Assembly: GCA_913009825.1 (NCBI GenBank)
Contig: CAJVYQ010000024.1
Span: forward strand, 1 to 64,000
Length of the DNA: 64,000 nucleotides
DNA from: an uncultured Deferribacteres bacterium
Lineage (GTDB): Bacteria > Zhuqueibacterota > JdFR-76 > DREG01
Reading direction: 5' to 3'
How positions within the stretch are numbered: position 1 is the stretch's first letter; the number at the start of each line of letters is the position of its first letter. The notes under the pieces are model-generated. The model saw nothing but the letters and a program-made list of their open reading frames with translations. It was not told the DNA's origin and did no database searches. Below are positions 1 through 64,000 of the stretch, piece after piece. Position numbers and translations under genes: made by a program.

Positions 1-170
1 AGAGCGCAAAGGAAGCGGATTTGTTCAAAAAACTAAAGTGTTACGGTATTGTCACTACTCAGGCAGCCCGCGAAAAACTCAAAAAAAAACAGGAAAAAAG
101 TTAGATGAGATCATTCGATTGTTTCGTGTGCTTTCTGCCTGTGTCAGACAGACGTGAGCTGAATAGTTAC
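1..170 (+). mobile_element. Right part of a 348-bp MITE-like element (copy A)
   Basis: Nearly identical to the right half of the elements at 5497-5844 and 40479-40826, ending in the same GCTGAATAGTTAC terminus at 170. The left half lies outside the window. It contains the arm of an internal palindrome built on the 'cgcagagacgcagagagc' word seen complete in the other copies. The short reading frames in it are not convincing genes. Confidence 0.85.
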
Positions 171-264
171 CATTTTATATTTTTAAAGCGCCACACTAAG
201 TTGTCATTCCCGCATGCTTTTAGCGGCCTGCCTGTGCAGACGGGTAATCCAGGTGATTCAGGCT

Positions 265-2577
265 TTACTTCTTCACCGTTTCTTCCCAGTAACGCAGTTT
301 TCCCACACCCGGCAAATCCGGGCTGCCGTCAAAATTGAGGCCGAATTCGGCGGGAAATTGTTCATGCAAAACTCTGTTTTTGTATTTGATCTTCACCGCA
401 CCGGTGACGGCATATTGAATCATGTGCTGATCCTCTACGACAAACAGATTGTAGGCGTCCGTTTCGTAATCGCCGTATCGGGTTTTGCCGGAACCGTAGG
501 TATACATGGGCCGGCGCCAGTCGCGGATCAGTTCCGCCTGCAAATCCAGTTTTGCCCCAATCAGATATTTTTTGCCTCCATCGTTAATCTCCACACCGAC
601 GGCTTCCGGAAAAGAGGACACATCCAGCATTTTTATTTTTGCAATCTGCACTTTCGGGCTTTCGTTTTTGGCCAGCGGAATAAGTACGGTGATAAACGCC
701 TGCAGGTCGTTCAAATGACCGTGCCGGCCGATCAATTGATAAATCACCTTTTCATTTATCCGGTTACGCCTCTCATTTTCCACACCTTCCGCCAAATGAC
801 TGCGATAGGGAAAATGGATTAACAATCTTTCCTCGCCGCTCACGTCCGTATTTCGCAGCGAATCATAAGTGGTTACATACCAACCTGTGCCCCGATCCGG
901 AATTTTGCGCGTGTGCCATAAATTTGCCATGGTTAAATAGTTGGGTCGTGTGAAGCGAACCACATCAAAAATAACAAACCAATCCAGGTCCTTCACATAA
1001 TTGATGATCCGGTCCGCCCGGTAACCCAGATTATCATCGATGATTCGTGTGCGGGACATGTCGTAATGGGTTAAAGTGAGAAAATCGATTTTCCGGGTTC
1101 TCACCGGTTGATAGGCGCCGGAATTGTGGAAAAAACTGAGCATGGATTGACCGGGGACGGAATCCCGGACTGCATAGCGGAACTGTCCCTGTTTTTGCCC
1201 CAAGGCGATTTTGCCGCTGCGCACACAAACCCGGTTGTGAAAATAATCGGCGCGAAATGCGCCGAAGGGGCCGCTGGGCATGTAATTGCGGTAACCGCCG
1301 TCGTGAAGCAGAATAGTGTTGTTTTTCATGAGCAGCACAATGCTGTTTTCATCGGCGTGACCGTGGGTCATTTTTTCTTCTTCTACCGGAATGGTGGTAC
1401 GCAAATATTCCCGAAACAGCCAGCCGCCGTCCCCCTCGTCGCGGTAATTGGTGAGCAGGTAGGTGCTGTTCTTTTCCCAGCCGTTGCGAAAAACAATTTT
1501 TTTACCGACGATATCTTCCATCACTTCCCGGCTTTTGGTGGTCGGCGCTTTGGCCGGCAGTTTGAAATTTGCCCAGCGAACCGCATCGGAAAGACAGAGC
1601 GCGGTGAAAACACTTTTTCCTGCGGGCATGGGCTGCAGAAATTTATGAAAATATTTCGCCGCCGCCCAGCGCATGGCGGGATCATTTTGCACACCGGCGC
1701 CTTTTTCAAAAACAGGGATCATGCGGTTCCAGCCCGAGCCCCAGTAGGCATCGCCAAAATCCGGCACAATTCCCGCAGGAGACATCAGATTCAGAAAATA
1801 TTTGAAATAGTAATTCATCACCGGAGAATTGAACAGGCTTTCATCTTCCCGCACATAACCGGCATACCCCAACAATGAATACATCCAGATTGCGTTGTAG
1901 TGGGTGGCATCCTCAATTTCCCACTGCCCCCAATTGTCGTTGAGAATCGCCTCTCCCAGCGTTTTCCATCTGTACCGGTGAGGATGATCAGGCAGTACTT
2001 TAGCGGCGAACAGCAGCGCTTCAGCCCGCAGCATGGCGCGGTTCATGGCGCCCCATTCCTGGAAATTGACCAGAAAATCGGCGCTTTCGCTAATATTTTT
2101 TCCGATAGTTGCTTTTTCTTTTTTGCTGAGCCTGCCGTGTTTTAACAGGCAGTCGTATCCCTGCACATATTTCCCGAAGGTAAAAATATTGGGCAGCGCC
2201 GGCAAACCGGCGGCATATTCTGCTTTGGTTTTGAAAAAATCTTTCGGGTAGGCTTTTTTGTAATTGGCGTAATAGAGAAGCAGTTCTTTAATGCGTTTCA
2301 GATATTTTTTTTTGCCTTTGATCTCGTAAAGATTGGCGTACAACGCCGCCAGATAACAGTCGTTGGCGGGCGGATTGTAACCGAAAACATAATTCAAATC
2401 GATATTCTCCCGCCACTTTTTGCGGGACGCGGTCAGGTTTTGCCAGCTTTCCTCCGCGGCGGTTTCAATGTAGGCTAAATATTCTTTTTTCGTTACCGCC
2501 ACATTTTGTTCTTTTGCCGGCAGAAATTGCACGGCAAAAACCGGCAGGAACAGGGTAAGCAGCAATCTTAATTTCAT
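265..2577 (-). CDS. Heparinase II/III-family protein, exported polysaccharide lyase-like
   Basis: 770 aa. An N-terminal signal peptide (about residues 1-22, KLRLLLTLFLPVFAVQFLPA) indicates export. An alpha-helical toroid region (about 30-340) is followed by a beta-sandwich region containing HGHADENS near residues 403-410, the conserved block of heparinase II/III-like proteins, which eliminate uronate-containing polysaccharides or act on related glycans. The ATG follows a good AGGAG site about 8 bases upstream. The next minus-strand gene upstream (2979-4556) is a glycosidase-like protein, so both probably belong to glycan breakdown. The substrate cannot be read from the sequence. Confidence 0.8.
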   Translation of the reverse strand: MKLRLLLTLFLPVFAVQFLPAKEQNVAVTKKEYLAYIETAAEESWQNLTASRKKWRENIDLNYVFGYNPPANDCYLAALYANLYEIKGKKKYLKRIKELLLYYANYKKAYPKDFFKTKAEYAAGLPALPNIFTFGKYVQGYDCLLKHGRLSKKEKATIGKNISESADFLVNFQEWGAMNRAMLRAEALLFAAKVLPDHPHRYRWKTLGEAILNDNWGQWEIEDATHYNAIWMYSLLGYAGYVREDESLFNSPVMNYYFKYFLNLMSPAGIVPDFGDAYWGSGWNRMIPVFEKGAGVQNDPAMRWAAAKYFHKFLQPMPAGKSVFTALCLSDAVRWANFKLPAKAPTTKSREVMEDIVGKKIVFRNGWEKNSTYLLTNYRDEGDGGWLFREYLRTTIPVEEEKMTHGHADENSIVLLMKNNTILLHDGGYRNYMPSGPFGAFRADYFHNRVCVRSGKIALGQKQGQFRYAVRDSVPGQSMLSFFHNSGAYQPVRTRKIDFLTLTHYDMSRTRIIDDNLGYRADRIINYVKDLDWFVIFDVVRFTRPNYLTMANLWHTRKIPDRGTGWYVTTYDSLRNTDVSGEERLLIHFPYRSHLAEGVENERRNRINEKVIYQLIGRHGHLNDLQAFITVLIPLAKNESPKVQIAKIKMLDVSSFPEAVGVEINDGGKKYLIGAKLDLQAELIRDWRRPMYTYGSGKTRYGDYETDAYNLFVVEDQHMIQYAVTGAVKIKYKNRVLHEQFPAEFGLNFDGSPDLPGVGKLRYWEETVKK

Positions 2578-2978
2578 GATGGACTCCTATTTATTCTTCA
2601 TTTTTTAATTATTCAAGCTGCCTGCTAATAACGCAAATAGCACGAATATTATTAACATATTAGTCCTTTGAGAAACTGTGCCTCTTAAATATTAAATGAG
2701 TTAAAACGATGTCATTCCCTGCCCGAGCAGGCGGGCGAATCCCCGTTTTTTGGGGTGAGAAATCTCATCCATTTGTGTTTATTATATGGTTTAAGATTTC
2801 TCATCCCGATTCATCGGGGTTCGCCTGCCTGTTGCAGACAGGAAATAACATGTTTTAGTAGATTTATATTGATGGCAGATCATCTACTTTTTCAAAGAAC
2901 TAAAATGTTACGAATATTGAATATTACTACCTCTGCTTTTTTAATTGGGTTGATTATTACCATTCGCAGGTGCAATTG
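2578..2978. repeat. Intergenic stretch with decayed repeat remnants
   Basis: No gene seen. Around 2612-2650 (gctgcctgctaataacgcaa) and 2885-2915 (tcaaagaactaaaatgttac) the sequence resembles the left and middle parts of the 348-bp element, suggesting a degraded copy. Between them, about 2710-2850, lies an imperfect inverted repeat beginning GTCATTCC and containing the arms GAGAAATCTCATCC and AGATTTCTCATCCCG. Both flanking genes are on the minus strand, so a promoter for 265-2577 may lie here, but I cannot point to one. Confidence 0.5.
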
Positions 2979-4556
2979 TTACTTTTTTGCTTTGATGACA
3001 ATTTCTGCTCCTCCGGATACTTGCGTGAAAAAATCGACATAAATACTGTCTTCAATTTGTTTAAGCCGGAACTCTTTTTTCCTGCCCTGCAAAAAAACCG
3101 CTTCCGGGATAAAATTTTGCGGCATGAGGATATGGAAATCGACCTCCGGGTTATTTGCCCGTATTTTTAACCTCATTTCCGAACCGTTCTCCCGCCGGCT
3201 GAATTGGTATCCGAAATAAGCTTCAGAAGCCGCGTAACTTATGTTGATTTCCACCTCGTTTTCATCGGTTACCGCCCATCGCGGAGAGCAGACTACTTTC
3301 CGGAAACTGTGTTCCGTATCCCGAATCCCGCACAGTCCTTCCAGAAAAGCGTGCAACATGGCGGAGGAACCCCAGCCATCAGTGGGTGTCGCTTCCGGAC
3401 TGGTGCTGTTCTCTTCAGTAGCCGGCGAACCGTCAGGCAGATACCACAGGTAGGTTTCTCCCGTTTCTCCGATCATGGTGCGGTACTGCTCCAGCGTTTG
3501 CAGACCATATTCTTCAAATCCGTGTTCAAAAGCCGCCCTGCTCAATTCACCGCCGGTGAGAGGGAAAATGCCGCCGTTAATGTACGCGCCGCCGCTCAGC
3601 TTTTCATCACCGAAAATGCCATCCGGAAACGGCGGATCGATACCGAACCACTCGGCAAAAGCGGAACTGTTTTTTTTCCTTTGCCGGTATTCCTGTAAAA
3701 TAGCAACCGCCATTTCGTGAGTCGCCATTCCCCGGTTGATCGCCATCGGCGTACTTAAACTTAGCTGTTCGGCTTCGTCAACACCGTCAATTTTTACCGG
3801 GGTCAGTTTATAAAAATGAGTGTAAAACCGGCCGTTAAAAAGTAATTGATTGGCGCGCCGACGCAATTCTTCTGCAACGCAGCTCCAGTAATCTGCTCTC
3901 ACACTCTCCCCTACCGACCGGAACATGACGGCAAGCAAATTAGCCGCTTCGTAAAATCCACTGTTATCGCCGTGGAAAATCCCCCAGAAAGTATCCGGAG
4001 TGATCCGGAAATTCAACCATTTTGTTCTGCCGGCGGTGTAGTCAAAATCCCAGGTGTCGATGGTGTACGGCCGTTTGATCAAACCATATTGTTCATCCCA
4101 ACGCCAGGGATGAGCCATGGAATAGGCGAGCGCTTTTTCCAGATTGGGCAGGAGACCGGCCAGCCACTCATCATCGCCGGCGGCCTGCCAGGCTGTAAAT
4201 GCGGCCTTGACAAAACGATATTCCACATCGGCTTCCACCTGAACCCGCACCCATTTTTCCCAATTTTCCGCTTCTTTTTTCTCCGGCGTGGTGATGATAA
4301 AGTCAAAAATCCTGCCGTTGGCGGCCTGCGTTTGCGCAAAAACTTCAACGGCGCTTTTCATATCCTGGGCAAAATATTTACCGCCGCGCAAAATATCCGA
4401 ATGATCACGGATCCACAGAGCGGGAGAATCCGGCGAACGGTAGCCGTGAACCTTCTCACCTTCGACGGTTAGTTCAATGGTATCTGCCGCTAAAAATTGT
4501 TCAATCTGCGCGGTAAATTTTTCCCATTTGCCGCTGCTCGTTTTAATATCGATCAT
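2979..4556 (-). CDS. Putative (alpha/alpha)6-barrel glycoside hydrolase
   Basis: 526 aa from the ATG at 4556, chosen over an upstream in-frame ATG because AGGA lies 7-10 bases before it. No signal peptide, so probably cytoplasmic. Blocks such as WIRDHSDILRGGKYF, an aromatic and acid-rich middle, GGAYINGGIFPLTGGE and a late DGWGSSAMLHAFLEGL match the style of six-hairpin glycosidases (GH63/GH78/GH15-like clan). A beta-rich C-terminal domain follows. Catalytic acids cannot be assigned with certainty. It sits upstream of the heparinase-like gene in the same direction, fitting a role in degrading released oligosaccharides. Confidence 0.6.
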   Translation of the reverse strand: MIDIKTSSGKWEKFTAQIEQFLAADTIELTVEGEKVHGYRSPDSPALWIRDHSDILRGGKYFAQDMKSAVEVFAQTQAANGRIFDFIITTPEKKEAENWEKWVRVQVEADVEYRFVKAAFTAWQAAGDDEWLAGLLPNLEKALAYSMAHPWRWDEQYGLIKRPYTIDTWDFDYTAGRTKWLNFRITPDTFWGIFHGDNSGFYEAANLLAVMFRSVGESVRADYWSCVAEELRRRANQLLFNGRFYTHFYKLTPVKIDGVDEAEQLSLSTPMAINRGMATHEMAVAILQEYRQRKKNSSAFAEWFGIDPPFPDGIFGDEKLSGGAYINGGIFPLTGGELSRAAFEHGFEEYGLQTLEQYRTMIGETGETYLWYLPDGSPATEENSTSPEATPTDGWGSSAMLHAFLEGLCGIRDTEHSFRKVVCSPRWAVTDENEVEINISYAASEAYFGYQFSRRENGSEMRLKIRANNPEVDFHILMPQNFIPEAVFLQGRKKEFRLKQIEDSIYVDFFTQVSGGAEIVIKAKK

Positions 4557-4812
4557 TGTAATTCCTGTTTTTGAGTAAAAGGAAACACTACACAAAAAGA
4601 TATTTTTCTGTCATTTTATATCTTTGTATAAAAAGCAAAAATTTTTGAATTGTTGACATCCGGGTTGAATGGCAGGCAGGAAAGAATGTTTCTGCAGTGT
4701 CCGGTTTTATGCGGAACAAAAAGTAAGTCGATTTACCGAATCGACCATTCAATTTCATTGAATTTGCGCCAAAACATTGAAATCGGTGAAGAAGTAATAA
4801 AAACACATGTTT

Positions 4813-4835
4813 GAGCAGGAGTGCAACTCCTGCTC
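4813..4835. repeat. Perfect hairpin GAGCAGGAGT / ACTCCTGCTC
   Basis: Ten-base perfect stem with a 3-base loop (GCA). The core CAGGAGT/ACTCCTG recurs in the hairpin at 49556-49583, where it lies just after a gene. It is probably a small dispersed palindrome of REP type. No T-tract follows, so terminator activity is uncertain. Confidence 0.6.
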
Positions 4836-5146
4836 GAGCGGAAAATATTTAACCATTGTTTTAAACCTCGTCAGTGGCGCGGTTGTGTTCATTGGCGATG
4901 GAAAAAGCGCTGACAGTTTGAACCCGTTTTGGAAAAAGCTCAAGTGTATTCTCGTGCTAATATTGAAGCCTTGGCTATTGACTTGTTTCATGCTTTATTA
5001 CGAAGCAAAATCCACCGCCGCCGGCAGTGGTAATTTGATTCATTTCTTTTTCTTTGTGTTTCTCCGTACCGCCAAGACTTTGTGGTCGAATAGTTACAAT
5101 TATTCGTTCATTTTGGTTGCGGCTTGCCGCGCCGGGGTTATAGAGT

Positions 5147-5477
5147 GCCTGAACGAAAAGTGTAAAACATGCATCTTGCTTGTTTTATAAACTGTTTAAT
5201 TTCCTGCTTTCAGACCTCGCTAAATTTGATAAATATTAGGTTGAATAACCGGACAAAAATCATCATGAATTTGCACTATATATTGCGTAAGTACTTGTTT
5301 TTTAGTTTAAAGTCAAACATGCGGTGTTCAATTATTCATGGATTTTCTCACAATTTATTAGTAAACAAGAACTTAATGAACAATAAAATACCTGATTTAA
5401 CGAGGTCTGACTTTTCAATAAGGTTATAATTCAAACAAGATGTTTGATATACAATTTAGATACTTTTCGTTCAGCCT
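5147..5477. repeat. AT-rich element bounded by imperfect inverted repeats
   Basis: The left end CTGAACGAAAAGT with following GCATCTTGCTTG is mirrored at the right end by CAAACAAGATG then ACTTTTCGTTCAG. An inner pair CAGACCTCG / CGAGGTCTG is also inverted. No transposase-like frame is inside and I see no clear target duplication. It may be a non-autonomous element or a large foldback structure. Confidence 0.5.
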
Positions 5478-5496
5478 GTATATAGATCAAGAATTC

Positions 5497-5844
5497 TTAA
5501 CTATTCAGGTTGACCGCTAATATCGCTAAAAAACGCGAATCGTTAACTATTTTGTCCTATTCGAATGATTCGTGTAATTCGCGGGCTGAACAGGCAGACG
5601 ATTTTTTCAATTTCTCTGCGCCCTCCGTGTCTCTGCGTTAAAAAAACAAGCGCTTTAAAACGCAGAGACGCAGAGAGTGCAAAGGAAGCGGATTTGTTCA
5701 AAAAACTAAAGTGTTACGGTATTGTCACTACTCAGGCAGCCCGCGAAAGACTCAAAAAAAAAACAGGAAAAAAGTTAAATTAAATCATTCGATTGTTTCG
5801 TGTGTTTTCTGCCTGTGTCAGACAGACGTGAGCTGAATAGTTAC
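5497..5844 (+). mobile_element. 348-bp MITE-like element (copy B)
   Basis: Ends are TTAACTATTCAGG and CTGAATAGTTAC in inverted orientation. The flanking 8-mers AAGAATTC (5489-5496) and AATAATTC (5845-5852) match at 7 of 8 positions, the expected footprint of an 8-bp target duplication. The internal sequence closely matches the copy at 40479-40826 over its whole length and includes a palindrome around 5630-5670 (ctctgcgttaaaa / ttttaaaacgcagag). No transposase is encoded. Confidence 0.85.
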
Positions 5845-6045
5845 AATAATTCTTAAAATTGAAATCCTTGCCATCGACAAAGCAAAGCACGCATTAGTCG
5901 GTCATTATGCCGCGGAAGCCGGGTTAAATCGACAACATTGACCACCACTACTCCCTCAAGCTTTTTTAATAAATTACCGAAAAATAAACTGAAGAAGAGT
6001 CATTTTACATAAAAAATCTTGGCGGGACTATAAAAAGCAGTCATT

Positions 6046-7575
6046 ATGGATCGAGATAAAAGCGCAAAAAATGTTTCACTCCTTTTGGTGGAAGATACCA
6101 AAGAACATGCGAAATATACGCGGCTTTTACTGGAAAAACAGGATTACACGGTAAACGTTGTCCCGGATGAAGAGACGGCCATTGAAACACTAAAGCAGCG
6201 GGAACCGGACGTGATTCTGATGGACATCATGCTGGGTAACGGCAACGGTATCGATTTCTGCAAAAAGTTACGCAAAGGAGACAAGTTCGCCAATATCCCG
6301 GTTATTTTATTAACTTCCAGCAACGATATAAAAACCAAAATATCCGGTTTTCAGGCGGGCGCTGATGATTATATCACCAAACCATTCAAAATTCAGGAAT
6401 TGACAGCACGCATCGAATTGAGTGTGCAGAAGAAGCGATTAGCCGAATCGGAAAACCGCTATCGTAATTTTATGCAAAATCTGAACGATGCCGTCTTCAT
6501 GCTAAATACACAGGGGGAAATGATCGATCTGAACCCCTACGCCGAAAAACTTCTTGGCGCCAAAAAACAATTTCTGTACGGAAACTCTCTTTTTCAATTT
6601 TTTCAGAAAGATTTCTCACGGGAATTCATCAAAAACTTTGAGACCATTCTAACCGGCAAAGAGGTGCGCGGTGTCTATTTGCGCATTAAAAATGTGACCG
6701 GAAAATCGATTCCCGTAGAGATGAACGGATTTTCCCGGCAGGAAAACGGATCGATTATACAAGTTCAAATGGTTATGCGGGACATCACGGAACGGGAACT
6801 GCTGCAACAAGAGGTTCAACGATACACAACGCTGTTGGAGAAACAGGTAGAGGCGCGCACTAACGAACTGAATGAAACGCAGCGGCGTTTGATTATGAGT
6901 GAAAAGATGGGAGCAATCGGCCAGTTAGCCGCGGGTATCGCCCATGAACTGCGCAATCCTCTCAGCATCATCGGCGCTTCTGTTTACTATCTGACCCGGG
7001 TTTTGAGTAAAAACGAAAATCGTAAAATCGGGGATCATCTGGAAATCATCCAAAATGAAATATCCCGCTCGCAAAAAATAATAACCAATCTGCTTGATTT
7101 TTCCCGTCGTTCCAGTCCGGAAAGAGAAAGCGCCGATTTGAATAAAATAATCCGGCAAACTTTTTCTATTTTGGAACGAAATTTGACCAATCATGATATC
7201 GAAACCAGTTTAAACCTGGAGCCCATCCCACTCTGTTTCATCAATGTGGATGAGATCAAACAGGTTCTTCTCAACCTTTTGATGAATGCCAAAGAGGCCA
7301 TGCCCGGCGGCGGTGTTTTAAAAGTGAAATCGCATCTTCATGACAGGAAACATGTGGTTATCGAAATTCAGGATTCCGGCGTGGGGATGGAGAAGGACAA
7401 GATCGAAAAAATATTTGATCCTTTTTTCACAACCAAGGCAAATCAGGACGGCGTGGGCCTGGGATTATCGCTGGTACATTCCAGCATTAAAAGAAATCAG
7501 GGTACTATTTCGGTAAAATCAGAAAAAAGAGACGGCACAACATTTTATGTCTGCCTGCCTGTGGCCACAACATAA
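6046..7575 (+). CDS. Receiver-PAS-histidine kinase (soluble hybrid kinase)
   Basis: 509 aa, no membrane segments, so cytoplasmic. Order: N-terminal receiver (residues about 10-128; acceptor Asp60 in ILMDIM, switch Thr in VILLTSS, KPF lysine), a PAS domain (about 138-255), a short coiled coil, then a HisKA helix with IAHELRNP (His300) and a HATPase domain with NLLMNAKEAM (N box), DSGVGM (G1) and GVGLGLSL (G2). The receiver-first architecture suggests it is controlled by an upstream kinase. The NtrC-type regulator starts 18 bases downstream and is the likely phosphotransfer partner. Confidence 0.9.
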   Translation: MDRDKSAKNVSLLLVEDTKEHAKYTRLLLEKQDYTVNVVPDEETAIETLKQREPDVILMDIMLGNGNGIDFCKKLRKGDKFANIPVILLTSSNDIKTKISGFQAGADDYITKPFKIQELTARIELSVQKKRLAESENRYRNFMQNLNDAVFMLNTQGEMIDLNPYAEKLLGAKKQFLYGNSLFQFFQKDFSREFIKNFETILTGKEVRGVYLRIKNVTGKSIPVEMNGFSRQENGSIIQVQMVMRDITERELLQQEVQRYTTLLEKQVEARTNELNETQRRLIMSEKMGAIGQLAAGIAHELRNPLSIIGASVYYLTRVLSKNENRKIGDHLEIIQNEISRSQKIITNLLDFSRRSSPERESADLNKIIRQTFSILERNLTNHDIETSLNLEPIPLCFINVDEIKQVLLNLLMNAKEAMPGGGVLKVKSHLHDRKHVVIEIQDSGVGMEKDKIEKIFDPFFTTKANQDGVGLGLSLVHSSIKRNQGTISVKSEKRDGTTFYVCLPVATT

Positions 7576-7593
7576 ATTGAATCCGAATGATAA

Positions 7594-8955
7594 ATGAGTA
7601 AAAACCGGTACAAAATTCTCTTGGTCGATGACGAGCTGAACTTTCTTAAGTCACTTAAGGATATTTTTGAACTGGAAGGGTATAAAATTTTCACCGTTGC
7701 CAATGGTTTCGAAGCGCTGCAACTTTTGGAAAAGCAGACGGTCGATGTGGTCATCACAGATATACGCATGCCTAAAATGACCGGCATGGCATTGCTGGAA
7801 CAGATCGTCCAACGCTGGCCGCATATTCTTGTTTTTATGCTTACGGGATACGGCTCAATCGAGAATGCCGTGCAAAGTGTTAAAACCGGCGCCGAAAATT
7901 ACATTTTAAAACCGGTCGATGCACACGATCTGATTGAAAATGTGCGCAAATCGCTGGCAAAAAAAGTTAGCGGGAATTTACCCAATAATCATAACACGGA
8001 GTCTTTGGCTACCCAAATCATCGGCGATTCCGAACCGGTTCGAAAAGTAAAAACTCTGATCCAAAAAATTGCCGTCTCGGATTTATCTGTTTTAATCACC
8101 GGCGAAAGCGGCACCGGTAAAGAATTGGCTGCCGAGGCCATTTTTCGTAACAGCAACCGAAAAAAATCCCCGTTTTTAAAAATCAATTGCGCCGCACTGC
8201 CGGAACATCTGTTGGAGAGTGAATTGTTTGGCTACGAACAGGGCGCTTTCACCGATGCAAAAAATTTAAGAAAAGGCAAATTGGAGATTGTTAACAAAGG
8301 AACTCTGTTCCTGGATGAAATCGGAGATATGCCGTTTACCATGCAGGCAAAATTACTGCGGGTATTGGAGGAAAAAAAGCTGGAGCGATTGGGAGGGAAT
8401 AAAACAATTGCGGTTGATTTTCGCCTGATTTCTGCAACAAATCAGAACCTTCAACATTTAATCGCGGAGAAAAAATTCAGAGAGGACCTCTTTTTTCGTT
8501 TGAATATGGTCCAAATTCATCTGCCGGCTTTGCGGGAAATTCCGGAAGATATCCCAAAACTGTGCCGCTATTTTCTGGAATGCTATTCCCGGGATTTAAA
8601 GATTGACACTCCTGCAATTCATTCCTTCGCGATGGAAAAATTAAAAACTTACAACTGGCCGGGAAATATCAGGGAGTTGAAAAACAGTATTCATCGTGCT
8701 ATTGTGCTGTCCGGCGGCCAACCTATTACAAATGAACATCTGCCGCCGGGAGTGGCGGGAACCGACGTGATTGAGAACCCTGAACAATCGTCCATCTCCT
8801 CCATGGACGAAATGGAAAGAGATCATATCCGCCGCATATTGAAGATTACCGGCGGAAACAAAAACAGAGCCGCTTCGATCCTGCAAATTCACCGGGACAC
8901 GCTCTACCGCAAATTGAAAAAATACCGGATTGAAAGCCCGCCTGAATCAGGCTAA
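7594..8955 (+). CDS. NtrC-family sigma-54-dependent response regulator
   Basis: 453 aa. Receiver domain (1-125, acceptor Asp56 in ITDIRMP), AAA+ domain with Walker A GESGTGKE (170-177) and Walker B GTLFLDEIGDM, and a C-terminal Fis-type helix-turn-helix (NRAASILQIHRDTLYRKLKKY). It should activate sigma-54 promoters when phosphorylated by the kinase encoded just upstream. The sigma-54 contact loop reads GAFTDA (217-222) instead of GAFTGA. Target promoters are not identifiable here. The end is followed by three hairpins. Confidence 0.93.
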   Translation: MSKNRYKILLVDDELNFLKSLKDIFELEGYKIFTVANGFEALQLLEKQTVDVVITDIRMPKMTGMALLEQIVQRWPHILVFMLTGYGSIENAVQSVKTGAENYILKPVDAHDLIENVRKSLAKKVSGNLPNNHNTESLATQIIGDSEPVRKVKTLIQKIAVSDLSVLITGESGTGKELAAEAIFRNSNRKKSPFLKINCAALPEHLLESELFGYEQGAFTDAKNLRKGKLEIVNKGTLFLDEIGDMPFTMQAKLLRVLEEKKLERLGGNKTIAVDFRLISATNQNLQHLIAEKKFREDLFFRLNMVQIHLPALREIPEDIPKLCRYFLECYSRDLKIDTPAIHSFAMEKLKTYNWPGNIRELKNSIHRAIVLSGGQPITNEHLPPGVAGTDVIENPEQSSISSMDEMERDHIRRILKITGGNKNRAASILQIHRDTLYRKLKKYRIESPPESG

Positions 8956-9017
8956 GCCCGCATGATGGTGAACCATCAGGCTAAAAAAAGGAAGCGCTAT
9001 AAATAGCGCTGCCAAGC

Positions 9018-9040
9018 AGGACGCTTTAGCGTCCTTTCTA
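9018..9040 (+). terminator. Hairpin cluster after the NtrC-type gene, possible terminator
   Basis: AGGACGCT and AGCGTCCT pair around a TT loop, followed by a short pyrimidine run. Two further hairpins precede it: TGATGGT/ACCATCA (8963-8978) and AGCGCTAT/ATAGCGCT (8993-9010). Tandem hairpins straight after the stop codon fit transcription termination, but the U-tract is weak. They may instead be repeat-derived. Confidence 0.45.
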
Positions 9041-9099
9041 CTCTCAGCCCCGTTGGTTCACAACAGGGCGGCATGGCAGAGATTGAGTGTTTTCTTTTT

Positions 9100-9187
9100 A
9101 GCCCGCCTGAGCCCTTCGTCAAGCTCAGGATAAACTCAGTCGAAGGCTTTCTGCACATCAAACAATAAGCATACCTATAGTAGTTAC
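9100..9187 (-). repeat. Truncated copy of the 156-bp GTAACTACTCAGGTATGC element
   Basis: Read on the minus strand, this matches the left part of the element at 46517-46672 (GTAACTACT..GGTATGCTTATTG, then TTCGACTGAGTTTATCCTGAG). It ends abruptly near 9100, so it is a fragment. Confidence 0.65.
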
Positions 9188-9230
9188 CATTAGTATTTGA
9201 ATGAAATCTTTCTTTTCGTTCAAGCACTAA

Positions 9231-10238
9231 TTATTCCCGAAGAGATTGGGCGACTTTTTTTAATTGCTCTTTGGTGAAGTTACCAATGAGCAGGAAGGAA
9301 TATTTTCCTCGTCTCGTGGCGTAAAGCTGGCGGAACACGAGGTTGGCGTTGTTCGATGTTGTTTCTTCTTTTAACATCCTGCTGACAAAGCTGGGTGGTT
9401 TGCCAAAATATTGGAATAATGATAAGCCCAATATGCCATCCGTATAATGCAGGTGGGTAACTTCACGACGCTTGTCTTTTGCATATTTAATAGAGACCAG
9501 CTCACAACCTTCCGGCACAAATCGGGGTACAAAAACGGATTTTCCCAGAGATTTTTTCATCCCGGCCACAGTCCGGAACGAAATTTTCTTCTCTGAGCGG
9601 GTCCGCTTCTGTGCAGAATTCCTCTTTTTCTTTTCCCGCTGCAACAGCGAGTCCGGCGGAAGTTTATCAAACTGAATGGTTTGGTACTCCATACTCAAAA
9701 CGGGGCGGTCAATATTTTTCTGAAAAAAAATAATTTCCCGGCGCAAAATGTGAAATCGTTTCCGGTCAAACCAGATTTTAAGCCCGAATCTGGGTAAATT
9801 TTTAGGTCTGATGCTCAGACGCTCCGTGGTTCTGTTGGCTACCTTCTCCCCCGGTTCAAACATCACATTGTAATTTTTCATCAACAATTCAACATATTTT
9901 TGATCGGGCATGATGGTCAGGTCAGAATATTTCTCTCTGACGCTGCTATGACTGTTTCGCCGGGTTTTATTTTTCGATTGAACCGGTTCGATGACTTCCT
10001 GATGGTAAAATAGATTTTTATTACGCCAAACGCGTAGTTTCAGATCGAGGTCCCGCTTGGCATAATATCGCAGATTGACAATACCGGTATAAACCAAAGT
10101 TTTCCGAATAGAATCGCTTTTCATCAATATTTTGGACAGGGTGTCCGCCTGGACCGGTTTGGCCTGCGCCGGTATAGAAGCAAAGGTCAGTCCGGAGAAA
10201 ATCAGCGTAAGAAGAAGGAATTTCAGTTTCAAAATCAT
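9231..10238 (-). CDS. RseB/MucB-like periplasmic sigma-factor regulatory protein
   Basis: 335 aa from the ATG at 10238, selected because AGGA lies 7-10 bases upstream and a clear signal peptide follows (ILKLKFLLLTLIFSGLTFASIPAQA). The N-terminal half resembles the LolA-like fold of RseB/MucB. A basic linker (about 205-225) leads to a C-terminal domain with SLGKSVFVPRFVPEGCELVS, typical of RseB-type proteins that sense envelope state. It is the last gene of the sigma/anti-sigma trio, one base after the anti-sigma stop codon, so the three are co-expressed. Confidence 0.75.
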   Translation of the reverse strand: MILKLKFLLLTLIFSGLTFASIPAQAKPVQADTLSKILMKSDSIRKTLVYTGIVNLRYYAKRDLDLKLRVWRNKNLFYHQEVIEPVQSKNKTRRNSHSSVREKYSDLTIMPDQKYVELLMKNYNVMFEPGEKVANRTTERLSIRPKNLPRFGLKIWFDRKRFHILRREIIFFQKNIDRPVLSMEYQTIQFDKLPPDSLLQREKKKRNSAQKRTRSEKKISFRTVAGMKKSLGKSVFVPRFVPEGCELVSIKYAKDKRREVTHLHYTDGILGLSLFQYFGKPPSFVSRMLKEETTSNNANLVFRQLYATRRGKYSFLLIGNFTKEQLKKVAQSLRE

Positions 10239-10239
10239 G

Positions 10240-10758
10240 TTATTTCCTGGCCATCTGCGAATAAGCCCATTCAAACTCGATCCCTTTCACGGAAGCAACC
10301 GGATTTTGCGCCGACTCTTCATCGAAAGATTGCAGGTAGTAATCCAGTGAATCTGTGGCCATCAGTTCCGGTTCCATATTCTGTGTAGAATGAAAACCAA
10401 GCCACCAGGTGCCAATAGCAATAATAACGAGAAAAGCAATGGCAAACACCGGTTTGAGAGAATATTTTTGCGCAAATGGTATTTTTTGTTTTTGCGTCTT
10501 CCGGTTTTTTATTTCAACGGCTTCTGAAAGATTCATCTTCTGCCGCAAATCGGCGATGTAATTTTCCAAAATGGCTTCCGGCGGACACACCCGGGCCAAA
10601 GACTGCACGCTCTCCTGTGTGATATACAGCTCGTGATGGAATTTTTGGCATGGGGAGCAATCCAATATGTGATCATGAAACTGTTGCGGCAGGTCGGCAA
10701 ATGCCGCTGGGATTCGCTCCATCTCCAATAATTGGTTTTGAATTTTTTTGCATCTCAT
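10240..10758 (-). CDS. Zinc-finger (zf-HC2-type) transmembrane anti-sigma factor
   Basis: 172 aa. The N-terminal cytoplasmic part carries the H-x3-C-x2-C pattern (HILDCSPC) of anti-sigma zinc-binding domains. One membrane segment (about 100-122, PVFAIAFLVIIAIGTWWLGF) follows a basic stretch, and a short periplasmic tail ends the protein. It lies between the ECF sigma gene and the RseB-like gene, the usual order for an envelope-stress module, and should hold the sigma factor inactive at the membrane. Confidence 0.85.
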   Translation of the reverse strand: MRCKKIQNQLLEMERIPAAFADLPQQFHDHILDCSPCQKFHHELYITQESVQSLARVCPPEAILENYIADLRQKMNLSEAVEIKNRKTQKQKIPFAQKYSLKPVFAIAFLVIIAIGTWWLGFHSTQNMEPELMATDSLDYYLQSFDEESAQNPVASVKGIEFEWAYSQMARK

Positions 10759-10828
10759 TTTATGACCTCAAATCTTTTAACCACAACGCAGGCCGCCGCT
10801 GCTTTGACGGTTAGTGATATTTTTCCCT

Positions 10829-11434
10829 TTATCCCATCTCTTTTACTAAAATCTTTTTCATTTTTTTCCGTGCATAGTGCAACCTGGATTTAACCGTGCC
10901 GATTGAACAATCCAACACCTCTGCAATCTCCTGTTCTTTCAACCCTTCGATCTCGTGTAAGATCATCACATTGCGATGTTGCGGTGAGAGCCGGTTCAGC
11001 GCATTCCATACCAATTGTTGTGTATAAAATTCCTTCTCATTATTGTTCGGTTCCCGGATAAAATCGATCAGTGTATTTTCACCGGAATCGTTTTTAAAAT
11101 TCTGTTCGAAAATGGAAAGGAACCGAATCTTCTTTTTCCTTTTGATGAAATTTAAAGTGTGATTCACCAATATTTTGAAGAACCAGGGCCGAAAAGACTG
11201 ATTCGGATCGAAGGTATGCGCCTGATTGTACACTTTGATAAACGCATCCTGCGAAAGGTCCCGGGCGTCTTCCCAATTCGACAAATAATAATAGGCAAGG
11301 CGAATGGCATCCTGATGATATCTGGAAACCAAATCATCAAAAGCGCTACTCTTGCCCTGCTGTAATTCGATCATAAGCTGCTCATCGGTTACAGTGACGT
11401 TCTCGTTCAAAATAGATTCTGTTTGGTACTTCAT
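10829..11434 (-). CDS. ECF-type RNA polymerase sigma factor (RpoE-like)
   Basis: 201 aa from the ATG at 11434; a longer in-frame start at 11521 adds 29 hydrophobic residues atypical of the family. Region 2 is visible (DARDLSQDAFIKVYNQAHTF, then RPWFFKILVNHTLNF) and region 4 (LSPQHRNVMILHEIEGL, QEIAEVLDCSIGTVKSRLHYAR). It is followed by its anti-sigma and RseB-like genes. No clear Shine-Dalgarno precedes the ATG. It probably directs an envelope-response regulon and may control its own operon. Confidence 0.92.
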   Translation of the reverse strand: MKYQTESILNENVTVTDEQLMIELQQGKSSAFDDLVSRYHQDAIRLAYYYLSNWEDARDLSQDAFIKVYNQAHTFDPNQSFRPWFFKILVNHTLNFIKRKKKIRFLSIFEQNFKNDSGENTLIDFIREPNNNEKEFYTQQLVWNALNRLSPQHRNVMILHEIEGLKEQEIAEVLDCSIGTVKSRLHYARKKMKKILVKEMG

Positions 11435-11623
11435 AATAACTAAGTATACGACAAAAACACGATAAACGTCAATATTTTTTATCAAGTTTTTGCCCAAAAT
11501 GACAGCCAATTTAAAATACAAATGAAAAGGAGGGAGGGTTCAATGAAATGTTGTCGAAATACAGGAAAGATGGATGGGGATGGGAAAGTGTAGGGTAAGT
11601 GAAAAACAATAAATATTTATCTA

Positions 11624-12042
11624 ACCTGAATCGAGCGATTCTATTGTCATTCCGTAGGAATCTTGTTGGTTTAGTGCACAGAACTAACAAGATTTTTTCC
11701 CGCCTGTGGCCGGGCAGGCAGAATAACAAAACTCCCTGGGTAATACCTCACTTACGGGTTGATAATAAAATGCAATCAGTACCAAAAGATTCATGTTCTG
11801 TTTACATCGGGTTTTGATGCTGCTCATCTAATGTTCTGTAACCCCAAATAGCACACGGATTACGCGGATGACACAGATACACACGGATAAAATCTGTGAA
11901 AATCAGTGTGATCCGTGTCATCCGTGTTCTGTTTACTATTTTGGTTGAATAGATATAATAACATAAACAAATATTCACACCAATAAGTGAGGTGTTACCT
12001 CCCTGGGTGGTTATTGCAAGCTAAGAATCGCTCAATTAAAGT
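11624..12042. mobile_element. ACCTGAATTGAGCGATT-family element, interrupted by another element
   Basis: The left end ACCTGAATCGAGCGATTCT is mirrored by AAGAATCGCTCAATTAAAGT at the right. The inside matches the copy at 40838-40960 (GTCATTCCGTAGGAATCTTG, and GGGTGGTTATTGCAAG near the right end). Removing the nested 259-bp element and one 8-bp duplication leaves about 152 bp. Confidence 0.8.
11740..11998. mobile_element. 259-bp GTAAC-ended element nested in a second element, 8-bp duplication
   Basis: Left end GTAATACCTCACTTA, right end AAGTGAGGTGTTAC (inverted). The flanks carry a perfect 8-bp direct repeat CTCCCTGG (11732-11739 and 11999-12006). Removing the element plus one repeat restores the sequence expected from the uninterrupted copy at 40838-40960. 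It contains the palindrome ACACGGAT..ATCCGTGT (about 11870-11930). No protein is encoded. Confidence 0.9.
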
Positions 12043-12081
12043 CTAAATTAACACTCAAAATCCACTTTAATTTGTGTCTTT

Positions 12082-14364
12082 TTAAAATACAATATTGAAC
12101 TCTATCGATGGAAGAAACGGGAACGTATAATATACTTTTTTTTCGTGTTTATTATTTTCGATTTTGTAACTGTACAGGAGAATGTTTTTTCGATTATATA
12201 CATTCTTTATCTCTAAAAACATGAATAAATTGAATTTGTTAAGTTTGATTTTTTTCCCTAACCTCAAATCCATTCGATGATAGGCCGGATACCGCGAAGA
12301 ATGAATGCTTTCGCTTTTCCATTCGGGATTACCGGAAGCATCCCATATTGGGGATTGAGATGTGTATGGGATACCGCTGAGATAACGCCATTTGAGGTTA
12401 AATTCCCAACTATTGGGTAACTTATATGTCAAATATAAAGATAAATTATGAGGTTGATCTGTGATCCTCGGAATCAGCTCATCGCTTACCGTTCTGTTCT
12501 CCCAGTCTGCAACAGATGTTTCAATTTTAGTAATCGAATAAGCATAAGCAAACCAGACAGAAAGCTGTGGTGAGATTTGTCCGTTTAAAAAAAATTCCAC
12601 ACCTTTTGCATAACCATTAAAAGGATTTCCATAAAGAACTATTGGTTTCGCCGGCAATTCCCGCATTTCAAAATAATGACCGATCATTTGTGAATATTCT
12701 TTTACGTATCCCTCCAATCTTATGTTGAAGTTTTTACCGAAAAAATGTTCAGCGCCTAAAATATAATGAACCGCCTTTTCAGACTTCGGATTAAAGTCTG
12801 AGCCTTGTTTCTTTGATAGTTCGGTATAGATCGGTGATTGGTAATAGTGCCCCCAGGCAGCCCGCAAAATGGTTCTATCCGAAACCTTATAAGCAATCCC
12901 AATTCTGGGACTCACTTGTTGATCATTATTGTAACCGAAATAATCATATCGAATGCCAAGATTTGCCACAATTGGTTCACTTATTTTTATTTTATTTTGT
13001 AAATACATCCCAAGTTTATGCGTGTTGGAATGAATCGTTTTATCCCCATAATAAGATTCGAGAATATCCTCAAGATTGGTTTGGTCATCGGATAATGAGT
13101 CCGTTTTGAGCGTATATTCATAACGAATATTTTTGTATGTCACTCCGGCTTCAAGCTCGTAAAAGCTCCCGGGATGAACATTTATATTCCACCTTAAAAC
13201 ATTTTCCGATAAATTTAATTTCTCCTCTTTTCTTGTTCCGATCCGATTATTCCAAAAATTATTTCCTGATGAGAGAATCAGTTCAGAATACATTACCGGA
13301 TTTATGAAACTTTTCCACATCAAACTATAATAACCATTTCCATAATCGGAAAATAAGTTTGAATCATTATGCCATTTTTCTAAATATGAATTATCTTTCG
13401 AATAAATAATATTTGTTATAAACTGATTGTTTTTATTCGGTTTTAGCACGATTTTACTTTGAAAATCATAAAACGATGGTGAAAATGTATAATTACTTGA
13501 ATTAACAAAATTCACTGCCTCTTTCAAAAAGCTTTTTCGAAATGAAAACAGCCAACTTCCATAATGTATCGGTCCTTCTGCAACCATATCGACACCCGTG
13601 CCGCCAACACCGATACTTCCGCCTATTTTTTGTCGGTTTCCATCCCGGTTCTTTACTGTAACAACGGATGACAACTTATCGCCGTACTTTGCAGGAAAAC
13701 CGCCTGTAAAGATAGATATACTCTCAATCAGACCCAAATTCATTACTCCGATAGCGCCGCCAATATTCTTAAGATGGTAGGGATCGAATACCTCCACGCC
13801 GTCCAAAAGGATCAAATTTTCATTCTGTTTACCGCCGCGAACATAAAAATGAGCGCTGAAATCGTTAGAAAAACTCACTCCCGGCATTATTTGGAACACC
13901 CGATAGATGTCATTCAGAGTCCCCGGTAAAGAAGTTATCCTTTTTTTTCGAATAACCTGTTGTTTGACAGTTTCATGCTGTGAGATGTAATAGTTTCCGG
14001 GTGTGACAACAATTTCCCGGAGAGGGATTATCCTGGGAGTTAACTCTACATCGAGACGAGTAATTTGATTAGGGCGGATAATTACATTTTTTTTGATTAC
14101 AGACTTGAATCCAATGTGCAAAAATTTTATTTCATACTCACCGGAAGATATCCTCTTTATACCATAATATCCATCTTCGGTTGAAACGGTTCCAACGGAT
14201 GAACCCACAATTAGTATATTAACATCAGCCAAAGGATTGTCGTCGACATCTTTCACAACGCCGATGAGTATTCCGGTATTCGACTGAGCATAGCAATTAA
14301 TTGTAACCAAAAGACTCGTTATGGAAATGAAAACAGTGGACAAAGTTTTAAGAAAGCATTTCAT
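12082..14364 (-). CDS. TonB-dependent outer-membrane receptor with CarboxypepD-reg-like domain
   Basis: 760 aa. A signal peptide (about 1-26) is followed by a carboxypeptidase-regulatory-like domain (about 30-112, GVVKDVDDNPLADVNILIVG), a plug domain (about 125-235, with HFYVRGGKQNENLILLDGVEV and GGFPAKYGDKLSS) and a beta-barrel to the C terminus ending in an aromatic strand (FNIVF). This is the SusC/FecA-like architecture common in Bacteroidota and relatives. The ligand is unknown; the neighbouring glycan genes make an oligosaccharide plausible. The gene lies 24 bases downstream of the stop side of no other gene: the ligase gene follows its start at 14388. Confidence 0.85.
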   Translation of the reverse strand: MKCFLKTLSTVFISITSLLVTINCYAQSNTGILIGVVKDVDDNPLADVNILIVGSSVGTVSTEDGYYGIKRISSGEYEIKFLHIGFKSVIKKNVIIRPNQITRLDVELTPRIIPLREIVVTPGNYYISQHETVKQQVIRKKRITSLPGTLNDIYRVFQIMPGVSFSNDFSAHFYVRGGKQNENLILLDGVEVFDPYHLKNIGGAIGVMNLGLIESISIFTGGFPAKYGDKLSSVVTVKNRDGNRQKIGGSIGVGGTGVDMVAEGPIHYGSWLFSFRKSFLKEAVNFVNSSNYTFSPSFYDFQSKIVLKPNKNNQFITNIIYSKDNSYLEKWHNDSNLFSDYGNGYYSLMWKSFINPVMYSELILSSGNNFWNNRIGTRKEEKLNLSENVLRWNINVHPGSFYELEAGVTYKNIRYEYTLKTDSLSDDQTNLEDILESYYGDKTIHSNTHKLGMYLQNKIKISEPIVANLGIRYDYFGYNNDQQVSPRIGIAYKVSDRTILRAAWGHYYQSPIYTELSKKQGSDFNPKSEKAVHYILGAEHFFGKNFNIRLEGYVKEYSQMIGHYFEMRELPAKPIVLYGNPFNGYAKGVEFFLNGQISPQLSVWFAYAYSITKIETSVADWENRTVSDELIPRITDQPHNLSLYLTYKLPNSWEFNLKWRYLSGIPYTSQSPIWDASGNPEWKSESIHSSRYPAYHRMDLRLGKKIKLNKFNLFMFLEIKNVYNRKNILLYSYKIENNKHEKKVYYTFPFLPSIEFNIVF

Positions 14365-14387
14365 CTTTTCGGCCGGGAATATTTTTT

Positions 14388-15935
14388 CTATAAATTTTCT
14401 TCCTGCTCTTTCAAAACATTCTTCAGAATTTTTCCCGATTCATTCCTGGGCAAGTTTTCACAAAACGAATAATGTTTGGGGATTTTATACAACGGAAGTT
14501 TTTTCCTCAATGCAGTCTGAACCACGTTTTCATTTACACCGTTACTCATCTCCCGGGGAACGATGAAAGCTTTCATCGTTTCGCCTAAAGTTTCATCTTC
14601 CATGCCGATAACGGCCACTTCATGAACTCCGTTGATTTCCGAAATGGCCTCTTCAACTTCTTTGGCGCTAATTCGTTCGCCACCGACCTTTATCATATCT
14701 TTAATGCGACCCGCCACATAGAGATAACCATCTTCATCCATTCTTCCCAGGTCGCCGGTAAAGTATAATCCGTTTTTTAACACCCCGGCTGTCTCATCGG
14801 GATCATTCCAGTAGCCAATCATAATGTTTGATCCGCGTGCAACAATTTCGCCAATTTCACCGGAAGGCAATCGATTGCCCTTTGCATCTGCGACAAACAA
14901 ATTAACATTGGGGACGGCTTTACCAATAGACCCCCATTTTGCGGTAAGCACATTCGGATCCAAATAGGAAAGTCGTGCAGATGCTTCCGTTGCACCGTAC
15001 ATTACGAATAATTTTGCCGGCGAAAAAACATTTGCCACTTCTTTCTGGATTTTTACCGCCATTGCGCCGCCGGCCTGGGTTACATAGCGAAGCGAATCAA
15101 ATTTATATTTTCTGACAACAGATCTGTTCAATAATATCATATAGGTGGATGGTACTCCGGAAAAACCGGTTACTTCTGCATTCTTCATGGTTTCGAGAAT
15201 CACATTGGGATAGGCGAATCTGTTATCGAGAACAACCGAGCCTCCGACCGAGAAATGTGTGTTCAATAATGATTTTCCGTAGATGTAGTAGAATGGAAGC
15301 ACCACCATAATCCGGTCATGCGGGGATAATGAAAGATACTGCACAATGGAACGGGTATTACTTACGATATTCAAATGTGTTAATGTTACGCCTTTAGGTT
15401 TTCCGGTACTGCCGGATGTATAAATAATTGAAGCAATATCGACATCGATTGATCTGATGCCCGGATACGCGTCTTTTCCGTGTTCAAAAATCTCCCGGAA
15501 ATATGTATGGTTAAATCGTCTGTTATTAACAGGATCAGGTAAAATCTCTTTGTCCGTAATGAGTGTTCGGAGATGGAAACTTTTTTCAAGAGCCGGAATA
15601 ACCTGTTTGAGATACCTGGTCTTTGTAAGTAATGAGACCGCTCCGGAATCATTTAAAAAATATGCGAGGGATTCGGCTGTGTTTTCTGTATTTAAAGGAA
15701 CTGCTATGGCGCCAATTTTAAGAACGGCATAATATCCGATGATATAATCAAATGAATTTTCAAGCATTAAGGCGACCCGGTCGCCTTTCCCGATTTTGCA
15801 ATCTTTCAGGTAGTTCCCCAGTTTATTGGTTAATAGATCGATCTCCCCGTATGTCTGCCATCGGTTTTGATACCAAACGGCGGGTTTAGCCGGATATTTT
15901 TGGGCGGATATTTCTAAAAAGTGGTTTACTTGCAT
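14388..15935 (-). CDS. Acyl-CoA ligase (AMP-forming), exopolysaccharide-locus type
   Basis: 515 aa adenylate-forming enzyme. Motifs: phosphate loop YTSGSTGKPKG (about 170-180), YGATEASAR, the TGDLGRMDEDGYLYVAGR hinge block and a C-terminal NESGKILK with the catalytic lysine. Length and context resemble the acyl-CoA ligases found beside exosortase A in exopolysaccharide loci. It should activate a carboxylic acid and load it onto CoA or, more likely here, the ACP encoded at 16344-16604. No Shine-Dalgarno is obvious before the ATG. An element copy separates it from the ACP gene. Confidence 0.85.
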   Translation of the reverse strand: MQVNHFLEISAQKYPAKPAVWYQNRWQTYGEIDLLTNKLGNYLKDCKIGKGDRVALMLENSFDYIIGYYAVLKIGAIAVPLNTENTAESLAYFLNDSGAVSLLTKTRYLKQVIPALEKSFHLRTLITDKEILPDPVNNRRFNHTYFREIFEHGKDAYPGIRSIDVDIASIIYTSGSTGKPKGVTLTHLNIVSNTRSIVQYLSLSPHDRIMVVLPFYYIYGKSLLNTHFSVGGSVVLDNRFAYPNVILETMKNAEVTGFSGVPSTYMILLNRSVVRKYKFDSLRYVTQAGGAMAVKIQKEVANVFSPAKLFVMYGATEASARLSYLDPNVLTAKWGSIGKAVPNVNLFVADAKGNRLPSGEIGEIVARGSNIMIGYWNDPDETAGVLKNGLYFTGDLGRMDEDGYLYVAGRIKDMIKVGGERISAKEVEEAISEINGVHEVAVIGMEDETLGETMKAFIVPREMSNGVNENVVQTALRKKLPLYKIPKHYSFCENLPRNESGKILKNVLKEQEENL

Positions 15936-16074
15936 GGTGAGGTTTCATCAGTAGGTAGATTCAGCGGATCGCTTCGCAATCGCTCATTTTCGGGTAATAT
16001 TGAAAAATTGTGAGCATAGAGTCGTCAAGGCGTAAATTAATTTAATTTCCAAAATCACATGGAAGTTAACCGTT

Positions 16075-16193
16075 ACCTGAATGAAGCGATTCTCTTGTTT
16101 TTGACCTTGTTTTTGTTATTAAACGGATTTTCATTTTTAATACAAATACGGCCGGCGATTCAGCGAATCGCCCTACAATCGCTCTATTCAGGT
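16075..16193 (-). mobile_element. 119-bp ACCTGAAT-family element, inverted orientation
   Basis: Ends ACCTGAATGAAGCGATT and AATCGCTCTATTCAGGT. The inside (ttgaccttgtttttgttatt; atacggccggcgattcagcg) is the reverse complement of the copies at 28347-28465 and 34715-34833. No coding capacity. Confidence 0.85.
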
Positions 16194-16220
16194 GTTACTT
16201 TAATGAAAACTCCATTTTTT

Positions 16221-16308
16221 GTCATTCCCGCGAAAGCGGGAATTCATAATCTTTTGTTTTCATTAGATTCCCTGCCTGCGGCGGGCAGGCTGCTTTCGTA
16301 GGAATGAC
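16221..16308. repeat. GTCATTCC..GGAATGAC palindromic repeat
   Basis: Begins GTCATTCCCGCGAAAGCGGG and ends GCTTTCGTAGGAATGAC, with an internal CCTGCC..GGCAGG hairpin. Related repeats lie at about 203-260, 2710-2850 and 63828-63923. Confidence 0.6.
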
Positions 16309-16343
16309 ACTTCAACTGCTATTTCATAGTTTTCGTTAAGGCA

Positions 16344-16604
16344 CTAATTATTACTTGAATGACCATTAAATTTCTGTTTTAAAAATTGATCGAGGTTCTT
16401 TAAGCTGTCCAGATTCTCCGGGAGCAATTCTTCCTCATCGATAGAAAAATTGTATTTTTCTTCCAAAAAACTTATCAATTCAAGCACGCCGGTAGAATCG
16501 ATTATTCCTTCATCAAGAAAAGAAGTATCCTCATCGAGTCCGTTATCATCCCCAAATAAAAAATTCTCCACAATAAATTCACGTATTTCGGTGATATCGT
16601 GCAT
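16344..16604 (-). CDS. Acyl carrier protein
   Basis: 86 aa, acidic, with the phosphopantetheine attachment block GIIDSTGVLELISFLEEKY (DST in place of the common DSL; Ser is the likely attachment site). The ATG has GAGGA 8 bases upstream. It starts 19 bases after the stop of the SGNH-like lipoprotein gene, so it belongs to the exopolysaccharide operon rather than to fatty-acid synthesis. Its presumed partner is the acyl ligase at 14388-15935. I infer that it carries an acyl group for decorating the polymer or its precursor. Confidence 0.85.
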   Translation of the reverse strand: MHDITEIREFIVENFLFGDDNGLDEDTSFLDEGIIDSTGVLELISFLEEKYNFSIDEEELLPENLDSLKNLDQFLKQKFNGHSSNN

Positions 16605-16623
16605 AGTACGTCCTCTTCATACT

Positions 16624-17466
16624 TTAATTATCTTCTTCATTATTTATTCTTTCGGTTGAATCGCTCAAAGCTGTTTTTGATAAAACAATCAGTAATTCTC
16701 TTGCCGCGTAGAATCTGCCAACTTTGTTCAAATGTCCTCCATCATTTGAATATTCTTTAACCAGAGAATAATAAGTTGAACCATTTTCTACAAATGTAGC
16801 TCTTTTGCCATCAGGATATTGGGATTCTATTCCGGCTAAATCGAAAATGTTTTTGTATTTATTTCTGAGCAAGTTGTTGTATTGATTCCGCTTGATGTTT
16901 CTTTTATCTCCTTTTAGAACGTTTTTTATGAACCCTTTGATCCCCCCGTATGCATGAACAGATAGCGGCGCAGTCACATGGATTAATTTCAGATTGGGAA
17001 ATTCATTCTGTAAAGCTTCAATTGTTTTGTTATAATAGGCAAAAATATCTTCAATATCCGTATCTTCTTTAAAATCAACATAACAAAATTTAAAAAATGC
17101 GATATCCAATTTATCGCCCAAATTATTTTTCATTACTGTTTTTTTAAATTCATCACATTTATTTTTTGGATATTGATTTTTCCCGTTTTGAATATGATAG
17201 ATCCCGGGTTTGCTGATTTGATCTGTTTCTATCAAGTTGAGTCCCTTAAATTGAGGATTGTTCGCGATGATATCTTCGATCCCGGCAATAATGTTTTTCC
17301 CAACTGATTTATGACCAAACAGAATTTTTTGAGTTTTTAATTTTTCAACGGCTTCAACGGAAATGATCTCCGAGCCTATTTTTTCAGTCATGTTTATAAC
17401 CTCAGTATTTTGTTTGCAACCGGTTAGACTGATACACATTAAAAAAATATAAAATTTCCGTCCCAT
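16624..17466 (-). CDS. SGNH-hydrolase-like lipoprotein of the exopolysaccharide locus
   Basis: 280 aa from the ATG at 17466, preferred to 17535 because GGGA lies upstream and a lipoprotein signal follows at once (LTGC, Cys17). It shares ordered blocks with the protein at 18143-19333: FGHKSVGKNI (Ser54), IAFFKFCYVDF, HVTAPLS, FDLAGIE and a late NDGGHLNKVGR (Asp242/His245) that looks like the DxxH of SGNH esterases. No classical GDSL is present. Likely roles are O-acyl esterase or acyltransferase on the polysaccharide at the envelope. It lies 13 bases after the acetyltransferase gene. Confidence 0.65.
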   Translation of the reverse strand: MGRKFYIFLMCISLTGCKQNTEVINMTEKIGSEIISVEAVEKLKTQKILFGHKSVGKNIIAGIEDIIANNPQFKGLNLIETDQISKPGIYHIQNGKNQYPKNKCDEFKKTVMKNNLGDKLDIAFFKFCYVDFKEDTDIEDIFAYYNKTIEALQNEFPNLKLIHVTAPLSVHAYGGIKGFIKNVLKGDKRNIKRNQYNNLLRNKYKNIFDLAGIESQYPDGKRATFVENGSTYYSLVKEYSNDGGHLNKVGRFYAARELLIVLSKTALSDSTERINNEEDN

Positions 17467-17479
17467 TGTTTTCCCTTTT

Positions 17480-18124
17480 TCATAACAATACAGATTCATT
17501 GATTGGAACATTATTGTAAGGCCGCAGGAACTCATTGAGATAAGGTTTTAATTCTTCAATTGGTTTTTCCCACCACCGTGAAGCCAAAAGTTCTTCGATT
17601 TTCTCTTGCGAAAACCGGTACCGCACAACTCTGGCCGGATTGCCGACAACGACGGCGTAAGGCGGGACATCTTTATTTAAAACGGCGCCGGCGCCAACCA
17701 CAGCTCCGGTTCCGATCTCTTTGACATGCGGCATAATAATTGAATTGTGTCCTAACCATACATCATGGCCAATTTTTAACGGGATATATTCAACAATATC
17801 TTCCCGACAATACCCTAAAACAGGATTAAAAAAAAATGCGTGCATCGATTTAAAGTTCATCGGATGATTCCGGTTCATCGCCCGGGCCGTCCTGGCTATG
17901 GAACAATATCTCCCGATCGTTGTATGTTTATCAAAAGCGCAGATTTTGAAACAGCCGCCATGCGAATACATACCAATTTCCACCTGGTGATAAACTCTGA
18001 AAATATCACGCAGTGTTTGCGATCTGGATTCTCCTCCTTCAAGGCGAAGAAGTAAGCGGATAATCGACTCTCTTGACCTGTTTTTATTGAAATTATAAAG
18101 TCTGAACAATATTTTATTTATCAT
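17480..18124 (-). CDS. CatB-type hexapeptide-repeat acetyltransferase
   Basis: 214 aa. A left-handed beta-helix domain is seen in the hexapeptide run from about 55 to 175 ([17 protein letters not shown]..., [39 protein letters not shown]), with [12 protein letters not shown] closing it. This is the CatB/xenobiotic acetyltransferase group, which transfers acetyl from acetyl-CoA to a hydroxyl or amino group. In this locus a nucleotide sugar or lipid-linked sugar is the probable acceptor. It sits between the two SGNH-like genes. Confidence 0.85.
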
Positions 18125-18142
18125 TATTGTATCATACCCTGT

Positions 18143-19333
18143 TTATTTAATAAGCAGCATTTTTTTTGTTTCACTCATGTTGCCAACTTTTAAATTGTAA
18201 AAATATAATCCGTTTGTAATACTGCTTCCGTTAAATATAACGCTGTATTTTCCTGTTTTTTTATACTCGTGCACCAGTGTGCTAATCTCTTTTCCTAACA
18301 GATTAAAAACTTTAATGGAAACAAAATCGGAACGCAATAACGAAAAGACTATTTGAGTCGTCGGATTAAAAGGATTCGGATGATTTTGCAACAACCTGAA
18401 AGACTTCCTGCTTTCATATTCATTGAAAGATTGTTCTGAGTTTACCGATGTAAAATTGGACTGCATGGTTATTAATAAACTCCATAGTGCAGACGCTACA
18501 TATTTTTTGCCTTTGCTGTTCAGATGCCCGCCGTCACTGCTCCACCCGTTATTCTCCGGATTACTTGAATCATACCACATCATCGGATAAGATGTACCCT
18601 GATATTCAAAAGACTGATAATTTCCGTTTTCATCGTGTGCCTCTAAGTCGGCCAGATCAAAAAGATAGCTTTCTGCATTTTTGATATACTCCCGAAGCTT
18701 TTGATTGTAGGTATGACGATTCATATTTCTCTGTTTATCACTGCTGAACTTCAGCGCGGAAAGCGGTACGGTTACATGGACAAATTTACAATTCGGGAAA
18801 TCCTTCTGCAGTGAATCCATGGCAGCAATATAGTGACTAAACAAACTGTCGATATCAAGACTAAGTGAATTAAAATCTAGGTAACAAAATTTAAAGAAAG
18901 CAATATTGCACACTTCAGCCCAGACATTTCCGTTTGAATCCAGGCCTCTCATTTTGGTTTCAAACGCGTCAATTTTACCATGGGGAAAGGTGTTGTTTCC
19001 ATTTGCCCAATGGCCAAAAGCCGGCTCCGTTAATTTATCCGGATCATTAATGATGTTAAGACCAAACCTGCCGGGATCATCCGAAGATAATGTCTCTAAT
19101 CCATCGATAATATTGTATCCAATGGACTGATGGCCGAACATAATTTTATCTGCCCGGACAGAATCAAACAGCGCCGTCCCATATCCGGAAGGGTTCCAAT
19201 TCGAATGATTAATTACAACTGATTTACCGGCTATGGCATGATTAATCAGGAAACCCAGGAAAAAGAAAAGCAACATATTCAGTTTTTTCAAATACAAATG
19301 CTTAAATCGATTTTTATTTTTTTTACGTTTCAT
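18143..19333 (-). CDS. Secreted SGNH-like protein with type IX secretion C-terminal domain
   Basis: 396 aa. The N-terminal signal (about 20-36, MLLFFFLGFLINHAIAG) comes after a long basic start. The central domain (55-300) shares FGHQSIGYN (Ser70), IAFFKFCYLDF, HVTVPLSA, FDLADLE and DGGHLNSKG with the lipoprotein at 16624-17466. The last 80 residues form a sorting domain: NHPNPFNPTTQIVFSL, then a KVFNLLGKEI strand and GLYFYNLKVG, ending MLLIK. This indicates delivery across the outer membrane by a T9SS-like system. Its ATG overlaps the previous stop (TAATG), implying translational coupling. Activity is inferred only. Confidence 0.75.
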   Translation of the reverse strand: MKRKKNKNRFKHLYLKKLNMLLFFFLGFLINHAIAGKSVVINHSNWNPSGYGTALFDSVRADKIMFGHQSIGYNIIDGLETLSSDDPGRFGLNIINDPDKLTEPAFGHWANGNNTFPHGKIDAFETKMRGLDSNGNVWAEVCNIAFFKFCYLDFNSLSLDIDSLFSHYIAAMDSLQKDFPNCKFVHVTVPLSALKFSSDKQRNMNRHTYNQKLREYIKNAESYLFDLADLEAHDENGNYQSFEYQGTSYPMMWYDSSNPENNGWSSDGGHLNSKGKKYVASALWSLLITMQSNFTSVNSEQSFNEYESRKSFRLLQNHPNPFNPTTQIVFSLLRSDFVSIKVFNLLGKEISTLVHEYKKTGKYSVIFNGSSITNGLYFYNLKVGNMSETKKMLLIK

Positions 19334-20652
19334 TATATCTCACTCTCCTTATTTACTTTGGTAGATATTTCGGAAAACAGATTAAATACTTTAGTTTGAA
19401 CCGATGGAATTTTTTCGTTAAGTTGGCTCCTGATGAAGTCTCTTTGCTCAAATGCCCGCTCGACAATGTCCCATATCTCTTCTTCGTTTAAATGACGCGG
19501 ATCAGCTACGAATGATTCTGTTCCTATAGTCTGCATAACTCCATAGAATTTTTTACTGTAGGCAACAGGAACGGAAGGTATGCATTGGGAAAGCGCGGCA
19601 ATACAAGCGTGCATTCTGGAACCGATAAAAAAATCACACAAACCAATGATATATTTTATTTCATTCTGATTGTAAGTCCCGTCAACGGTGAAAATTCTGC
19701 TTTTATATTTTGTTTTCAAATCGGAAAATATTTTTTTGCAAACCACATAATCACTTTCCGGATGATCCATGGAACCAAAAACGTGGGGGATCAAAAATAC
19801 TACCGATTTTTTTCTGATGATGAGCCGATCAATCAAATCGTAAATAAAATGCTTGTAATCTATTTTTAAACCGAACATGTTGTTTCGATTGTACCCCCCT
19901 ATAAACAGCAGTCCGCTTATATTCAACCCGACGACAGGGGAATCGTATGTTTCACGGACAAAAAAGTCTTCCGGTTGTAACATTTCAGGTTTTACGGGAT
20001 CTACAATAAATGCAACGTCGTAACAAAAATTCAGTTTATTTTTTACCCACGATTCTCCTAAAAACGAATTCATCTCCTTCAAACCCGTGTAATCCCTTGA
20101 ATAAATCAATTCTGATCTTTTTAGAATATACCCGGCTATGAAAGATGCGGATTTTGTCCGAAATGGGCCCAATGTCTGAGGCAAAAGGATCAACTCCCGA
20201 CGGATGAAAAGTACAAGAAGCTGAGGCAAAGCCACATAGAAGAACCTTGCCAAACCATAAATATCGCTGAAACTATCACCGCCGGCAATCGATGCACAAA
20301 AATCCATTTCACTAATGCTGCTCAAAAAAAAGTTGCCGGCAATAATTCTGTTTTTAATTTTTGTAAAGGGAATTATTTTCAGAAGTAATGTGAGAAGAAT
20401 TAAAACGGCAATATTGTTTTTCAGATAAATCTTTTTTGAGAATCGAAGATTCAGAAGCTGAACCTTTACCGTCCCATTAGAGAATTTAAAATCGTACTGC
20501 CGTCTTTCTTTTCCATAATCCAGTAAAAATATTTGCGCATCCGGAAATTGATGCTGAATACTTTTGATGATCCCGTCGGTTAATGCGCTTACTCCCAGAT
20601 TATTTGTCCTGAATGTTGCGCCTAATAAGCAGATTTTATGATTTTCGTTCAT
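19333..20652 (-). CDS. Polysaccharide pyruvyl transferase family protein
   Basis: 439 aa. N-terminal LLGATFRTNNLGVSALTDG and C-terminal GSRMHACIAALSQCIPSVPVAYSKKF are signature blocks of the CsaB/WcaK family, which adds pyruvyl ketals from phosphoenolpyruvate to sugars of surface polymers. The product would carry negative charge. It lies 15 bases after the polymerase-like gene and overlaps the SGNH/T9SS gene by one base. Confidence 0.85.
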   Translation of the reverse strand: MNENHKICLLGATFRTNNLGVSALTDGIIKSIQHQFPDAQIFLLDYGKERRQYDFKFSNGTVKVQLLNLRFSKKIYLKNNIAVLILLTLLLKIIPFTKIKNRIIAGNFFLSSISEMDFCASIAGGDSFSDIYGLARFFYVALPQLLVLFIRRELILLPQTLGPFRTKSASFIAGYILKRSELIYSRDYTGLKEMNSFLGESWVKNKLNFCYDVAFIVDPVKPEMLQPEDFFVRETYDSPVVGLNISGLLFIGGYNRNNMFGLKIDYKHFIYDLIDRLIIRKKSVVFLIPHVFGSMDHPESDYVVCKKIFSDLKTKYKSRIFTVDGTYNQNEIKYIIGLCDFFIGSRMHACIAALSQCIPSVPVAYSKKFYGVMQTIGTESFVADPRHLNEEEIWDIVERAFEQRDFIRSQLNEKIPSVQTKVFNLFSEISTKVNKESEI

Positions 20653-20667
20653 CTGATTTATATTCGG

Positions 20668-22017
20668 TCAGTGAGCAGTGTAATTAAAAACCAACCGATC
20701 TTCCTCATCGGACACCGACTCTTCCGATTCAGCATCTGAAAATATACTGTCAAAAAGAGAGATGATCGCAAGCGTCATATACCATATAATAATTATCTGA
20801 TCAAAATATGATACGGACAAAAATGATACCAGATTTGTAAGAAATGAAACACCGATTCCCCACACCAGGATTTGTTCAAGCGGCGGGATCTCCGTTCTCT
20901 TCAATGTCCGGTCGATATTTCGATAGCAGGCAAAAATAACAGACAGAAATAATACAAGCGAAATAAGTCCGCCGTCGACTCCGATACGAATATACTGATT
21001 TGTCAGATCAAAAAGTCCCCTTCCCCAGCTTGCGGTAAATTTTGTCCCCAACAACGCCCATTCGAAAAAATGCCTGATAAATTCATCGATTAAAAAATAG
21101 CGATAAAAACCGGTCGATGCGCCGATCACTTTTACGTGCATAAACAATGCCCATATCGGCGCTCTCATCAAAATTTGGATGGCTAATAAAGAGCTGCCGA
21201 TACCCCACAGAATGAAATTCATGTTTTTACGCAGCGGCCAAAGGCTCAATACGGCCAAACCCGCGGCGTAAGAAATGATGGGCCCGCTCGACGAAGACAG
21301 CACCGTAATCACCGTTGCCGCAATTCCTCCGATAAACAGTAAGGTTCTCTCCTGTTTCATGTTTAACCAGAAGGAAATGAACAACGGCATCAGGGCGGCA
21401 CCGAAACTACCGGCTAAAATCGGATGAAAGAACGCTCCCTGACACCGTAATCTTCCTTCCCGAATATAAGTGATTTCCGGCACACCGCCAAATATTGAAA
21501 AAATATTATGCCTCGTTAACCGTTCATTGATCATAAAAACCGCCACAAGAATAGCAATGAATGAAAGTGTCTTTATAATCATTTGGATATCATTCACATC
21601 CCGGATGTAAAACCTGAACAGGAAGTAGATGCCCAGCGCATCAAATGAGCCGCCAAGGCGATTAAAAAATGCGCCGCTTGTCTGCCAGAGTAATGTGTAA
21701 GTGACAATTCTGAAGAGAACCCATAAAATTAAAATATGATCTATTGCGTTAAGTTTGAGAGGCTTCATTTCATGGCGCAGAAAAAGACGGGCGAAGGCGA
21801 ATAGCAACAAAATTCGCAGCATGGAAAAATCAAGGCTTGCGATGACAATCCGTTGAAGCATGGGAACCAAAAAGCCCCCGAGCATAAAGGGTACAATCTG
21901 ATATTTACGCGGCAAAAAGAATATCAGGATTCCCATTAAAATGGTAAACCCTAACGCAACAGGATGAATGATGGTTTGTCCGCCGAGATCCTGGCCAATT
22001 CTGTACGTTTCATCCAT
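20668..22017 (-). CDS. O-antigen ligase/polymerase-like (Wzy-type) membrane protein
   Basis: 449 aa with about ten to twelve hydrophobic segments from residue 15 to 430 and a large loop around 280-340 (with SWGRGLFDLTNQYIRIGVDGG), the pattern of the O-antigen ligase/Wzy superfamily. It probably polymerises the lipid-linked repeat units in the periplasm after flipping by the Wzx-like protein encoded just upstream. Sequence alone cannot separate polymerase from ligase function. Confidence 0.75.
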   Translation of the reverse strand: MDETYRIGQDLGGQTIIHPVALGFTILMGILIFFLPRKYQIVPFMLGGFLVPMLQRIVIASLDFSMLRILLLFAFARLFLRHEMKPLKLNAIDHILILWVLFRIVTYTLLWQTSGAFFNRLGGSFDALGIYFLFRFYIRDVNDIQMIIKTLSFIAILVAVFMINERLTRHNIFSIFGGVPEITYIREGRLRCQGAFFHPILAGSFGAALMPLFISFWLNMKQERTLLFIGGIAATVITVLSSSSGPIISYAAGLAVLSLWPLRKNMNFILWGIGSSLLAIQILMRAPIWALFMHVKVIGASTGFYRYFLIDEFIRHFFEWALLGTKFTASWGRGLFDLTNQYIRIGVDGGLISLVLFLSVIFACYRNIDRTLKRTEIPPLEQILVWGIGVSFLTNLVSFLSVSYFDQIIIIWYMTLAIISLFDSIFSDAESEESVSDEEDRLVFNYTAH

Positions 22018-22067
22018 GATTTAACCGGTCTTTGGATCCTTTCGTTTTTAGGCAGCCGATTTTTTGT

Positions 22068-23552
22068 CTATTCGGTAGTGAAAATCGTGGAGATTTTACC
22101 TGTTCCGTAGAACAACCGGAATGCAATATAAGTAATTACCAGAGAAGTTACCATTCCCGTAAATAAACCAAAGAGAGGTAACGACAATAAAAAGGGATTC
22201 AAAATCATCCAGGCAATAATTCCCAGCAGGGAAACACCGGCTGCCTGCAGAAAGATTAAACCATATCGTCTTAAATTAAGATTTGTAATTTTACCGATTT
22301 TACTTACCTGAAAAAAATATCCGATAAACATTGAGAATAAACCGGCCGCCGCTGCACCTGTAAGACCAAATTTATTAACAAAAGGATAGATAAAAATTAT
22401 AATCATGATTGTTCTGATCCCGACAAACAACCTGTGTAATTCCGGCCTGCCGATAGCAAGATAAACCGAAGCGATCGGCATGCTGCATACTCGAAACAAC
22501 GCCGTAGTAAAGATGATTGCAAACGGAATTGCTACGGTGGCATATTGTGTTCCGTAAACAAGTGAGAGGAGATTTTTCCCGTAAAGAATAACAAAAACCA
22601 ACCCGGGAAATCCTAAAAAAGCAATTGCAGAGGTGATTTTATAAATAGATTGATTGATTCGTTGAAAATTTTTCTGCATCTCCGAAAATGCAGGCATCAT
22701 CACTTCGGTGATAACCGTTGAAAATTGAATGGGAATCTGGGCCAACGACAGGGCCATACTGTAGAAACCGACTTCCGAAGCAGAACAAAGCTTACCGATA
22801 ACAAATATATCGGTTCGTAAAAAAATAAATGTTAAAATCGGCAGACCCAGCATACCGCGGGCATAGTTGAATAGAGCTTTTAAGTGATTCCTTGCAAAAT
22901 TTAAACCGGGACGAAAAGGACAAATGAGGTACGAAAGGATAAAACGACTGACGGCTTCTACGATAAAACCGGTCACCAAAGCCCATACATTGGGAATAAC
23001 GAACGCCAAACAGATGGTGGATAAAACGCCAAGGACACCTCCTGAATGATAAACACCCACCCAGCGTTTAAAATCCATTCTTTTAAGGGCAACATAGGCC
23101 ATAGGACTGAGAAGCCCGTTAAAAATAATACTTAAGAAGGCAATTCGCAATAGCGGCGTCAGCTCCGGATTGTTGTAAAATTCGGCGATCCAGGGTGCCC
23201 CTGAATATGCGAGATAATATAATCCCGCTCCGCGAATGAAAGAAAACCACCAGGCGCCGTTCAGGTAGTCACGCTCATGTCCTTTCGGATTTTGAATGAT
23301 GGATTGTTTAATGCCTATTTCCGTAAATGACTGGAAAGCCAGATTTATGGCCAATACAATCGCCATTATTCCAAAAACATCCGGCGCCAGTAAACGCGTT
23401 AAAATCATGTTTCGGATGAGGCGCAAACCCTGTTCCAGGCCGTTTCCTCCACTCATCCAAACGGTGCCGCGAAACGATTTACTTCTCAGACTGTCGCCGC
23501 CGTGCAATATTGCAATTTTATTTAAAATGGAAACCGAACCGTTTCTGTTCAT
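22068..23552 (-). CDS. Wzx-type polysaccharide flippase (MOP superfamily)
   Basis: 494 aa with about 12 to 14 membrane segments. The start SKSFRGTVWMSGGNGLEQGLR and LLAPDVFGIMAIVLA resemble the lipopolysaccharide-biosynthesis flippases (RfbX/Wzx). It should translocate undecaprenyl-linked repeat units across the inner membrane. Its ATG overlaps the stop of the upstream glycosyltransferase gene (ATGA). Confidence 0.85.
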   Translation of the reverse strand: MNRNGSVSILNKIAILHGGDSLRSKSFRGTVWMSGGNGLEQGLRLIRNMILTRLLAPDVFGIMAIVLAINLAFQSFTEIGIKQSIIQNPKGHERDYLNGAWWFSFIRGAGLYYLAYSGAPWIAEFYNNPELTPLLRIAFLSIIFNGLLSPMAYVALKRMDFKRWVGVYHSGGVLGVLSTICLAFVIPNVWALVTGFIVEAVSRFILSYLICPFRPGLNFARNHLKALFNYARGMLGLPILTFIFLRTDIFVIGKLCSASEVGFYSMALSLAQIPIQFSTVITEVMMPAFSEMQKNFQRINQSIYKITSAIAFLGFPGLVFVILYGKNLLSLVYGTQYATVAIPFAIIFTTALFRVCSMPIASVYLAIGRPELHRLFVGIRTIMIIIFIYPFVNKFGLTGAAAAGLFSMFIGYFFQVSKIGKITNLNLRRYGLIFLQAAGVSLLGIIAWMILNPFLLSLPLFGLFTGMVTSLVITYIAFRLFYGTGKISTIFTTE

Positions 23553-24535
23553 TGTTTTGTTTTACTCTGAACCGCTTGAATTTGTTTTTCCGGTCCTAAT
23601 GACCATTTTAAGATCGTTTTCCATTTTTGATAAGAATATTCTACATCGTTACTAGAAAGCGCTTTGCTTTTAATCGGTTTCAGCAAAAAAATGAAAACCA
23701 GCCGAATGCAGCTAACAATAAAAAGCATAATTTTGTAACTTCCTGCATACATTGAACTTCTTGTTTTTTTAAAAAAGGTCGTTTTGGCATTCTGCATCAT
23801 CAAAACAGAAAAAAAATTGCTGTTTTGTTTTGCAGAACTTTTCCCCTCATAATGAATGACATTTGTATCACCAAGATAGTAGACATGGAATCCGGATTTA
23901 TTAATTTTGTAGCAAAGGTCAACATCTTCCCCGTACATAAAATAATCGGCGCTGAATAAGCCAACGTCTTTGAACACTTCACGTTTAACCATCATACAGG
24001 CTCCTGAAATCACATCCACTTTAACAGAAGTGCCGCTGTCATCGAACAAGGGTTGCATACCCCACAATTTAAGTTTTGGGAAAAACAGTTTTAGACGATC
24101 GACATCGAGCATCTGGTTTAAAATGCTGGGAAAAGCTTTGACTGACGATAGTTGAACGGACAGATCGGGGTTCAATAATTTACACCCCACAACCCCGGCA
24201 TCGGGTGTATTTTTTAAAAAAGCGGCCATTTTACCGATGGCGGAATCCAAAACTTCCGTATCCGGGTTTAAAAACAAAAGGACATCGGCGGATGCGTGCT
24301 GATAGGCCAGGTTGTTTGCCCCGGCAAAACCAAGATTTTTTTTATTTTGTATGAATATAACTTCCGGGAATTGTGCAGCCAACATTTCCCTGCAGCCGTC
24401 ATAGGAGGCATTGTCCACAATAATTATTTCAAAATTCAGATTATCGGTTTGTTTGTAAATGGAAGAGAGACATCTTTTAAGGTAATCGACAGAATTCCAG
24501 TTAATAATGATAATCGAAAGATCCATTTTGCTCAT
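23549..24535 (-). CDS. Family 2 glycosyltransferase (rhamnosyltransferase-like)
   Basis: About 328 aa. A TTG at 24550 is in frame, but the ATGs at 24535 and 24526 are more credible; MDLSIIIINWNSVDYLKRC is a typical start. GT-A features: IIVDNASYDG, FLNPDTEVL (the DxD-like site), GVVGCKLL and YGEDVDLCYKINKSGF, where ED may be the catalytic base. A hydrophobic C-terminal segment (about 275-295) suggests membrane association. It probably adds a deoxysugar or similar residue to the repeat unit. Confidence 0.85.
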   Translation of the reverse strand: MSKMDLSIIIINWNSVDYLKRCLSSIYKQTDNLNFEIIIVDNASYDGCREMLAAQFPEVIFIQNKKNLGFAGANNLAYQHASADVLLFLNPDTEVLDSAIGKMAAFLKNTPDAGVVGCKLLNPDLSVQLSSVKAFPSILNQMLDVDRLKLFFPKLKLWGMQPLFDDSGTSVKVDVISGACMMVKREVFKDVGLFSADYFMYGEDVDLCYKINKSGFHVYYLGDTNVIHYEGKSSAKQNSNFFSVLMMQNAKTTFFKKTRSSMYAGSYKIMLFIVSCIRLVFIFLLKPIKSKALSSNDVEYSYQKWKTILKWSLGPEKQIQAVQSKTKQ

Positions 24536-24586
24536 AAACCGTTTACTCAATCCGACAGATGATTTCTTGCGGGAAATGACCGGGCA

Positions 24587-26185
24587 TTATTCGGGAACTT
24601 CCTTAACATCATCGGGAAATATATAGATATGTACAGCTAATTTTTCAAATGAATCGGAAAAAGACCCTTTTTGAATATTGATCTTTCGGTCTTCATCGTA
24701 CACATCAACCGTTGTTCCGTCGGAAATTCCTGCTATACGAAATGTCACATTCTCTTTTTTTTCTTTGAGATTAGCGGCAATGATGTAAAACCGGTGATCG
24801 TTTTCTCTGACCATGATATCGACCCTGCCTCCGTTATGCTCCATTTTTGCGATGGATATTCCGGATTGTTCCGGTCCGAGAATTACCGGGGTCAATTTTT
24901 CAATCTGTTTTTTAAACTTCTGCAATACAGCTACATTTTCTTTGGGGATCGGGCAGAAATAGTGAAACAGTTGAATCGCCTTTACACCGTGAATTACACT
25001 TACCCAAATTAAATTTTTTAACTGCACCGGATCAGGACCGGGCGTCCAGCCGCGGTTATTTCTAAGCGGACTTCCACAGGGTTTGTCATGCCCTTTTTTT
25101 TGGGGATCGTGCAAATCCTGTGATTCAATGCAGGTGGCAATGGGAAACAGATCATAATTCCATTTCCTGGCCCGATCTAAAGCCAGGGCATAATCTTCAA
25201 GAGAAACCCAATTATGCCAGGTGGCATATTCGTAAGGATAATAATCCAGGGAAACAATATCCGCAATGGCTGTTTTTTTACCAAACCTGTCTTCATTGAA
25301 CAGATAACAGTACTCCTTCATCCGGTTTGTGTGGTATTTGCTTCCATTGTGAGTAAACTGATAGCCGTAGTAAAGAACCCAGACAGGATGATTAGTATCG
25401 TAACTATGTGTTAATTCAGTCCATTTTCGGTAAATTTCAGCCGGATTATATTTGTTTCTGCCGCCTAAATTCGGTTCATCGTCCCACACCCAACCAAACA
25501 ATCCGGGAAAATCTTTTGTAGCCGTTACATATTCAACAAGTTTATTTGTATCCGACGCCCTGGGGTTTTGTTTATCAAAACCGTCCCATCTTCCCGGCCC
25601 GATTACATACCACCCCTGAGAATACCCACTTTGAATGTAATCCTTCCAGGAAGCAATATTATGTTCCGGATAATAGCCCTCAAAATAAAGAGTATTGATG
25701 CACGATGCCATATCGAGCGGAGACGGATACGGCCAGTTACTGAATTTCGAGCGGTTCAACATAAATGACGTTATCGGGAAAAAGGGGGTTCCATCCGTAC
25801 AAATTGCATTCAGTTCGTTTATACCGACTTTTGGAATACCATCATGCAGGGTTGTCCAGTTCTTTTCTGCTTTCGCTACGATTTTCTCAGTACCGTTTAA
25901 TAACTGTACCGTTAAGTTGTGTTCCCCCGCGCGAAGAGAGCTGTAATCTGCCACAAAAATCTCTTCATCCTGCAAATCTCCTTTTTTCTCATATATTAAA
26001 GTGCTATCCAGTATCGCCCGCAGTCTGTAATTATTTTTCACATTTTTAATTTGGCAAAATATTTTTTGAGCAATACGAACCTCAGGGTCTGCCATGTAAA
26101 TTTCCAGAGTAGATTTCTCATTTGGTATATTACCCAGCGAAACGGTGAAAAACAGAATCATCAATATTAATTTTAAATATTTCAA
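24587..26185 (-). CDS. Exported putative TIM-barrel glycosidase in the exopolysaccharide operon
   Basis: 532 aa. Signal peptide (1-20), a beta-sandwich-like N-terminal part (about 25-115), then a TIM-barrel-like region. VWDDEPN (about 245) and a later IATCIESQD (about 360) could provide the two catalytic acids in the GH2/GH42-like clan. A beta-rich C-terminal domain ends the protein. Being embedded between glycosyltransferase genes, with a 4-base overlap with the next one, it may trim or edit the polymer during export. Family assignment is not certain. Confidence 0.6.
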   Translation of the reverse strand: MKYLKLILMILFFTVSLGNIPNEKSTLEIYMADPEVRIAQKIFCQIKNVKNNYRLRAILDSTLIYEKKGDLQDEEIFVADYSSLRAGEHNLTVQLLNGTEKIVAKAEKNWTTLHDGIPKVGINELNAICTDGTPFFPITSFMLNRSKFSNWPYPSPLDMASCINTLYFEGYYPEHNIASWKDYIQSGYSQGWYVIGPGRWDGFDKQNPRASDTNKLVEYVTATKDFPGLFGWVWDDEPNLGGRNKYNPAEIYRKWTELTHSYDTNHPVWVLYYGYQFTHNGSKYHTNRMKEYCYLFNEDRFGKKTAIADIVSLDYYPYEYATWHNWVSLEDYALALDRARKWNYDLFPIATCIESQDLHDPQKKGHDKPCGSPLRNNRGWTPGPDPVQLKNLIWVSVIHGVKAIQLFHYFCPIPKENVAVLQKFKKQIEKLTPVILGPEQSGISIAKMEHNGGRVDIMVRENDHRFYIIAANLKEKKENVTFRIAGISDGTTVDVYDEDRKINIQKGSFSDSFEKLAVHIYIFPDDVKEVPE

Positions 26186-27087
26186 TTTTTCACTTCCTGT
26201 CTGCCACTTTCAGGGTCTGAAAACAAAGACAATAATCTGTAAAGTTGCTCTTTTTTAAGATACCGGACTACTTCATCAGGAACTACAATTTTATCCCCGC
26301 GCACAAACGCGGTGGAATAACCGGCTATTCTTGAAATACTGCCCACAATCATTGGTTTCTCTTTTACCCGGTACAGGCATTTCATAATTTGAAACAGAGG
26401 ATGATTCCCGTGCGAATATTCAGCAATCCCCTGCAAATATCTGGCTTTTAAAATATTCGCTTTTTTTGTACCGGTTTGTTTGTGATGAATGATCTTTATT
26501 GAATGAAAAGATCGAACTTCCCAGCCATGCATCCGTGCCATTGCTTCTGCAATAGCATCCACACCGCCGTTTTTAAGCGGGAGATAGCCGCCGATCTCTT
26601 CGTAACATTCCCTGCGAAACATCTGAATAGCCCCGGCAACGCTGAAATCTTCACTGACGATTTGTGGATGGAATTTTTCATTCCCCAGGTTTTCAAGAAC
26701 AATCCCGCCGGCAATACCAAGTTTTGGGTTTTTAGAAAATTTTTCCAGAATTTCTTCATAATAAGCCGGCTGGAATGACAGATCGGCATCCAGATTTCCA
26801 TAAAAATTAAAATCCGGTGTTCGGACTTTTTCAAAACCTTTTCGGATGGCTTTTACTTTTGAACCGAAATTCCGCTCTCTGTTTTCCTTCAGCCGAACCA
26901 GTTCCATAAAAGGATTTTCATCAAGATATTTCTTCACAATATCATCGGTTTGATCCGTCGAGCCATCACTGACAATAACCCATTTTACCGGTTTAATGGT
27001 TTGCGAAATAACGCTCCGAATGGTTTTCTCTATGTATTCCGCTTCATTCTTTGCCGGTGTTATCAGGATGTATTTGGCATCAGGCAT
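26182..27087 (-). CDS. Family 2 glycosyltransferase
   Basis: 301 aa. GT-A fold: ILITPAKNEAEYIEKTIRSV at the N terminus, WVIVSDGSTDQTDDI, NLDADLSF (metal-binding DxD-like) and GGYLPLKNGGVDAIAEAMARM. No membrane segment is obvious. It overlaps the GT4 gene by 8 bases and the glycosidase gene by 4 bases, so all three are tightly co-translated. Sugar specificity unknown. Confidence 0.88.
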   Translation of the reverse strand: MPDAKYILITPAKNEAEYIEKTIRSVISQTIKPVKWVIVSDGSTDQTDDIVKKYLDENPFMELVRLKENRERNFGSKVKAIRKGFEKVRTPDFNFYGNLDADLSFQPAYYEEILEKFSKNPKLGIAGGIVLENLGNEKFHPQIVSEDFSVAGAIQMFRRECYEEIGGYLPLKNGGVDAIAEAMARMHGWEVRSFHSIKIIHHKQTGTKKANILKARYLQGIAEYSHGNHPLFQIMKCLYRVKEKPMIVGSISRIAGYSTAFVRGDKIVVPDEVVRYLKKEQLYRLLSLFSDPESGRQEVKN

Positions 27088-28294
27088 AGTTTGAAGAAAC
27101 AGAAGTTTTTCCGGCCCGGACTCTTTCTCCGGTTAATTCATTTACAACTTTTTTATAATCCGGTTCCCACGTCAGATTTTTACATAGTTGAAAAGCATTT
27201 TCAATAAGCGTCTGTCTTTGCAACGGCGAAGTATGAAGGCTGATTATTTTTTCCGCTAAATTTTTATAATTTTCCGGTTCAAAAAAACAGATGCTTTCAT
27301 CGTTCATATAGTATTCAATTCCCGGCAATCTGGAAACAACCAGCGGAACCCTCAAATAGCCGCATTCCAGAATTCTCTGCGGGAAATTAATGACTGTAAA
27401 TTCGGTTTTTCGATTGGGAATTACCACCACTGAGGATTGTCTAATAATATCGGGAATCTGATCTATATTTACAAAACCACGCCAGTCGATTTTTCCGGCA
27501 ATGTTTTCTTGTTCAGCGATTGCCCGGCATTGATTGACATAATCGGATTCACCATCGCCGATGATAACCATGCGGGCATCAGGTATCTTCTCTGTTACAA
27601 TTTTAAAAGCCCGTATTGCAACATCGAGACCATGTCTCATTAGAATTGTGCCATTGTACAAAACAGTAAATCTCCGCTTCTCTGATGAACCGACCTGTTC
27701 CGCAACTTTGTCAAAGATACGTCTGTCGGGGGAATTCATCACAATATCTATTTTTTCGCTACGGAACCCTCTACCGGAAAACGCCTGCTTAAACCCTTCG
27801 TTCGGCGTTATTATTTTATCCGCCAGCGCAACACTTAACTTTTCAATCAAGCGGATCAAAGCAAGAAAAATAAAATCATAACGGGTTTTAAATTTTGTCA
27901 GGTAGAGCTCGAATGAAGGGTCTTCCCAATCCATCAGAAGTCTTGCTCCCAATAGTTTGGGAATGACACCTGAGAACATGAGTATTTCCGGCATAACAAA
28001 TATCTGAACCATTTTATAGCGATTTCTAAAATAGAGCCAGGCTGCAACCGAAAATGTGCAACCTAAAAGAGCGGTATATTCATACAGATACCTCAATTGA
28101 TTTTTACGTTTTTTATGGACGGGCACAGTAAAGAACCGCAGGCGTTCCGAATTTTCATACTTATTTTCAGCATCGGAAGGGGAAAGGCATATCACATCGA
28201 CTAAAAAGCCCTGATCTATTAATGCCGCCGCTTCACGCTGAGGACGCGGATCCTGATTAAAATATTTGAACATGATGAAAAGAATGCGATTCAC
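27080..28294 (-). CDS. Family 4 glycosyltransferase
   Basis: 404 aa, GTG start at 28294 with AGGA 7 bases upstream. GT-B fold: an N-terminal domain (MFKYFNQDPRPQREAAAL) and a C-terminal nucleotide-sugar domain with LYNGTILMRHGLDVAI, RMVIIGDGES and the glycine/acid block ending in RILECGYLRVPLV. It adds one sugar to the lipid-linked repeat unit. An ACCTGAAT-family element separates it from wzc upstream. Confidence 0.87.
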   Translation of the reverse strand: MNRILFIMFKYFNQDPRPQREAAALIDQGFLVDVICLSPSDAENKYENSERLRFFTVPVHKKRKNQLRYLYEYTALLGCTFSVAAWLYFRNRYKMVQIFVMPEILMFSGVIPKLLGARLLMDWEDPSFELYLTKFKTRYDFIFLALIRLIEKLSVALADKIITPNEGFKQAFSGRGFRSEKIDIVMNSPDRRIFDKVAEQVGSSEKRRFTVLYNGTILMRHGLDVAIRAFKIVTEKIPDARMVIIGDGESDYVNQCRAIAEQENIAGKIDWRGFVNIDQIPDIIRQSSVVVIPNRKTEFTVINFPQRILECGYLRVPLVVSRLPGIEYYMNDESICFFEPENYKNLAEKIISLHTSPLQRQTLIENAFQLCKNLTWEPDYKKVVNELTGERVRAGKTSVSSNYA

Positions 28295-28346
28295 AATTTA
28301 TCCTGAAGCCATTTGACCAAGTACAAAGACTCACTTTCTTATTCTG

Positions 28347-28465
28347 ACCTAAATTGAGCGATTGTAGGGCGATTCGCTGAATCGCCAGCCGTATTTGTAT
28401 TAAAAATGAAAATCCGTTTAGTAAAAAAAACAAGGTCAAAAACAAGAGAATCGCTTAATTAAGGT
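28347..28465 (+). mobile_element. 119-bp ACCTGAAT-family element overlapping the wzc stop codon
   Basis: Ends ACCTAAATTGAGCGATT and AATCGCTTAATTAAGGT; the inside matches the 34715-34833 copy almost base for base. The right terminus reads into the 3' end of the wzc gene (28455-30623): its last codons and TAA stop (28455-28457) lie inside the terminal repeat. Confidence 0.88.
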
Positions 28466-30623
28466 TATAATAGTCGTCGTAGTAACCATATACATTTTTA
28501 AAATCGACATCATTTAAAATTGTACCGATAATCTTTGCATTACTATTAACTAATAATTGTTTCGCTTTTAAGGCGGCGCTATAGGTTGTATTACCCGATT
28601 TAATGACCAAACAAACGCCGTCGACTTCCTTGCTCAAGATGGTGGTATCGGTTGTTACGGCAATAATTGGCGGACTATCGATAATGATTATATCGTATCT
28701 TTTCTTCAATTCACTGAGAATCTCTTTCATCCTTTGGGAATTTAATAATTCCGCAGGATTGGGCGGCAACGTTCCGCTGGGAATAACACTGAAATTAGGC
28801 TGCCACATCTCCCGGATCGTTTCATCAAGATGATTTTTTTTAATTAACACATTCGTTAATCCCGGTTCTTTACTTAAGTTTAAAACATTATGAACCATGG
28901 AACGCCTGAGATCACAGTCGATCAAAATTGTTTTTTTACCGGCTAAATTGAACGCGTATGCCATATTGATAGCATTTAATGTCTTCCCTTCCCCGGGACT
29001 TGCGCTGGTTATCAAAATACTTTTTAAAAAATTATCCGCATTGACAAAACTGATATTAATCTGCAGCATCCGATATGCTTCGGACAGATGAGACTTGCTG
29101 TTGGAATGGTTTAACAACTTCTCCGCATAAGATTCTTTGGTATGCTTATCTTTTTTTACCAGAGGTAGTTTACTGTTCGAAATGGACGGCACCGATGTAA
29201 GAACGGAAAGATTGATATAATTTTCCACATCCTCCTGGGATTTTATTGAGTTGTCGAGTGTTTCAAGAATGAATGCCAATCCGATCCCGAAGAATAATCC
29301 AAGCAGAACACCTAAAAGAAGATTGCGTTTTTTCTTTGGACTGATCGGGTCTTTCGGTGTATTGGCCGGATCGACAATATGAATATCACCTACTTTGCTG
29401 GCTTCTGAAATCCGCGCTTCCTGTAATTTTTCCTGGAGTAAATTGAAAATATTTCTATTAACTTCCATATCTCTCAAATGATGGGCTAACTGCATCTCCT
29501 GTTTTGGAAGCATCTGCAGTTTGGCATTGTAATCGTTTAAGATTTTTTCCAGCGCCTGTTTTCTGGCAATATTCGTTTCTAATGCCAACTCGGTGTTGAT
29601 GGATTCCTGAACTAAATTGCGGACTTGAGACAACGGGTCTAACAAATCATTGCTTTTATTGACATTCAATTGGTTTGTTATTATCACGTGTTTAACTGAA
29701 TCAATCTCAAGTTTTAATTTCATCATTTTCCGGGGATCGACACCATCACTCCCTGCCTGATCTAAAGAATACTCTTTTTCCAGCTCTAAAAGCTTTTGTT
29801 TTAATCTCTGTATAGAAGGATCGGAAGTGATTTTGAAGAAAGGATTTTCTTCCCTGATCTTTTGGTCGATGAATCTTTTTTGCTGCGTAAGTGCGGAAAT
29901 TTCTGTTTTTACCTGATTGAAGTTTATCTCCGCATCCGTAATACGGCTAAGAATTTCAGTTGAAGTTTCAGTTAAAGAAACCATTGTATTTTTTTCTCTG
30001 AAAGCCTGCAGCTCTTTTTCAGCTTTGTTTAATTTATTTTGAAAAACTTTTAACTGTTCTTCAATAAAATTACGGATATTTGAAGTCTCTTCTTTTTTCT
30101 TTCGCAGGTTCCACTTTAATACATGCCTTACGTATGCATTGGCTATGATTCTTGCTGCAACCGGATCACTTGCCTGTACTTTCACTTTCAAAACATCGCT
30201 TCCGCGAACTCCCGATACATTCAGATTCTGTTGCAGTATTTCTGCAATAAATTTTTCTTTTGAGAAATCGGAAGGCAGCGGATCAGGAAATTTATATATA
30301 CCGATTACATTTTTCGGCAATTCCCGGGCTACTTGTTCCGCTATTGTCCGGCTTCTGATCTGTTCTGTCATATTGATGATGGCACTTTTGTTATAGAACG
30401 GTTGTCCCACATCAAGCGCAAACATAGTATCTTTAGGCTCTTCATACAGAATTGTCGCTTCGGATTCATAGATGGAAGTTGTATATAAAGTAAAAAGCGC
30501 CGTCAGAATAACAATTGTAATCATAGAAATGATTACAACCCATTTCCTTTTTCTGATTGTATTTAAATACGCTAATAATTCCGACTCTTTAGGTACATTA
30601 ATTTGTGAATTCAACTTTTTCAT
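28455..30623 (-). CDS. wzc: Wzc-like chain-length regulator and tyrosine autokinase
   Basis: 722 aa. Wzz domain with a first membrane helix (about 33-55), a long coiled-coil periplasmic region (about 170-400), a second helix (about 425-445, NLLLGVLLGLFFGIGLAFI), and a cytoplasmic BY-kinase: Walker A SPGEGKTL (about 541-548), A' ILIDCDLRR and Walker B IIIIDSPPI. The tail YGYYDDYYNLN is the expected tyrosine cluster. GGAG precedes the ATG. The protein controls polymer length and export together with Wza. The last residues and stop come from an inserted element. Confidence 0.93.
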   Translation of the reverse strand: MKKLNSQINVPKESELLAYLNTIRKRKWVVIISMITIVILTALFTLYTTSIYESEATILYEEPKDTMFALDVGQPFYNKSAIINMTEQIRSRTIAEQVARELPKNVIGIYKFPDPLPSDFSKEKFIAEILQQNLNVSGVRGSDVLKVKVQASDPVAARIIANAYVRHVLKWNLRKKKEETSNIRNFIEEQLKVFQNKLNKAEKELQAFREKNTMVSLTETSTEILSRITDAEINFNQVKTEISALTQQKRFIDQKIREENPFFKITSDPSIQRLKQKLLELEKEYSLDQAGSDGVDPRKMMKLKLEIDSVKHVIITNQLNVNKSNDLLDPLSQVRNLVQESINTELALETNIARKQALEKILNDYNAKLQMLPKQEMQLAHHLRDMEVNRNIFNLLQEKLQEARISEASKVGDIHIVDPANTPKDPISPKKKRNLLLGVLLGLFFGIGLAFILETLDNSIKSQEDVENYINLSVLTSVPSISNSKLPLVKKDKHTKESYAEKLLNHSNSKSHLSEAYRMLQINISFVNADNFLKSILITSASPGEGKTLNAINMAYAFNLAGKKTILIDCDLRRSMVHNVLNLSKEPGLTNVLIKKNHLDETIREMWQPNFSVIPSGTLPPNPAELLNSQRMKEILSELKKRYDIIIIDSPPIIAVTTDTTILSKEVDGVCLVIKSGNTTYSAALKAKQLLVNSNAKIIGTILNDVDFKNVYGYYDDYYNLN

Positions 30624-30773
30624 CTATAACTCCAATACCATTCAGGACTTTTATATTCCATATCTTTTCACAAATCATTCATACTGTAAGGCGACGAGAC
30701 TCGTCGCTCTGCAAACCAACTGATTGAAAAACTTTGCTAAAAAAACAAGCTTTTACAATGAAATAATATATTG

Positions 30774-31700
30774 TCAGTTACGGCTGCGTACAATGATGTA
30801 ATAGAGCATCGCAAAAGTTGAAATATCCCTGACAAATCCCATAACACGACCCCACGCGATAGCCTTTTTCGGGATATAAACCACATCTCCCGGTCCGACT
30901 GTCGGAATATTCTTATACGCTTTATTATCTAATATTTCTTTAATATTGAGACGTATCTCTTTGGTTTCATCACCATTCCAGGAGACCATTTTTATTTTAT
31001 TCAAATTCGCCTCATTTGTCGCGCCGCCGGCCATAAAAATGACATCCAATACGGTTGTATGAAAGGAAACCTCGTAACTGCCGGGATTTTCAACACATCC
31101 CAGCACTTTTACATTTGTCGCCAGCGGATTGCCGGAGACAACAATTACATCTCCGTCTTTCAGTAATGGTAAGGAAGAAGGGTCGCCATTTTCGTAGAAT
31201 TTTTCTATATTCACAATTGTTTCGGTTTTATTTTGTTCCTCCATCCGGATTAACTTTATTTTCGACAGTTGCGCCCCGGCGGTGAATCCTCCTGCTGCGG
31301 TAATAGCGCCCTGAAGCGTTACTGTGTTGGCAATGGGGTATAAACCCGGCATTGCTACCTGCCCCAGAACAGTTACTTTAATGGGATAACTTTCGCTGAA
31401 ACGAACCATCACCATCGGTGTCCTTTCCAGATATTTTGACAGCTGAGCAACAAGAATCCTCTGAAACTGGCGGATGGGAATTCCATCTAAAGGCAACCCC
31501 AGCATGGAAGGAAAATCGATTGTTCCGTCAGATTTTACAACAACAGTCTGATTTAATTCTTCAGAACCATACACATTTATCTCAAGCGCATCACCCGGTT
31601 TAATAACGCGCTCCCGGCTTAATACCGATGAAAAAGACGACAGGATAACAAAAAATAGAATTGTGAAAAAATAGATGAAAAATTTCATTTTTCTTCCCAT
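30774..31700 (-). CDS. wza: Polysaccharide export outer-membrane protein (Wza-like)
   Basis: 308 aa (an ATG at 31688 is an alternative start). Signal peptide (about 5-28), the polysaccharide-export domain (VIKPGDALEINVYGSEELNQ) and two SLBB-type domains (VTVLGQVAMPGLYPI and VKVLGCVENPGSYEV). A hydrophobic C-terminal segment follows VYIPKKAIAWG. No lipobox Cys is seen. It forms the periplasm-outer-membrane export channel with the Wzc protein. It starts 4 bases after the NadE-type gene. Confidence 0.9.
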   Translation of the reverse strand: MGRKMKFFIYFFTILFFVILSSFSSVLSRERVIKPGDALEINVYGSEELNQTVVVKSDGTIDFPSMLGLPLDGIPIRQFQRILVAQLSKYLERTPMVMVRFSESYPIKVTVLGQVAMPGLYPIANTVTLQGAITAAGGFTAGAQLSKIKLIRMEEQNKTETIVNIEKFYENGDPSSLPLLKDGDVIVVSGNPLATNVKVLGCVENPGSYEVSFHTTVLDVIFMAGGATNEANLNKIKMVSWNGDETKEIRLNIKEILDNKAYKNIPTVGPGDVVYIPKKAIAWGRVMGFVRDISTFAMLYYIIVRSRN

Positions 31701-31704
31701 AAAT

Positions 31705-32667
31705 TTATAGCGGTTCGGTTCGCAAATATTCTGTTGTTTTCTTTTTACGTTGAATATCTTTAATGACGTTTTCCACTTGAGTCGGAGTAAGTTTTAACAC
31801 GCCGGCGATGGTTTCCACAGGTACTCCTTTTTCCCAACCGGACCAGATTCTGTCTAAAATGTCAAAAGAAAGACGAAAGAAAAATTCTTCCTGGGTTTGT
31901 TCTGCGCTGTATGTGTCGGTAGTCGGCGTCCGTCGTTGAATTTCTTCCGGAATGTCCAGATATTTCGCTAATTGGAAAACCTGCGTTTTAAACAGATGAG
32001 CTATCGGTTTCACATCGGCGCCGCCATCGCCATATTTCACAAAAAACCCCAATTCATGCTCATTTTTATTCCCGGTTCCAATAACGGCATAATTTCTTGC
32101 TTCTGCATGATAATACAACATGCTCATTCTGCTTCTTTGTTTAAAATTGGAAGCTGCGACAATCTGTAGATATTCTTTAACAGGCAATCTCGTTTTTTTC
32201 TCTTTCCCGTCCGGGGATATAATTGTGACATAAAATAGACTCAGTGTGTTTTTATCCAGGATGTTTGTAGGAATTGTAATTTTAGCTTTATAGCTGCTGT
32301 TATATTCCGGAAAGATGCTTTTAATTGCCTCATCTCTTCTTGTGTAACATCCGAATCCTGCAATGGAAAGCGTCATATCTTCGATGATATAGTTCACACG
32401 AAACCGGTTTGCCAGAGTTTTGGCAAGATCCAGACTGTCTGTACTGGAATCTTGCTCCGGCATCAATATGCCAACCACTTTTTCCGGCCCAAAAGCTCCG
32501 GTACATAATGCCAACACAACGGATGAATCGATTCCACCACTGATTCCAACAACCGCTCCTCTTTTTCGTAATCGATGATTTACACTGTATTTCAGTTTGC
32601 TAACGATATTTTCAGTTTCATTTTTTACATCAATATTTATTGAATCTTTTGTGAATTCCATTGTCAC
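31705..32667 (-). CDS. NAD synthetase-family (NadE-type) ATP pyrophosphatase
   Basis: 320 aa. The PP-loop SGGIDSS (43-49), the GTGNKNEHELGFFVKYGDGGADVKPI block and LFKTQVFQLAKYLDIP are diagnostic of ammonia-dependent NAD synthetase. There is no glutaminase domain. The position between AsnB-type and Wza genes is unusual for cofactor synthesis. It could supply NAD or amidate a sugar acid or carrier in the locus. Enzyme family is clear; substrate in this setting is not. Confidence 0.85.
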   Translation of the reverse strand: MTMEFTKDSINIDVKNETENIVSKLKYSVNHRLRKRGAVVGISGGIDSSVVLALCTGAFGPEKVVGILMPEQDSSTDSLDLAKTLANRFRVNYIIEDMTLSIAGFGCYTRRDEAIKSIFPEYNSSYKAKITIPTNILDKNTLSLFYVTIISPDGKEKKTRLPVKEYLQIVAASNFKQRSRMSMLYYHAEARNYAVIGTGNKNEHELGFFVKYGDGGADVKPIAHLFKTQVFQLAKYLDIPEEIQRRTPTTDTYSAEQTQEEFFFRLSFDILDRIWSGWEKGVPVETIAGVLKLTPTQVENVIKDIQRKKKTTEYLRTEPL

Positions 32668-32718
32668 GCTCTCACATTTTATGATGAAGGTTTCAGTAAA
32701 AAATGATTGATAAAATTT

Positions 32719-34674
32719 TTAGGTGTTTTTGTGATTAGCTGTTTGCCCCTTTTCGATAAAATGAAAATGTAATAACTGGGTTGAAATGATACCGATCAAT
32801 GCCATTTCATCTCGAACCGCGATATTTTTAATCGAATTGTGTTCTACTTTGGTCTTTAATTTTTTGATGGAATCCGGATTGAAATAGCCGTAGGAGTTTA
32901 TTTTTTCATCGGTTAGCATGGAAGATGCGATACTGCCATTTTTATTCATAAAATATCGACTAACCGGTGCCCGATAGGGCTGCTTTTCCCGTTGAACGAT
33001 GGATTTTGGGAGTATCTTTGCAAATGTCTTTTTTAAAATGTACTTTTCATTTAGTACTTTCATTTTATAACGGGGCGGAATTGCATTCGCAAATTCAATC
33101 ACCCGGTGATCCAGGAACGGAAACCGGCCTTCTATGGAATGCCCCATCATCATACGATCGCCTTGAGAAGACAACAGATAGCCGGGAAGAAACAGACACA
33201 TCTCCAAATATTGAACACGGGAGAAAGGATGCCATCTGTGAATATCGGCATCAATGTACTGGTTCAAAGCGTTAAAAATTTGTTCATTATCATCAAACTT
33301 ATTCTGGTATACTTTATGGAAGAATTTTTTTATCTGCGCTGTATTATGCCAGCGAATTTTGTGCGAATAGTAGATATTTTCAGTGTCTTCCAGACCTCTC
33401 TTAAAAAATAGCTTCCAAAAATTTTGTGTCTGAGAGGAATTGTTATTTATATATGGATATAGTTTTGATAATAAAAGCGGGCGTAAGTTCGATTCCGGGT
33501 TTTTTGCCCAGAAACGGCGAACTTTGTCTTCTTTGAAAATATTATAACCGCCAAAAACTTCATCTGCTCCTTCGCCGGTTAAGACTACTTTGATATTATT
33601 TTTACGGACCAAATCAGACAGTATAAATAAAGGAACCGGCGCGGTTCGAAGAATCGGCTTCTCTGTAAATCGTATCACATCGGAAAACAGCTTACCAATT
33701 GTTTTCTGATCAACCTCTGTCATTCTATGGTCGGTGTGTAAATGTTTTACCATCTCCATCTGATAAGATCGCTCATCAAAAGCGGGGTCTGCAAATGCGA
33801 CGGAGAATGTAATTAAATCATTATTATGATATTTTTTAACCAGTGCGGTAATAATGGAGGAATCGATCCCGCCACTCAGGTATGCTGCCACAGGGACATC
33901 CGCCCGTAAGCGAAGAGTAACGGCATCGTACAATAATTCTTCCAACCTTTTTTTATAATAAAGCAGAGGCCTGTCATCGTATTCATTTTCATCAGGAAAT
34001 TGAAGTTTCCAGTATTGGCAGGATTTTATACCCTTTTGGGAAACGGACAAAAATGAACCGGGCGCTATTTCATATACATTCTTAAAAACAGTTGTGGGAG
34101 GAATGTTTACCCAGAGAGTAAATATCTGATTTATTCCGGCAAAATCGAATTCCGGCTTGCTGCCATTGTAGCAAAAAATGGCTTTCATCTCTGAAGCAAA
34201 CAGAAAGGCACCATCTTTTAATAAAGTGTAAAACAACGGACGAATCCCCATTCGATCCCGATAAAGAAGCAATTCTTCTTTGTTGCTGTCCCATAACGCA
34301 ATGGCAAATTGCCCGTTCAGCAGATTTACAAAATCAGATCCGTACTCTTCATAAGCATGAACAATCACTTCAGTATCGCTTTTTGTGCGAAAGAGATGAC
34401 CTTGCTTAAGGAGCTGTTCTCGAAGCTCGAGGTAATTGAAAATTTCACCGTTAAAGATAACCTGTATCGAATTGTTCTCGTTGCTAATTGGTTGTTTTCC
34501 GCCTTCAATATCGATGATACTCAGACGAGATTGGGCAAAACCGATTTTTTTTGAACAAAAATATCCAATATCATCCGGACCGCGATGAACTAACACGGAT
34601 ATCATCTTTTCTAATTGTTTTATCTTAATAGATTTGTTTCGTTTGGTGTTTAAAATTCCTGCGATCCCACACAT
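32719..34674 (-). CDS. Asparagine synthetase-type glutamine amidotransferase
   Basis: 651 aa. N-terminal class II glutaminase with Cys2 (MCGIAGIL), RLSIID and GEIFNY blocks; C-terminal synthetase domain with PP-loop LSGGIDSS (about 263-269) and LTGEGADEVFGGY. Exopolysaccharide loci with exosortase A commonly carry such an amidotransferase, thought to amidate a polymer sugar acid rather than aspartate. That is the likely role here too, by analogy. Confidence 0.88.
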   Translation of the reverse strand: MCGIAGILNTKRNKSIKIKQLEKMISVLVHRGPDDIGYFCSKKIGFAQSRLSIIDIEGGKQPISNENNSIQVIFNGEIFNYLELREQLLKQGHLFRTKSDTEVIVHAYEEYGSDFVNLLNGQFAIALWDSNKEELLLYRDRMGIRPLFYTLLKDGAFLFASEMKAIFCYNGSKPEFDFAGINQIFTLWVNIPPTTVFKNVYEIAPGSFLSVSQKGIKSCQYWKLQFPDENEYDDRPLLYYKKRLEELLYDAVTLRLRADVPVAAYLSGGIDSSIITALVKKYHNNDLITFSVAFADPAFDERSYQMEMVKHLHTDHRMTEVDQKTIGKLFSDVIRFTEKPILRTAPVPLFILSDLVRKNNIKVVLTGEGADEVFGGYNIFKEDKVRRFWAKNPESNLRPLLLSKLYPYINNNSSQTQNFWKLFFKRGLEDTENIYYSHKIRWHNTAQIKKFFHKVYQNKFDDNEQIFNALNQYIDADIHRWHPFSRVQYLEMCLFLPGYLLSSQGDRMMMGHSIEGRFPFLDHRVIEFANAIPPRYKMKVLNEKYILKKTFAKILPKSIVQREKQPYRAPVSRYFMNKNGSIASSMLTDEKINSYGYFNPDSIKKLKTKVEHNSIKNIAVRDEMALIGIISTQLLHFHFIEKGQTANHKNT

Positions 34675-34710
34675 GGTCTATAGCGTCCCGGATGTACCGT
34701 TTTTTCTATT

Positions 34711-34837
34711 TTAAACCTGAATTGAGCGATTGTAGGGCGATTCGCTGAACCGCCGGCCGTATTTGTATAAAAAATGAAAATCTGTTTAGTAAAAAAAACA
34801 AGGTCAAAAGCAAGAGAATCGCTCAATTCAGGTTTAA
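34711..34837 (+). mobile_element. ACCTGAAT-family element with extended perfect ends
   Basis: Ends TTAAACCTGAATTGAGCGAT and ATCGCTCAATTCAGGTTTAA are perfect inverted repeats of at least 20 bases. The inside matches the 28347-28465 copy. It lies between the AsnB-type gene start (34674) and the stop of the ATPase gene (34842). No protein encoded. Confidence 0.88.
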
Positions 34838-34841
34838 GTTG

Positions 34842-35672
34842 TTAGTTTTTTGTCTGATGAAGAATTTTTTTTATCTCATGCAAACAAACATCATCGGTTT
34901 TAACCTTTTCTATTATTTCCCGATCAATTGTTTTTACCGATTGTAGAAATCCTATAACAAGTGCATTATTACACAGAATATTGATACGTCGCGGCAATCC
35001 GTTTGAGTATCGGAAAATCGCTTCAACAGCCTCTTCCGAAAACGGATTTTCAAAATTATCATTTTGTCTGGCAACGGAGAGCCGGTGTTTTATATAATAT
35101 CTTATTTCATCATAATTTAAATTATGCAGAAAAATATATTTTTTAAGATCATACCATAAATTTCCGTATTCGGGATTCTGTAATTTTTCCTTAAGTTCAT
35201 TTTGTCCGAATAAAATAATTTTGATCTTGTTTTTTAAAAAAAGTTGAATCAAATCAAAAATGCCACGTGGAAGAAGGTGCGCATCATCCAAAATCAAAAT
35301 GCTGTTTCCGCCATATTTAAGTATCTGTTTAATGCGGCTCTGATGCTGTGAAAACAGATCATCCCTTGAATCATCCGTCTTTGTTAATTCGCATAGATTA
35401 TAATATTCTTCAACGAATTCATAGGAGCTTTCACCAGGTTCCAGCAGAACTTTTATCCGGTAGTTTACTGACAGTCGCTCAATTAAACCTTTTATAATGG
35501 TTGTCTTCCCCGAACCACGATCTCCCAACACAACAATGAAATTGTTCTTTTGGTGAATGGAAGCAAGGATTTCGGAAAAAACAAGTTTTGTGTTTGGGAC
35601 AGCAGGAATATATTTAAGATTTGGCTCGAGATTAAATGGAATCTCTTTTAAATGGTAAAATTTTAAATACAT
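34842..35672 (-). CDS. ExeA-like AAA ATPase of exosortase-type exopolysaccharide loci
   Basis: 276 aa. Opening MYLKFYHLKEIPFNLEPNL is the typical start of secretion-type ATPases found in PEP-CTERM/exosortase loci. Walker A GDRGSGKTT (50-58), Walker B SILILDDAHLL and sensor LFGQNELKEKL follow, then a winged-helix-like end. The family usually has a C-terminal extension that is short here. It is probably a regulatory or assembly ATPase for polymer export. Confidence 0.85.
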   Translation of the reverse strand: MYLKFYHLKEIPFNLEPNLKYIPAVPNTKLVFSEILASIHQKNNFIVVLGDRGSGKTTIIKGLIERLSVNYRIKVLLEPGESSYEFVEEYYNLCELTKTDDSRDDLFSQHQSRIKQILKYGGNSILILDDAHLLPRGIFDLIQLFLKNKIKIILFGQNELKEKLQNPEYGNLWYDLKKYIFLHNLNYDEIRYYIKHRLSVARQNDNFENPFSEEAVEAIFRYSNGLPRRINILCNNALVIGFLQSVKTIDREIIEKVKTDDVCLHEIKKILHQTKN

Positions 35673-35699
35673 ATTATTCTGAGTTAAGTAACAAAAAAG

Positions 35700-36884
35700 T
35701 TATGCTGCTTTTCGGGGTTTTTTTCTTTCAAAAAGGTCATCCCGAATGAAATTAACAATCGCGGGAAATGTTTTTAACAATATCTTTAAATCATTCCGGA
35801 AAGATCTACGTTTTTTGTATCTGATATCATACCTGATCATCTCCTTAAAGGTCGTTTTATTTTTACCGTTCACCTGCCACAAACCGGTCAGCCCGGGCAC
35901 CACATCGAATCTTCTGGTGTGCCATAGTTGATATTCCTCTGCCTCATAGGGTAAGCAGGGACGGGGCCCGACAAAACTCATATCTCCTCGCAAAATATTA
36001 AATATCTGTGGTAGCTCATCCAGACAGGAATTGCGCAGAAATTTCCCGAAAGGGATAATACGCGGATCGTTTTCCATGTCCAATTTTTTCATGACATTCC
36101 CGTTTTTGCTGGAGATGATTTCTCGCATCAGCTTTTCATGTGCATTTGTGGAAGCATTTACTTTCATCGTCCGAAATTTCCAAAATACGAATGGTTTACC
36201 CTGAAAACCCAGCCTCACTTGTTTGAAGAATACAGGTCCGGGCGATACAATTTTAATGAAAATTGCAATAAAAATAAAGAGCGGAGAAATGGTGATAAGA
36301 ATGATACCGGCAATAAAAATGTCAAACAACCGTTTCCAGACAGGTATCGGCTGCAGAAACAGAGTATTATCGCTGCTTGCTTTGCGCACGGTGGTATTTC
36401 CACTTTTTGTGCCATCTTCTGTGACCGGTTCTTTCATCTGTTCCGATCTTTGTGATTTATTTAAGTCTCTATCAGAATCCCGATGATCTGTAAAAAACCA
36501 GTCGTCGGGATAAGTGAATATTTTGTAGGAGACTTCTTTGCAGGGAAGTTCCCGGCAAATGGAAGTTGCCAATCTTTTGGCGCCTTCGGCCGCTGTATCC
36601 GGGAGGAAAACAGCCAGACTTAACTGATTGAACCAACCGGGGACATCCGTTTCCCGTAATCTTCCGGTCAAAGATGTGATGAATTCATCAATCAAATGTT
36701 CAACGTTTTTATTTTCTCTTACATAAAAAATAATCAGTGAGAAAACATGACCGTTCCGGTCGGCGCGTGAACGTTCCCGCTCGATTACGGATCTTAATTG
36801 CCTGGGAGTGAGCACCCCGTTTTCACCGCTTCTCTCTCCGTTTACAGAATGAGTGAAATGCAAAAATAAATTTTTAAATGTCAT
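35700..36884 (-). CDS. Initiating sugar transferase with degenerate GGDEF-like N-terminal domain
   Basis: 394 aa from the ATG at 36884 (GGGG upstream); a start at 36917 is also open. The C-terminal half (about 180-390) is a bacterial sugar transferase: PVWKRLFDIFIAGIILIT helix, KFRTM block, NSCLDELPQIFNILRGDMS and GLTGLWQVNGK. It links the first sugar-1-phosphate to undecaprenyl phosphate. The N-terminal 130 residues (RSVIERERSRADRNG, FSLIIF, GRLRETDV, LSLAVFLPDTAAEGAKRLA) follow the pattern of a GGDEF fold without the active signature. Confidence 0.82.
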   Translation of the reverse strand: MTFKNLFLHFTHSVNGERSGENGVLTPRQLRSVIERERSRADRNGHVFSLIIFYVRENKNVEHLIDEFITSLTGRLRETDVPGWFNQLSLAVFLPDTAAEGAKRLATSICRELPCKEVSYKIFTYPDDWFFTDHRDSDRDLNKSQRSEQMKEPVTEDGTKSGNTTVRKASSDNTLFLQPIPVWKRLFDIFIAGIILITISPLFIFIAIFIKIVSPGPVFFKQVRLGFQGKPFVFWKFRTMKVNASTNAHEKLMREIISSKNGNVMKKLDMENDPRIIPFGKFLRNSCLDELPQIFNILRGDMSFVGPRPCLPYEAEEYQLWHTRRFDVVPGLTGLWQVNGKNKTTFKEMIRYDIRYKKRRSFRNDLKILLKTFPAIVNFIRDDLFERKKPRKAA

Positions 36885-36913
36885 ATTAAGACCCCGGGTT
36901 CGTTTTTTTGTGA

Positions 36914-37342
36914 TCATGAAACTTGAAATTTTTTATGTGAATCTGCACTAATTGAAAGTTGAAACACTTCCCCGCCGAAATCAATTTTTGCTCCGATGAA
37001 CAGGCTGTTTTTATTAAATCCCCTTTTCTTAATTACCTCGGCGGCTATGGGATAACTGCGAATAATATCGATTTCAGAATTGATAAATTGATATTGATCG
37101 CGGGCAGAAGGAAAATTCATCTTGAAGAGAAGAGCCTTCTCCGGATCGACTTCCTTTTCGATCATGATTTTGGAACTTGCCTGAAAAACCGGCGCCATCA
37201 GAAAGCTGATCATGGTCACAACGGCCACCGTGAAGAAAAAAATAGTCAAAACCGGAAACTTCCGTTTAAATAAAATGGTCGGAAAGTTTCTCAGGGTTGC
37301 CGGCCTGTCGCTTGTAATTCAATTGTGTGGTTCATGTTTCAT
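36914..37342 (-). pseudogene. Remnant of a Wzz/Wzc-type chain-length gene
   Basis: The frame encodes RKFPVLTIFFFTVAVVTMIS and APVFQASSKIMIEKE, then ENSEIDIIRSYPIAAEVI-like residues: the first helix and start of a Wzz domain. It stops after about 125 residues at 36914, directly against the sugar transferase gene. An ATG at 37342 with AGGA upstream is in frame, but a TGA follows after seven codons. The gene is thus both nonsense-mutated near its start and truncated at its 3' end. Confidence 0.7.
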
Positions 37343-37435
37343 GATAGTTCCTGATCATCGAAGCCGGTACAGCTCCGCCATGTCAGTCCCATCACACTGT
37401 GGGGCGATAACGACCGGATCTCTCTTTTTGCTGTT

Positions 37436-37795
37436 CTATCTAAACGAAACTGTGCTTCTTAATTTTTGGTTAGTACGAGTCCAAAATAAAACTTGCAAAT
37501 AGGCGTTCAACAACGGCAGAGCGCCCTCGAAAACCTGATTGATAAAAGTGCTCACATTAGCGATGAATGTTTTGAGTATATAAACTATGTCCTGTGGATG
37601 AACCTGGATATTTTCAGCGCTCTTCCCTTTTATAACACCGGATAAATTTAGTTTTACCGCAGTTAATTCACTATTTTCGTCGCGCCGCAATACCATCATA
37701 CTGCTTATTTTCGCCGTATCTTTCCTGCCGCCGGGATGATTCACTTGCCCTAAAACATAAACCCGGCAGCCGCCATATTGCCGGATATTTTTTAC
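37436..37795 (-). pseudogene. C-terminal remnant of a Wza-type polysaccharide export gene
   Basis: The frame opens after a TGA at 37796-37798 and encodes YGGCRVYVLGQVNHPGGRKD, NIQVHPQDIVYI and FIANVSTFINQVFEGALPLL, the last SLBB domain and tail of a Wza-like protein. The N-terminal two thirds are missing. The intact Wza at 30774-31700 is a separate gene. Together with the Wzz remnant this marks an older wza-wzz pair that decayed in place. Confidence 0.7.
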
Positions 37796-37810
37796 TCATT
37801 AGTGTCCTGC

Positions 37811-38632
37811 CTATCGATACTTAATTTGGTTCACAATAAAGATTATACCCGCTTCCTGACCGGCGCCTCTTTCTGAATTCAGCGACAGAACCATTACATT
37901 TAGATTTAACTTTTTCTCCTCTCCCGGCCGGTTAAATTGCAGATCTCTGTATTCAATCTCCTGCACACTCCCCAAATGACTCATGAAGAGTGAGTGGAAC
38001 ACGGAAGTTTTCAGACCGGGAAATTGCCGGAACAATTTTGCGCCGTTCAGTGACGGCGCGGCGATACCCAGCAAATCTTTCATCCGTTGATTAATGATAA
38101 GAATTTCCCCATTCCCATTCAGAATCAAGACAGCCTCTGATATATGCTCGTAGAAAATCCGGTTGAGCATATTAAAATACAAGAAATTTTGGTTGATTCT
38201 CCGGATGCGGTGCATCGTTTGAAAAATTTGTGAAACATCCTCCTCTATATCGAATAACGTCTGTCCACGCTTTTTCCCTTCAATTGTTTTAGCCAGTTTT
38301 TCCCGTATTTTTTCCAGGCTAAAAGGTCTCTGTATATAATCATCGGCACCATTTCTGATTGCCTGAATGGCGGATTGGATAGAACTTTTTTCCGTAAGAA
38401 CCAGAATTGCCGTATCCGGGAACATCTCCTTCAGCCATGGAATCAATTGTCCTTTTTTTGCTCCGGGCAGATCCAGATCGGTAATTATCACCCCGAATGT
38501 ATGAACAGACAACACCATCTCCCGCAAGTCGCTTTTTTTAGAACAAGTTGTCACCTGAAATCCCCAGGATTCAAAAACATCCTGATAAACCTGTAAATTA
38601 CTGAGGTTCGGATCGATAAGGAGTAATTGCAT
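37811..38632 (-). CDS. Receiver-PAS protein without output domain
   Basis: 273 aa from ATG 38632 (a longer frame to 38743 gives an atypical start). Receiver domain (1-115): Asp7, acceptor Asp52 in VIITDLDLPG, Thr in LVLTEKSS and the ADDYIQRPF lysine position changed to Arg. The acidic pair is reduced (IDP). A PAS domain (about 160-250, VLILNGNGEILIINQRM) follows and then the protein ends. With no kinase, DNA-binding or enzyme domain it may act by protein contact. It lies at the head of the exopolysaccharide locus. Confidence 0.75.
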   Translation of the reverse strand: MQLLLIDPNLSNLQVYQDVFESWGFQVTTCSKKSDLREMVLSVHTFGVIITDLDLPGAKKGQLIPWLKEMFPDTAILVLTEKSSIQSAIQAIRNGADDYIQRPFSLEKIREKLAKTIEGKKRGQTLFDIEEDVSQIFQTMHRIRRINQNFLYFNMLNRIFYEHISEAVLILNGNGEILIINQRMKDLLGIAAPSLNGAKLFRQFPGLKTSVFHSLFMSHLGSVQEIEYRDLQFNRPGEEKKLNLNVMVLSLNSERGAGQEAGIIFIVNQIKYR

Positions 38633-38839
38633 CGGTTGCTCGCTTTTTTCGATTTGGTATTGAAAACACGGTTCCTGAACAAATATATCAACAGTTATAT
38701 GGCAATCTATGTACCGCAAAAAAGAAAGGCGAAGTCCTGCCAAAACAGTGAGGTGCTATATTACTGTATATTTTTGAGTTATGTGACTCGCAGGAATAAA
38801 TATAGTTACCTGATTGCAGCGGAGGAAATTGAGTAAAAA

Positions 38840-38954
38840 GTTGTATTTTACGACACAACGAATTGGATTATTTTTGTAATCTACTAATAATTATGAAGTT
38901 AAAAAATATTGAAATGGCTATTGGATTTTGCCGCCAAAGTCGTATTTTTCGACA
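38840..38954. promoter_or_regulatory. Two operator-like palindromes GTYGTATTTTWCGAC
   Basis: GTTGTATTTTACGAC and GTCGTATTTTTCGAC share 13 of 15 bases and both are near-palindromes with GTCG/CGAC arms; starts are 99 bases apart. They lie about 210 and 310 bases upstream of the receiver-PAS gene. Enhancer-like sites for a dimeric regulator would look like this. No regulator can be assigned. Confidence 0.4.
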
Positions 38955-39029
38955 GAAAACTTATGTTAGTGAGTTTGCCTGTCGATTCGCCGAATCGAAA
39001 TATATAATGGAAACTTGCAGGATATATTG

Positions 39030-39182
39030 ACCTAAACTGAGCGATTCGCAACCAGGCATTGCCACCTAATACGTGTACTGTCATTCAGCAGGAATCTTGT
39101 TGTTTCATTGCTTGATAATGACAAGATTCCTCCCCGCCTGCAGCGGACAGGCTGAATGACATGAGAATCGCTTAGTTTAGGA
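39030..39182. mobile_element. 153-bp element with ACCTRAAYTGAGCGATT ends
   Basis: Ends ACCTAAACTGAGCGATTC and GAATCGCTTAGTTTAGGA. The inside holds a GTCATTCAGCAGGAATCTTG segment similar to the 40838 and 11624 copies, with inverted CAGGAATCTTGTTG / CAAGATTCC arms. It belongs to the same terminal-repeat family but a longer subtype. Confidence 0.75.
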
Positions 39183-39265
39183 TTGAATTAAATAGTTTGT
39201 AGTTGAATCTTGGAATTATATATGGTGTAATGCCGGCGCGAGGATAATTCTCTCATCGTCCTTAT

Positions 39266-40426
39266 CTATTTGTAAGCGCAACGCCTTGCTTCATCGGCGA
39301 AAGCTTCAATCAATTCCGGCTCGGCATCAAAAAAGTGGTCTGAGGGACAGAGGATGTAACCGCCGTTTTCTCCCGCTTCCGCAAAACAGCGGCGCACTTC
39401 TTTGCGGGTTTTTTCAGGGGAACAGTTTTTAAAAAAATGAAACTGATCGAAACCGCCGATCATACAGACTTGGTCGCCGATCCTGCGTTTCGCTTCGGCT
39501 AAATTGGTATCGCCGCCCATTGCGGCCGGGGTGAAAGTTTCCATGGCATCCGGTTTCATATCGGCAATTCGCTCCAAAAGCGGCATCATACCGCCGCAGG
39601 TGTGATAGACAATTCGCTGTCCGGCCTCGCGGGCTAAATCGATCAGTTCGCTATCGTAGGAAGCAACGAACTGATCAAAAATTTTGGGCGAAATGACGGT
39701 GGACGAGGCATCGCCGCCGCCAAGTTCCAGCAGATCATATTTTGCGCCTTTTAGTGAACGGATAAAAATCTTCTTCCGGTTTTGCAAAATTTTAAGCAGT
39801 TCATGTACCCATCGGGGATCGTCGTAAGTAGCTAAAATCAAACGTTCAATTCCCACAATACAAGCGGCATCCTGCCAGGTACCCGGCTGGCCGAAAACAT
39901 CAAAACAGCAGATATGGCCGCGCACCAATCCACGGTTACCAAAATTTTCCGCTTCTTCATCGACACTTCTCACGTCACAATTGGGAGCTGTGATAAATTC
40001 ACCGATGAGATCGATATCAGATTTCTCCTTAACCGGATATTCGGCGACCCAACTTGTATACTCGTTGGATTGCAGCACCATGGATAGTTCCCCTTTTGGC
40101 GTGACAAAACGATAGCGCCGGGTTGTATATTGGGAATCGGGAATCTCTTCTGAGAAAATACGCCAATTGTTCGAAGCAACCCGCCGGGATTCCAGAAAGT
40201 TAATATCACGCTGTTCCGGGTCAAAGTAATCGCCGGTCGCGGAATCCGGTTTGTGCGGTACGAGCCAGCGTATGGCATCCATGTCGAACCGGTTAAAAAA
40301 CTCAGGGTAAGGAATTCCTCCCATGTAAGTTTTCAAAAAATAATCCATTAAATGATGGGACGTAACCGGCAGCCTGTCGGGAGTTTCGTTATTCAGTGCG
40401 GTGAGCATTCTCTCTTTGGAAGTCAT
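39266..40426 (-). CDS. Uroporphyrinogen decarboxylase-fold protein (methyltransferase-like)
   Basis: 386 aa from ATG 40426, which has AGGA 8 bases upstream. TSKERMLTALNNETPDRLPV is the standard start of the UroD/MtaA superfamily; HTCGGMMPLLERIADMKPDA and GGFDQFHFF also fit. A role in haem synthesis is unlikely because no other haem gene is near. Members beside sugar oxidoreductases and isomerases are common but poorly characterised. It is divergent from the sugar cluster at 41111-45344, separated by two mobile elements. Confidence 0.75.
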   Translation of the reverse strand: MTSKERMLTALNNETPDRLPVTSHHLMDYFLKTYMGGIPYPEFFNRFDMDAIRWLVPHKPDSATGDYFDPEQRDINFLESRRVASNNWRIFSEEIPDSQYTTRRYRFVTPKGELSMVLQSNEYTSWVAEYPVKEKSDIDLIGEFITAPNCDVRSVDEEAENFGNRGLVRGHICCFDVFGQPGTWQDAACIVGIERLILATYDDPRWVHELLKILQNRKKIFIRSLKGAKYDLLELGGGDASSTVISPKIFDQFVASYDSELIDLAREAGQRIVYHTCGGMMPLLERIADMKPDAMETFTPAAMGGDTNLAEAKRRIGDQVCMIGGFDQFHFFKNCSPEKTRKEVRRCFAEAGENGGYILCPSDHFFDAEPELIEAFADEARRCAYK

Positions 40427-40478
40427 TTTGAGTCCTTTTTTTAGGATTGATGTTTTCATTTTCATTCATTAAATTAGT

Positions 40479-40826
40479 TTAACTATTCAGGTTGCCCGCT
40501 AATATCGCTAAAAAACGCGAATCGTTAACTATTTTGTCCTATTCGTATAATTTCGTGTAATTCGCGGGCTGAATAGGCAGACGATTTTTTCAATTTCTCT
40601 GCGCCCTCCGCGTCTCTGCGTTAAAAAAACAGGCGCTTTAAAACGCAGAGACGCAGAGAGCGCAAAGGAAGCGGATTTGTTCAAAAAACTAAAGTGTTAC
40701 GGTATGGTCACTACTCAGGCAGCCCGCGAAAGACTCAAAAAAAAACAGGAAAAAAGTTAGATGAGATCTTTCGATTGTTTCGTGTGCTTTCTGCCTGTGT
40801 CAGACAGACGTGAGCTGAATAGTTAC
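40479..40826 (+). mobile_element. 348-bp MITE-like element (copy C) with perfect 8-bp target duplication
   Basis: Ends TTAACTATTCAGG and GCTGAATAGTTAC, flanked on both sides by AAATTAGT (40471-40478 and 40827-40834). The sequence is nearly identical to the copy at 5497-5844 and to the partial copy at 1-170. The internal palindrome around ctctgcgttaaaaaaa / tttaaaacgcagag could fold. No transposase. The clean duplication implies a fairly recent insertion. Confidence 0.92.
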
Positions 40827-40837
40827 AAATTAGTTTA

Positions 40838-40960
40838 ACCTGAATTGAGCGATTCTAATGTCATTCCGTAGGAATCTTGTTGGTTTAAAGCACAGAACCA
40901 ACAAGATTCTTCCGGAATCTTTGGGTGGTTGTTTCAAGTAAAGAATCGCCCAATTTAGGT
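40838..40960 (+). mobile_element. 123-bp ACCTGAATTGAGCGATT-family element
   Basis: Ends ACCTGAATTGAGCGATTCT and AGAATCGCCCAATTTAGGT. The inside carries the hairpin ATCTTGTTGGTT / AACCAACAAGAT. It is the uninterrupted counterpart of the copy at 11624-12042. It sits 11 bases after the 348-bp element. Confidence 0.82.
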
Positions 40961-41110
40961 TTAATGTAAAAAAATGATTCCATGTTTTCAAGTGCTGAAA
41001 TTACGAATTAAACGGAGATGGGTCAATGTGCAAAGAAATATTTCCACATCTGCCAAGACTATTTTCCCAAGTTTGCTTTAATATAACGTCAATTCGATGG
41101 AAACTTTTTA

Positions 41111-41941
41111 ATGACTTTTCAAAATTCAGAACATTTTAACCGCCTTTGCATCCATACCATCAGCAACAAACCGTGGTCGATGGGGAAAATAATTGAGAAT
41201 TACGCTCAGGCGGGAGTGAAAGGTATTTCCGTCTGGCGGGATCGATTAGCGGACAAAAGCCCGGTTCAACTTGGCGAAGAGATCAGAAAAGCGGAAATAG
41301 AAATTGTTTCACTGGTTCGCGGTGGATTTTTCCCCGGTAAAACGGAAGCAGAAAGAAATGCGGCCATAGATGAAAACCGGTTGATAATCGATGAAGCCGC
41401 CGGACTGGGAGCACCCATGCTTGTTTTGGTTTGCGGCGCTGTTCCCGGGCAGGCCATCAGACAGTCGCTGGATCAAATTGAAAAGGGACTTGCAACAATT
41501 TTACCGTGCGCGGAAAAAAACGGCGTGAAATTGGTTATTGAACCGCTTCATCCCATGTATGCTGATTCCCGCTCGGCCATCGCAACCATGAAAACAGCCA
41601 ATGATTTTGCAGAAAAATTTGACTCGCCATTTCTCGGCGTCGCAGTGGATGTCTTTCATGTATGGTGGGACCCGGATCTGGAAGCGGAAATCAAACGCTG
41701 CGGCGATAACGGCAAGCTGATGGCTTTTCATATCTGCGACTGGAAACAGGATATGGAAGACATGCTCAACGACCGCGGACTCATGGGCGAAGGGATTATC
41801 CGCATCGGGGAAATTCGCTGCTGGATGGAAAACAGCGGATTCAACGGTTTTCATGAAGTGGAGATATTTTCAAACCGTTGGTGGAACACGGATCAAAATT
41901 ATTTTTTGCAGAAGATCAAAAAAGCATATTTGCAGATTTAA
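41111..41941 (+). CDS. Sugar phosphate isomerase/epimerase (xylose isomerase-like TIM barrel)
   Basis: 276 aa. Metal-ligand blocks in order: VIEPLHPMY (Glu), GVAVDVFHVWW (Asp, His), FHICDWK (His, Asp) and GFHEVEIFS (Glu), the pattern of the AP-endonuclease-2/xylose isomerase-like family, which isomerises or epimerises keto sugars and inositols. The following gene is a Gfo/Idh/MocA oxidoreductase, a very common partner. The exact substrate is unknown. Confidence 0.85.
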   Translation: MTFQNSEHFNRLCIHTISNKPWSMGKIIENYAQAGVKGISVWRDRLADKSPVQLGEEIRKAEIEIVSLVRGGFFPGKTEAERNAAIDENRLIIDEAAGLGAPMLVLVCGAVPGQAIRQSLDQIEKGLATILPCAEKNGVKLVIEPLHPMYADSRSAIATMKTANDFAEKFDSPFLGVAVDVFHVWWDPDLEAEIKRCGDNGKLMAFHICDWKQDMEDMLNDRGLMGEGIIRIGEIRCWMENSGFNGFHEVEIFSNRWWNTDQNYFLQKIKKAYLQI

Positions 41942-42099
41942 GTAATCAGCAAAGTAAATTGTCGTCACTATTTAACCCGGATTTCCGATGGGCAGAAAGA
42001 TTCCGTCGAAAGAATCCGGATGACCGTTTTTAGCGCACCGGCAAACCCTATGCAGACTGAAGCGAGCATATTGTTATCAGCAATTGAGGAGGATCGGCA

Positions 42100-43257
42100 T
42101 TGAAGCTCCACAGAATCGGCGTCATCATGAACGGTGTTACCGGCAGAATGGGTACAAATCAGCATTTGGTTCGTTCGATTCTGGCCATTCAAAGACAGGG
42201 TGGTGTAAGAATCAAGAAAAATGAAGCTATTATGCCGGAACCTGTCCTTGTTGGCCGCAAAGAAGATAAATTGCGAAAATTAGCAAAAGCTCACGGTCTG
42301 CAAAATATATCCACGAATTTGGCCGGCGTTTTAGCCGATCCGAAAAACAAAATTTATTTTGATTCGCAATCTACCAAGCTGCATGTTGACAGCATGTTAA
42401 TGGCCATCGATGCAGGGAAAGCCGTATATTGTGAAAAACCGACGGCAGAATCTTTGGAGAAGGCGGTTCAACTTTATCAGGCTGCAGAAAGGGCCGGGGT
42501 AAAGAATGGTGTGGTTCAGGACAAACTATTTTTACCGGGGCTGCAGAAATTCGCAAAAATCAAACAGCAGGGTATTTTAGGGAAGATTCTCTCCGTCCAC
42601 GGCGAATTCGGCTACTGGGTATTTTCCGGTCACAATGCCGAACAAACACCCCAGCGGCCCAGTTGGAACTATCGCAGTGAAGATGGCGGCGGCATTATTG
42701 TGGATATGCATTCCCACTGGCGCTATGTCATCGATAATCTTTTCGGCCGGGTAAAATCTGTGCTGACCCACGCCGAGACCCACCTAAAAGAACGGATCGA
42801 TGAAAACGGCAAAGTCTACACTTGCACTGCGGACGATGCAGCTTACGCGATTTTTGAGACGGAAGATAACGTGCTGTGTCAATTCAATTCCAGTTGGGTT
42901 ACACGGGTTCGCCGGGATGACCTGTTTACAATGCTGGTGAACGGCACGGAAGCATCCGCAGTGATCGGATTGCGAAAATGCCGGCTGCAAAAATTAAGCA
43001 GTACGCCCCGTTTTGTGTGGAACCCCGATGTTGACATCCCTGTCGATCCCAACAATAACTGGGAAGAAGTTCCGGCCTCAGAAACCTATGATAACGCTTT
43101 TAAAAACCAGTGGGAGCTGTTTTTACGACATGTGGTTTTGGATGAACCGTTCCCGTGGAATTTACGGGAGGGAGCCAAAGGGGTTCAGTTAGCGGAAAAA
43201 AGCCGGCAATCCCACCGGCAACGTCGATGGCTGGATTTGGAAGAACTTCCGGAATAA
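42100..43257 (+). CDS. Gfo/Idh/MocA-family oxidoreductase
   Basis: 385 aa with a TTG start at 42100 backed by a strong GAGGAGG site 9 bases upstream. The Rossmann motif near the N terminus reads VIMNGVTGRMG, closer to DapB-like GxTGRMG than to the usual GxGxxG. The EKP motif (AVYCEKPTAE) and the DMHSHWRYVIDNLFG region fit the family, which oxidises or reduces sugars and cyclitols with NAD(P). It follows the isomerase-like gene by 158 bases and precedes the GxGYxYP gene by 23. Confidence 0.88.
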   Translation: MKLHRIGVIMNGVTGRMGTNQHLVRSILAIQRQGGVRIKKNEAIMPEPVLVGRKEDKLRKLAKAHGLQNISTNLAGVLADPKNKIYFDSQSTKLHVDSMLMAIDAGKAVYCEKPTAESLEKAVQLYQAAERAGVKNGVVQDKLFLPGLQKFAKIKQQGILGKILSVHGEFGYWVFSGHNAEQTPQRPSWNYRSEDGGGIIVDMHSHWRYVIDNLFGRVKSVLTHAETHLKERIDENGKVYTCTADDAAYAIFETEDNVLCQFNSSWVTRVRRDDLFTMLVNGTEASAVIGLRKCRLQKLSSTPRFVWNPDVDIPVDPNNNWEEVPASETYDNAFKNQWELFLRHVVLDEPFPWNLREGAKGVQLAEKSRQSHRQRRWLDLEELPE

Positions 43258-43280
43258 AAAAAGATCGATTGGAAAATAAA

Positions 43281-45344
43281 ATGAGTAAAAAGATTTGGCT
43301 GGTTTCTCTTGTTTTAACCGTTTGGGTTTCCTTCAGTTTTGCACAGGAAAGGTCTTCTCTGTTCGGCAAATGGGAGTTGATTCCCGATAAAAGTTCAGAA
43401 ATCAGTCTCTATCGCACCCTGTCCGTTGACCTGCAAAAAGTTGGACAGAAATTAACTTTAATCGAAAAATGGGGCAGCAAGCGAAGTTTTTCCGACACAC
43501 TTCATTTCAAAACGGATGGCAAAGTTTACCAAAACAGCATCAAAAACCGGGTTTGGCCTACCAATGTATTTATGGGAATTTCGCAGGCGGTTGGTGAAAA
43601 AAGAAAAGTAACTGCCAATTGGATGAAAAATGGTGAAGTTTTGACAATTCACATCGCGTATCCGGTTCTGGCATCCCAGGGAAAAGTGAACCTGACAGAA
43701 AAGCACATTTTTCAGTGGAATAAAACTGACGATCTGCTCACCTGTTCCATCGAGCGTTCCACACGAAAATCGGGCAGTGATTTTAAATACGTGCTAAAAA
43801 GAGCGGGAACAAACGATGCCTATTTTATGCGTCTGCAGGACAACTGGCAGATCGATGAACTGCTGCCGGTGCAGGCATTTTTAATCAGCCTGCAGGGTGT
43901 GGTAAATGCGGATGCGCCCCGTCTTTATTTCATTTATCCCAAATCCTGGGCATTTAATTACACTCCGGCCGTTTTTGATTTCTACAAGGACAAGAAAAAC
44001 TTCACTTTTACGGAATTGCGTAATCATGAAATTGCTCTGCAAAGGTTGAAACAGTACGTTAAGGGATATGTAGTTTGGGATAAATCGGTGCGCACTTCTT
44101 TGATTGTAGCATTTACGGTGGCGGGACTGGAAAAAGCGGTCGTTGTCAGCGAGGATATGCTGCCGTTGGTGGAAAAAGCCGGATTAAAAATGGTGGAGGA
44201 TTTCCGCTGGAAATTTGCCGGAAAAAGCGATGCGGAAATTTACAGGTGGGCTTATGAACATTACTGGGACCGCTGCAACAAGGATTTTATTGTTTGGCTT
44301 GGCGGTGATTACGGTAAAATAATGAAACCCGGTGTTGCCGATTGGGGAATATACAAGCATGTATTTTTCAATGATCTGTCGACGCGGGTGACGGATACGG
44401 AAGAGTACGCCTTGGCCAATAAACTGCTCAGCGAGATGAATCCCATGGCTATGGTGATGGGCTGGCACTCTTACGGGAAGGATTTGGAAAGGGAGCATGT
44501 CTCGCTCTGTTCCCATTACGGCCATCGCGTGGAAGGTTTGAACACGCTGCCCAATCTCAGCTTCAGCAGCCAGGTGCACCCGGCACCGGGGTTCAAATTT
44601 AAAAATCATCACAACGTTGTGCCCGGTAAAAAGTATGTCCCGGAAAAGAAAGTTTACATCACCTGCATTCAAACCGACGGCCTGGGAATTGGTGCCTGGC
44701 TGAAACCGGGACGCGGCGAAATTCCCTACGCCTGGGAGACCATCATCAATTATTCCTGGCTGGCTCCCGCCATGATGGAATTTTTTTACAGCACCGCTAC
44801 GGCTAACGATTATTTCATTGGGGCGCTTTCCGGGCCGGGGTATCTTTACCCCAAAGCCGTGCCGCCCAAACTGCTGCCCAATCTGATTAAAGAGGCAAAA
44901 CGGATGATGGACCTGCTGGATCTGCAAGTATTTGAATTGATGGATTATTCCGAAGGCGCCACAGTGGAAGGAAATACCGAACTGACAAAACAGGTGGTCG
45001 ACGCCTATTACAAGGGGATGCCGGATGTGATCGGTTTTGTAAACGGCTATGCGCCTGCATTCACATTTACGGTTCGCAACGGCAAACCGCTCATTTCATA
45101 CGATTACTACCTGTCACCCACAAGAAAAAAAGCGGCGGCGGTCGCCGATCTGCACGAACTGGCGGAAATAAATAAGCGTCGCCCTTATTTCCTGCTGATG
45201 CATGTTCGCGAAAACAGCGATATCAAACGGGTGAAAGGAATTCTGGACGGGTTAGGATCGAAGTTCGAGGTGGTGCCCCTGGATATTTTTCTAAAAATGG
45301 CAGGCCGGCAGCCAACGTTTAAAGAGAGGTTCTTACAGAAATAA
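43281..45344 (+). CDS. GxGYxYP-type putative glycoside hydrolase, exported
   Basis: 687 aa from ATG 43281; the open frame extends back to 43155 inside the previous gene, but the signal peptide (KKIWLVSLVLTVWVSFSFAQ) starts at 43281. An N-terminal lipocalin-like section (about 25-170) is followed by a large domain containing GPGYLYPKAVP, the GxGYxYP signature of a family named for it and thought to be glycosidases. It is likely periplasmic or outer-surface. Substrate is unknown; it sits at the end of a sugar-metabolism cluster and is followed by a strong hairpin. Confidence 0.78.
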   Translation: MSKKIWLVSLVLTVWVSFSFAQERSSLFGKWELIPDKSSEISLYRTLSVDLQKVGQKLTLIEKWGSKRSFSDTLHFKTDGKVYQNSIKNRVWPTNVFMGISQAVGEKRKVTANWMKNGEVLTIHIAYPVLASQGKVNLTEKHIFQWNKTDDLLTCSIERSTRKSGSDFKYVLKRAGTNDAYFMRLQDNWQIDELLPVQAFLISLQGVVNADAPRLYFIYPKSWAFNYTPAVFDFYKDKKNFTFTELRNHEIALQRLKQYVKGYVVWDKSVRTSLIVAFTVAGLEKAVVVSEDMLPLVEKAGLKMVEDFRWKFAGKSDAEIYRWAYEHYWDRCNKDFIVWLGGDYGKIMKPGVADWGIYKHVFFNDLSTRVTDTEEYALANKLLSEMNPMAMVMGWHSYGKDLEREHVSLCSHYGHRVEGLNTLPNLSFSSQVHPAPGFKFKNHHNVVPGKKYVPEKKVYITCIQTDGLGIGAWLKPGRGEIPYAWETIINYSWLAPAMMEFFYSTATANDYFIGALSGPGYLYPKAVPPKLLPNLIKEAKRMMDLLDLQVFELMDYSEGATVEGNTELTKQVVDAYYKGMPDVIGFVNGYAPAFTFTVRNGKPLISYDYYLSPTRKKAAAVADLHELAEINKRRPYFLLMHVRENSDIKRVKGILDGLGSKFEVVPLDIFLKMAGRQPTFKERFLQK

Positions 45345-45378
45345 AGCAGCGTATTATAGGGTAACGGTGTGGAGATGG

Positions 45379-45410
45379 GCGCAGAGAAAATTCATAAATT
45401 TTCTCTGCGC
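45379..45410 (+). terminator. Strong hairpin after the GxGYxYP gene
   Basis: A perfect 14-base stem (GCGCAGAGAAAATT / AATTTTCTCTGCGC) with a 4-base loop lies 35 bases after the stop codon. The T-rich part is inside the stem, and no long U-tract follows, so it may act as an RNA-stabilising or weak terminating structure. Confidence 0.5.
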
Positions 45411-45766
45411 CTCGCATCTTCACCATTCCCGGCGTTCCTGTTTTCGCAGTTATTATTATTTTTCTCAATTCAATTATTGTAAGCAGAATTACCCAATATA
45501 ATACAATTCACAATTAGCCGTCCCGCTTCATTTCAATAACCTGAATCGAGCAATGTAGAGTAACTTTCAAGAAACTTGAAAAAAATTAGGCCACAGAATA
45601 GAGATGCCACAGAAAAAACCATAAATTTAATTTCTTTATGTGTTAAATTATTTTAGTGGTATTCGAAGTATTTTAGATAATAAAAGGCCAATTTTTAAGT
45701 TTCTCATATACAATTAGGTGCATTGATTTTTGGCGAATCTCTGTCACTACTCAGGTATGCTTATTG

Positions 45767-45926
45767 TTAACTATTCAGGTGTTTTCTTTCAATCTTTTTC
45801 GCCTTGCCGTGAACGACAAGGCTAAGAAATGAAAGGGCGCTAAAGCGTCCTATTTACGATAGCATCCTTCAGGATGCTTTCATGTCTTAGCCTGAGGGTT
45901 CACTCTCAGGCGACCTGAATAGTTAC
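45767..45926. mobile_element. 160-bp element nested in another element, perfect 8-bp duplication
   Basis: Ends TTAACTATTCAGGT and ACCTGAATAGTTAC. Both flanks carry GCTTATTG (45759-45766 and 45927-45934). The surrounding sequence (CTCAGGTATGCTTATTG, then TTTGATGTAGAGG) is the left part of the 46517-type element, so this is an insertion into an older element. The inside has GGCGCTAAAGCGTCC and CATCCTTCAGGATG hairpins. Confidence 0.9.
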
Positions 45927-45985
45927 GCTTATTGTTTGATGTAGAGGAAAAGAACCATCAACGGCGAACTCAACAATTTGAAAAG

Positions 45986-46447
45986 TCATTTCCTTTTTCT
46001 GAAAAATCTGCCGGTAAAAGCATAGCCAAAGTGGAGGATGAATCCGTAAATGATCATATCCAGAATCAGAGTTTTAGGATGAATGATGACCCGGTTTTGC
46101 AACGGAGCGATAAGTGCGATAAGTTCGATGATGAGCAGCGCCAAAATGCCGGTGGCCACTCCCAGAGTTACCGTGGCAAAAAGCTGAAAAAACGGTTTGC
46201 GGTACAGCTCATATTTGGCAAAGAGAAACAGGAGAACAGCGCCGCTGATGGTCACAACGGGAAACATGCCCCAGACCGGATTTTGGTAATGATAGATTGC
46301 TTCGACAAGCAGTCCCAATAAAATACCGGAAACAGACCCGCTGACCACGTAAGATGACCAGACTAACTGCTTGCGCAGTCGAAAAAAAATTGTATCAAAA
46401 ATATACATCAGAATTCCGGCCAGGACAAAATATAAATAGAATGCCAT
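45986..46447 (-). CDS. Hypothetical membrane protein with about five helices
   Basis: 153 aa, not recognised. Hydrophobic segments at about 3-20, 31-50, 60-78, 88-112 and 128-145; short basic loops (RLRKQ) and a basic tail FFRKRK. AAGGG lies before the ATG. It is read toward the repeat-rich gap and away from the cation efflux gene, so no operon context helps. Function unknown. Confidence 0.6.
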   Translation of the reverse strand: MAFYLYFVLAGILMYIFDTIFFRLRKQLVWSSYVVSGSVSGILLGLLVEAIYHYQNPVWGMFPVVTISGAVLLFLFAKYELYRKPFFQLFATVTLGVATGILALLIIELIALIAPLQNRVIIHPKTLILDMIIYGFILHFGYAFTGRFFRKRK

Positions 46448-46516
46448 TTTTTCCCTTTCCTTTAAATTTTAATTGTTATTTCCTGCTAAAAATCCTACTT
46501 TAATTTGAGCTGAAAA

Positions 46517-46672
46517 GTAACTACCCGGGTATGCTTATTGTTCGATGTGCAGGAAGCCTTCGACTGAGTTTATCCTGAGCTTGTCGAAGGGCTCAGGCCG
46601 GCTTGAATAGCCATGCTGAGTGGATTCGAAGCATGATTACAACTAATTCATAGAGCATACCTGAGTAGTTAC
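46517..46672. mobile_element. 156-bp GTAACTAC..GTATGC element with 8-bp flanking repeat
   Basis: Ends GTAACTACCCGGGTATGC and GCATACCTGAGTAGTTAC. Flanking octamers GCTGAAAA (46509-46516) and ACTGAAAA (46673-46680) match at 7 of 8. The inside carries the palindrome CCTTCGACTGAG..CTTGTCGAAGG. Fragments of the same element lie at 9100-9187 and around 45743. Confidence 0.85.
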
Positions 46673-46709
46673 ACTGAAAAACAGACAGAGGACAAAACAC
46701 ACCGGTATT

Positions 46710-47906
46710 ATGAAAACAATAGCTAATATATATGCAAAAAAAATCAGCAGTGATTCTCTCCGTCCCGGCACAGTTGCGTTCAGAAGCCGGATGGAAACAT
46801 CCGAGGGTTGGATCAGCATAATTGTTAATTCTTTGCTGTTTGCCATTAAGCTCACATTGGGCTTGATCAGCCTGAGTATTGCTCTCATTGCAGATGCTTT
46901 TCACAGTTTATCGGACCTAAGTTCTTCTATCATCATCATTGTAAGCGCCAAAATTGCCAAAAAACCATCGGATATGGAGCATCCTTTCGGCCATCAAAGA
47001 GTAGAAGCTATCGCCACTATCATCATTGCCACTTTACTTTTTGTAACCGGTATTGAATTGGGCAGATCTGCCGTTGAACGAATTCTTCACCCGGCATTCT
47101 TCATCAGCACAAATTGGATCATTGCCGTCATTTTGCTGACCATCGTGCTCAAAGAATCATTGACGCGGTTTTCCTGGCAGTTGGGAGAAATTTCCCAATC
47201 GACCCTGCTGAAAGCGGATGCCTGGCACCATCGCTCCGATGCGCTGACCACGCTGTTGGTTATAGCTACGTTTATTTTTGCCCGGTTCAATATCTTCTAC
47301 CTGGACGGATATGTAGGTGTGGGGATGTCACTGTTTATCATGTATTCCGGATTTACTGTGGCAAAAAAAGCGATGCAACATCTGATCGGCACTGCGCCCG
47401 AACCGGAATTCATCCAAAATGTGAAAACAATTGCCGAAGGGATCTCCGGCGTTGCCAATGTGCATGATCTTATCCTGCACCAATACGGCGCCAACAAACT
47501 TCTCTCGCTGCATATCGAAGTTCCCAGACATTTTACCTTGCTGGAAGCGCACGATCTTGCCGAAAGGGTGGAAGCAAAAATAAAAAAGGAGTTAAAAACA
47601 CACACTACTGTCCATTACGAACCAACCATCGACCCCGACTCTCTCACCGATTCCGTCAGGCAGATTATTGTGCAGGGAATCAAAGCGGACGACAGGCTGG
47701 AATCTTTCCATGCACTTCACGCCGCCGGTGAAAAGGGCAATAAAAATATTTATTTTGATTTGGTGGTACAACCAGGCATTTCACTGAATGAAATTGAAAA
47801 TATCCGGCGTAAAATGACCGCAGTTTTAAAGGAATCCTGCCCGGCCATTAATCAGGTGACGTTGAGAATTGAACCGTCCTACCCTATTCCGGATCAATTG
47901 GATTGA
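46710..47906 (+). CDS. Cation diffusion facilitator (CDF) metal transporter
   Basis: 398 aa. About six helices between 32 and 215. Metal-site motifs ADAFHSLSD (helix 2) and ADAWHHRSD (helix 5), where the pattern HD/HxxxD binds Zn or Fe, and the HPFGHQRVE loop. The C-terminal part is longer than usual: two dimerisation-like domains (about 225-310 and 315-395). It probably exports Zn2+, Fe2+ or Mn2+ in exchange for protons. Gene stands alone between repeats. Confidence 0.9.
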   Translation: MKTIANIYAKKISSDSLRPGTVAFRSRMETSEGWISIIVNSLLFAIKLTLGLISLSIALIADAFHSLSDLSSSIIIIVSAKIAKKPSDMEHPFGHQRVEAIATIIIATLLFVTGIELGRSAVERILHPAFFISTNWIIAVILLTIVLKESLTRFSWQLGEISQSTLLKADAWHHRSDALTTLLVIATFIFARFNIFYLDGYVGVGMSLFIMYSGFTVAKKAMQHLIGTAPEPEFIQNVKTIAEGISGVANVHDLILHQYGANKLLSLHIEVPRHFTLLEAHDLAERVEAKIKKELKTHTTVHYEPTIDPDSLTDSVRQIIVQGIKADDRLESFHALHAAGEKGNKNIYFDLVVQPGISLNEIENIRRKMTAVLKESCPAINQVTLRIEPSYPIPDQLD

Positions 47907-47950
47907 TGACCTGCCTGCTTCCAAAGAACAATGTTAATTGTCTAATTCAA

Positions 47951-48068
47951 ACCTGAATTGAGCGATTGTAGGGCGATTCGCTGAATCGCCAACAGAATTT
48001 ACACTAAAACCATAAACCCGTTTGGTAACAGTAACAAACTTAAAACAAAAGAATCGCTCAATTCAGGT
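47951..48068 (+). mobile_element. 118-bp ACCTGAATTGAGCGATT-family element
   Basis: Ends ACCTGAATTGAGCGATT and AATCGCTCAATTCAGGT. The first 40 bases match the 28347 and 34715 copies (TGTAGGGCGATTCGCTGAAT) while the middle has diverged. It lies in the gap after the CDF gene; the rest of that gap (to 48267) shows nothing else beyond a short inverted CCTCCCTTCG / CGAAGGAGGG pair. Confidence 0.82.
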
Positions 48069-48267
48069 CAAACATAATTGGTGCCTGAATAAAAATTCCT
48101 TTTATTGCAATGGTAACATTTTAGTCTTTTGAAAAATTCTACCAAACCTCCATTTCAGGCACATGATTCATAGTTGGTAGTAATCAACTTTCCCTGACCC
48201 CTCCCTTCGGCAAACTCAGGACAGGCGTTGCGAAGGAGGGAAAATCCCACCCTTCAGCTTCGTTCTC

Positions 48268-49254
48268 TCAATAATTATTTTCCCTGAACCAATCAATAGC
48301 GTCCCGGATTGCGACTGAAATCGGTGAAGGCAAAAAATTAAACGTCCTGCGCGCTTTTTCAAAAGAGACATGAGTGCTGTATTTCAACAGGTCTAAACCG
48401 GTAACCGGAAAGATGGGATTTTTTTGGTGTAGAATAAAATAGCCGACAAATTCGCTGAGATGTGCCAGAGGGTACGCCAAATTCCAGGGAAAACGCAGAA
48501 CGGGCGCTCTAACACGGCCAATTTGTGCCGCCATGCCAAGAAAATCTTTTAAGGTTGTATTCCAGTTGCCAAGGATAAATCTACCGGTAATACGGCGGTT
48601 TTTTAATGCAACGGCGACAACTTTGGCAATATCTCTCACGTCAACCGCATTCATCCGGCCATCAAGATACACGGGTAGTTTTCCCTTCAGTGTGTCCAGG
48701 ATGATTCTGCCGGTTGTTGGTTTGTGATCAAAAGGGCCGAATACGGCGGTGGGGATCAAAACGATTGCGGAAAGATCATCACAACCCATCACCAATTTTT
48801 CCATCCGATATTTTATCTGATGATAAGCAGCAGGAAAATCACCGGAATCGTAAGGCGTATCTTCATCGACCAGATCTTTCTCACTCTGCGGCCGCCCAAG
48901 TGTAGCTAAACTGGAAATGTAAACAAAGCGTGTAATTGCTTTCTTCCGCGCTGCATCGAGCACATTTTTCATTTGCGATACGGCATACGCGGCTTGCTGC
49001 TCCTTCTTTAATGCGTAAACCGGATAATATCCGGCGGCATGCACTACCGCATCACACCCTTGCATTGCCTGCGTCAAACTAACCGGATTGTCCAAATCGC
49101 CGCTAAAAAAGCGCACATCATGTTCCGGCAAATAGCGCAATACAGAAGTTTGCCGGTGAAATACATGAATATCAAATCCATCCGCCTGCAACTGACGCAC
49201 AATGTTAATACCGATGAACCCTGTACCACCCAAAATCAGAACTTTCACTGGCAA
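48268..49254 (-). CDS. NAD-dependent epimerase/dehydratase (dihydroflavonol-reductase-like)
   Basis: 328 aa extended short-chain dehydrogenase. N-terminal LILGGTGFIGINIVRQL binds NAD(P); the active-site Tyr/Lys appear as YHQIKYRMEKLV. VHAAGYYPVYAL and VDVRDIAKV also fit. Similar proteins act in hopanoid or isoprenoid-linked sugar metabolism, but context here (lone gene) does not decide. Confidence 0.82.
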   Translation of the reverse strand: MPVKVLILGGTGFIGINIVRQLQADGFDIHVFHRQTSVLRYLPEHDVRFFSGDLDNPVSLTQAMQGCDAVVHAAGYYPVYALKKEQQAAYAVSQMKNVLDAARKKAITRFVYISSLATLGRPQSEKDLVDEDTPYDSGDFPAAYHQIKYRMEKLVMGCDDLSAIVLIPTAVFGPFDHKPTTGRIILDTLKGKLPVYLDGRMNAVDVRDIAKVVAVALKNRRITGRFILGNWNTTLKDFLGMAAQIGRVRAPVLRFPWNLAYPLAHLSEFVGYFILHQKNPIFPVTGLDLLKYSTHVSFEKARRTFNFLPSPISVAIRDAIDWFRENNY

Positions 49255-49592
49255 TCCTTTTCTTTGTTCCGTTTCAAAATAGAGAATATTGCCATAAAAT
49301 ACAATGGAATTTTAGAAATGAAGGCCATAAATGGCGGGATGATAAAATAGAGCGAGGGCGTAAAAAAGATGGATCGCGTGTTAAATGCAGGAAAAACCAG
49401 GGATATCGGAACAATTTAGTTTGTTGAGGTTATGCGTTTCATTGTATCCAATTACAAGGTTTCAGATAATCTAAATCGATAAATGAAACCCAAGATGGCA
49501 TTCATCTATAATACTTGACAATTCGGTATTTTTTTATGTCGTCCGCCTTCTATACTTGGGCAGGAGTTACACTCCTGCCCCAAAACTCCGGC
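49255..49592. other. Gap with one hairpin, otherwise unassigned
   Basis: 338 bases between two minus-strand genes. The hairpin at 49556-49583 lies just after the ferritin-like gene. The rest is AT-rich, without visible gene or repeat family member; the promoter of the epimerase gene is probably here. Confidence 0.45.
49556..49583 (-). terminator. Hairpin after ferritin-like gene, same core as 4813-4835
   Basis: CAGGAGT / ACTCCTG with GGG..CCCC and TT..AA extensions. It begins 10 bases past the stop codon of the ferritin-like gene. No U-tract follows on the minus strand, so termination strength is uncertain. Confidence 0.45.
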
Positions 49593-50111
49593 TTACATTT
49601 CCAGAGAGAATTCTTTCATACCAAACCAGAAACCTGTATTCGTTACCGAATCGATCTGCATCTGGATCATGTCGTAATGTCCTTCTTCCATCTCTACAAG
49701 ACGTTGGGCAATGTTTCGTAACCGATCATCTTTCACGGAATTATGTAACTTCTGATAATATTCGATGGCATTCCGTTCCATATCCAGGGCGGTTTTTAAA
49801 GCGGTTAGTTCGTCAGCGCCGGCCTGGCCCACGGTAACCCTGGCTTTTTTACGCAATTTTGGCATTACTTTTTCTATAATCGAAAGATCTATTTTTTCAG
49901 GCAAGTTGATTTCCCGACCTTTTGTTACATTTTCCAACATCTTCTCAAGAAGCCGCATGTGCTCATATTCATCACTGGCGAGGAGGATAAACATATCTTT
50001 CCCTGAAACTTCCCTGGTCAGCCGGGCATATTTTAAGTAGGTGTCCAGTCCGTTTTTTTCAACTTCGATCGCTTTGGTGATGAGCTCGACCAACTCTTGT
50101 ATCGTAGCCAT
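49593..50111 (-). CDS. Ferritin-like di-iron protein (rubrerythrin-type, no rubredoxin domain)
   Basis: 172 aa four-helix bundle. Ligand pattern: Glu in IEVEKNGLDTY, EYEHMR, Glu in MERNAIEYYQ and EEGHYDM, the two E..ExxH pairs of rubrerythrin/ferritin-like proteins. The rubredoxin iron centre is absent. It probably stores iron or reduces peroxide. It starts 21 bases after the flavoprotein gene; together they may form a short electron-transfer unit. Confidence 0.82.
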   Translation of the reverse strand: MATIQELVELITKAIEVEKNGLDTYLKYARLTREVSGKDMFILLASDEYEHMRLLEKMLENVTKGREINLPEKIDLSIIEKVMPKLRKKARVTVGQAGADELTALKTALDMERNAIEYYQKLHNSVKDDRLRNIAQRLVEMEEGHYDMIQMQIDSVTNTGFWFGMKEFSLEM

Positions 50112-50132
50112 AAAGTTCTTCTCCTATTAAAT

Positions 50133-51155
50133 TTATTTTTTCATTTTCTGTTTTTGGGGGACGGTATGCGAAGAATGACCGGGAAACACCCGAGCCTTCG
50201 GTTCGATGTAATGTTTTGCGTTGTTCACCGCCAGGGCAGCATCGGCAAAACCGGTGGTGATCAACTTGATTTTGGCAGGATGCCAAACAATATCGCCGGC
50301 ACCATAAACGCCCGGCAGGCTGGTTTCCATCTTCTCATTGACTTTCACCGCGTTACCAACAATTTCCAGACCCCAGTTTTTAATCGGCCCAAGATTAGTG
50401 AGATACCCGATGAAACAGAGGATTTCATCCACGGCCAATTTTTGTTCGGAGCCATCCACATTATTGATAATAGTTGCTCCTGCAACATAATCGTCACCAT
50501 GGATTTCTTTCAGTTGCGCATGAATATGAACATTGATCTTTTCCGACTGCATCAGTTTGAGAACACTTTCTTCGTGAGCTTGAAACTGTTTTAACATGTG
50601 AATATGGGTAATCTCTTTGACGTAATCCTGCAAAGTGAGCGACCAGTCCAAAGCCGAATCACCACCGCCAATGATAAGCAGTCGCTTATCCCGGAACAGT
50701 TCCGGATCTTTGACAAAATAGTGAACTCCTTTATCTTCAAGCGCAGACGCATCCTGCAAGTCCAGTTTACGAGGCATAAAGGCACCCACTCCGGCGGCTA
50801 ATAACACACTCCCGGCAAAATATTGATTCCCTTTTTCAGACACCAATTCAACGGGCCGGTCTTCCTGTACTTTCAGATCCACAATCTTTTCTCCTAAATA
50901 GATTTTAGGTGAATACTGTTGCGCCTGCCGCAGAAGGTTTTCCACCAATTCTTCGGCAATAATTTTGGGATATCCGGCCACATCATAGATATATTTTTTC
51001 GGATAAAGAGCGCCGAGCTGGCCGCCTAACTGATTCAAACTTTCCAGTAATATCACATTCATATCCCGAAGTCCGGCATAGTAACTGGCATAAAGTCCAA
51101 CAGGCCCGGCGCCAATAATGGCTATATCAGAGATGGATCCGGTATTTTGACTCAT
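50133..51155 (-). CDS. Ferredoxin-NADP reductase-like flavoprotein (thioredoxin-reductase fold)
   Basis: 340 aa. FAD motif IIGAGPVGLYASYYAG near the N terminus, NAD(P) motif GGGDSALDW (about 168-176) and a C-terminal GVYGAGDI FAD block. There is no CxxC redox pair, so it fits the YumC-type ferredoxin/flavodoxin NADP reductase rather than thioredoxin reductase. The neighbouring ferritin-like gene suggests a role in iron or peroxide metabolism. Confidence 0.87.
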   Translation of the reverse strand: MSQNTGSISDIAIIGAGPVGLYASYYAGLRDMNVILLESLNQLGGQLGALYPKKYIYDVAGYPKIIAEELVENLLRQAQQYSPKIYLGEKIVDLKVQEDRPVELVSEKGNQYFAGSVLLAAGVGAFMPRKLDLQDASALEDKGVHYFVKDPELFRDKRLLIIGGGDSALDWSLTLQDYVKEITHIHMLKQFQAHEESVLKLMQSEKINVHIHAQLKEIHGDDYVAGATIINNVDGSEQKLAVDEILCFIGYLTNLGPIKNWGLEIVGNAVKVNEKMETSLPGVYGAGDIVWHPAKIKLITTGFADAALAVNNAKHYIEPKARVFPGHSSHTVPQKQKMKK

Positions 51156-51690
51156 AGAACAACCTTCTTTAATATTCTCCCGGCTACTCAGCCACGCCTT
51201 GTATTTCCAACATCATAAACTTTCAACTCCCTGCCTGCTGGAGGCAGGGGGTAAAAGCATAATTGAACTGTCAACTCCGGCCGGGCTGAGCAGTTTCAAT
51301 TTCTCAAAAAATAACAATTTTAAATGTAACGGTTTTCGGAACAAATTTCAAGAAGAAACCGGGATGAAAATGGAGAAATGAAAATAAAAAAGAATGGCAA
51401 AATAATTTTTGAGTAACATTTTAAGCAAAACGATAGATGGGGTAATTTAACAATTTTGTTCCAAATCGTGTTGCCGTTCGGATGTTCTGTAAAACTAATA
51501 TATTCTGAACCTTTCAGGGAACTTGAAAAAATTGGGCTATCCACCGGCTGGCGGAAAATGCCGCAGAAAGAAGTATAGATAGAGTTAGACAGCGGTACTA
51601 GTAATTCAACAGAAAGAAAATTCCAAAATGAACACGCTTAATACAAGAGAAAAATAATACAGCTGCGATGATTTATTGCGAAGATATAAA
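51156..51690. other. Gap with short palindromes
   Basis: 535 bases between minus-strand genes. It includes CCCTGCCTGC / GGAGGCAGGG near 51232 and no gene-like frame. The upstream part (51156-51230) should hold the promoter for the flavoprotein gene. Otherwise I see nothing. Confidence 0.45.
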
Positions 51691-52680
51691 TCATCGGTTA
51701 AACATGCCTTCGACCAGCGCTTCCGGCGTGATGTGTACGATACCTACTTCACCACAAACCACACCGGCGGCAAAATTGGCCAATGTTGCTGCTTCTTCCA
51801 GTTCCATGCCGGCCACCAGGGAAAGCGTGATGGTGCTGATAACGGTATCCCCGGCTCCCGACACATCATGCACCTTCCGGGCACGGGTAGGGATAAATTT
51901 CACTTCCCGTTCCCGGTTAAAAATGGCCATGCCGTCTTCACCGAGTGTCATCATCAGGCACTGACAACCCAATCTGTCAAACAGAGTATGAGCGGCTCGA
52001 ACAACCTGTTCTTTGTTTTCAATTTTCATCCCCAATGCTTCCGCCGCTTCACGGCGATTCGGTTTAAAAACCGTCACATTCCGGTAATCAAAAAAATGAT
52101 CAAATTTAGGATCGACGGTGACAATTTTCCCCTGGTCCCGGGCGGAAGTAACCGTAAATTCGATGATCTCTTTGGTCACTAATCCTTTATTGTAATCTTC
52201 GATAATTACGGCGTCCATTGCCGGAATGAGTTTGGCAAGTAAGGATAAAACCTGTTCACTTAATTCCGGCTCGAGATCTTTTTTTATTTCACGATCCGTG
52301 CGTACCACATGCTGGTTATTGGCAATCACACGGGTTTTCACTGTAGTAGGACGATTTTCCGCAACAACAATTCCATCTTTCAAAAAGTTCTCTTTTGCCA
52401 TCAGGTCCATTAATTCCTGCCCTGAATTGTCATTTCCCACAATCCCGACCGGAACAGGAATGCCACCCAAAGCCATCACATTGTTGCCGACATTCGCGGC
52501 GCCGCCCAGACGGCTGTATTCAGCATCGATTTCCACAATCGGAACCGGCGCCTCCGGCGAGAGCCGGTGCACCTGTCCCATCAGGTACCGGTCCAGCATC
52601 AGATCGCCCAATACCAAAATTTTCTTCCCCCGGAAGGAATTCAACAGAGACTGCACACGGCTTTTTTGTAATTTTACCAT
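51691..52680 (-). CDS. rfaE1: D-glycero-beta-D-manno-heptose-7-phosphate kinase (RfaE1/HldA-type)
   Basis: 329 aa PfkB-family kinase: LVLGDLMLDRYLMG, the RLGGAANVGNNVMALGG block and the catalytic DVSGAGDTV near residue 275. The length matches the N-terminal kinase half of HldE; the adenylyltransferase half is absent and must be a separate gene. It supplies ADP-heptose for lipopolysaccharide core. It lies 128 bases from gatA. Confidence 0.85.
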   Translation of the reverse strand: MVKLQKSRVQSLLNSFRGKKILVLGDLMLDRYLMGQVHRLSPEAPVPIVEIDAEYSRLGGAANVGNNVMALGGIPVPVGIVGNDNSGQELMDLMAKENFLKDGIVVAENRPTTVKTRVIANNQHVVRTDREIKKDLEPELSEQVLSLLAKLIPAMDAVIIEDYNKGLVTKEIIEFTVTSARDQGKIVTVDPKFDHFFDYRNVTVFKPNRREAAEALGMKIENKEQVVRAAHTLFDRLGCQCLMMTLGEDGMAIFNREREVKFIPTRARKVHDVSGAGDTVISTITLSLVAGMELEEAATLANFAAGVVCGEVGIVHITPEALVEGMFNR

Positions 52681-52808
52681 AATAAATCCATTTTCAAAAT
52701 TTATGCGGATTCCTCATAAATTGGGATAAACATTCTCACCCCGCGCTACTTCGTTGGAGTTGATAAAAGATAAGTTTGTGCAAATTCAACGGGAATGAAT
52801 CAACAAAA

Positions 52809-54245
52809 TCATTGCAGAGCATCTTCCAGAAACTGCGCAATACGGAAAGTCATGGATTCATTGAACGGCCTGGTCATAATTTGTACGCCGATAGGAAGAC
52901 CATTGGCATCTACACCACACGGGAGAGAAAGGCTGTTAAACCCGGCAAGGTTGGCGGGAATTGTGTAAATATCCGAAAGATACATTTGCAGCGGATTATC
53001 TAACTTTTCTCCCAACTTGAATGCTGTAGTTGGAGTAGTGGGCGCAATGATACCGTCGTATTTTTTGAAAGCCCCATCATATTCCCGTTTGATCAAGGTT
53101 CGAACTTTTTGGGCTTTGCGGTAATAGGCGTCGTAATATCCTGCCGACAAAACATAAGTCCCCATCATAATTCGCCTTTTCACTTCTTCGCCAAAACCTT
53201 CGCTACGACTCAATGTGTACATCGATTCCAGATCGGTAGTATCTTGTGCGCGAAAACCGTAACGTGCCCCATCAAAACGTGACAGATTTGAGGATGCCTC
53301 CGCATTGGCCAGAATATAATAGGTTGCCAAAGCATATTCCGAGCTGGGGAAAGTAACCGCTTCCACACCGGCGCCGCCATCTTTTAGCCGGTGCAGAACA
53401 TTTTCAACCGCCGCTTCCACTTCCGTATCGATCCCCTCTTCCAGATATTCTTTGGGGAAAGCCAGTTTCAATTCTCGCACACCGGAATCGATGTCTGCAA
53501 AATAATCGGGAACCGGGAGGTTTGCGCTGGTGGAATCGTGAGGATCATATCCGGCGATCACGGAAAGGAGCAGCGCAGCATCCCGAACCGAACGGGTAAT
53601 CGGACCAATCTGATCAAAAGAAGAGGCAAATGCTACCAGTCCGAATCTTGAAACCCGGCCGTACGTCGGTTTTAAACCGACCACACCGCACATGGCGGCA
53701 GGCTGGCGGATCGAACCGCCTGTATCGCTGCCAAATGCGGCATAAGCCAAATTAGCAGCTACGGACACGGCGGAACCGCCCGAGGAACCGCCGGGAATTT
53801 TTGTTTCATCAATGGGATTTAGGACCGGACCGAAATAAGAATTTTCGTTGGACGATCCCATGGCAAATTCATCCATATTGGTTTTGCCGATAAGGATCGC
53901 ATCTGCATCGATCAGTTTTTGGATAACGGTAGCGTGATACGGGGAAATAAAATTTTCTAAAATGTGGGAACCGCAGGTAACCGGTTTATCTTTAAGCACC
54001 AGATTATCTTTAACGGCAAGTACCATTCCCGCTAATTTACCTGCCGAACCGTTCTTAATTTTGCCATCCACCACTTCAGCCCGCCGGCGGGCTTCATCGG
54101 CCATAACGACAAGAAAAGCGTTTAAATCCATGCGCCGGTCAATTTCGGCAAGATAATGTTCTACGAGGTCAACGCAGCTCAGTGTCCCCCTTTTTATGGC
54201 ACTTTGTAACTTCAAAAAATTCTGTAATTCAATTTCCGCTTGCAA
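52809..54245 (-). CDS. gatA: Aspartyl/glutamyl-tRNA amidotransferase subunit A
   Basis: 478 aa amidase. Catalytic triad visible as Lys79 (LAVKDN), Ser154 (PGGSSGGSA) and Ser178 (GSDTGGS), the positions known for GatA. It produces ammonia from glutamine for transamidation of Glu-tRNA(Gln) or Asp-tRNA(Asn) with GatB and GatC, which are not in this window. It is 14 bases after the tatA gene in the same direction. Confidence 0.95.
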   Translation of the reverse strand: MQAEIELQNFLKLQSAIKRGTLSCVDLVEHYLAEIDRRMDLNAFLVVMADEARRRAEVVDGKIKNGSAGKLAGMVLAVKDNLVLKDKPVTCGSHILENFISPYHATVIQKLIDADAILIGKTNMDEFAMGSSNENSYFGPVLNPIDETKIPGGSSGGSAVSVAANLAYAAFGSDTGGSIRQPAAMCGVVGLKPTYGRVSRFGLVAFASSFDQIGPITRSVRDAALLLSVIAGYDPHDSTSANLPVPDYFADIDSGVRELKLAFPKEYLEEGIDTEVEAAVENVLHRLKDGGAGVEAVTFPSSEYALATYYILANAEASSNLSRFDGARYGFRAQDTTDLESMYTLSRSEGFGEEVKRRIMMGTYVLSAGYYDAYYRKAQKVRTLIKREYDGAFKKYDGIIAPTTPTTAFKLGEKLDNPLQMYLSDIYTIPANLAGFNSLSLPCGVDANGLPIGVQIMTRPFNESMTFRIAQFLEDALQ

Positions 54246-54259
54246 AAATCGGCTCCAGC

Positions 54260-54460
54260 CTATTTCTTTTCTTCGTCGGCTTCGGGAATTTCTTTTTTTG
54301 ACTTCGATTCTTCATCCTTGCCATTGACCGCTTTTTTAAATTCTTTGATTCCTGTACCCAGTCCTTTCGCCAAACCCGGCAATTTGCTGCCGCCAAAAAT
54401 CAACAAAACGATAAAAAAGATAATCAACAGCTCGGTGGGTCCCAAACCTCCAATACCCAT
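54260..54460 (-). CDS. tatA: Sec-independent translocase TatA
   Basis: 66 aa from ATG 54460, which has GGAGGG upstream; an upstream TTG is less likely. One membrane helix ([17 protein letters not shown]), the hinge [13 protein letters not shown], the amphipathic helix GIKEFKKAV and a charged tail. It forms the pore-like oligomer of the Tat pathway. A second TatA-like gene lies directly upstream. TatC is not in the window. Confidence 0.92.
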
Positions 54461-54481
54461 TTTTCCCTCCAACTATTTTAA

Positions 54482-54913
54482 CTAACCTAATAATTCATTG
54501 TCCGAAGTTGCTGCCCCCGATGAATCGGTTTTTTCCTTTTTCTTTTCGGCTTTTGTTTCCGGAATATCCGTTTCATCATCTACCGCTTCATCTACATCAA
54601 TTTCTTTTAAATTGCCGGCAGGTTTGTTAGCGGAAACCGGTCCGCCGGCAGGCAATCCCTCAACATCAGCCTGCAACTCTTCATTTTGATAAGGATCTTC
54701 GCCGGTGTCATCTTCAGGGAGGGGATCATTTAAGTCAAGATTCAGACTCGGATCCACCATAATTTCGCGCTTCACCTCGTCTGCGGCCTTTTTAAACTCC
54801 CTCATCCCTTTACCCAAACCTCTGGCCAGTTCGGGCAGTTTATCTGCGCCAAAAACAACCAGAATTATGATAAAAATAATCATTAATTCCAGCGGCCCCA
54901 ATGAGCCAAACAT
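54482..54913 (-). CDS. TatA/TatB-family protein with long acidic tail
   Basis: 143 aa. N-terminal helix LGPLELMIIFIIILVVFG, hinge ADKLPELARGLGKGMREFKKAADEV as in TatA, then about 90 residues of low-complexity acidic sequence. Longer than usual TatA and with a tail more like TatB, so it may do TatB's job beside the 66-aa TatA. Spacing to tatA is 21 bases. Confidence 0.85.
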   Translation of the reverse strand: MFGSLGPLELMIIFIIILVVFGADKLPELARGLGKGMREFKKAADEVKREIMVDPSLNLDLNDPLPEDDTGEDPYQNEELQADVEGLPAGGPVSANKPAGNLKEIDVDEAVDDETDIPETKAEKKKEKTDSSGAATSDNELLG

Positions 54914-54932
54914 GTGATGTACTCCTCATTTA

Positions 54933-55208
54933 TTAGTACCACCGCACAAGATAGGCGGCGATAAAAATACCAACAATTCCGATAATATTTAGTTTTAATG
55001 TAAATCCGAAGGTTAAGGTGAACAAAACTAAATTAAGCGTAGCCGGACCAAATCCCGGCGTGACTGCTTTGAGAAAAAAATCATGAACTACTCCTTCGGG
55101 TAAAAGCAAACCGATCACTTCTCCGACCCCAGTGCCAATCAACGCCCCAAGTGTCAAAACCAAAATAATAAACCCCAGTGATTTTTTTCTGGACAGTTTA
55201 ACGGACAC
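54933..55208 (-). CDS. DUF4321 small membrane protein
   Basis: 91 aa with two or three hydrophobic segments (about 11-32, 55-70, 72-88). The block GEVIGLLLPEGVVHDFFLKAV is the DUF4321 signature. Family members often lie beside tat and purine genes; function unknown. It sits 19 bases before the tatB-like gene. Confidence 0.8.
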   Translation of the reverse strand: MSVKLSRKKSLGFIILVLTLGALIGTGVGEVIGLLLPEGVVHDFFLKAVTPGFGPATLNLVLFTLTFGFTLKLNIIGIVGIFIAAYLVRWY

Positions 55209-55233
55209 AGTACTTTTTCTCCTTTTTCAACGA

Positions 55234-55923
55234 CTATGAAAAATTGTCTATCAGTGATTGAAAAATAAGCTTTCCATCTTCAGAACCCAGTATCCTCTCC
55301 GACGCTCTTTCCGGGTGAGGCATAAGCCCCAAAATATTGCCTTGTTTATTGACTATCCCGGCAATATTGTGCAACGAACCGTTGGGGTTTGCGGCTTCCG
55401 TGATTTCTCCGTCCGCATCGCAATATCGTAAAACAACCTGATTGTTCCCTTCCAATTCGGCCAACCTTTCCGCATCCAGGTAATAATTTCCCTCGTTATG
55501 AGCGATTGGAATTTTTAGGATTTGGCCTTCTTCGCAGCGATAAGTGAAATTCGACCGGTTTATTTCAACTCGCAAATTAACATATTTACAGACAAATCTC
55601 AGCGATTTATTTTTTTGCATAGCCCCGGGCAACAAGCCGCTTTCCAGTAAAATCTGAAAGCCGTTACAAATCCCCAGAACCGGTTTCCCTTTTTGGGCAA
55701 ATTTAATCACTTCCTGCATGATAGGAGAAAACCGGGCAATAGAGCCGGTACGCAAATAATCGCCATAAGAAAAACCGCCGGGCAAAACAATAGTCTCACA
55801 ATTGTTCAACGTATGGTTGCCGTGCCAGAGAAATTCCACATCCTGTTTCATTGTCCGTCTCAGGATATCATACACATCATGATCACAATTGGAACCGGGA
55901 AATACAACAATGCCGAATTTCAT
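55234..55923 (-). CDS. purQ: Phosphoribosylformylglycinamidine synthase subunit PurQ
   Basis: 229 aa class I glutaminase: nucleophile Cys86 in LGICNGFQ, with His/Glu in MPHPERA near the C terminus. It supplies ammonia to the FGAM synthase complex PurS-PurQ-PurL in purine synthesis. purS lies 12 bases upstream. purL is not in the window. Confidence 0.95.
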
Positions 55924-55935
55924 AATTTTCGTTCT

Positions 55936-56181
55936 TTATTCGATGTCAAAGTGATAATCTTCAATCACCGGGTTTGCCAGCAATTTCCTGCAAATTTCAT
56001 CGGCTTGTGACCCAATCTCCGCGTCAGGGAGGTTATTCTCAAAATCCAATGTGATGAATTTTCCGACTCTCACATCGCCAACCTGATCAAAATTCATATT
56101 TTTCAGAATACGATGAACCGCTTTTCCCTGCGGGTCTAATATTCCTTCTTTCAAATAAACGTACACTTTTGCTTTCGGCAT
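55936..56181 (-). CDS. purS: Phosphoribosylformylglycinamidine synthase subunit PurS
   Basis: 81 aa with the PurS pattern KVYVYLKEGILDPQGKAVHR at the start. It bridges PurQ and PurL in the FGAM synthase complex. It lies 8 bases after pssA's stop codon. Confidence 0.93.
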   Translation of the reverse strand: MPKAKVYVYLKEGILDPQGKAVHRILKNMNFDQVGDVRVGKFITLDFENNLPDAEIGSQADEICRKLLANPVIEDYHFDIE

Positions 56182-56189
56182 TTCAGTTC

Positions 56190-56936
56190 CTATTTAATTC
56201 TGGATAAATCCACAACTTCTTCCTCATCCTGGGTTAGGCTGACAAAAACACCCCGGATAAAACCGTACATCACAAACATCAGGCTAAAAGGAAAAATAGT
56301 TTCCTTAGGAAAAATGATAACCGTAACGGAGGCCGCAACGAACATAAACAGTTTTCTGGTATTCCGCCTGTCTTTTTTAAAAGTAAACTTGGGCATCGCC
56401 TCATATTCAAAATTACTGATCATCAAAAGACCGAGAAATATCACATACAGATCAAAGAACATGGGGTAACGAATCGTGTCCCAAATGTTACTGGAAAAGA
56501 TCAGATAGGACGCCAAAGCGGAGGCCTGCACCGGAATGGGAAGTCCGGTAAAATTTCCTTTCTCGAAAGTATTTAAATTGGCATTGAAACGGGCCAAACG
56601 GATCGAACCGAACAGAAGCGGGATAAAACTGAGGGACAGACCCAATACTCCCAGATATTGTAAATGGGTCATGTAAATTAAGACGGACGGGGCGGCGCCA
56701 AATGAAATCACATCGGCCAGCGAATCAAACTCGATGCCGAATTTGCTGTAACTATGGGTCAAACGGGCAATCATGCCGTCCAGAGCATCGTAAACAGCGG
56801 CTAGAATAATCAGCCAGCTTGCTGTGAGAAAATTACCTTCCATTGCATAAGTAATCGAAAGGAAACCGCAGAACGCGTTTCCCGCGGTTAATATTCCCGG
56901 AATGAAGGGACGATTATATGGGATGAATCTTGGCAA
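56190..56936 (-). CDS. pssA: CDP-diacylglycerol-serine O-phosphatidyltransferase
   Basis: 248 aa with about six to eight helices. The CDP-alcohol phosphotransferase signature is intact: DG at 53-54, AR at 57-58, Gly67, Asp71 and Asp75. It makes phosphatidylserine. Its start overlaps the psd gene by 23 bases, pairing synthesis and decarboxylation of phosphatidylserine. Confidence 0.92.
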   Translation of the reverse strand: MPRFIPYNRPFIPGILTAGNAFCGFLSITYAMEGNFLTASWLIILAAVYDALDGMIARLTHSYSKFGIEFDSLADVISFGAAPSVLIYMTHLQYLGVLGLSLSFIPLLFGSIRLARFNANLNTFEKGNFTGLPIPVQASALASYLIFSSNIWDTIRYPMFFDLYVIFLGLLMISNFEYEAMPKFTFKKDRRNTRKLFMFVAASVTVIIFPKETIFPFSLMFVMYGFIRGVFVSLTQDEEEVVDLSRIK

Positions 56937-57561
56937 TTGCTGTTTCTCCTCCTTTAACTTTATCGCCTAATTTTACCAGGACTTCTGCGTCAAGAGGTAT
57001 GATCAGATCTACACGGGAGCCAAATTTGATCATGCCGAATCTCTCTCCTCTTTTCACCGAATAGCCTTCACGAATATGACAAACAATCCGGCGGGCAATA
57101 ATTCCTGCTATCTGTTTGACGATAACTTTTGTTTTTTCGTTTTCAATACCAATTATGGTTTGCTCGTTTTCTGTCGAGGCAAGCGGTTTGAAAGCCTGAA
57201 TAAACTTTCCGGGCTTGTATTCAAAATAACCAACTTTCCCGGAGATGGGAATCCGGTTGATGTGAACATTAAAAACCGACAGGAAGATACTAATCTTCCG
57301 CGCCTGGCCGTGAAAATAGCGATCTTCAAAAACTTCCTCGATATCCACAACCTTGCCGTCACCGGCGGAAAGGATCAAATCTTCATTTCGCGGAATTATC
57401 CTTTCCGGGTCCCGGAAAAAATAAAAACTGAATACAACAAAAATCCACACCAATACGGCAGATATTTTCAACAGTGTGGAATTTAAAACCACTGCTCCGG
57501 TTGTCAGCACAAGTGCCGCTAAAATAATGCCGAATATGATGCCAAAACCTTCTTTTGACAC
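56914..57561 (-). CDS. psd: Phosphatidylserine decarboxylase (short type)
   Basis: 215 aa. Two N-terminal helices, VFNVHINRIPISG (family block) and a C-terminal FGSRVDL with the serine that self-cleaves to form the pyruvoyl cofactor. The short length is that of the archaetidylserine/phosphatidylserine decarboxylase group. It produces phosphatidylethanolamine with PssA, whose gene overlaps. Confidence 0.93.
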   Translation of the reverse strand: MSKEGFGIIFGIILAALVLTTGAVVLNSTLLKISAVLVWIFVVFSFYFFRDPERIIPRNEDLILSAGDGKVVDIEEVFEDRYFHGQARKISIFLSVFNVHINRIPISGKVGYFEYKPGKFIQAFKPLASTENEQTIIGIENEKTKVIVKQIAGIIARRIVCHIREGYSVKRGERFGMIKFGSRVDLIIPLDAEVLVKLGDKVKGGETAIAKIHPI

Positions 57562-57592
57562 AATACGAATCCTTAAAGGTAAACGATTCTTT

Positions 57593-58300
57593 TTATAATT
57601 TCAATACTCTTCTCAACATTTCCTGATAGGCTTCTCTCACCTTGCCCATATCCTTGCGAAAACGGTCTTTGTCCATCTCCTCTCCGGTTTCCAGATCCCA
57701 GAACCGGCAGGTATCGGGTGAAATTTCATCCCCCAAAACCAGGTCGTCTTGAAACCGGCCAAACTCCAATTTAAAATCAACCAACCGGACTTTCCGGCGA
57801 ATAAAAAATGATTTGAGAATAGCATTGACTTTTGTGGCATAACGCACAACCGTCCGCATCTCCTCCGGCGTGGCCAGACCAAATGCAGCCGCATGATATT
57901 CATTCATCATGGGATCATTCAAATCATCATTTTTCAGATAGAATTCCAAAATCGGATATTTTAAATCCTCGCCTTCCAGACAGCCATATTTTGTGCACAA
58001 ACTGCCGGTAGCAATGTTGCGCACGATAATTTCGATCGGTATCATTTCCAACCGTTTCACTAACATTTCCCGATCCGAGAGGGCTTCCATAAAATGGGTC
58101 GGAATATGATAGCTGTCGAGGAAATTAAAAAGATAACTCGAAATTTTATTATTTACAATACCTTTGTCTTTGATGACACCTTTTTTCTTTCCGTCCAATG
58201 CGGTTGTGTCGTCTTTAAACTCGATGATGAGAAAATCAGCATCGTCGGTTTTGAACATTTTTTTCGCTTTTCCTTCATAGAATAATTTTGCTTTTTTCAA
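57593..58300 (-). CDS. purC: Phosphoribosylaminoimidazole-succinocarboxamide synthase
   Basis: 235 aa. LFYEGKAKKMFKTDD, the VKRLEMIPIEIIVRNIATGS block and LVDFKLEFG are typical of SAICAR synthase, which joins CAIR and aspartate in purine synthesis. It is 16 bases after purB and in the same direction. Confidence 0.95.
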   Translation of the reverse strand: MKKAKLFYEGKAKKMFKTDDADFLIIEFKDDTTALDGKKKGVIKDKGIVNNKISSYLFNFLDSYHIPTHFMEALSDREMLVKRLEMIPIEIIVRNIATGSLCTKYGCLEGEDLKYPILEFYLKNDDLNDPMMNEYHAAAFGLATPEEMRTVVRYATKVNAILKSFFIRRKVRLVDFKLEFGRFQDDLVLGDEISPDTCRFWDLETGEEMDKDRFRKDMGKVREAYQEMLRRVLKL

Positions 58301-58316
58301 AGCGCTTCTCCTCTCA

Positions 58317-59612
58317 TTAGATTAATCCTAAACGCTTAAAAATAGTGTCCACGTGGCGCAGGTTAATTTTCAGATCAAAACAAGAGCGAATTTCATCTTC
58401 GGAAAGATACTGCTTCACTTTTTCGGATGCCAGCACAACTGTTTCAAAATCTTGTTTACGATTCCAGATTGAATGAGCTAATTTTTGCACCTGTTGGTAC
58501 GCATCTTCACGGGTCAAACCTTTATCGGTAAGTTTCAATAACAATCCCTGGGAAAAGATGAGTCCCTGCGTAAGATTCAGATTGCGCAGCATATTTTCCG
58601 GATAGACCAACAGATTTTCAATCAGTTTGTTCATCTTATTCAACATGTAATCCAAAGTGATGCAACTATCCGGGAAAATCACTCTCTCAACCGAGGAATG
58701 GCTGATATCCCGTTCGTGCCACAGCGTGACATTCTCCAAAGCCGCTACGGTATTTCCGCGTAGTAATCGCGCCAGCCCGGTAATGCGCTCACAAGTAATC
58801 GGGTTACGTTTATGCGGCATGGCGGACGAGCCTTTTTGCCCTTTGGAAAAATATTCTTCCGCTTCCAGCACTTCGGTTTTTTGTAAAGCGCGGATTTCCG
58901 TGGCCATCTTTTCCAGCGTCGCGGCAATCAAAGATAGTGTAGTGATAAACTGAGCGTGCCGGTCTCTCTGAATGATCTGGGTTGAAATGGGCGCCGGATT
59001 TAATCCTAATTTTGCACAGGCGCGCTCTTCAACCTCCGGGTCGACATAAGCAAACGTGCCGACAGCGCCGGATATCTTTCCTACACGCAGCATTTCATTG
59101 GCCTGTTGCAAGCGATCGATATGCCTGCCGGTCTCTTCGTACCACAACGCTAATTTTAAACCGAACGTAACCGGTTCCGCATGAACCCCGTGGGAACGAC
59201 CGATGCAGGGGGTATCTTTGAATTCAACCGCCCTTTCCCCCAAGGTTCCCCGCAACTGCTGTAAATCGGCCAACAAAAGTTTACCGGCCTGATGGATCTG
59301 CATGGCCATCGCAGTATCCAGCACATCGGAGGAGGTCATGCCATGATGAATGAAACGGGAATCGGCCCCCACATTTTCCGCTACATTGGTCAGAAACGCA
59401 ATGACATCATGGTTGGTCGTTTTTTCAATTTCCAGGATTCGGGTCACATCAAAATCCGCTTTTTTTCGGATCACTTCAAAAGATTCCCGGGGAATTTTGC
59501 CCATTTCCATATATACTTCGCAAACGGCCAGTTCCACATCCAGCCATTTTTGATATTTATTTTGTTCAGACCAGATCCGCCCCATCTCCGGGCGGGTGTA
59601 ACGATCAATCAT
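58317..59612 (-). CDS. purB: Adenylosuccinate lyase
   Basis: 431 aa. The signature KGSSAMPHKRNPITCE is present, with HHGMTSSDVLDTA near residue 90 and GRSHGVHAEP carrying the catalytic His. It acts twice in purine synthesis. It is 13 bases from the protease gene upstream. Confidence 0.96.
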   Translation of the reverse strand: MIDRYTRPEMGRIWSEQNKYQKWLDVELAVCEVYMEMGKIPRESFEVIRKKADFDVTRILEIEKTTNHDVIAFLTNVAENVGADSRFIHHGMTSSDVLDTAMAMQIHQAGKLLLADLQQLRGTLGERAVEFKDTPCIGRSHGVHAEPVTFGLKLALWYEETGRHIDRLQQANEMLRVGKISGAVGTFAYVDPEVEERACAKLGLNPAPISTQIIQRDRHAQFITTLSLIAATLEKMATEIRALQKTEVLEAEEYFSKGQKGSSAMPHKRNPITCERITGLARLLRGNTVAALENVTLWHERDISHSSVERVIFPDSCITLDYMLNKMNKLIENLLVYPENMLRNLNLTQGLIFSQGLLLKLTDKGLTREDAYQQVQKLAHSIWNRKQDFETVVLASEKVKQYLSEDEIRSCFDLKINLRHVDTIFKRLGLI

Positions 59613-59625
59613 ATTTTCATCCCGG

Positions 59626-60837
59626 TTATTTTACTTTTCCAAGTTTCAATTTGGTTTGATAGGTCTTCCCTTTGCGAACAAATTTTATTGAGATAACATC
59701 TCCGGCTTTAACGTCCAGTGTATTCAGAACCTGCCAGACATCTTTTGTACTGGTAATCGATTCACTGTTTATCTCGGTCATAATATCATATTCTTCCAGT
59801 CCGGCATTTTTTGCCGGACTGTTGGATTCCACCTTGGTGATGATTACACCGGCTACATTTCTCAACCCCAAATACCGTGCGACCCGTGCTGTCAGGGTTT
59901 CCACCTCTAAACCGGTCCGGAATTGCCGGTCAACCTTCCCATAATGAATCAACTGATCGACAATCTTTTTTACCCGGTTGATTGGGATGGCAAATCCCAG
60001 GCCTATCGAACCCTGGCTGGACTCACCACCGGTAAAAATAAACGTGTTCATGCCAATCACCTGCCCCAGCGCATTAGCCATGGGCCCGCCGCTATTTCCG
60101 GGATTGACCGCCGCATCCGTCTGAATCATATCCTGATACAACCGCTCATCCTGCTGCAAACCGAAATCCAGATTTTTAGCGCTCACCACACCAACCGTCA
60201 CTGATGGTTGCTGCCCGATTTCAAATAGACCGAAAGGATTGCCCAACGCAATCGCCCATTCGCCGATGATGATATCGTCTGAATTGCCCAATTCACAATA
60301 GGGACGATTGTTACCTTTGATGTGCAGTAAAGCCACATCGGTAATGTAATCGGAGCCGATGAGTTCTGCATCGTATTCTTTTCCATTCGATAGAGAAACC
60401 ACAATTTTTACAGCGCCCTGAACAACATGTTCATTAGTGACAATATATCCGTCTTTGGAAATGATGAAACCGGAACCGAGACTTTTCACCTCCCTCTGAT
60501 AGCGATAATTGGGGAAGAAAAAGCGAAAAAAAGAGTCGTCATACAGCGATCTGGGAATATATTTTTTGATTTGTGTTACATTGATGCCTACCACTGCCGG
60601 TTTCAGTCTTTCTACGGCGCGGGTAATTGCATTCCGTCGTGTATTTGCGATATCATCCTGCGAGGTCGCCGGCTCGGTTTTTGTCATCGCAATAGGTGTC
60701 AACGCCTGCTGACCAGCAGATTGTGTTTGCACTTCCTGTACTGCCGTCGCCTGCTCACTGTCACCAGACTGACCACAAGCAAACAAAAACGGATAGACAA
60801 ACAGAAAGACAACGAAAATATTTCTCATTCTTTTCAT
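59626..60837 (-). CDS. HtrA/DegP-like serine protease lipoprotein
   Basis: 403 aa. Signal with lipobox FLFAC (Cys21), so it is predicted to be lipid-anchored, unlike soluble DegP. Trypsin-like domain with His in VTNEHVV, Asp in ITDVALLHI and Ser in NPGNSGGPM. One C-terminal PDZ domain (about 300-395). It probably degrades misfolded envelope proteins. It is the first gene of the purB-side block; a hairpin separates it from the transaldolase gene. Confidence 0.92.
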   Translation of the reverse strand: MKRMRNIFVVFLFVYPFLFACGQSGDSEQATAVQEVQTQSAGQQALTPIAMTKTEPATSQDDIANTRRNAITRAVERLKPAVVGINVTQIKKYIPRSLYDDSFFRFFFPNYRYQREVKSLGSGFIISKDGYIVTNEHVVQGAVKIVVSLSNGKEYDAELIGSDYITDVALLHIKGNNRPYCELGNSDDIIIGEWAIALGNPFGLFEIGQQPSVTVGVVSAKNLDFGLQQDERLYQDMIQTDAAVNPGNSGGPMANALGQVIGMNTFIFTGGESSQGSIGLGFAIPINRVKKIVDQLIHYGKVDRQFRTGLEVETLTARVARYLGLRNVAGVIITKVESNSPAKNAGLEEYDIMTEINSESITSTKDVWQVLNTLDVKAGDVISIKFVRKGKTYQTKLKLGKVK

Positions 60838-60885
60838 TTTATTTACCGTATTTTTTCGAATTACTAACCAAGTTTCGTTTCTTTT

Positions 60886-60928
60886 TGCCGCAAAAACACC
60901 CCGATGCAGGCGGGGTGTCTTTGCGGCA
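60886..60928 (-). terminator. Strong hairpin between the transaldolase and protease genes
   Basis: TGCCGCAAAAACACCCCG and CGGGGTGTCTTTGCGGCA form a stem of about 17 pairs with one mismatch around a 7-base loop. It lies 16 bases past the transaldolase stop codon on the minus strand. The run of five A's that follows is not a U-tract, so terminator function is likely but not certain. Confidence 0.6.
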
Positions 60929-60943
60929 AGACAGTTCCGTTTC

Positions 60944-61597
60944 TTATTTTTTCACTTTTTCCCAATCTTTGAGGAACCGCTCGATTCCCACATCGGTCAA
61001 CGGATGTTTTACCAATTGGGAAATAACTTTGAAAGGCATAGTCACTACATCAGCCCCCATGGTTGCCGCCTCTAAAACATGAATAGGATGGCGTACACTT
61101 GCCACCAAAACCTGTGTATCAAAATTGTAATTCCGGTAAATTTGCACAATTTGAGCTACCGTTTCCATTCCGTTGTGACTAACATCATCCAACCGGCCCA
61201 CAAATGGACTGAGCAGGAAAGCACCCGCTTTAGCCGCTAACAAAGCCTGCATGGGTGAAAAAACCAATGTAACATTCGTACGAATTCCTTCCTCTTTCAA
61301 CGCTTTCACCGCTTTCAATCCATCAATTGTGATGGGCACTTTCACAACGATATTCTTGTGGATGGACACCAGTTCCCTTCCCTCTTTCATCAAACCGCCA
61401 AAATCCATGCTTACAGCTTCCGCACTGATGGGGCCGTCGACCAATTCACAGATCTCTGCCAAAATCTGATGAAATGTTTTTCCCCTGCCTGCTTCTCTTG
61501 CCATCAACGAAGGATTTGTGGTTACGCCATCCAACAGACCTAAACCGGCTGCTTCGCGAATTTCATCAACATTTGCCGTATCGATGTAAAATTTCAT
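60944..61597 (-). CDS. Transaldolase, fructose-6-phosphate aldolase type
   Basis: 217 aa from ATG 61597 (GGAG upstream; a start at 61624 would read into truA's end). [16 protein letters not shown] start, Schiff-base Lys86 in NIVVKVPIT, and [12 protein letters not shown]. The size is that of the small transaldolase/FSA subfamily. It transfers dihydroxyacetone units in the pentose phosphate pathway. Confidence 0.93.
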
Positions 61598-61613
61598 TGT
61601 TTCTCCGAATCGT

Positions 61614-62354
61614 TCAATATTCAACTTTCACTAAAAACAACCCGCAGGCGGGAGCGGTTATCCCCGCGCTCGTTCGATCTTTTTTAAGCAGCATCTGCCT
61701 AAAATCATCTATGGAAAACCTGCCTTTTCCCACTTCAACTATGGTACCGACAAGCACGCGCACCATGTTGTGTAAAAACCGGTTGGCGGAAATATGAAGC
61801 ACAAACAAATCCGGCACTTCCTGAGACCATTTTGCCAAACCGACGGAACAACGGTAATGAGAAACCTCTGCACCGGTACTGCAAAAGGAACGGAAATCAT
61901 GTTCACCGGTAATAATATCTGCACATTGCTGCATGGCGTTGGTGTCCAAATCACCCGGCAGACACCATGCATAACGGCGGCGAATCGCACTGTTTCCCCG
62001 GATAATTTGATATTTGTAATGGCGACGCACGGCGTCAAAACGAGCATGAAAATCATCCGCCGCCTTTTCCACCTGGCGAATATTGATATCATCCGCCAGC
62101 AGCGAGTTTAAACCTTGCCGAATCTGATACTCCGTTCGCGGTTGTGTTGCTGTAAAATGAGCTACCTGCCCCAACGCATGCACACCGGAATCAGTTCTTC
62201 CAGACGCCGTGAGTTGGCAATTTTCCTGAAAAAGTACGGACAACATGGCTTCAATTTCACCCTGAACCGTGCGTTTTCCGGGCTGAACCTGCCAACCGGC
62301 GAAATCCGTACCGTCATATTCGATTTTTAATTTATATTTTTGCTTCGGCATCAT
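61614..62354 (-). CDS. truA: tRNA pseudouridine(38-40) synthase
   Basis: 246 aa. Catalytic Asp55 in [14 protein letters not shown], with [12 protein letters not shown] at the start and [17 protein letters not shown] near the end. It modifies uridines of the tRNA anticodon arm. Its start overlaps the ecfT stop codon by 4 bases. Confidence 0.96.
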
Positions 62355-63154
62355 ACCACGAAAGAAAAAATGCTTAAAAATATCATACCAATCAAAATCG
62401 AGTAATCGGCAATTTTTAATTTAAGCTGATTAAAATTAGTCCTCTCCGCACCTATTTTATAACAGCGCGCCTCCATAGCCAGCGCCAGATCATCCGCCTT
62501 GCGAAAAGCTGAAATAAAAAGCGGAATGATTAAAGGGATTAAACTCTTGATCCGTTGAATAATGTTCCCGTCAAACCGGGCGCCACGTGCAATTTGTGCT
62601 TTTCGGATGCGATCCGCCTCTTCTAACAACAATGGAATGAAGCGGATGGCAATGGTCATCATCAAAGCAAACTCTTGTACCGGCACCTTCAGTTTTTTTA
62701 ACGGAGACAACAGCCGCGCCAATCCGTCGGTGATATCCATGGGTGATGTAGTTAAAGTAAATACGGCGGCAAAAACAATCATCAAACCGATTCGGAATGT
62801 ATACATGCCGGCGCGTTGCAGCGCTTCCTGAGTTATATGCCAATGAACAACAGGCACCATCCAGATAATTTTTCCCTGGCCATAGGCTAAATTGAGCAAA
62901 AACGTAATTAAAAAAAGCCATAAAAATGGCCGCAAATTTTTAAAGACCAATGCAAATGGTAACTTCGCCAGGGAAACAATCAACACCAAAACAGCAGTAA
63001 GAATCAGATAGACCGACAGTTTAATGGTCAAAACCAGTAACATCATCATACAAAGCAACGCGACCAGTTTAGACCTGGGATCCAACCGGTGGATTGCAGA
63101 ATTTTCCGGGTAGTACTGTCCGAGCGTAATATCTTGGATAATTGTCATCAACAT
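62351..63154 (-). CDS. ecfT: Energy-coupling factor transporter transmembrane protein (EcfT/CbiQ)
   Basis: 267 aa. HRLDPRSKLVALLCMMM start, five to six helices and the coupling helix KAQIARGARFDGN (A-R-G motif) that contacts the ATPases. It forms the membrane core of vitamin or metal ECF importers. EcfA ATPase genes are not in this window. Confidence 0.9.
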   Translation of the reverse strand: MLMTIIQDITLGQYYPENSAIHRLDPRSKLVALLCMMMLLVLTIKLSVYLILTAVLVLIVSLAKLPFALVFKNLRPFLWLFLITFLLNLAYGQGKIIWMVPVVHWHITQEALQRAGMYTFRIGLMIVFAAVFTLTTSPMDITDGLARLLSPLKKLKVPVQEFALMMTIAIRFIPLLLEEADRIRKAQIARGARFDGNIIQRIKSLIPLIIPLFISAFRKADDLALAMEARCYKIGAERTNFNQLKLKIADYSILIGMIFLSIFSFVV

Positions 63155-63266
63155 CTTTATTTTTGATTAGAATATAATACAAAACCGGCCAAATTCCAAA
63201 AAAAACTTTAGCTTGCAGCAAGGTAATGGCGGCAAATAGAGTCAATTCCGCTAAAAATGATAATAT

Positions 63267-63362
63267 GTAACTATTCAGGTAGATTTAAGGCCACCCTCAA
63301 GGGGGGTACGGGGAGTGTAAAACAACTGCCAATATAATTCCTATTGTATCCTGAAGAGTTAC
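63267..63362. mobile_element. 96-bp GTAACTATTCAGGT element
   Basis: Left end GTAACTATTCAGGT, right end ATCCTGAAGAGTTAC. Flanks GATAATAT (63259-63266) and AATAATAT (63363-63370) match at 7 of 8. The inside carries CCACCCTCAAGGGGGGTACGG. The smallest member of the GTAAC-ended group here. Confidence 0.75.
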
Positions 63363-63390
63363 AATAATATTGGAATTTTAGTTCGCATAT

Positions 63391-63750
63391 TCAGATTTCA
63401 TCACACGCTGACCACTGCCGGAAAAACAAGCAGTAAAAATGCAGGCAGCATAAAAATTGAATAAAAAAGAACAAAAATGTCGTAAAAATATACAGCCTCA
63501 ACGGATAGATATCGTTGGCACGCCGGCCGGAGATATATTCCTTTGTAAGATGACCCTGTTTGAAAAGCAACGGAAATAAACTGCGAAAAAATTTAGCGTC
63601 GAAGGTGAAATAATCTCCAATAAATTCTTTAAGAAATCGTCGCACCGTCAAACGTTAATCGGTATTCAACTGCCCATAATGGGGACAATAGTCAGCATCG
63701 CCGATATATTCATGACAGTTCAGACAAGTCGGTGATTTTTGTAGTTTCAC
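63391..63750 (-). pseudogene. Broken DUF3667-type gene
   Basis: Starting at a GTG (63750), 31 codons encode a zinc-ribbon, CLNC..YCPHYGQLNTD, then TAA at 63655-63657. The same frame continues RLTVRRFLKEFIGDYFTFDAKFF and GHLTKEYISGRRANDIYPLR, the body of a DUF3667 protein, and turns non-homologous after LYIFTTFLFFF. An in-frame stop plus a damaged 3' end mark it as a pseudogene. Confidence 0.7.
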
Positions 63751-63827
63751 AGGCAATGATTTCTTTAAAAAATTAGTGTCATTGTAACATTTTTATTCTC
63801 TGAGGAACAGCAAGTAAAGATCAGGCT

Positions 63828-63923
63828 GTCATTCCCGAATGATCTTATCGGGAATCCATTTTCTAAATCTGTCCGGATTCCCTGTCTGCAACATGCAGGC
63901 CGCTTAAATCATGCGGGAATGAC
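63828..63923. repeat. GTCATTCCCG..CGGGAATGAC inverted repeat
   Basis: Perfect 10-base inverted ends, with an internal repeat of the same kind (TCGGGAATCC). Similar to 16221-16308. Bases 63924-64000 show nothing further. Confidence 0.65.
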
Positions 63924-64000
63924 AACTCAATGTGTCACTTCAAAAGACTAAAGTCTTACTTAATTTCTAATTTCAAATCACAATCTTTACCATGAATTTA

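What the first reader, a model, noticed from the sequence alone, without database searches (positions are those of the whole stretch)
40479..40826. 348-bp MITE-like element with perfect 8-bp target duplication and near-identical copies
AAATTAGT flanks the copy at 40479-40826; the copy at 5497-5844 has a 7-of-8 match, and a partial copy starts the window. The near-identity of three copies over tens of kilobases points to recent movement. The inside holds a palindrome made of the word cgcagagacgcagagagc, seen in many unrelated bacterial repeats.
Basis: seen in the sequence. Interest (0 to 1): 0.5.

Follow-up and report, generated by a model that had tools for sequence, protein, structure and literature searches.

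The report
Mini-transposon carrying a borrowed nuclease-gene hairpin
The 348-base repeat is a small, recently moved jumping DNA of a known type, but the palindrome inside it belongs to a widespread set of hairpins that, in many bacterial phyla, flank the gene of a little-studied Cas4-like nuclease, which suggests that these common hairpins come from an undescribed kind of mobile gene cassette.

Summary
40479-40826 is a 348-bp MITE. Family ends are GTAACTATTCAG...CTGAATAGTTAC; of 28 full copies read, 17 have a perfect 8-bp target duplication and 6 have 7/8 (permuted mean 1.3). The end word occurs 405 times in the genome against 2 in the control. IS66 transposase genes in relatives lie between nearly the same ends, one with a perfect 8-bp duplication, like the observed mover ISDge4 (PMC12898284). 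No IS66 gene was found in this assembly.

The novelty is inside. Sister MITEs share ends but not interiors. The CGCAGAG palindrome is one of the cosmopolitan "beat" repeats (unit CRCNRAK, usually three beats). Such arms, inward-facing, stand on both sides of 66 of 80 GxxExxY genes (PF13366, Cas4-like fold) from at least 15 phyla, against 0 of 137 same-contig windows; both arms share their word in 56 of 66 (permuted 12.5). In this genome a GxxExxY gene lies between two identical 84-bp hairpins built like the MITE's palindrome. One such cassette is absent from the same gene junction in four relatives. That the nuclease moves the cassette is inferred, not shown.

The parts
40479..40826 (+). 348-bp MITE copy named in the finding
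   Evidence: 8/8 duplication, 40 scored places in the genome
40471..40478 (.). left target duplication AAATTAGT
40827..40834 (.). right target duplication AAATTAGT
40479..40490 (+). left terminal inverted repeat TTAACTATTCAG (family form GTAACTATTCAG)
40815..40826 (-). right terminal inverted repeat (CTGAATAGTTAC on +)
40495..40522 (+). module A, left arm of an AATTCGTG-type beat hairpin (CCCGCTAATATCGCTAAAAAACGCGAAT)
   Evidence: by eye it resembles the arms at GxxExxY gene L161
40550..40568 (-). module A, right arm (ATTTCGTGTAATTCGCGGG on +)
40569..40583 (-). altered inner end CTGAATAGGCAGACG: suggests that a shorter element (compare the 92-bp L055 element) lies inside the left part
   Evidence: inference
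40597..40622 (-). module B, left arm: CTCTGCG beats on +
40642..40667 (+). module B, right arm: three beats CGCAGAG/CGCAGAG/CGCAAAG
   Evidence: aligned to the 84-bp hairpin of L320
40707..40728 (+). inner end-like stretch GTCACTACTCAGGCAGCCCGCG
5497..5844 (+). second copy of the 348-bp MITE, 7/8 duplication
1..170 (+). right part of a third copy, cut by the window edge
45767..45926 (+). 160-bp sister MITE with the same ends, other interior, duplication GCTTATTG; inserted in a copy of another repeat whose empty paralogues are at 46517 and near 9095-9190 (minus strand)
63267..63362 (+). 96-bp sister MITE with the same ends, 7/8 duplication

Best explanation
The element is a non-autonomous MITE moved in trans by a single-ORF IS66 transposase of the ISBst12 group, which reads GTAACTATTCAG-like ends and makes 8-bp duplications at A+T-rich sites (shown: ends, duplications, matching gene-bearing relatives elsewhere; inferred: movement in trans, and the loss or non-assembly of the transposase gene in this genome). 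Its interior is cargo: two hairpins of the cosmopolitan beat type. Module B is a hairpin of the kind that in the same genome and across phyla flanks GxxExxY genes. These genes (about 125 aa, PD-(D/E)XK nuclease of Cas4-like fold) lie between inward-facing, usually three-beat inverted arms whose word is mostly shared by the two arms of a gene and differs between genes. Such a cassette looks like a small mobile or formerly mobile gene unit, and the solo hairpins look like gene-less derivatives or excision scars; the MITEs of this genome picked such hairpins up and amplify them.
For: MITE: perfect or 7/8 duplications in 23 of 28 full copies; 405 end words against 2; 37 elements of 92-586 bp with duplications at 7/8 or better in the sampled DNA, composites counted. 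Partner: in 3 of 30 IS66 loci (L085, L087, L104) ends with at most one mismatch lie 1508-1525 bp apart round the gene, and L104 has the perfect duplication ATTTTTTG; NF033517 IS66 transposase for L104 and L085; ISDge4 in print. Cargo: unlike interiors under like ends; outside G000 the 348-bp query matches only its 93-197 part, in 20 of 98 genomes, up to 7 candidates scored in each; the same word sits in a repeat with other ends (TACAACGTTAAG, read by eye) in G063. GxxExxY link: inverted flank score 28 or more in 69 of 79 against 3 of 138 windows; beat arms on both sides in 66 of 80 against 0 of 137, same word in 56 of 66 against 12.5 permuted, maximum 23; KSB1 relatives and the like 35 of 49 against 0 of 90; own genome L320, identical 84-bp hairpins on both sides; cassette-free gene junction in four relatives; word follows the protein tree, 25 changes against 34.9, 0 of 400 shuffles.
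Against: No IS66 transposase was found in the own genome (0 matches), so the partner there is unseen. L085 and L087 show no matching duplication (7 and 6 of 8 mismatches), and the L087 gene is split over two frames. Most hairpins brought in by the palindrome are solo: of 35 fetched loci (some the same place) only L064/L149 and L142, two places, hold a GxxExxY gene; by coordinates a third, unfetched place, G058:C235, also adjoins one. Across 82 genomes the arm count follows the gene count only moderately (Spearman 0.34, p 0.002), presence against absence is not significant (p 0.13), and G050 has 10 arms and no gene found. Left and right flanks of different loci also align inverted at 28 or more in 181 of 632 pairs, because the words recur between loci. 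The 80 loci are the best hits of a capped list and so lean to one part of the family. Phylum follows the protein tree too, so the word's fit to the tree may be host kinship. The cassette leaves no target duplication, and nothing shows that the nuclease moves it.
Confidence: 0.8

Rival explanations
1. The palindrome is simply a native inner part of the IS66-type element, and its likeness to other repeats is convergence of short G+C-rich words.
For: The palindrome part is in the full 348-bp copies read, and stem-loops are common inside MITEs (recalled).
Against: Sister MITEs with the same ends hold other interiors; the word is at other-ended repeats in G063 (by eye) and at GxxExxY genes in many phyla, and the L320 hairpin in the same genome aligns with it along its length, with two short gaps.
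Confidence: 0.1
2. The hairpins are the mobile unit and are moved by something else (for instance an HUH transposase); GxxExxY genes are passengers like the MITEs.
For: Solo hairpins outnumber gene-bearing ones; no target duplication, as recalled for REP/RAYT.
Against: The word is shared by the two arms of a gene in 56 of 66 loci, differs between paralogues of one genome (by eye) and follows the protein tree.
Confidence: 0.3
3. The arms are expression signals (terminators or attenuators) kept with a resident nuclease gene, not ends of a mobile unit.
For: Inverted arms can form RNA hairpins, and they end 32 and 21 bp (medians) from the matched gene part.
Against: The cassette is missing from the same gene junction in four relatives; several copies per genome and some genes with stops; protein identity of 57-76% to one query across phyla.
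Confidence: 0.2
4. The 348-bp copies spread by a transposase of another family that happens to use GTAAC ends and 8-bp duplications.
For: No IS66 gene found in the own assembly.
Against: Relatives pair nearly these ends with IS66 genes, and ISDge4 was seen to move with such ends.
Confidence: 0.07

Closest known systems
ISDge4 and the ISBst12 group of the IS66 family (PMC12898284, passages read)
   Same: Single ORF, ends 5'-GTGACTACTCAGCA / 5'-GTAACTGCTCAGCA, 8-bp direct repeat on transposition
   Different: The window element has no transposase gene; 348 bp against about 1.5 kb for the relatives found here
REPIN-RAYT system (PMC3116915, abstract read)
   Same: Short inverted doublets that form hairpins, a small gene near its own word, non-autonomous hairpins, extragenic sites
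   Different: The gene is a PD-(D/E)XK protein, not a tyrosine transposase; arms are beats 8-11 bp apart, usually three per arm; found across many bacterial phyla and at a Methanothrix gene (L192)
GxxExxY protein family (TIGR04256; Pfam PF13366 PDDEXK_3)
   Same: The genes at the arms are members
   Different: Two papers of the library name GxxExxY; I read only the passages round the word, and neither passage mentions flanking repeats
Cas4 nucleases
   Same: Best structural match SSO0001 4ic1_G, Z 9.5, rmsd 3.0, 99 aligned; weak profile matches
   Different: Shorter (127 aa against 202), no four-cysteine set among the conserved columns

Membership tests
MITE of the IS66 family, ISBst12 group | Terminal inverted repeats that begin GTAAC | tested here: met
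   family form GTAACTATTCAG
MITE of the IS66 family, ISBst12 group | 8-bp target duplication | tested here: met
   23 of 28 at 7/8 or 8/8, permuted mean 1.3
MITE of the IS66 family, ISBst12 group | Gene-bearing IS66 relative with the same ends | tested here: met
   L104, L085, L087 in other genomes of the phylum, at most one mismatch per 12-bp end; none found in the own genome
MITE of the IS66 family, ISBst12 group | Movement by that transposase in trans | not testable with these tools
   needs an experiment
REPIN-RAYT | HUH (Y1) transposase gene at the repeats | tested here: not met
   62 of 62 scanned proteins are PF13366; the only other Pfam match is Cas4 (11 of 62)
REPIN-RAYT | Inverted doublets flank the gene and also occur without it | tested here: met
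   (works like, not a member)
Cas4 | PD-(D/E)XK core with QxxxY motif | tested here: met
   D69, E79, K81, Q93, Y97 invariant in 62 proteins; model pLDDT 96.1
Cas4 | Four conserved cysteines of the iron-sulphur cluster (recalled) | tested here: not met
   C35 and C64 are the only cysteines among the columns conserved at 90% or more
GxxExxY (TIGR04256) | Score over the curated cut-off | tested here: met
   138.8 and 128.1 bits against 35 for two proteins

The most novel reading that the evidence does not exclude
GxxExxY genes with their beat arms are an undescribed kind of minimal mobile gene cassette found in Bacteria and Archaea: a Cas4-like nuclease that recognises its own inverted arms, inserts without target duplication between genes, and leaves or mobilises solo hairpins. 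The cosmopolitan CGCAGAG, CACGAAG, CACGGAT and like hairpins of bacterial genomes are its gene-less derivatives, and other MITEs capture and amplify them.
Probability: 0.45. Interest if true: 0.85.

Novelty: new variant of a known kind. Interest (0 to 1): 0.62.

Why it matters
The MITE alone is an ordinary IS66-type mini-element, if one of an unusually rich set. The link between GxxExxY genes and the cosmopolitan hairpins would explain a class of repeats whose words I found in no fitting paper of the library, give a role to a nuclease family named only by a motif, and add a REPIN-like system that runs without an HUH transposase. It also makes a cheap test possible: does the purified protein bind or cut its own arms and not those of a paralogue?

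Tried and rejected
An IS66 gene in the own genome: none by Pfam PF03050 or by profile A1. Longer elements (600-5000 bp) with these ends and matching duplications in the sampled own DNA: none. Target duplication of GxxExxY cassettes: 65 loci, no excess over permuted pairs. Tandem hairpin arrays as a general feature: not borne out across phyla, only L224 and L238 of 80 loci have one within 140 bp of the gene, although several hand-picked KSB1 loci do. Rfam: 0 matches at the gathering score in 8 loci. GxxExxY, one query protein, in phages: 0 of 50,697 records; plasmids: 6 of 72,556; viral contigs with profile A3: 3 loci; PHROGs: none for 3 proteins. Solved relatives by sequence: none at E up to 1. 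The dnaE-side cassette of G033 (L280) gave no clean empty site: G056 has another insert there, which I read as a RelBE-like pair by eye only. The first control (left flank of one locus against right flank of another) was set aside as contaminated, because the same words recur between loci; it gave mean 21 and 99th percentile 42, and the like control reached 28 in 181 of 632 pairs. Measuring from ORF ends instead of from the match lowers the effect (37 of 73 GxxExxY ORFs against 4 of 260 other ORFs at 200 bp, score 28 or more), I think because ORFs with early starts overlap the arm.

Dropped rows: one search left out 1 of 80 loci with a short flank; one search used 62 of the 76 open proteins, picked by hand; one search used 60 of those 62 (with two beats on a side); one search used 49 loci put together by hand (30 best-per-genome loci, 17 of the 20 that were not repeats, and two of the own genome); one search stopped on a script error after printing its arm counts and was redone in part. 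Some fetched loci overlap (for instance L064 and L149, L142 and L266).

Full report
OBSERVATION. The genome (G000, 5.1 Mb in 123 contigs, 96% complete) holds at least 40 scored relatives of 243 bp or more, 93-100% identical; only 40 of 319 candidates were scored, so this is a lower bound. The end word TAACTATTCAG occurs 202+203 times against 1+1 for the reversed control. In the 28 full copies among the 30 read, the ends are mostly GTAACTATTCAG...CTGAATAGTTAC (G first in 25), and 17 have an 8/8 and 6 a 7/8 duplication; permuted pairs reach 7/8 in 1.3 of 28 on average, 5 at most.

SISTER ELEMENTS. In the window, 20 stretches and 30 short loci of the own genome I found 37 end pairs with duplications at 7/8 or better, 92-586 bp long (composites of nested or neighbouring elements are counted). 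Sub-families of about 102, 157-160 and 348 bp share the ends but have unlike interiors. At 45767-45926 a 160-bp element sits in a copy of another repeat; two paralogues of that repeat show the empty site with a single GCTTATTG.

PARTNER. No IS66 transposase was found in the own genome by Pfam or by a profile of relatives. Of 30 IS66 loci fetched from relatives (21 of 99 genomes have the family), three have the MITE's ends, with at most one mismatch in 12, at 1508-1525 bp round the gene: L085, L087 and L104. L104 has a perfect 8-bp duplication; the other two have none that matches. L085 and L104 hold one ORF of 476 and 484 aa; the L087 gene is split over two frames. L084 and L086 show one end only, the other side running off the contig, and in G078 an end lies 112 bp before a gene fragment. 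L104 and L085 are IS66 transposases by NCBIfam. ISDge4 of Deinococcus geothermalis, ISBst12 group, has 5'-GTAACTGCTCAGCA at one end, a single 449-aa transposase and an 8-bp repeat on new insertion (PMC12898284, passages). I therefore file the element as an IS66/ISBst12-type MITE; that it moves in trans is inferred.

THE PALINDROME. In 98 other genomes no copy of the whole element was found among the scored candidates (up to 7 per genome); 20 of the 98 match only its 93-197 part, the palindrome. In G063 the word lies in repeats with TACAACGTTAAG ends, read by eye in L134-L136. In two genomes the words flanked, in inverted orientation, a GxxExxY gene (L149, L142). This led to the test below.

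GXXEXXY CASSETTES. By NCBI names the 58 rows of alignment A3 that could be placed cover 15 phyla, with two rows of Methanobacteriota. Flanks of the gene align with each other in inverted orientation with score 28 or more in 69 of 79 loci, against 3 of 138 windows in the same contigs and 0 of 79 shuffles; flanks of different loci do so in 181 of 632 pairs, as the words recur. With a fixed definition of a beat (CRCNRAK, spacing 8-11, two or more, pointing inwards) both sides have an arm in 66 of 80 loci, one side in 11, none in 3; control windows have both in 0 of 137 and one side in 10; outward-pointing arms occur on both sides in 4 of 80 and on one in 16. Arms have three beats in 111 of 143 and mostly begin TT[CA]ACC. 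The two arms share their commonest word in 56 of 66 loci, against 12.5 on average and 23 at most in 5000 permutations. In KSB1 relatives and the like the inverted flank score reaches 28 in 35 of 49 loci against 0 of 90 windows. Paralogues of one genome have different words (G033, G039, G005, by eye). On a protein tree the word changes 25 times against 34.9 in shuffles, 0 of 400 as low; phylum also follows the tree (30 against 39.5), so kinship of hosts is not excluded as a cause.

OWN GENOME. GxxExxY has six matches in G000, two of them halves of one broken gene and one a short fragment under the cut-off. At G000:C6 (L320) an intact gene lies between two identical 84-bp copies, in direct orientation, of a hairpin whose arms read CTCTGCG...CTCTGCGTT and AACGCGGAG ACGCAGAG GCCGCAGAG; it aligns with module B of the 348-bp element. 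L154, L319 and L321 lie beside tandem arrays of 100-162-bp hairpin units, 2.9 to 5.0 copies; such arrays are rare in the cross-phylum set. In that set, direct flank repeats with score 40 or more occur in 13 of 79 loci against 0 of 138 windows.

GAIN OR LOSS. In G033 (L281) a cassette with a hairpin and a GxxExxY gene (with one stop codon) stands between two genes that I read by eye as nuo genes; in G081, G040, G030 and G013 the same two genes are 4-13 bases apart as I read them. This shows gain or loss of the cassette at one site within a family of genomes. No target duplication was found. GxxExxY occurs in 75 of 99 genomes, with up to 22 matches in one, but with one query in 0 of 50,697 phage records and 6 of 72,556 plasmids.

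PROTEIN. All 62 proteins of A3 are PF13366. Invariant E29, D69, E79, K81, Q93 and Y97 fit a PD-(D/E)XK core with QxxxY (motif recalled). The model (pLDDT 96.1) matches Cas4 SSO0001 best (Z 9.5, rmsd 3.0, 99 aligned; the next rows are 7.5 and lower); Foldseek's E-values are weak (best 1e-3). One paper notes a GxxExxY call where another program saw cas4 (PMC8934634, passage).

AGAINST. Most hairpins fetched through the palindrome are solo (the places with a gene are L064/L149 and L142, and by coordinates G058:C235). Over 82 genomes 729 arm words were found against 70 in the control, yet they follow the number of GxxExxY genes only moderately (Spearman 0.34, p 0.002), and the 9 genomes without the gene do not differ significantly (p 0.13; G050 has 10 arms). 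That pattern covers one kind of word only. No movement was observed and the role of the nuclease is inference.

LITERATURE. No paper of the library holds CGCAGAGACGCAGAG, GTAACTATTCAG, CTCTGCGTCTCTGCG, CACGGATTACACGGA or CACAAAGGCACAAAG; CACGAAGACACGAAG and GAAGGCACGAAG occur in a fish eDNA paper and the latter in a mouse liver paper, from the listing only. GxxExxY is in two papers (passages), PF13366 in one on Arctic algae (passage), PDDEXK_3 and TIGR04256 in none. The library lacks most subscription papers, so this is not proof that the link is unpublished.

Noticed in passing
window 11624-12042, 16075-16193, 28347-28465, 34715-34833, 39030-39182, 40838-40960, 47951-48068: A second MITE-like family with ends ACCTGAATTGAGCGATTCT, seven end pairs in the window; the one at 40838 begins 3 bases after the right duplication of the 348-bp element, and the one at 11624 carries CACGGAT-type beat arms (11854-11888, 11892-11926).
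   Followed up: partly
window 46517-46672 and near 9095-9190 (minus strand): A third repeat family with GTAACTACTCAGG-type ends and a CTTCGAC/GTCGAAG hairpin inside.
   Followed up: partly
L107:428-852, L113:7539-7766, L115:7540-8125, L055: Composite elements made of neighbouring or nested MITEs; L107 has one perfect outer duplication round the end of one element and the other end of the 348-bp element, as if two different elements had moved as one.
   Followed up: partly
L154, L319, L321, L276, L265: GxxExxY genes beside tandem arrays of 100-162-bp hairpin units.
   Followed up: partly
G063: L134, L135, L136: A repeat with TACAACGTTAAG ends carrying CGCAGAG arms; duplication length not settled.
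   Followed up: no
G000 contig starts: C15, C29, C98, C105, C121 (copies cut at base 1); C1, C3, C8, C12 (end word at 110-126): Several contigs of the assembly begin inside, or soon before the end of, MITE copies, so multi-copy IS elements may be missing from it.
   Followed up: no
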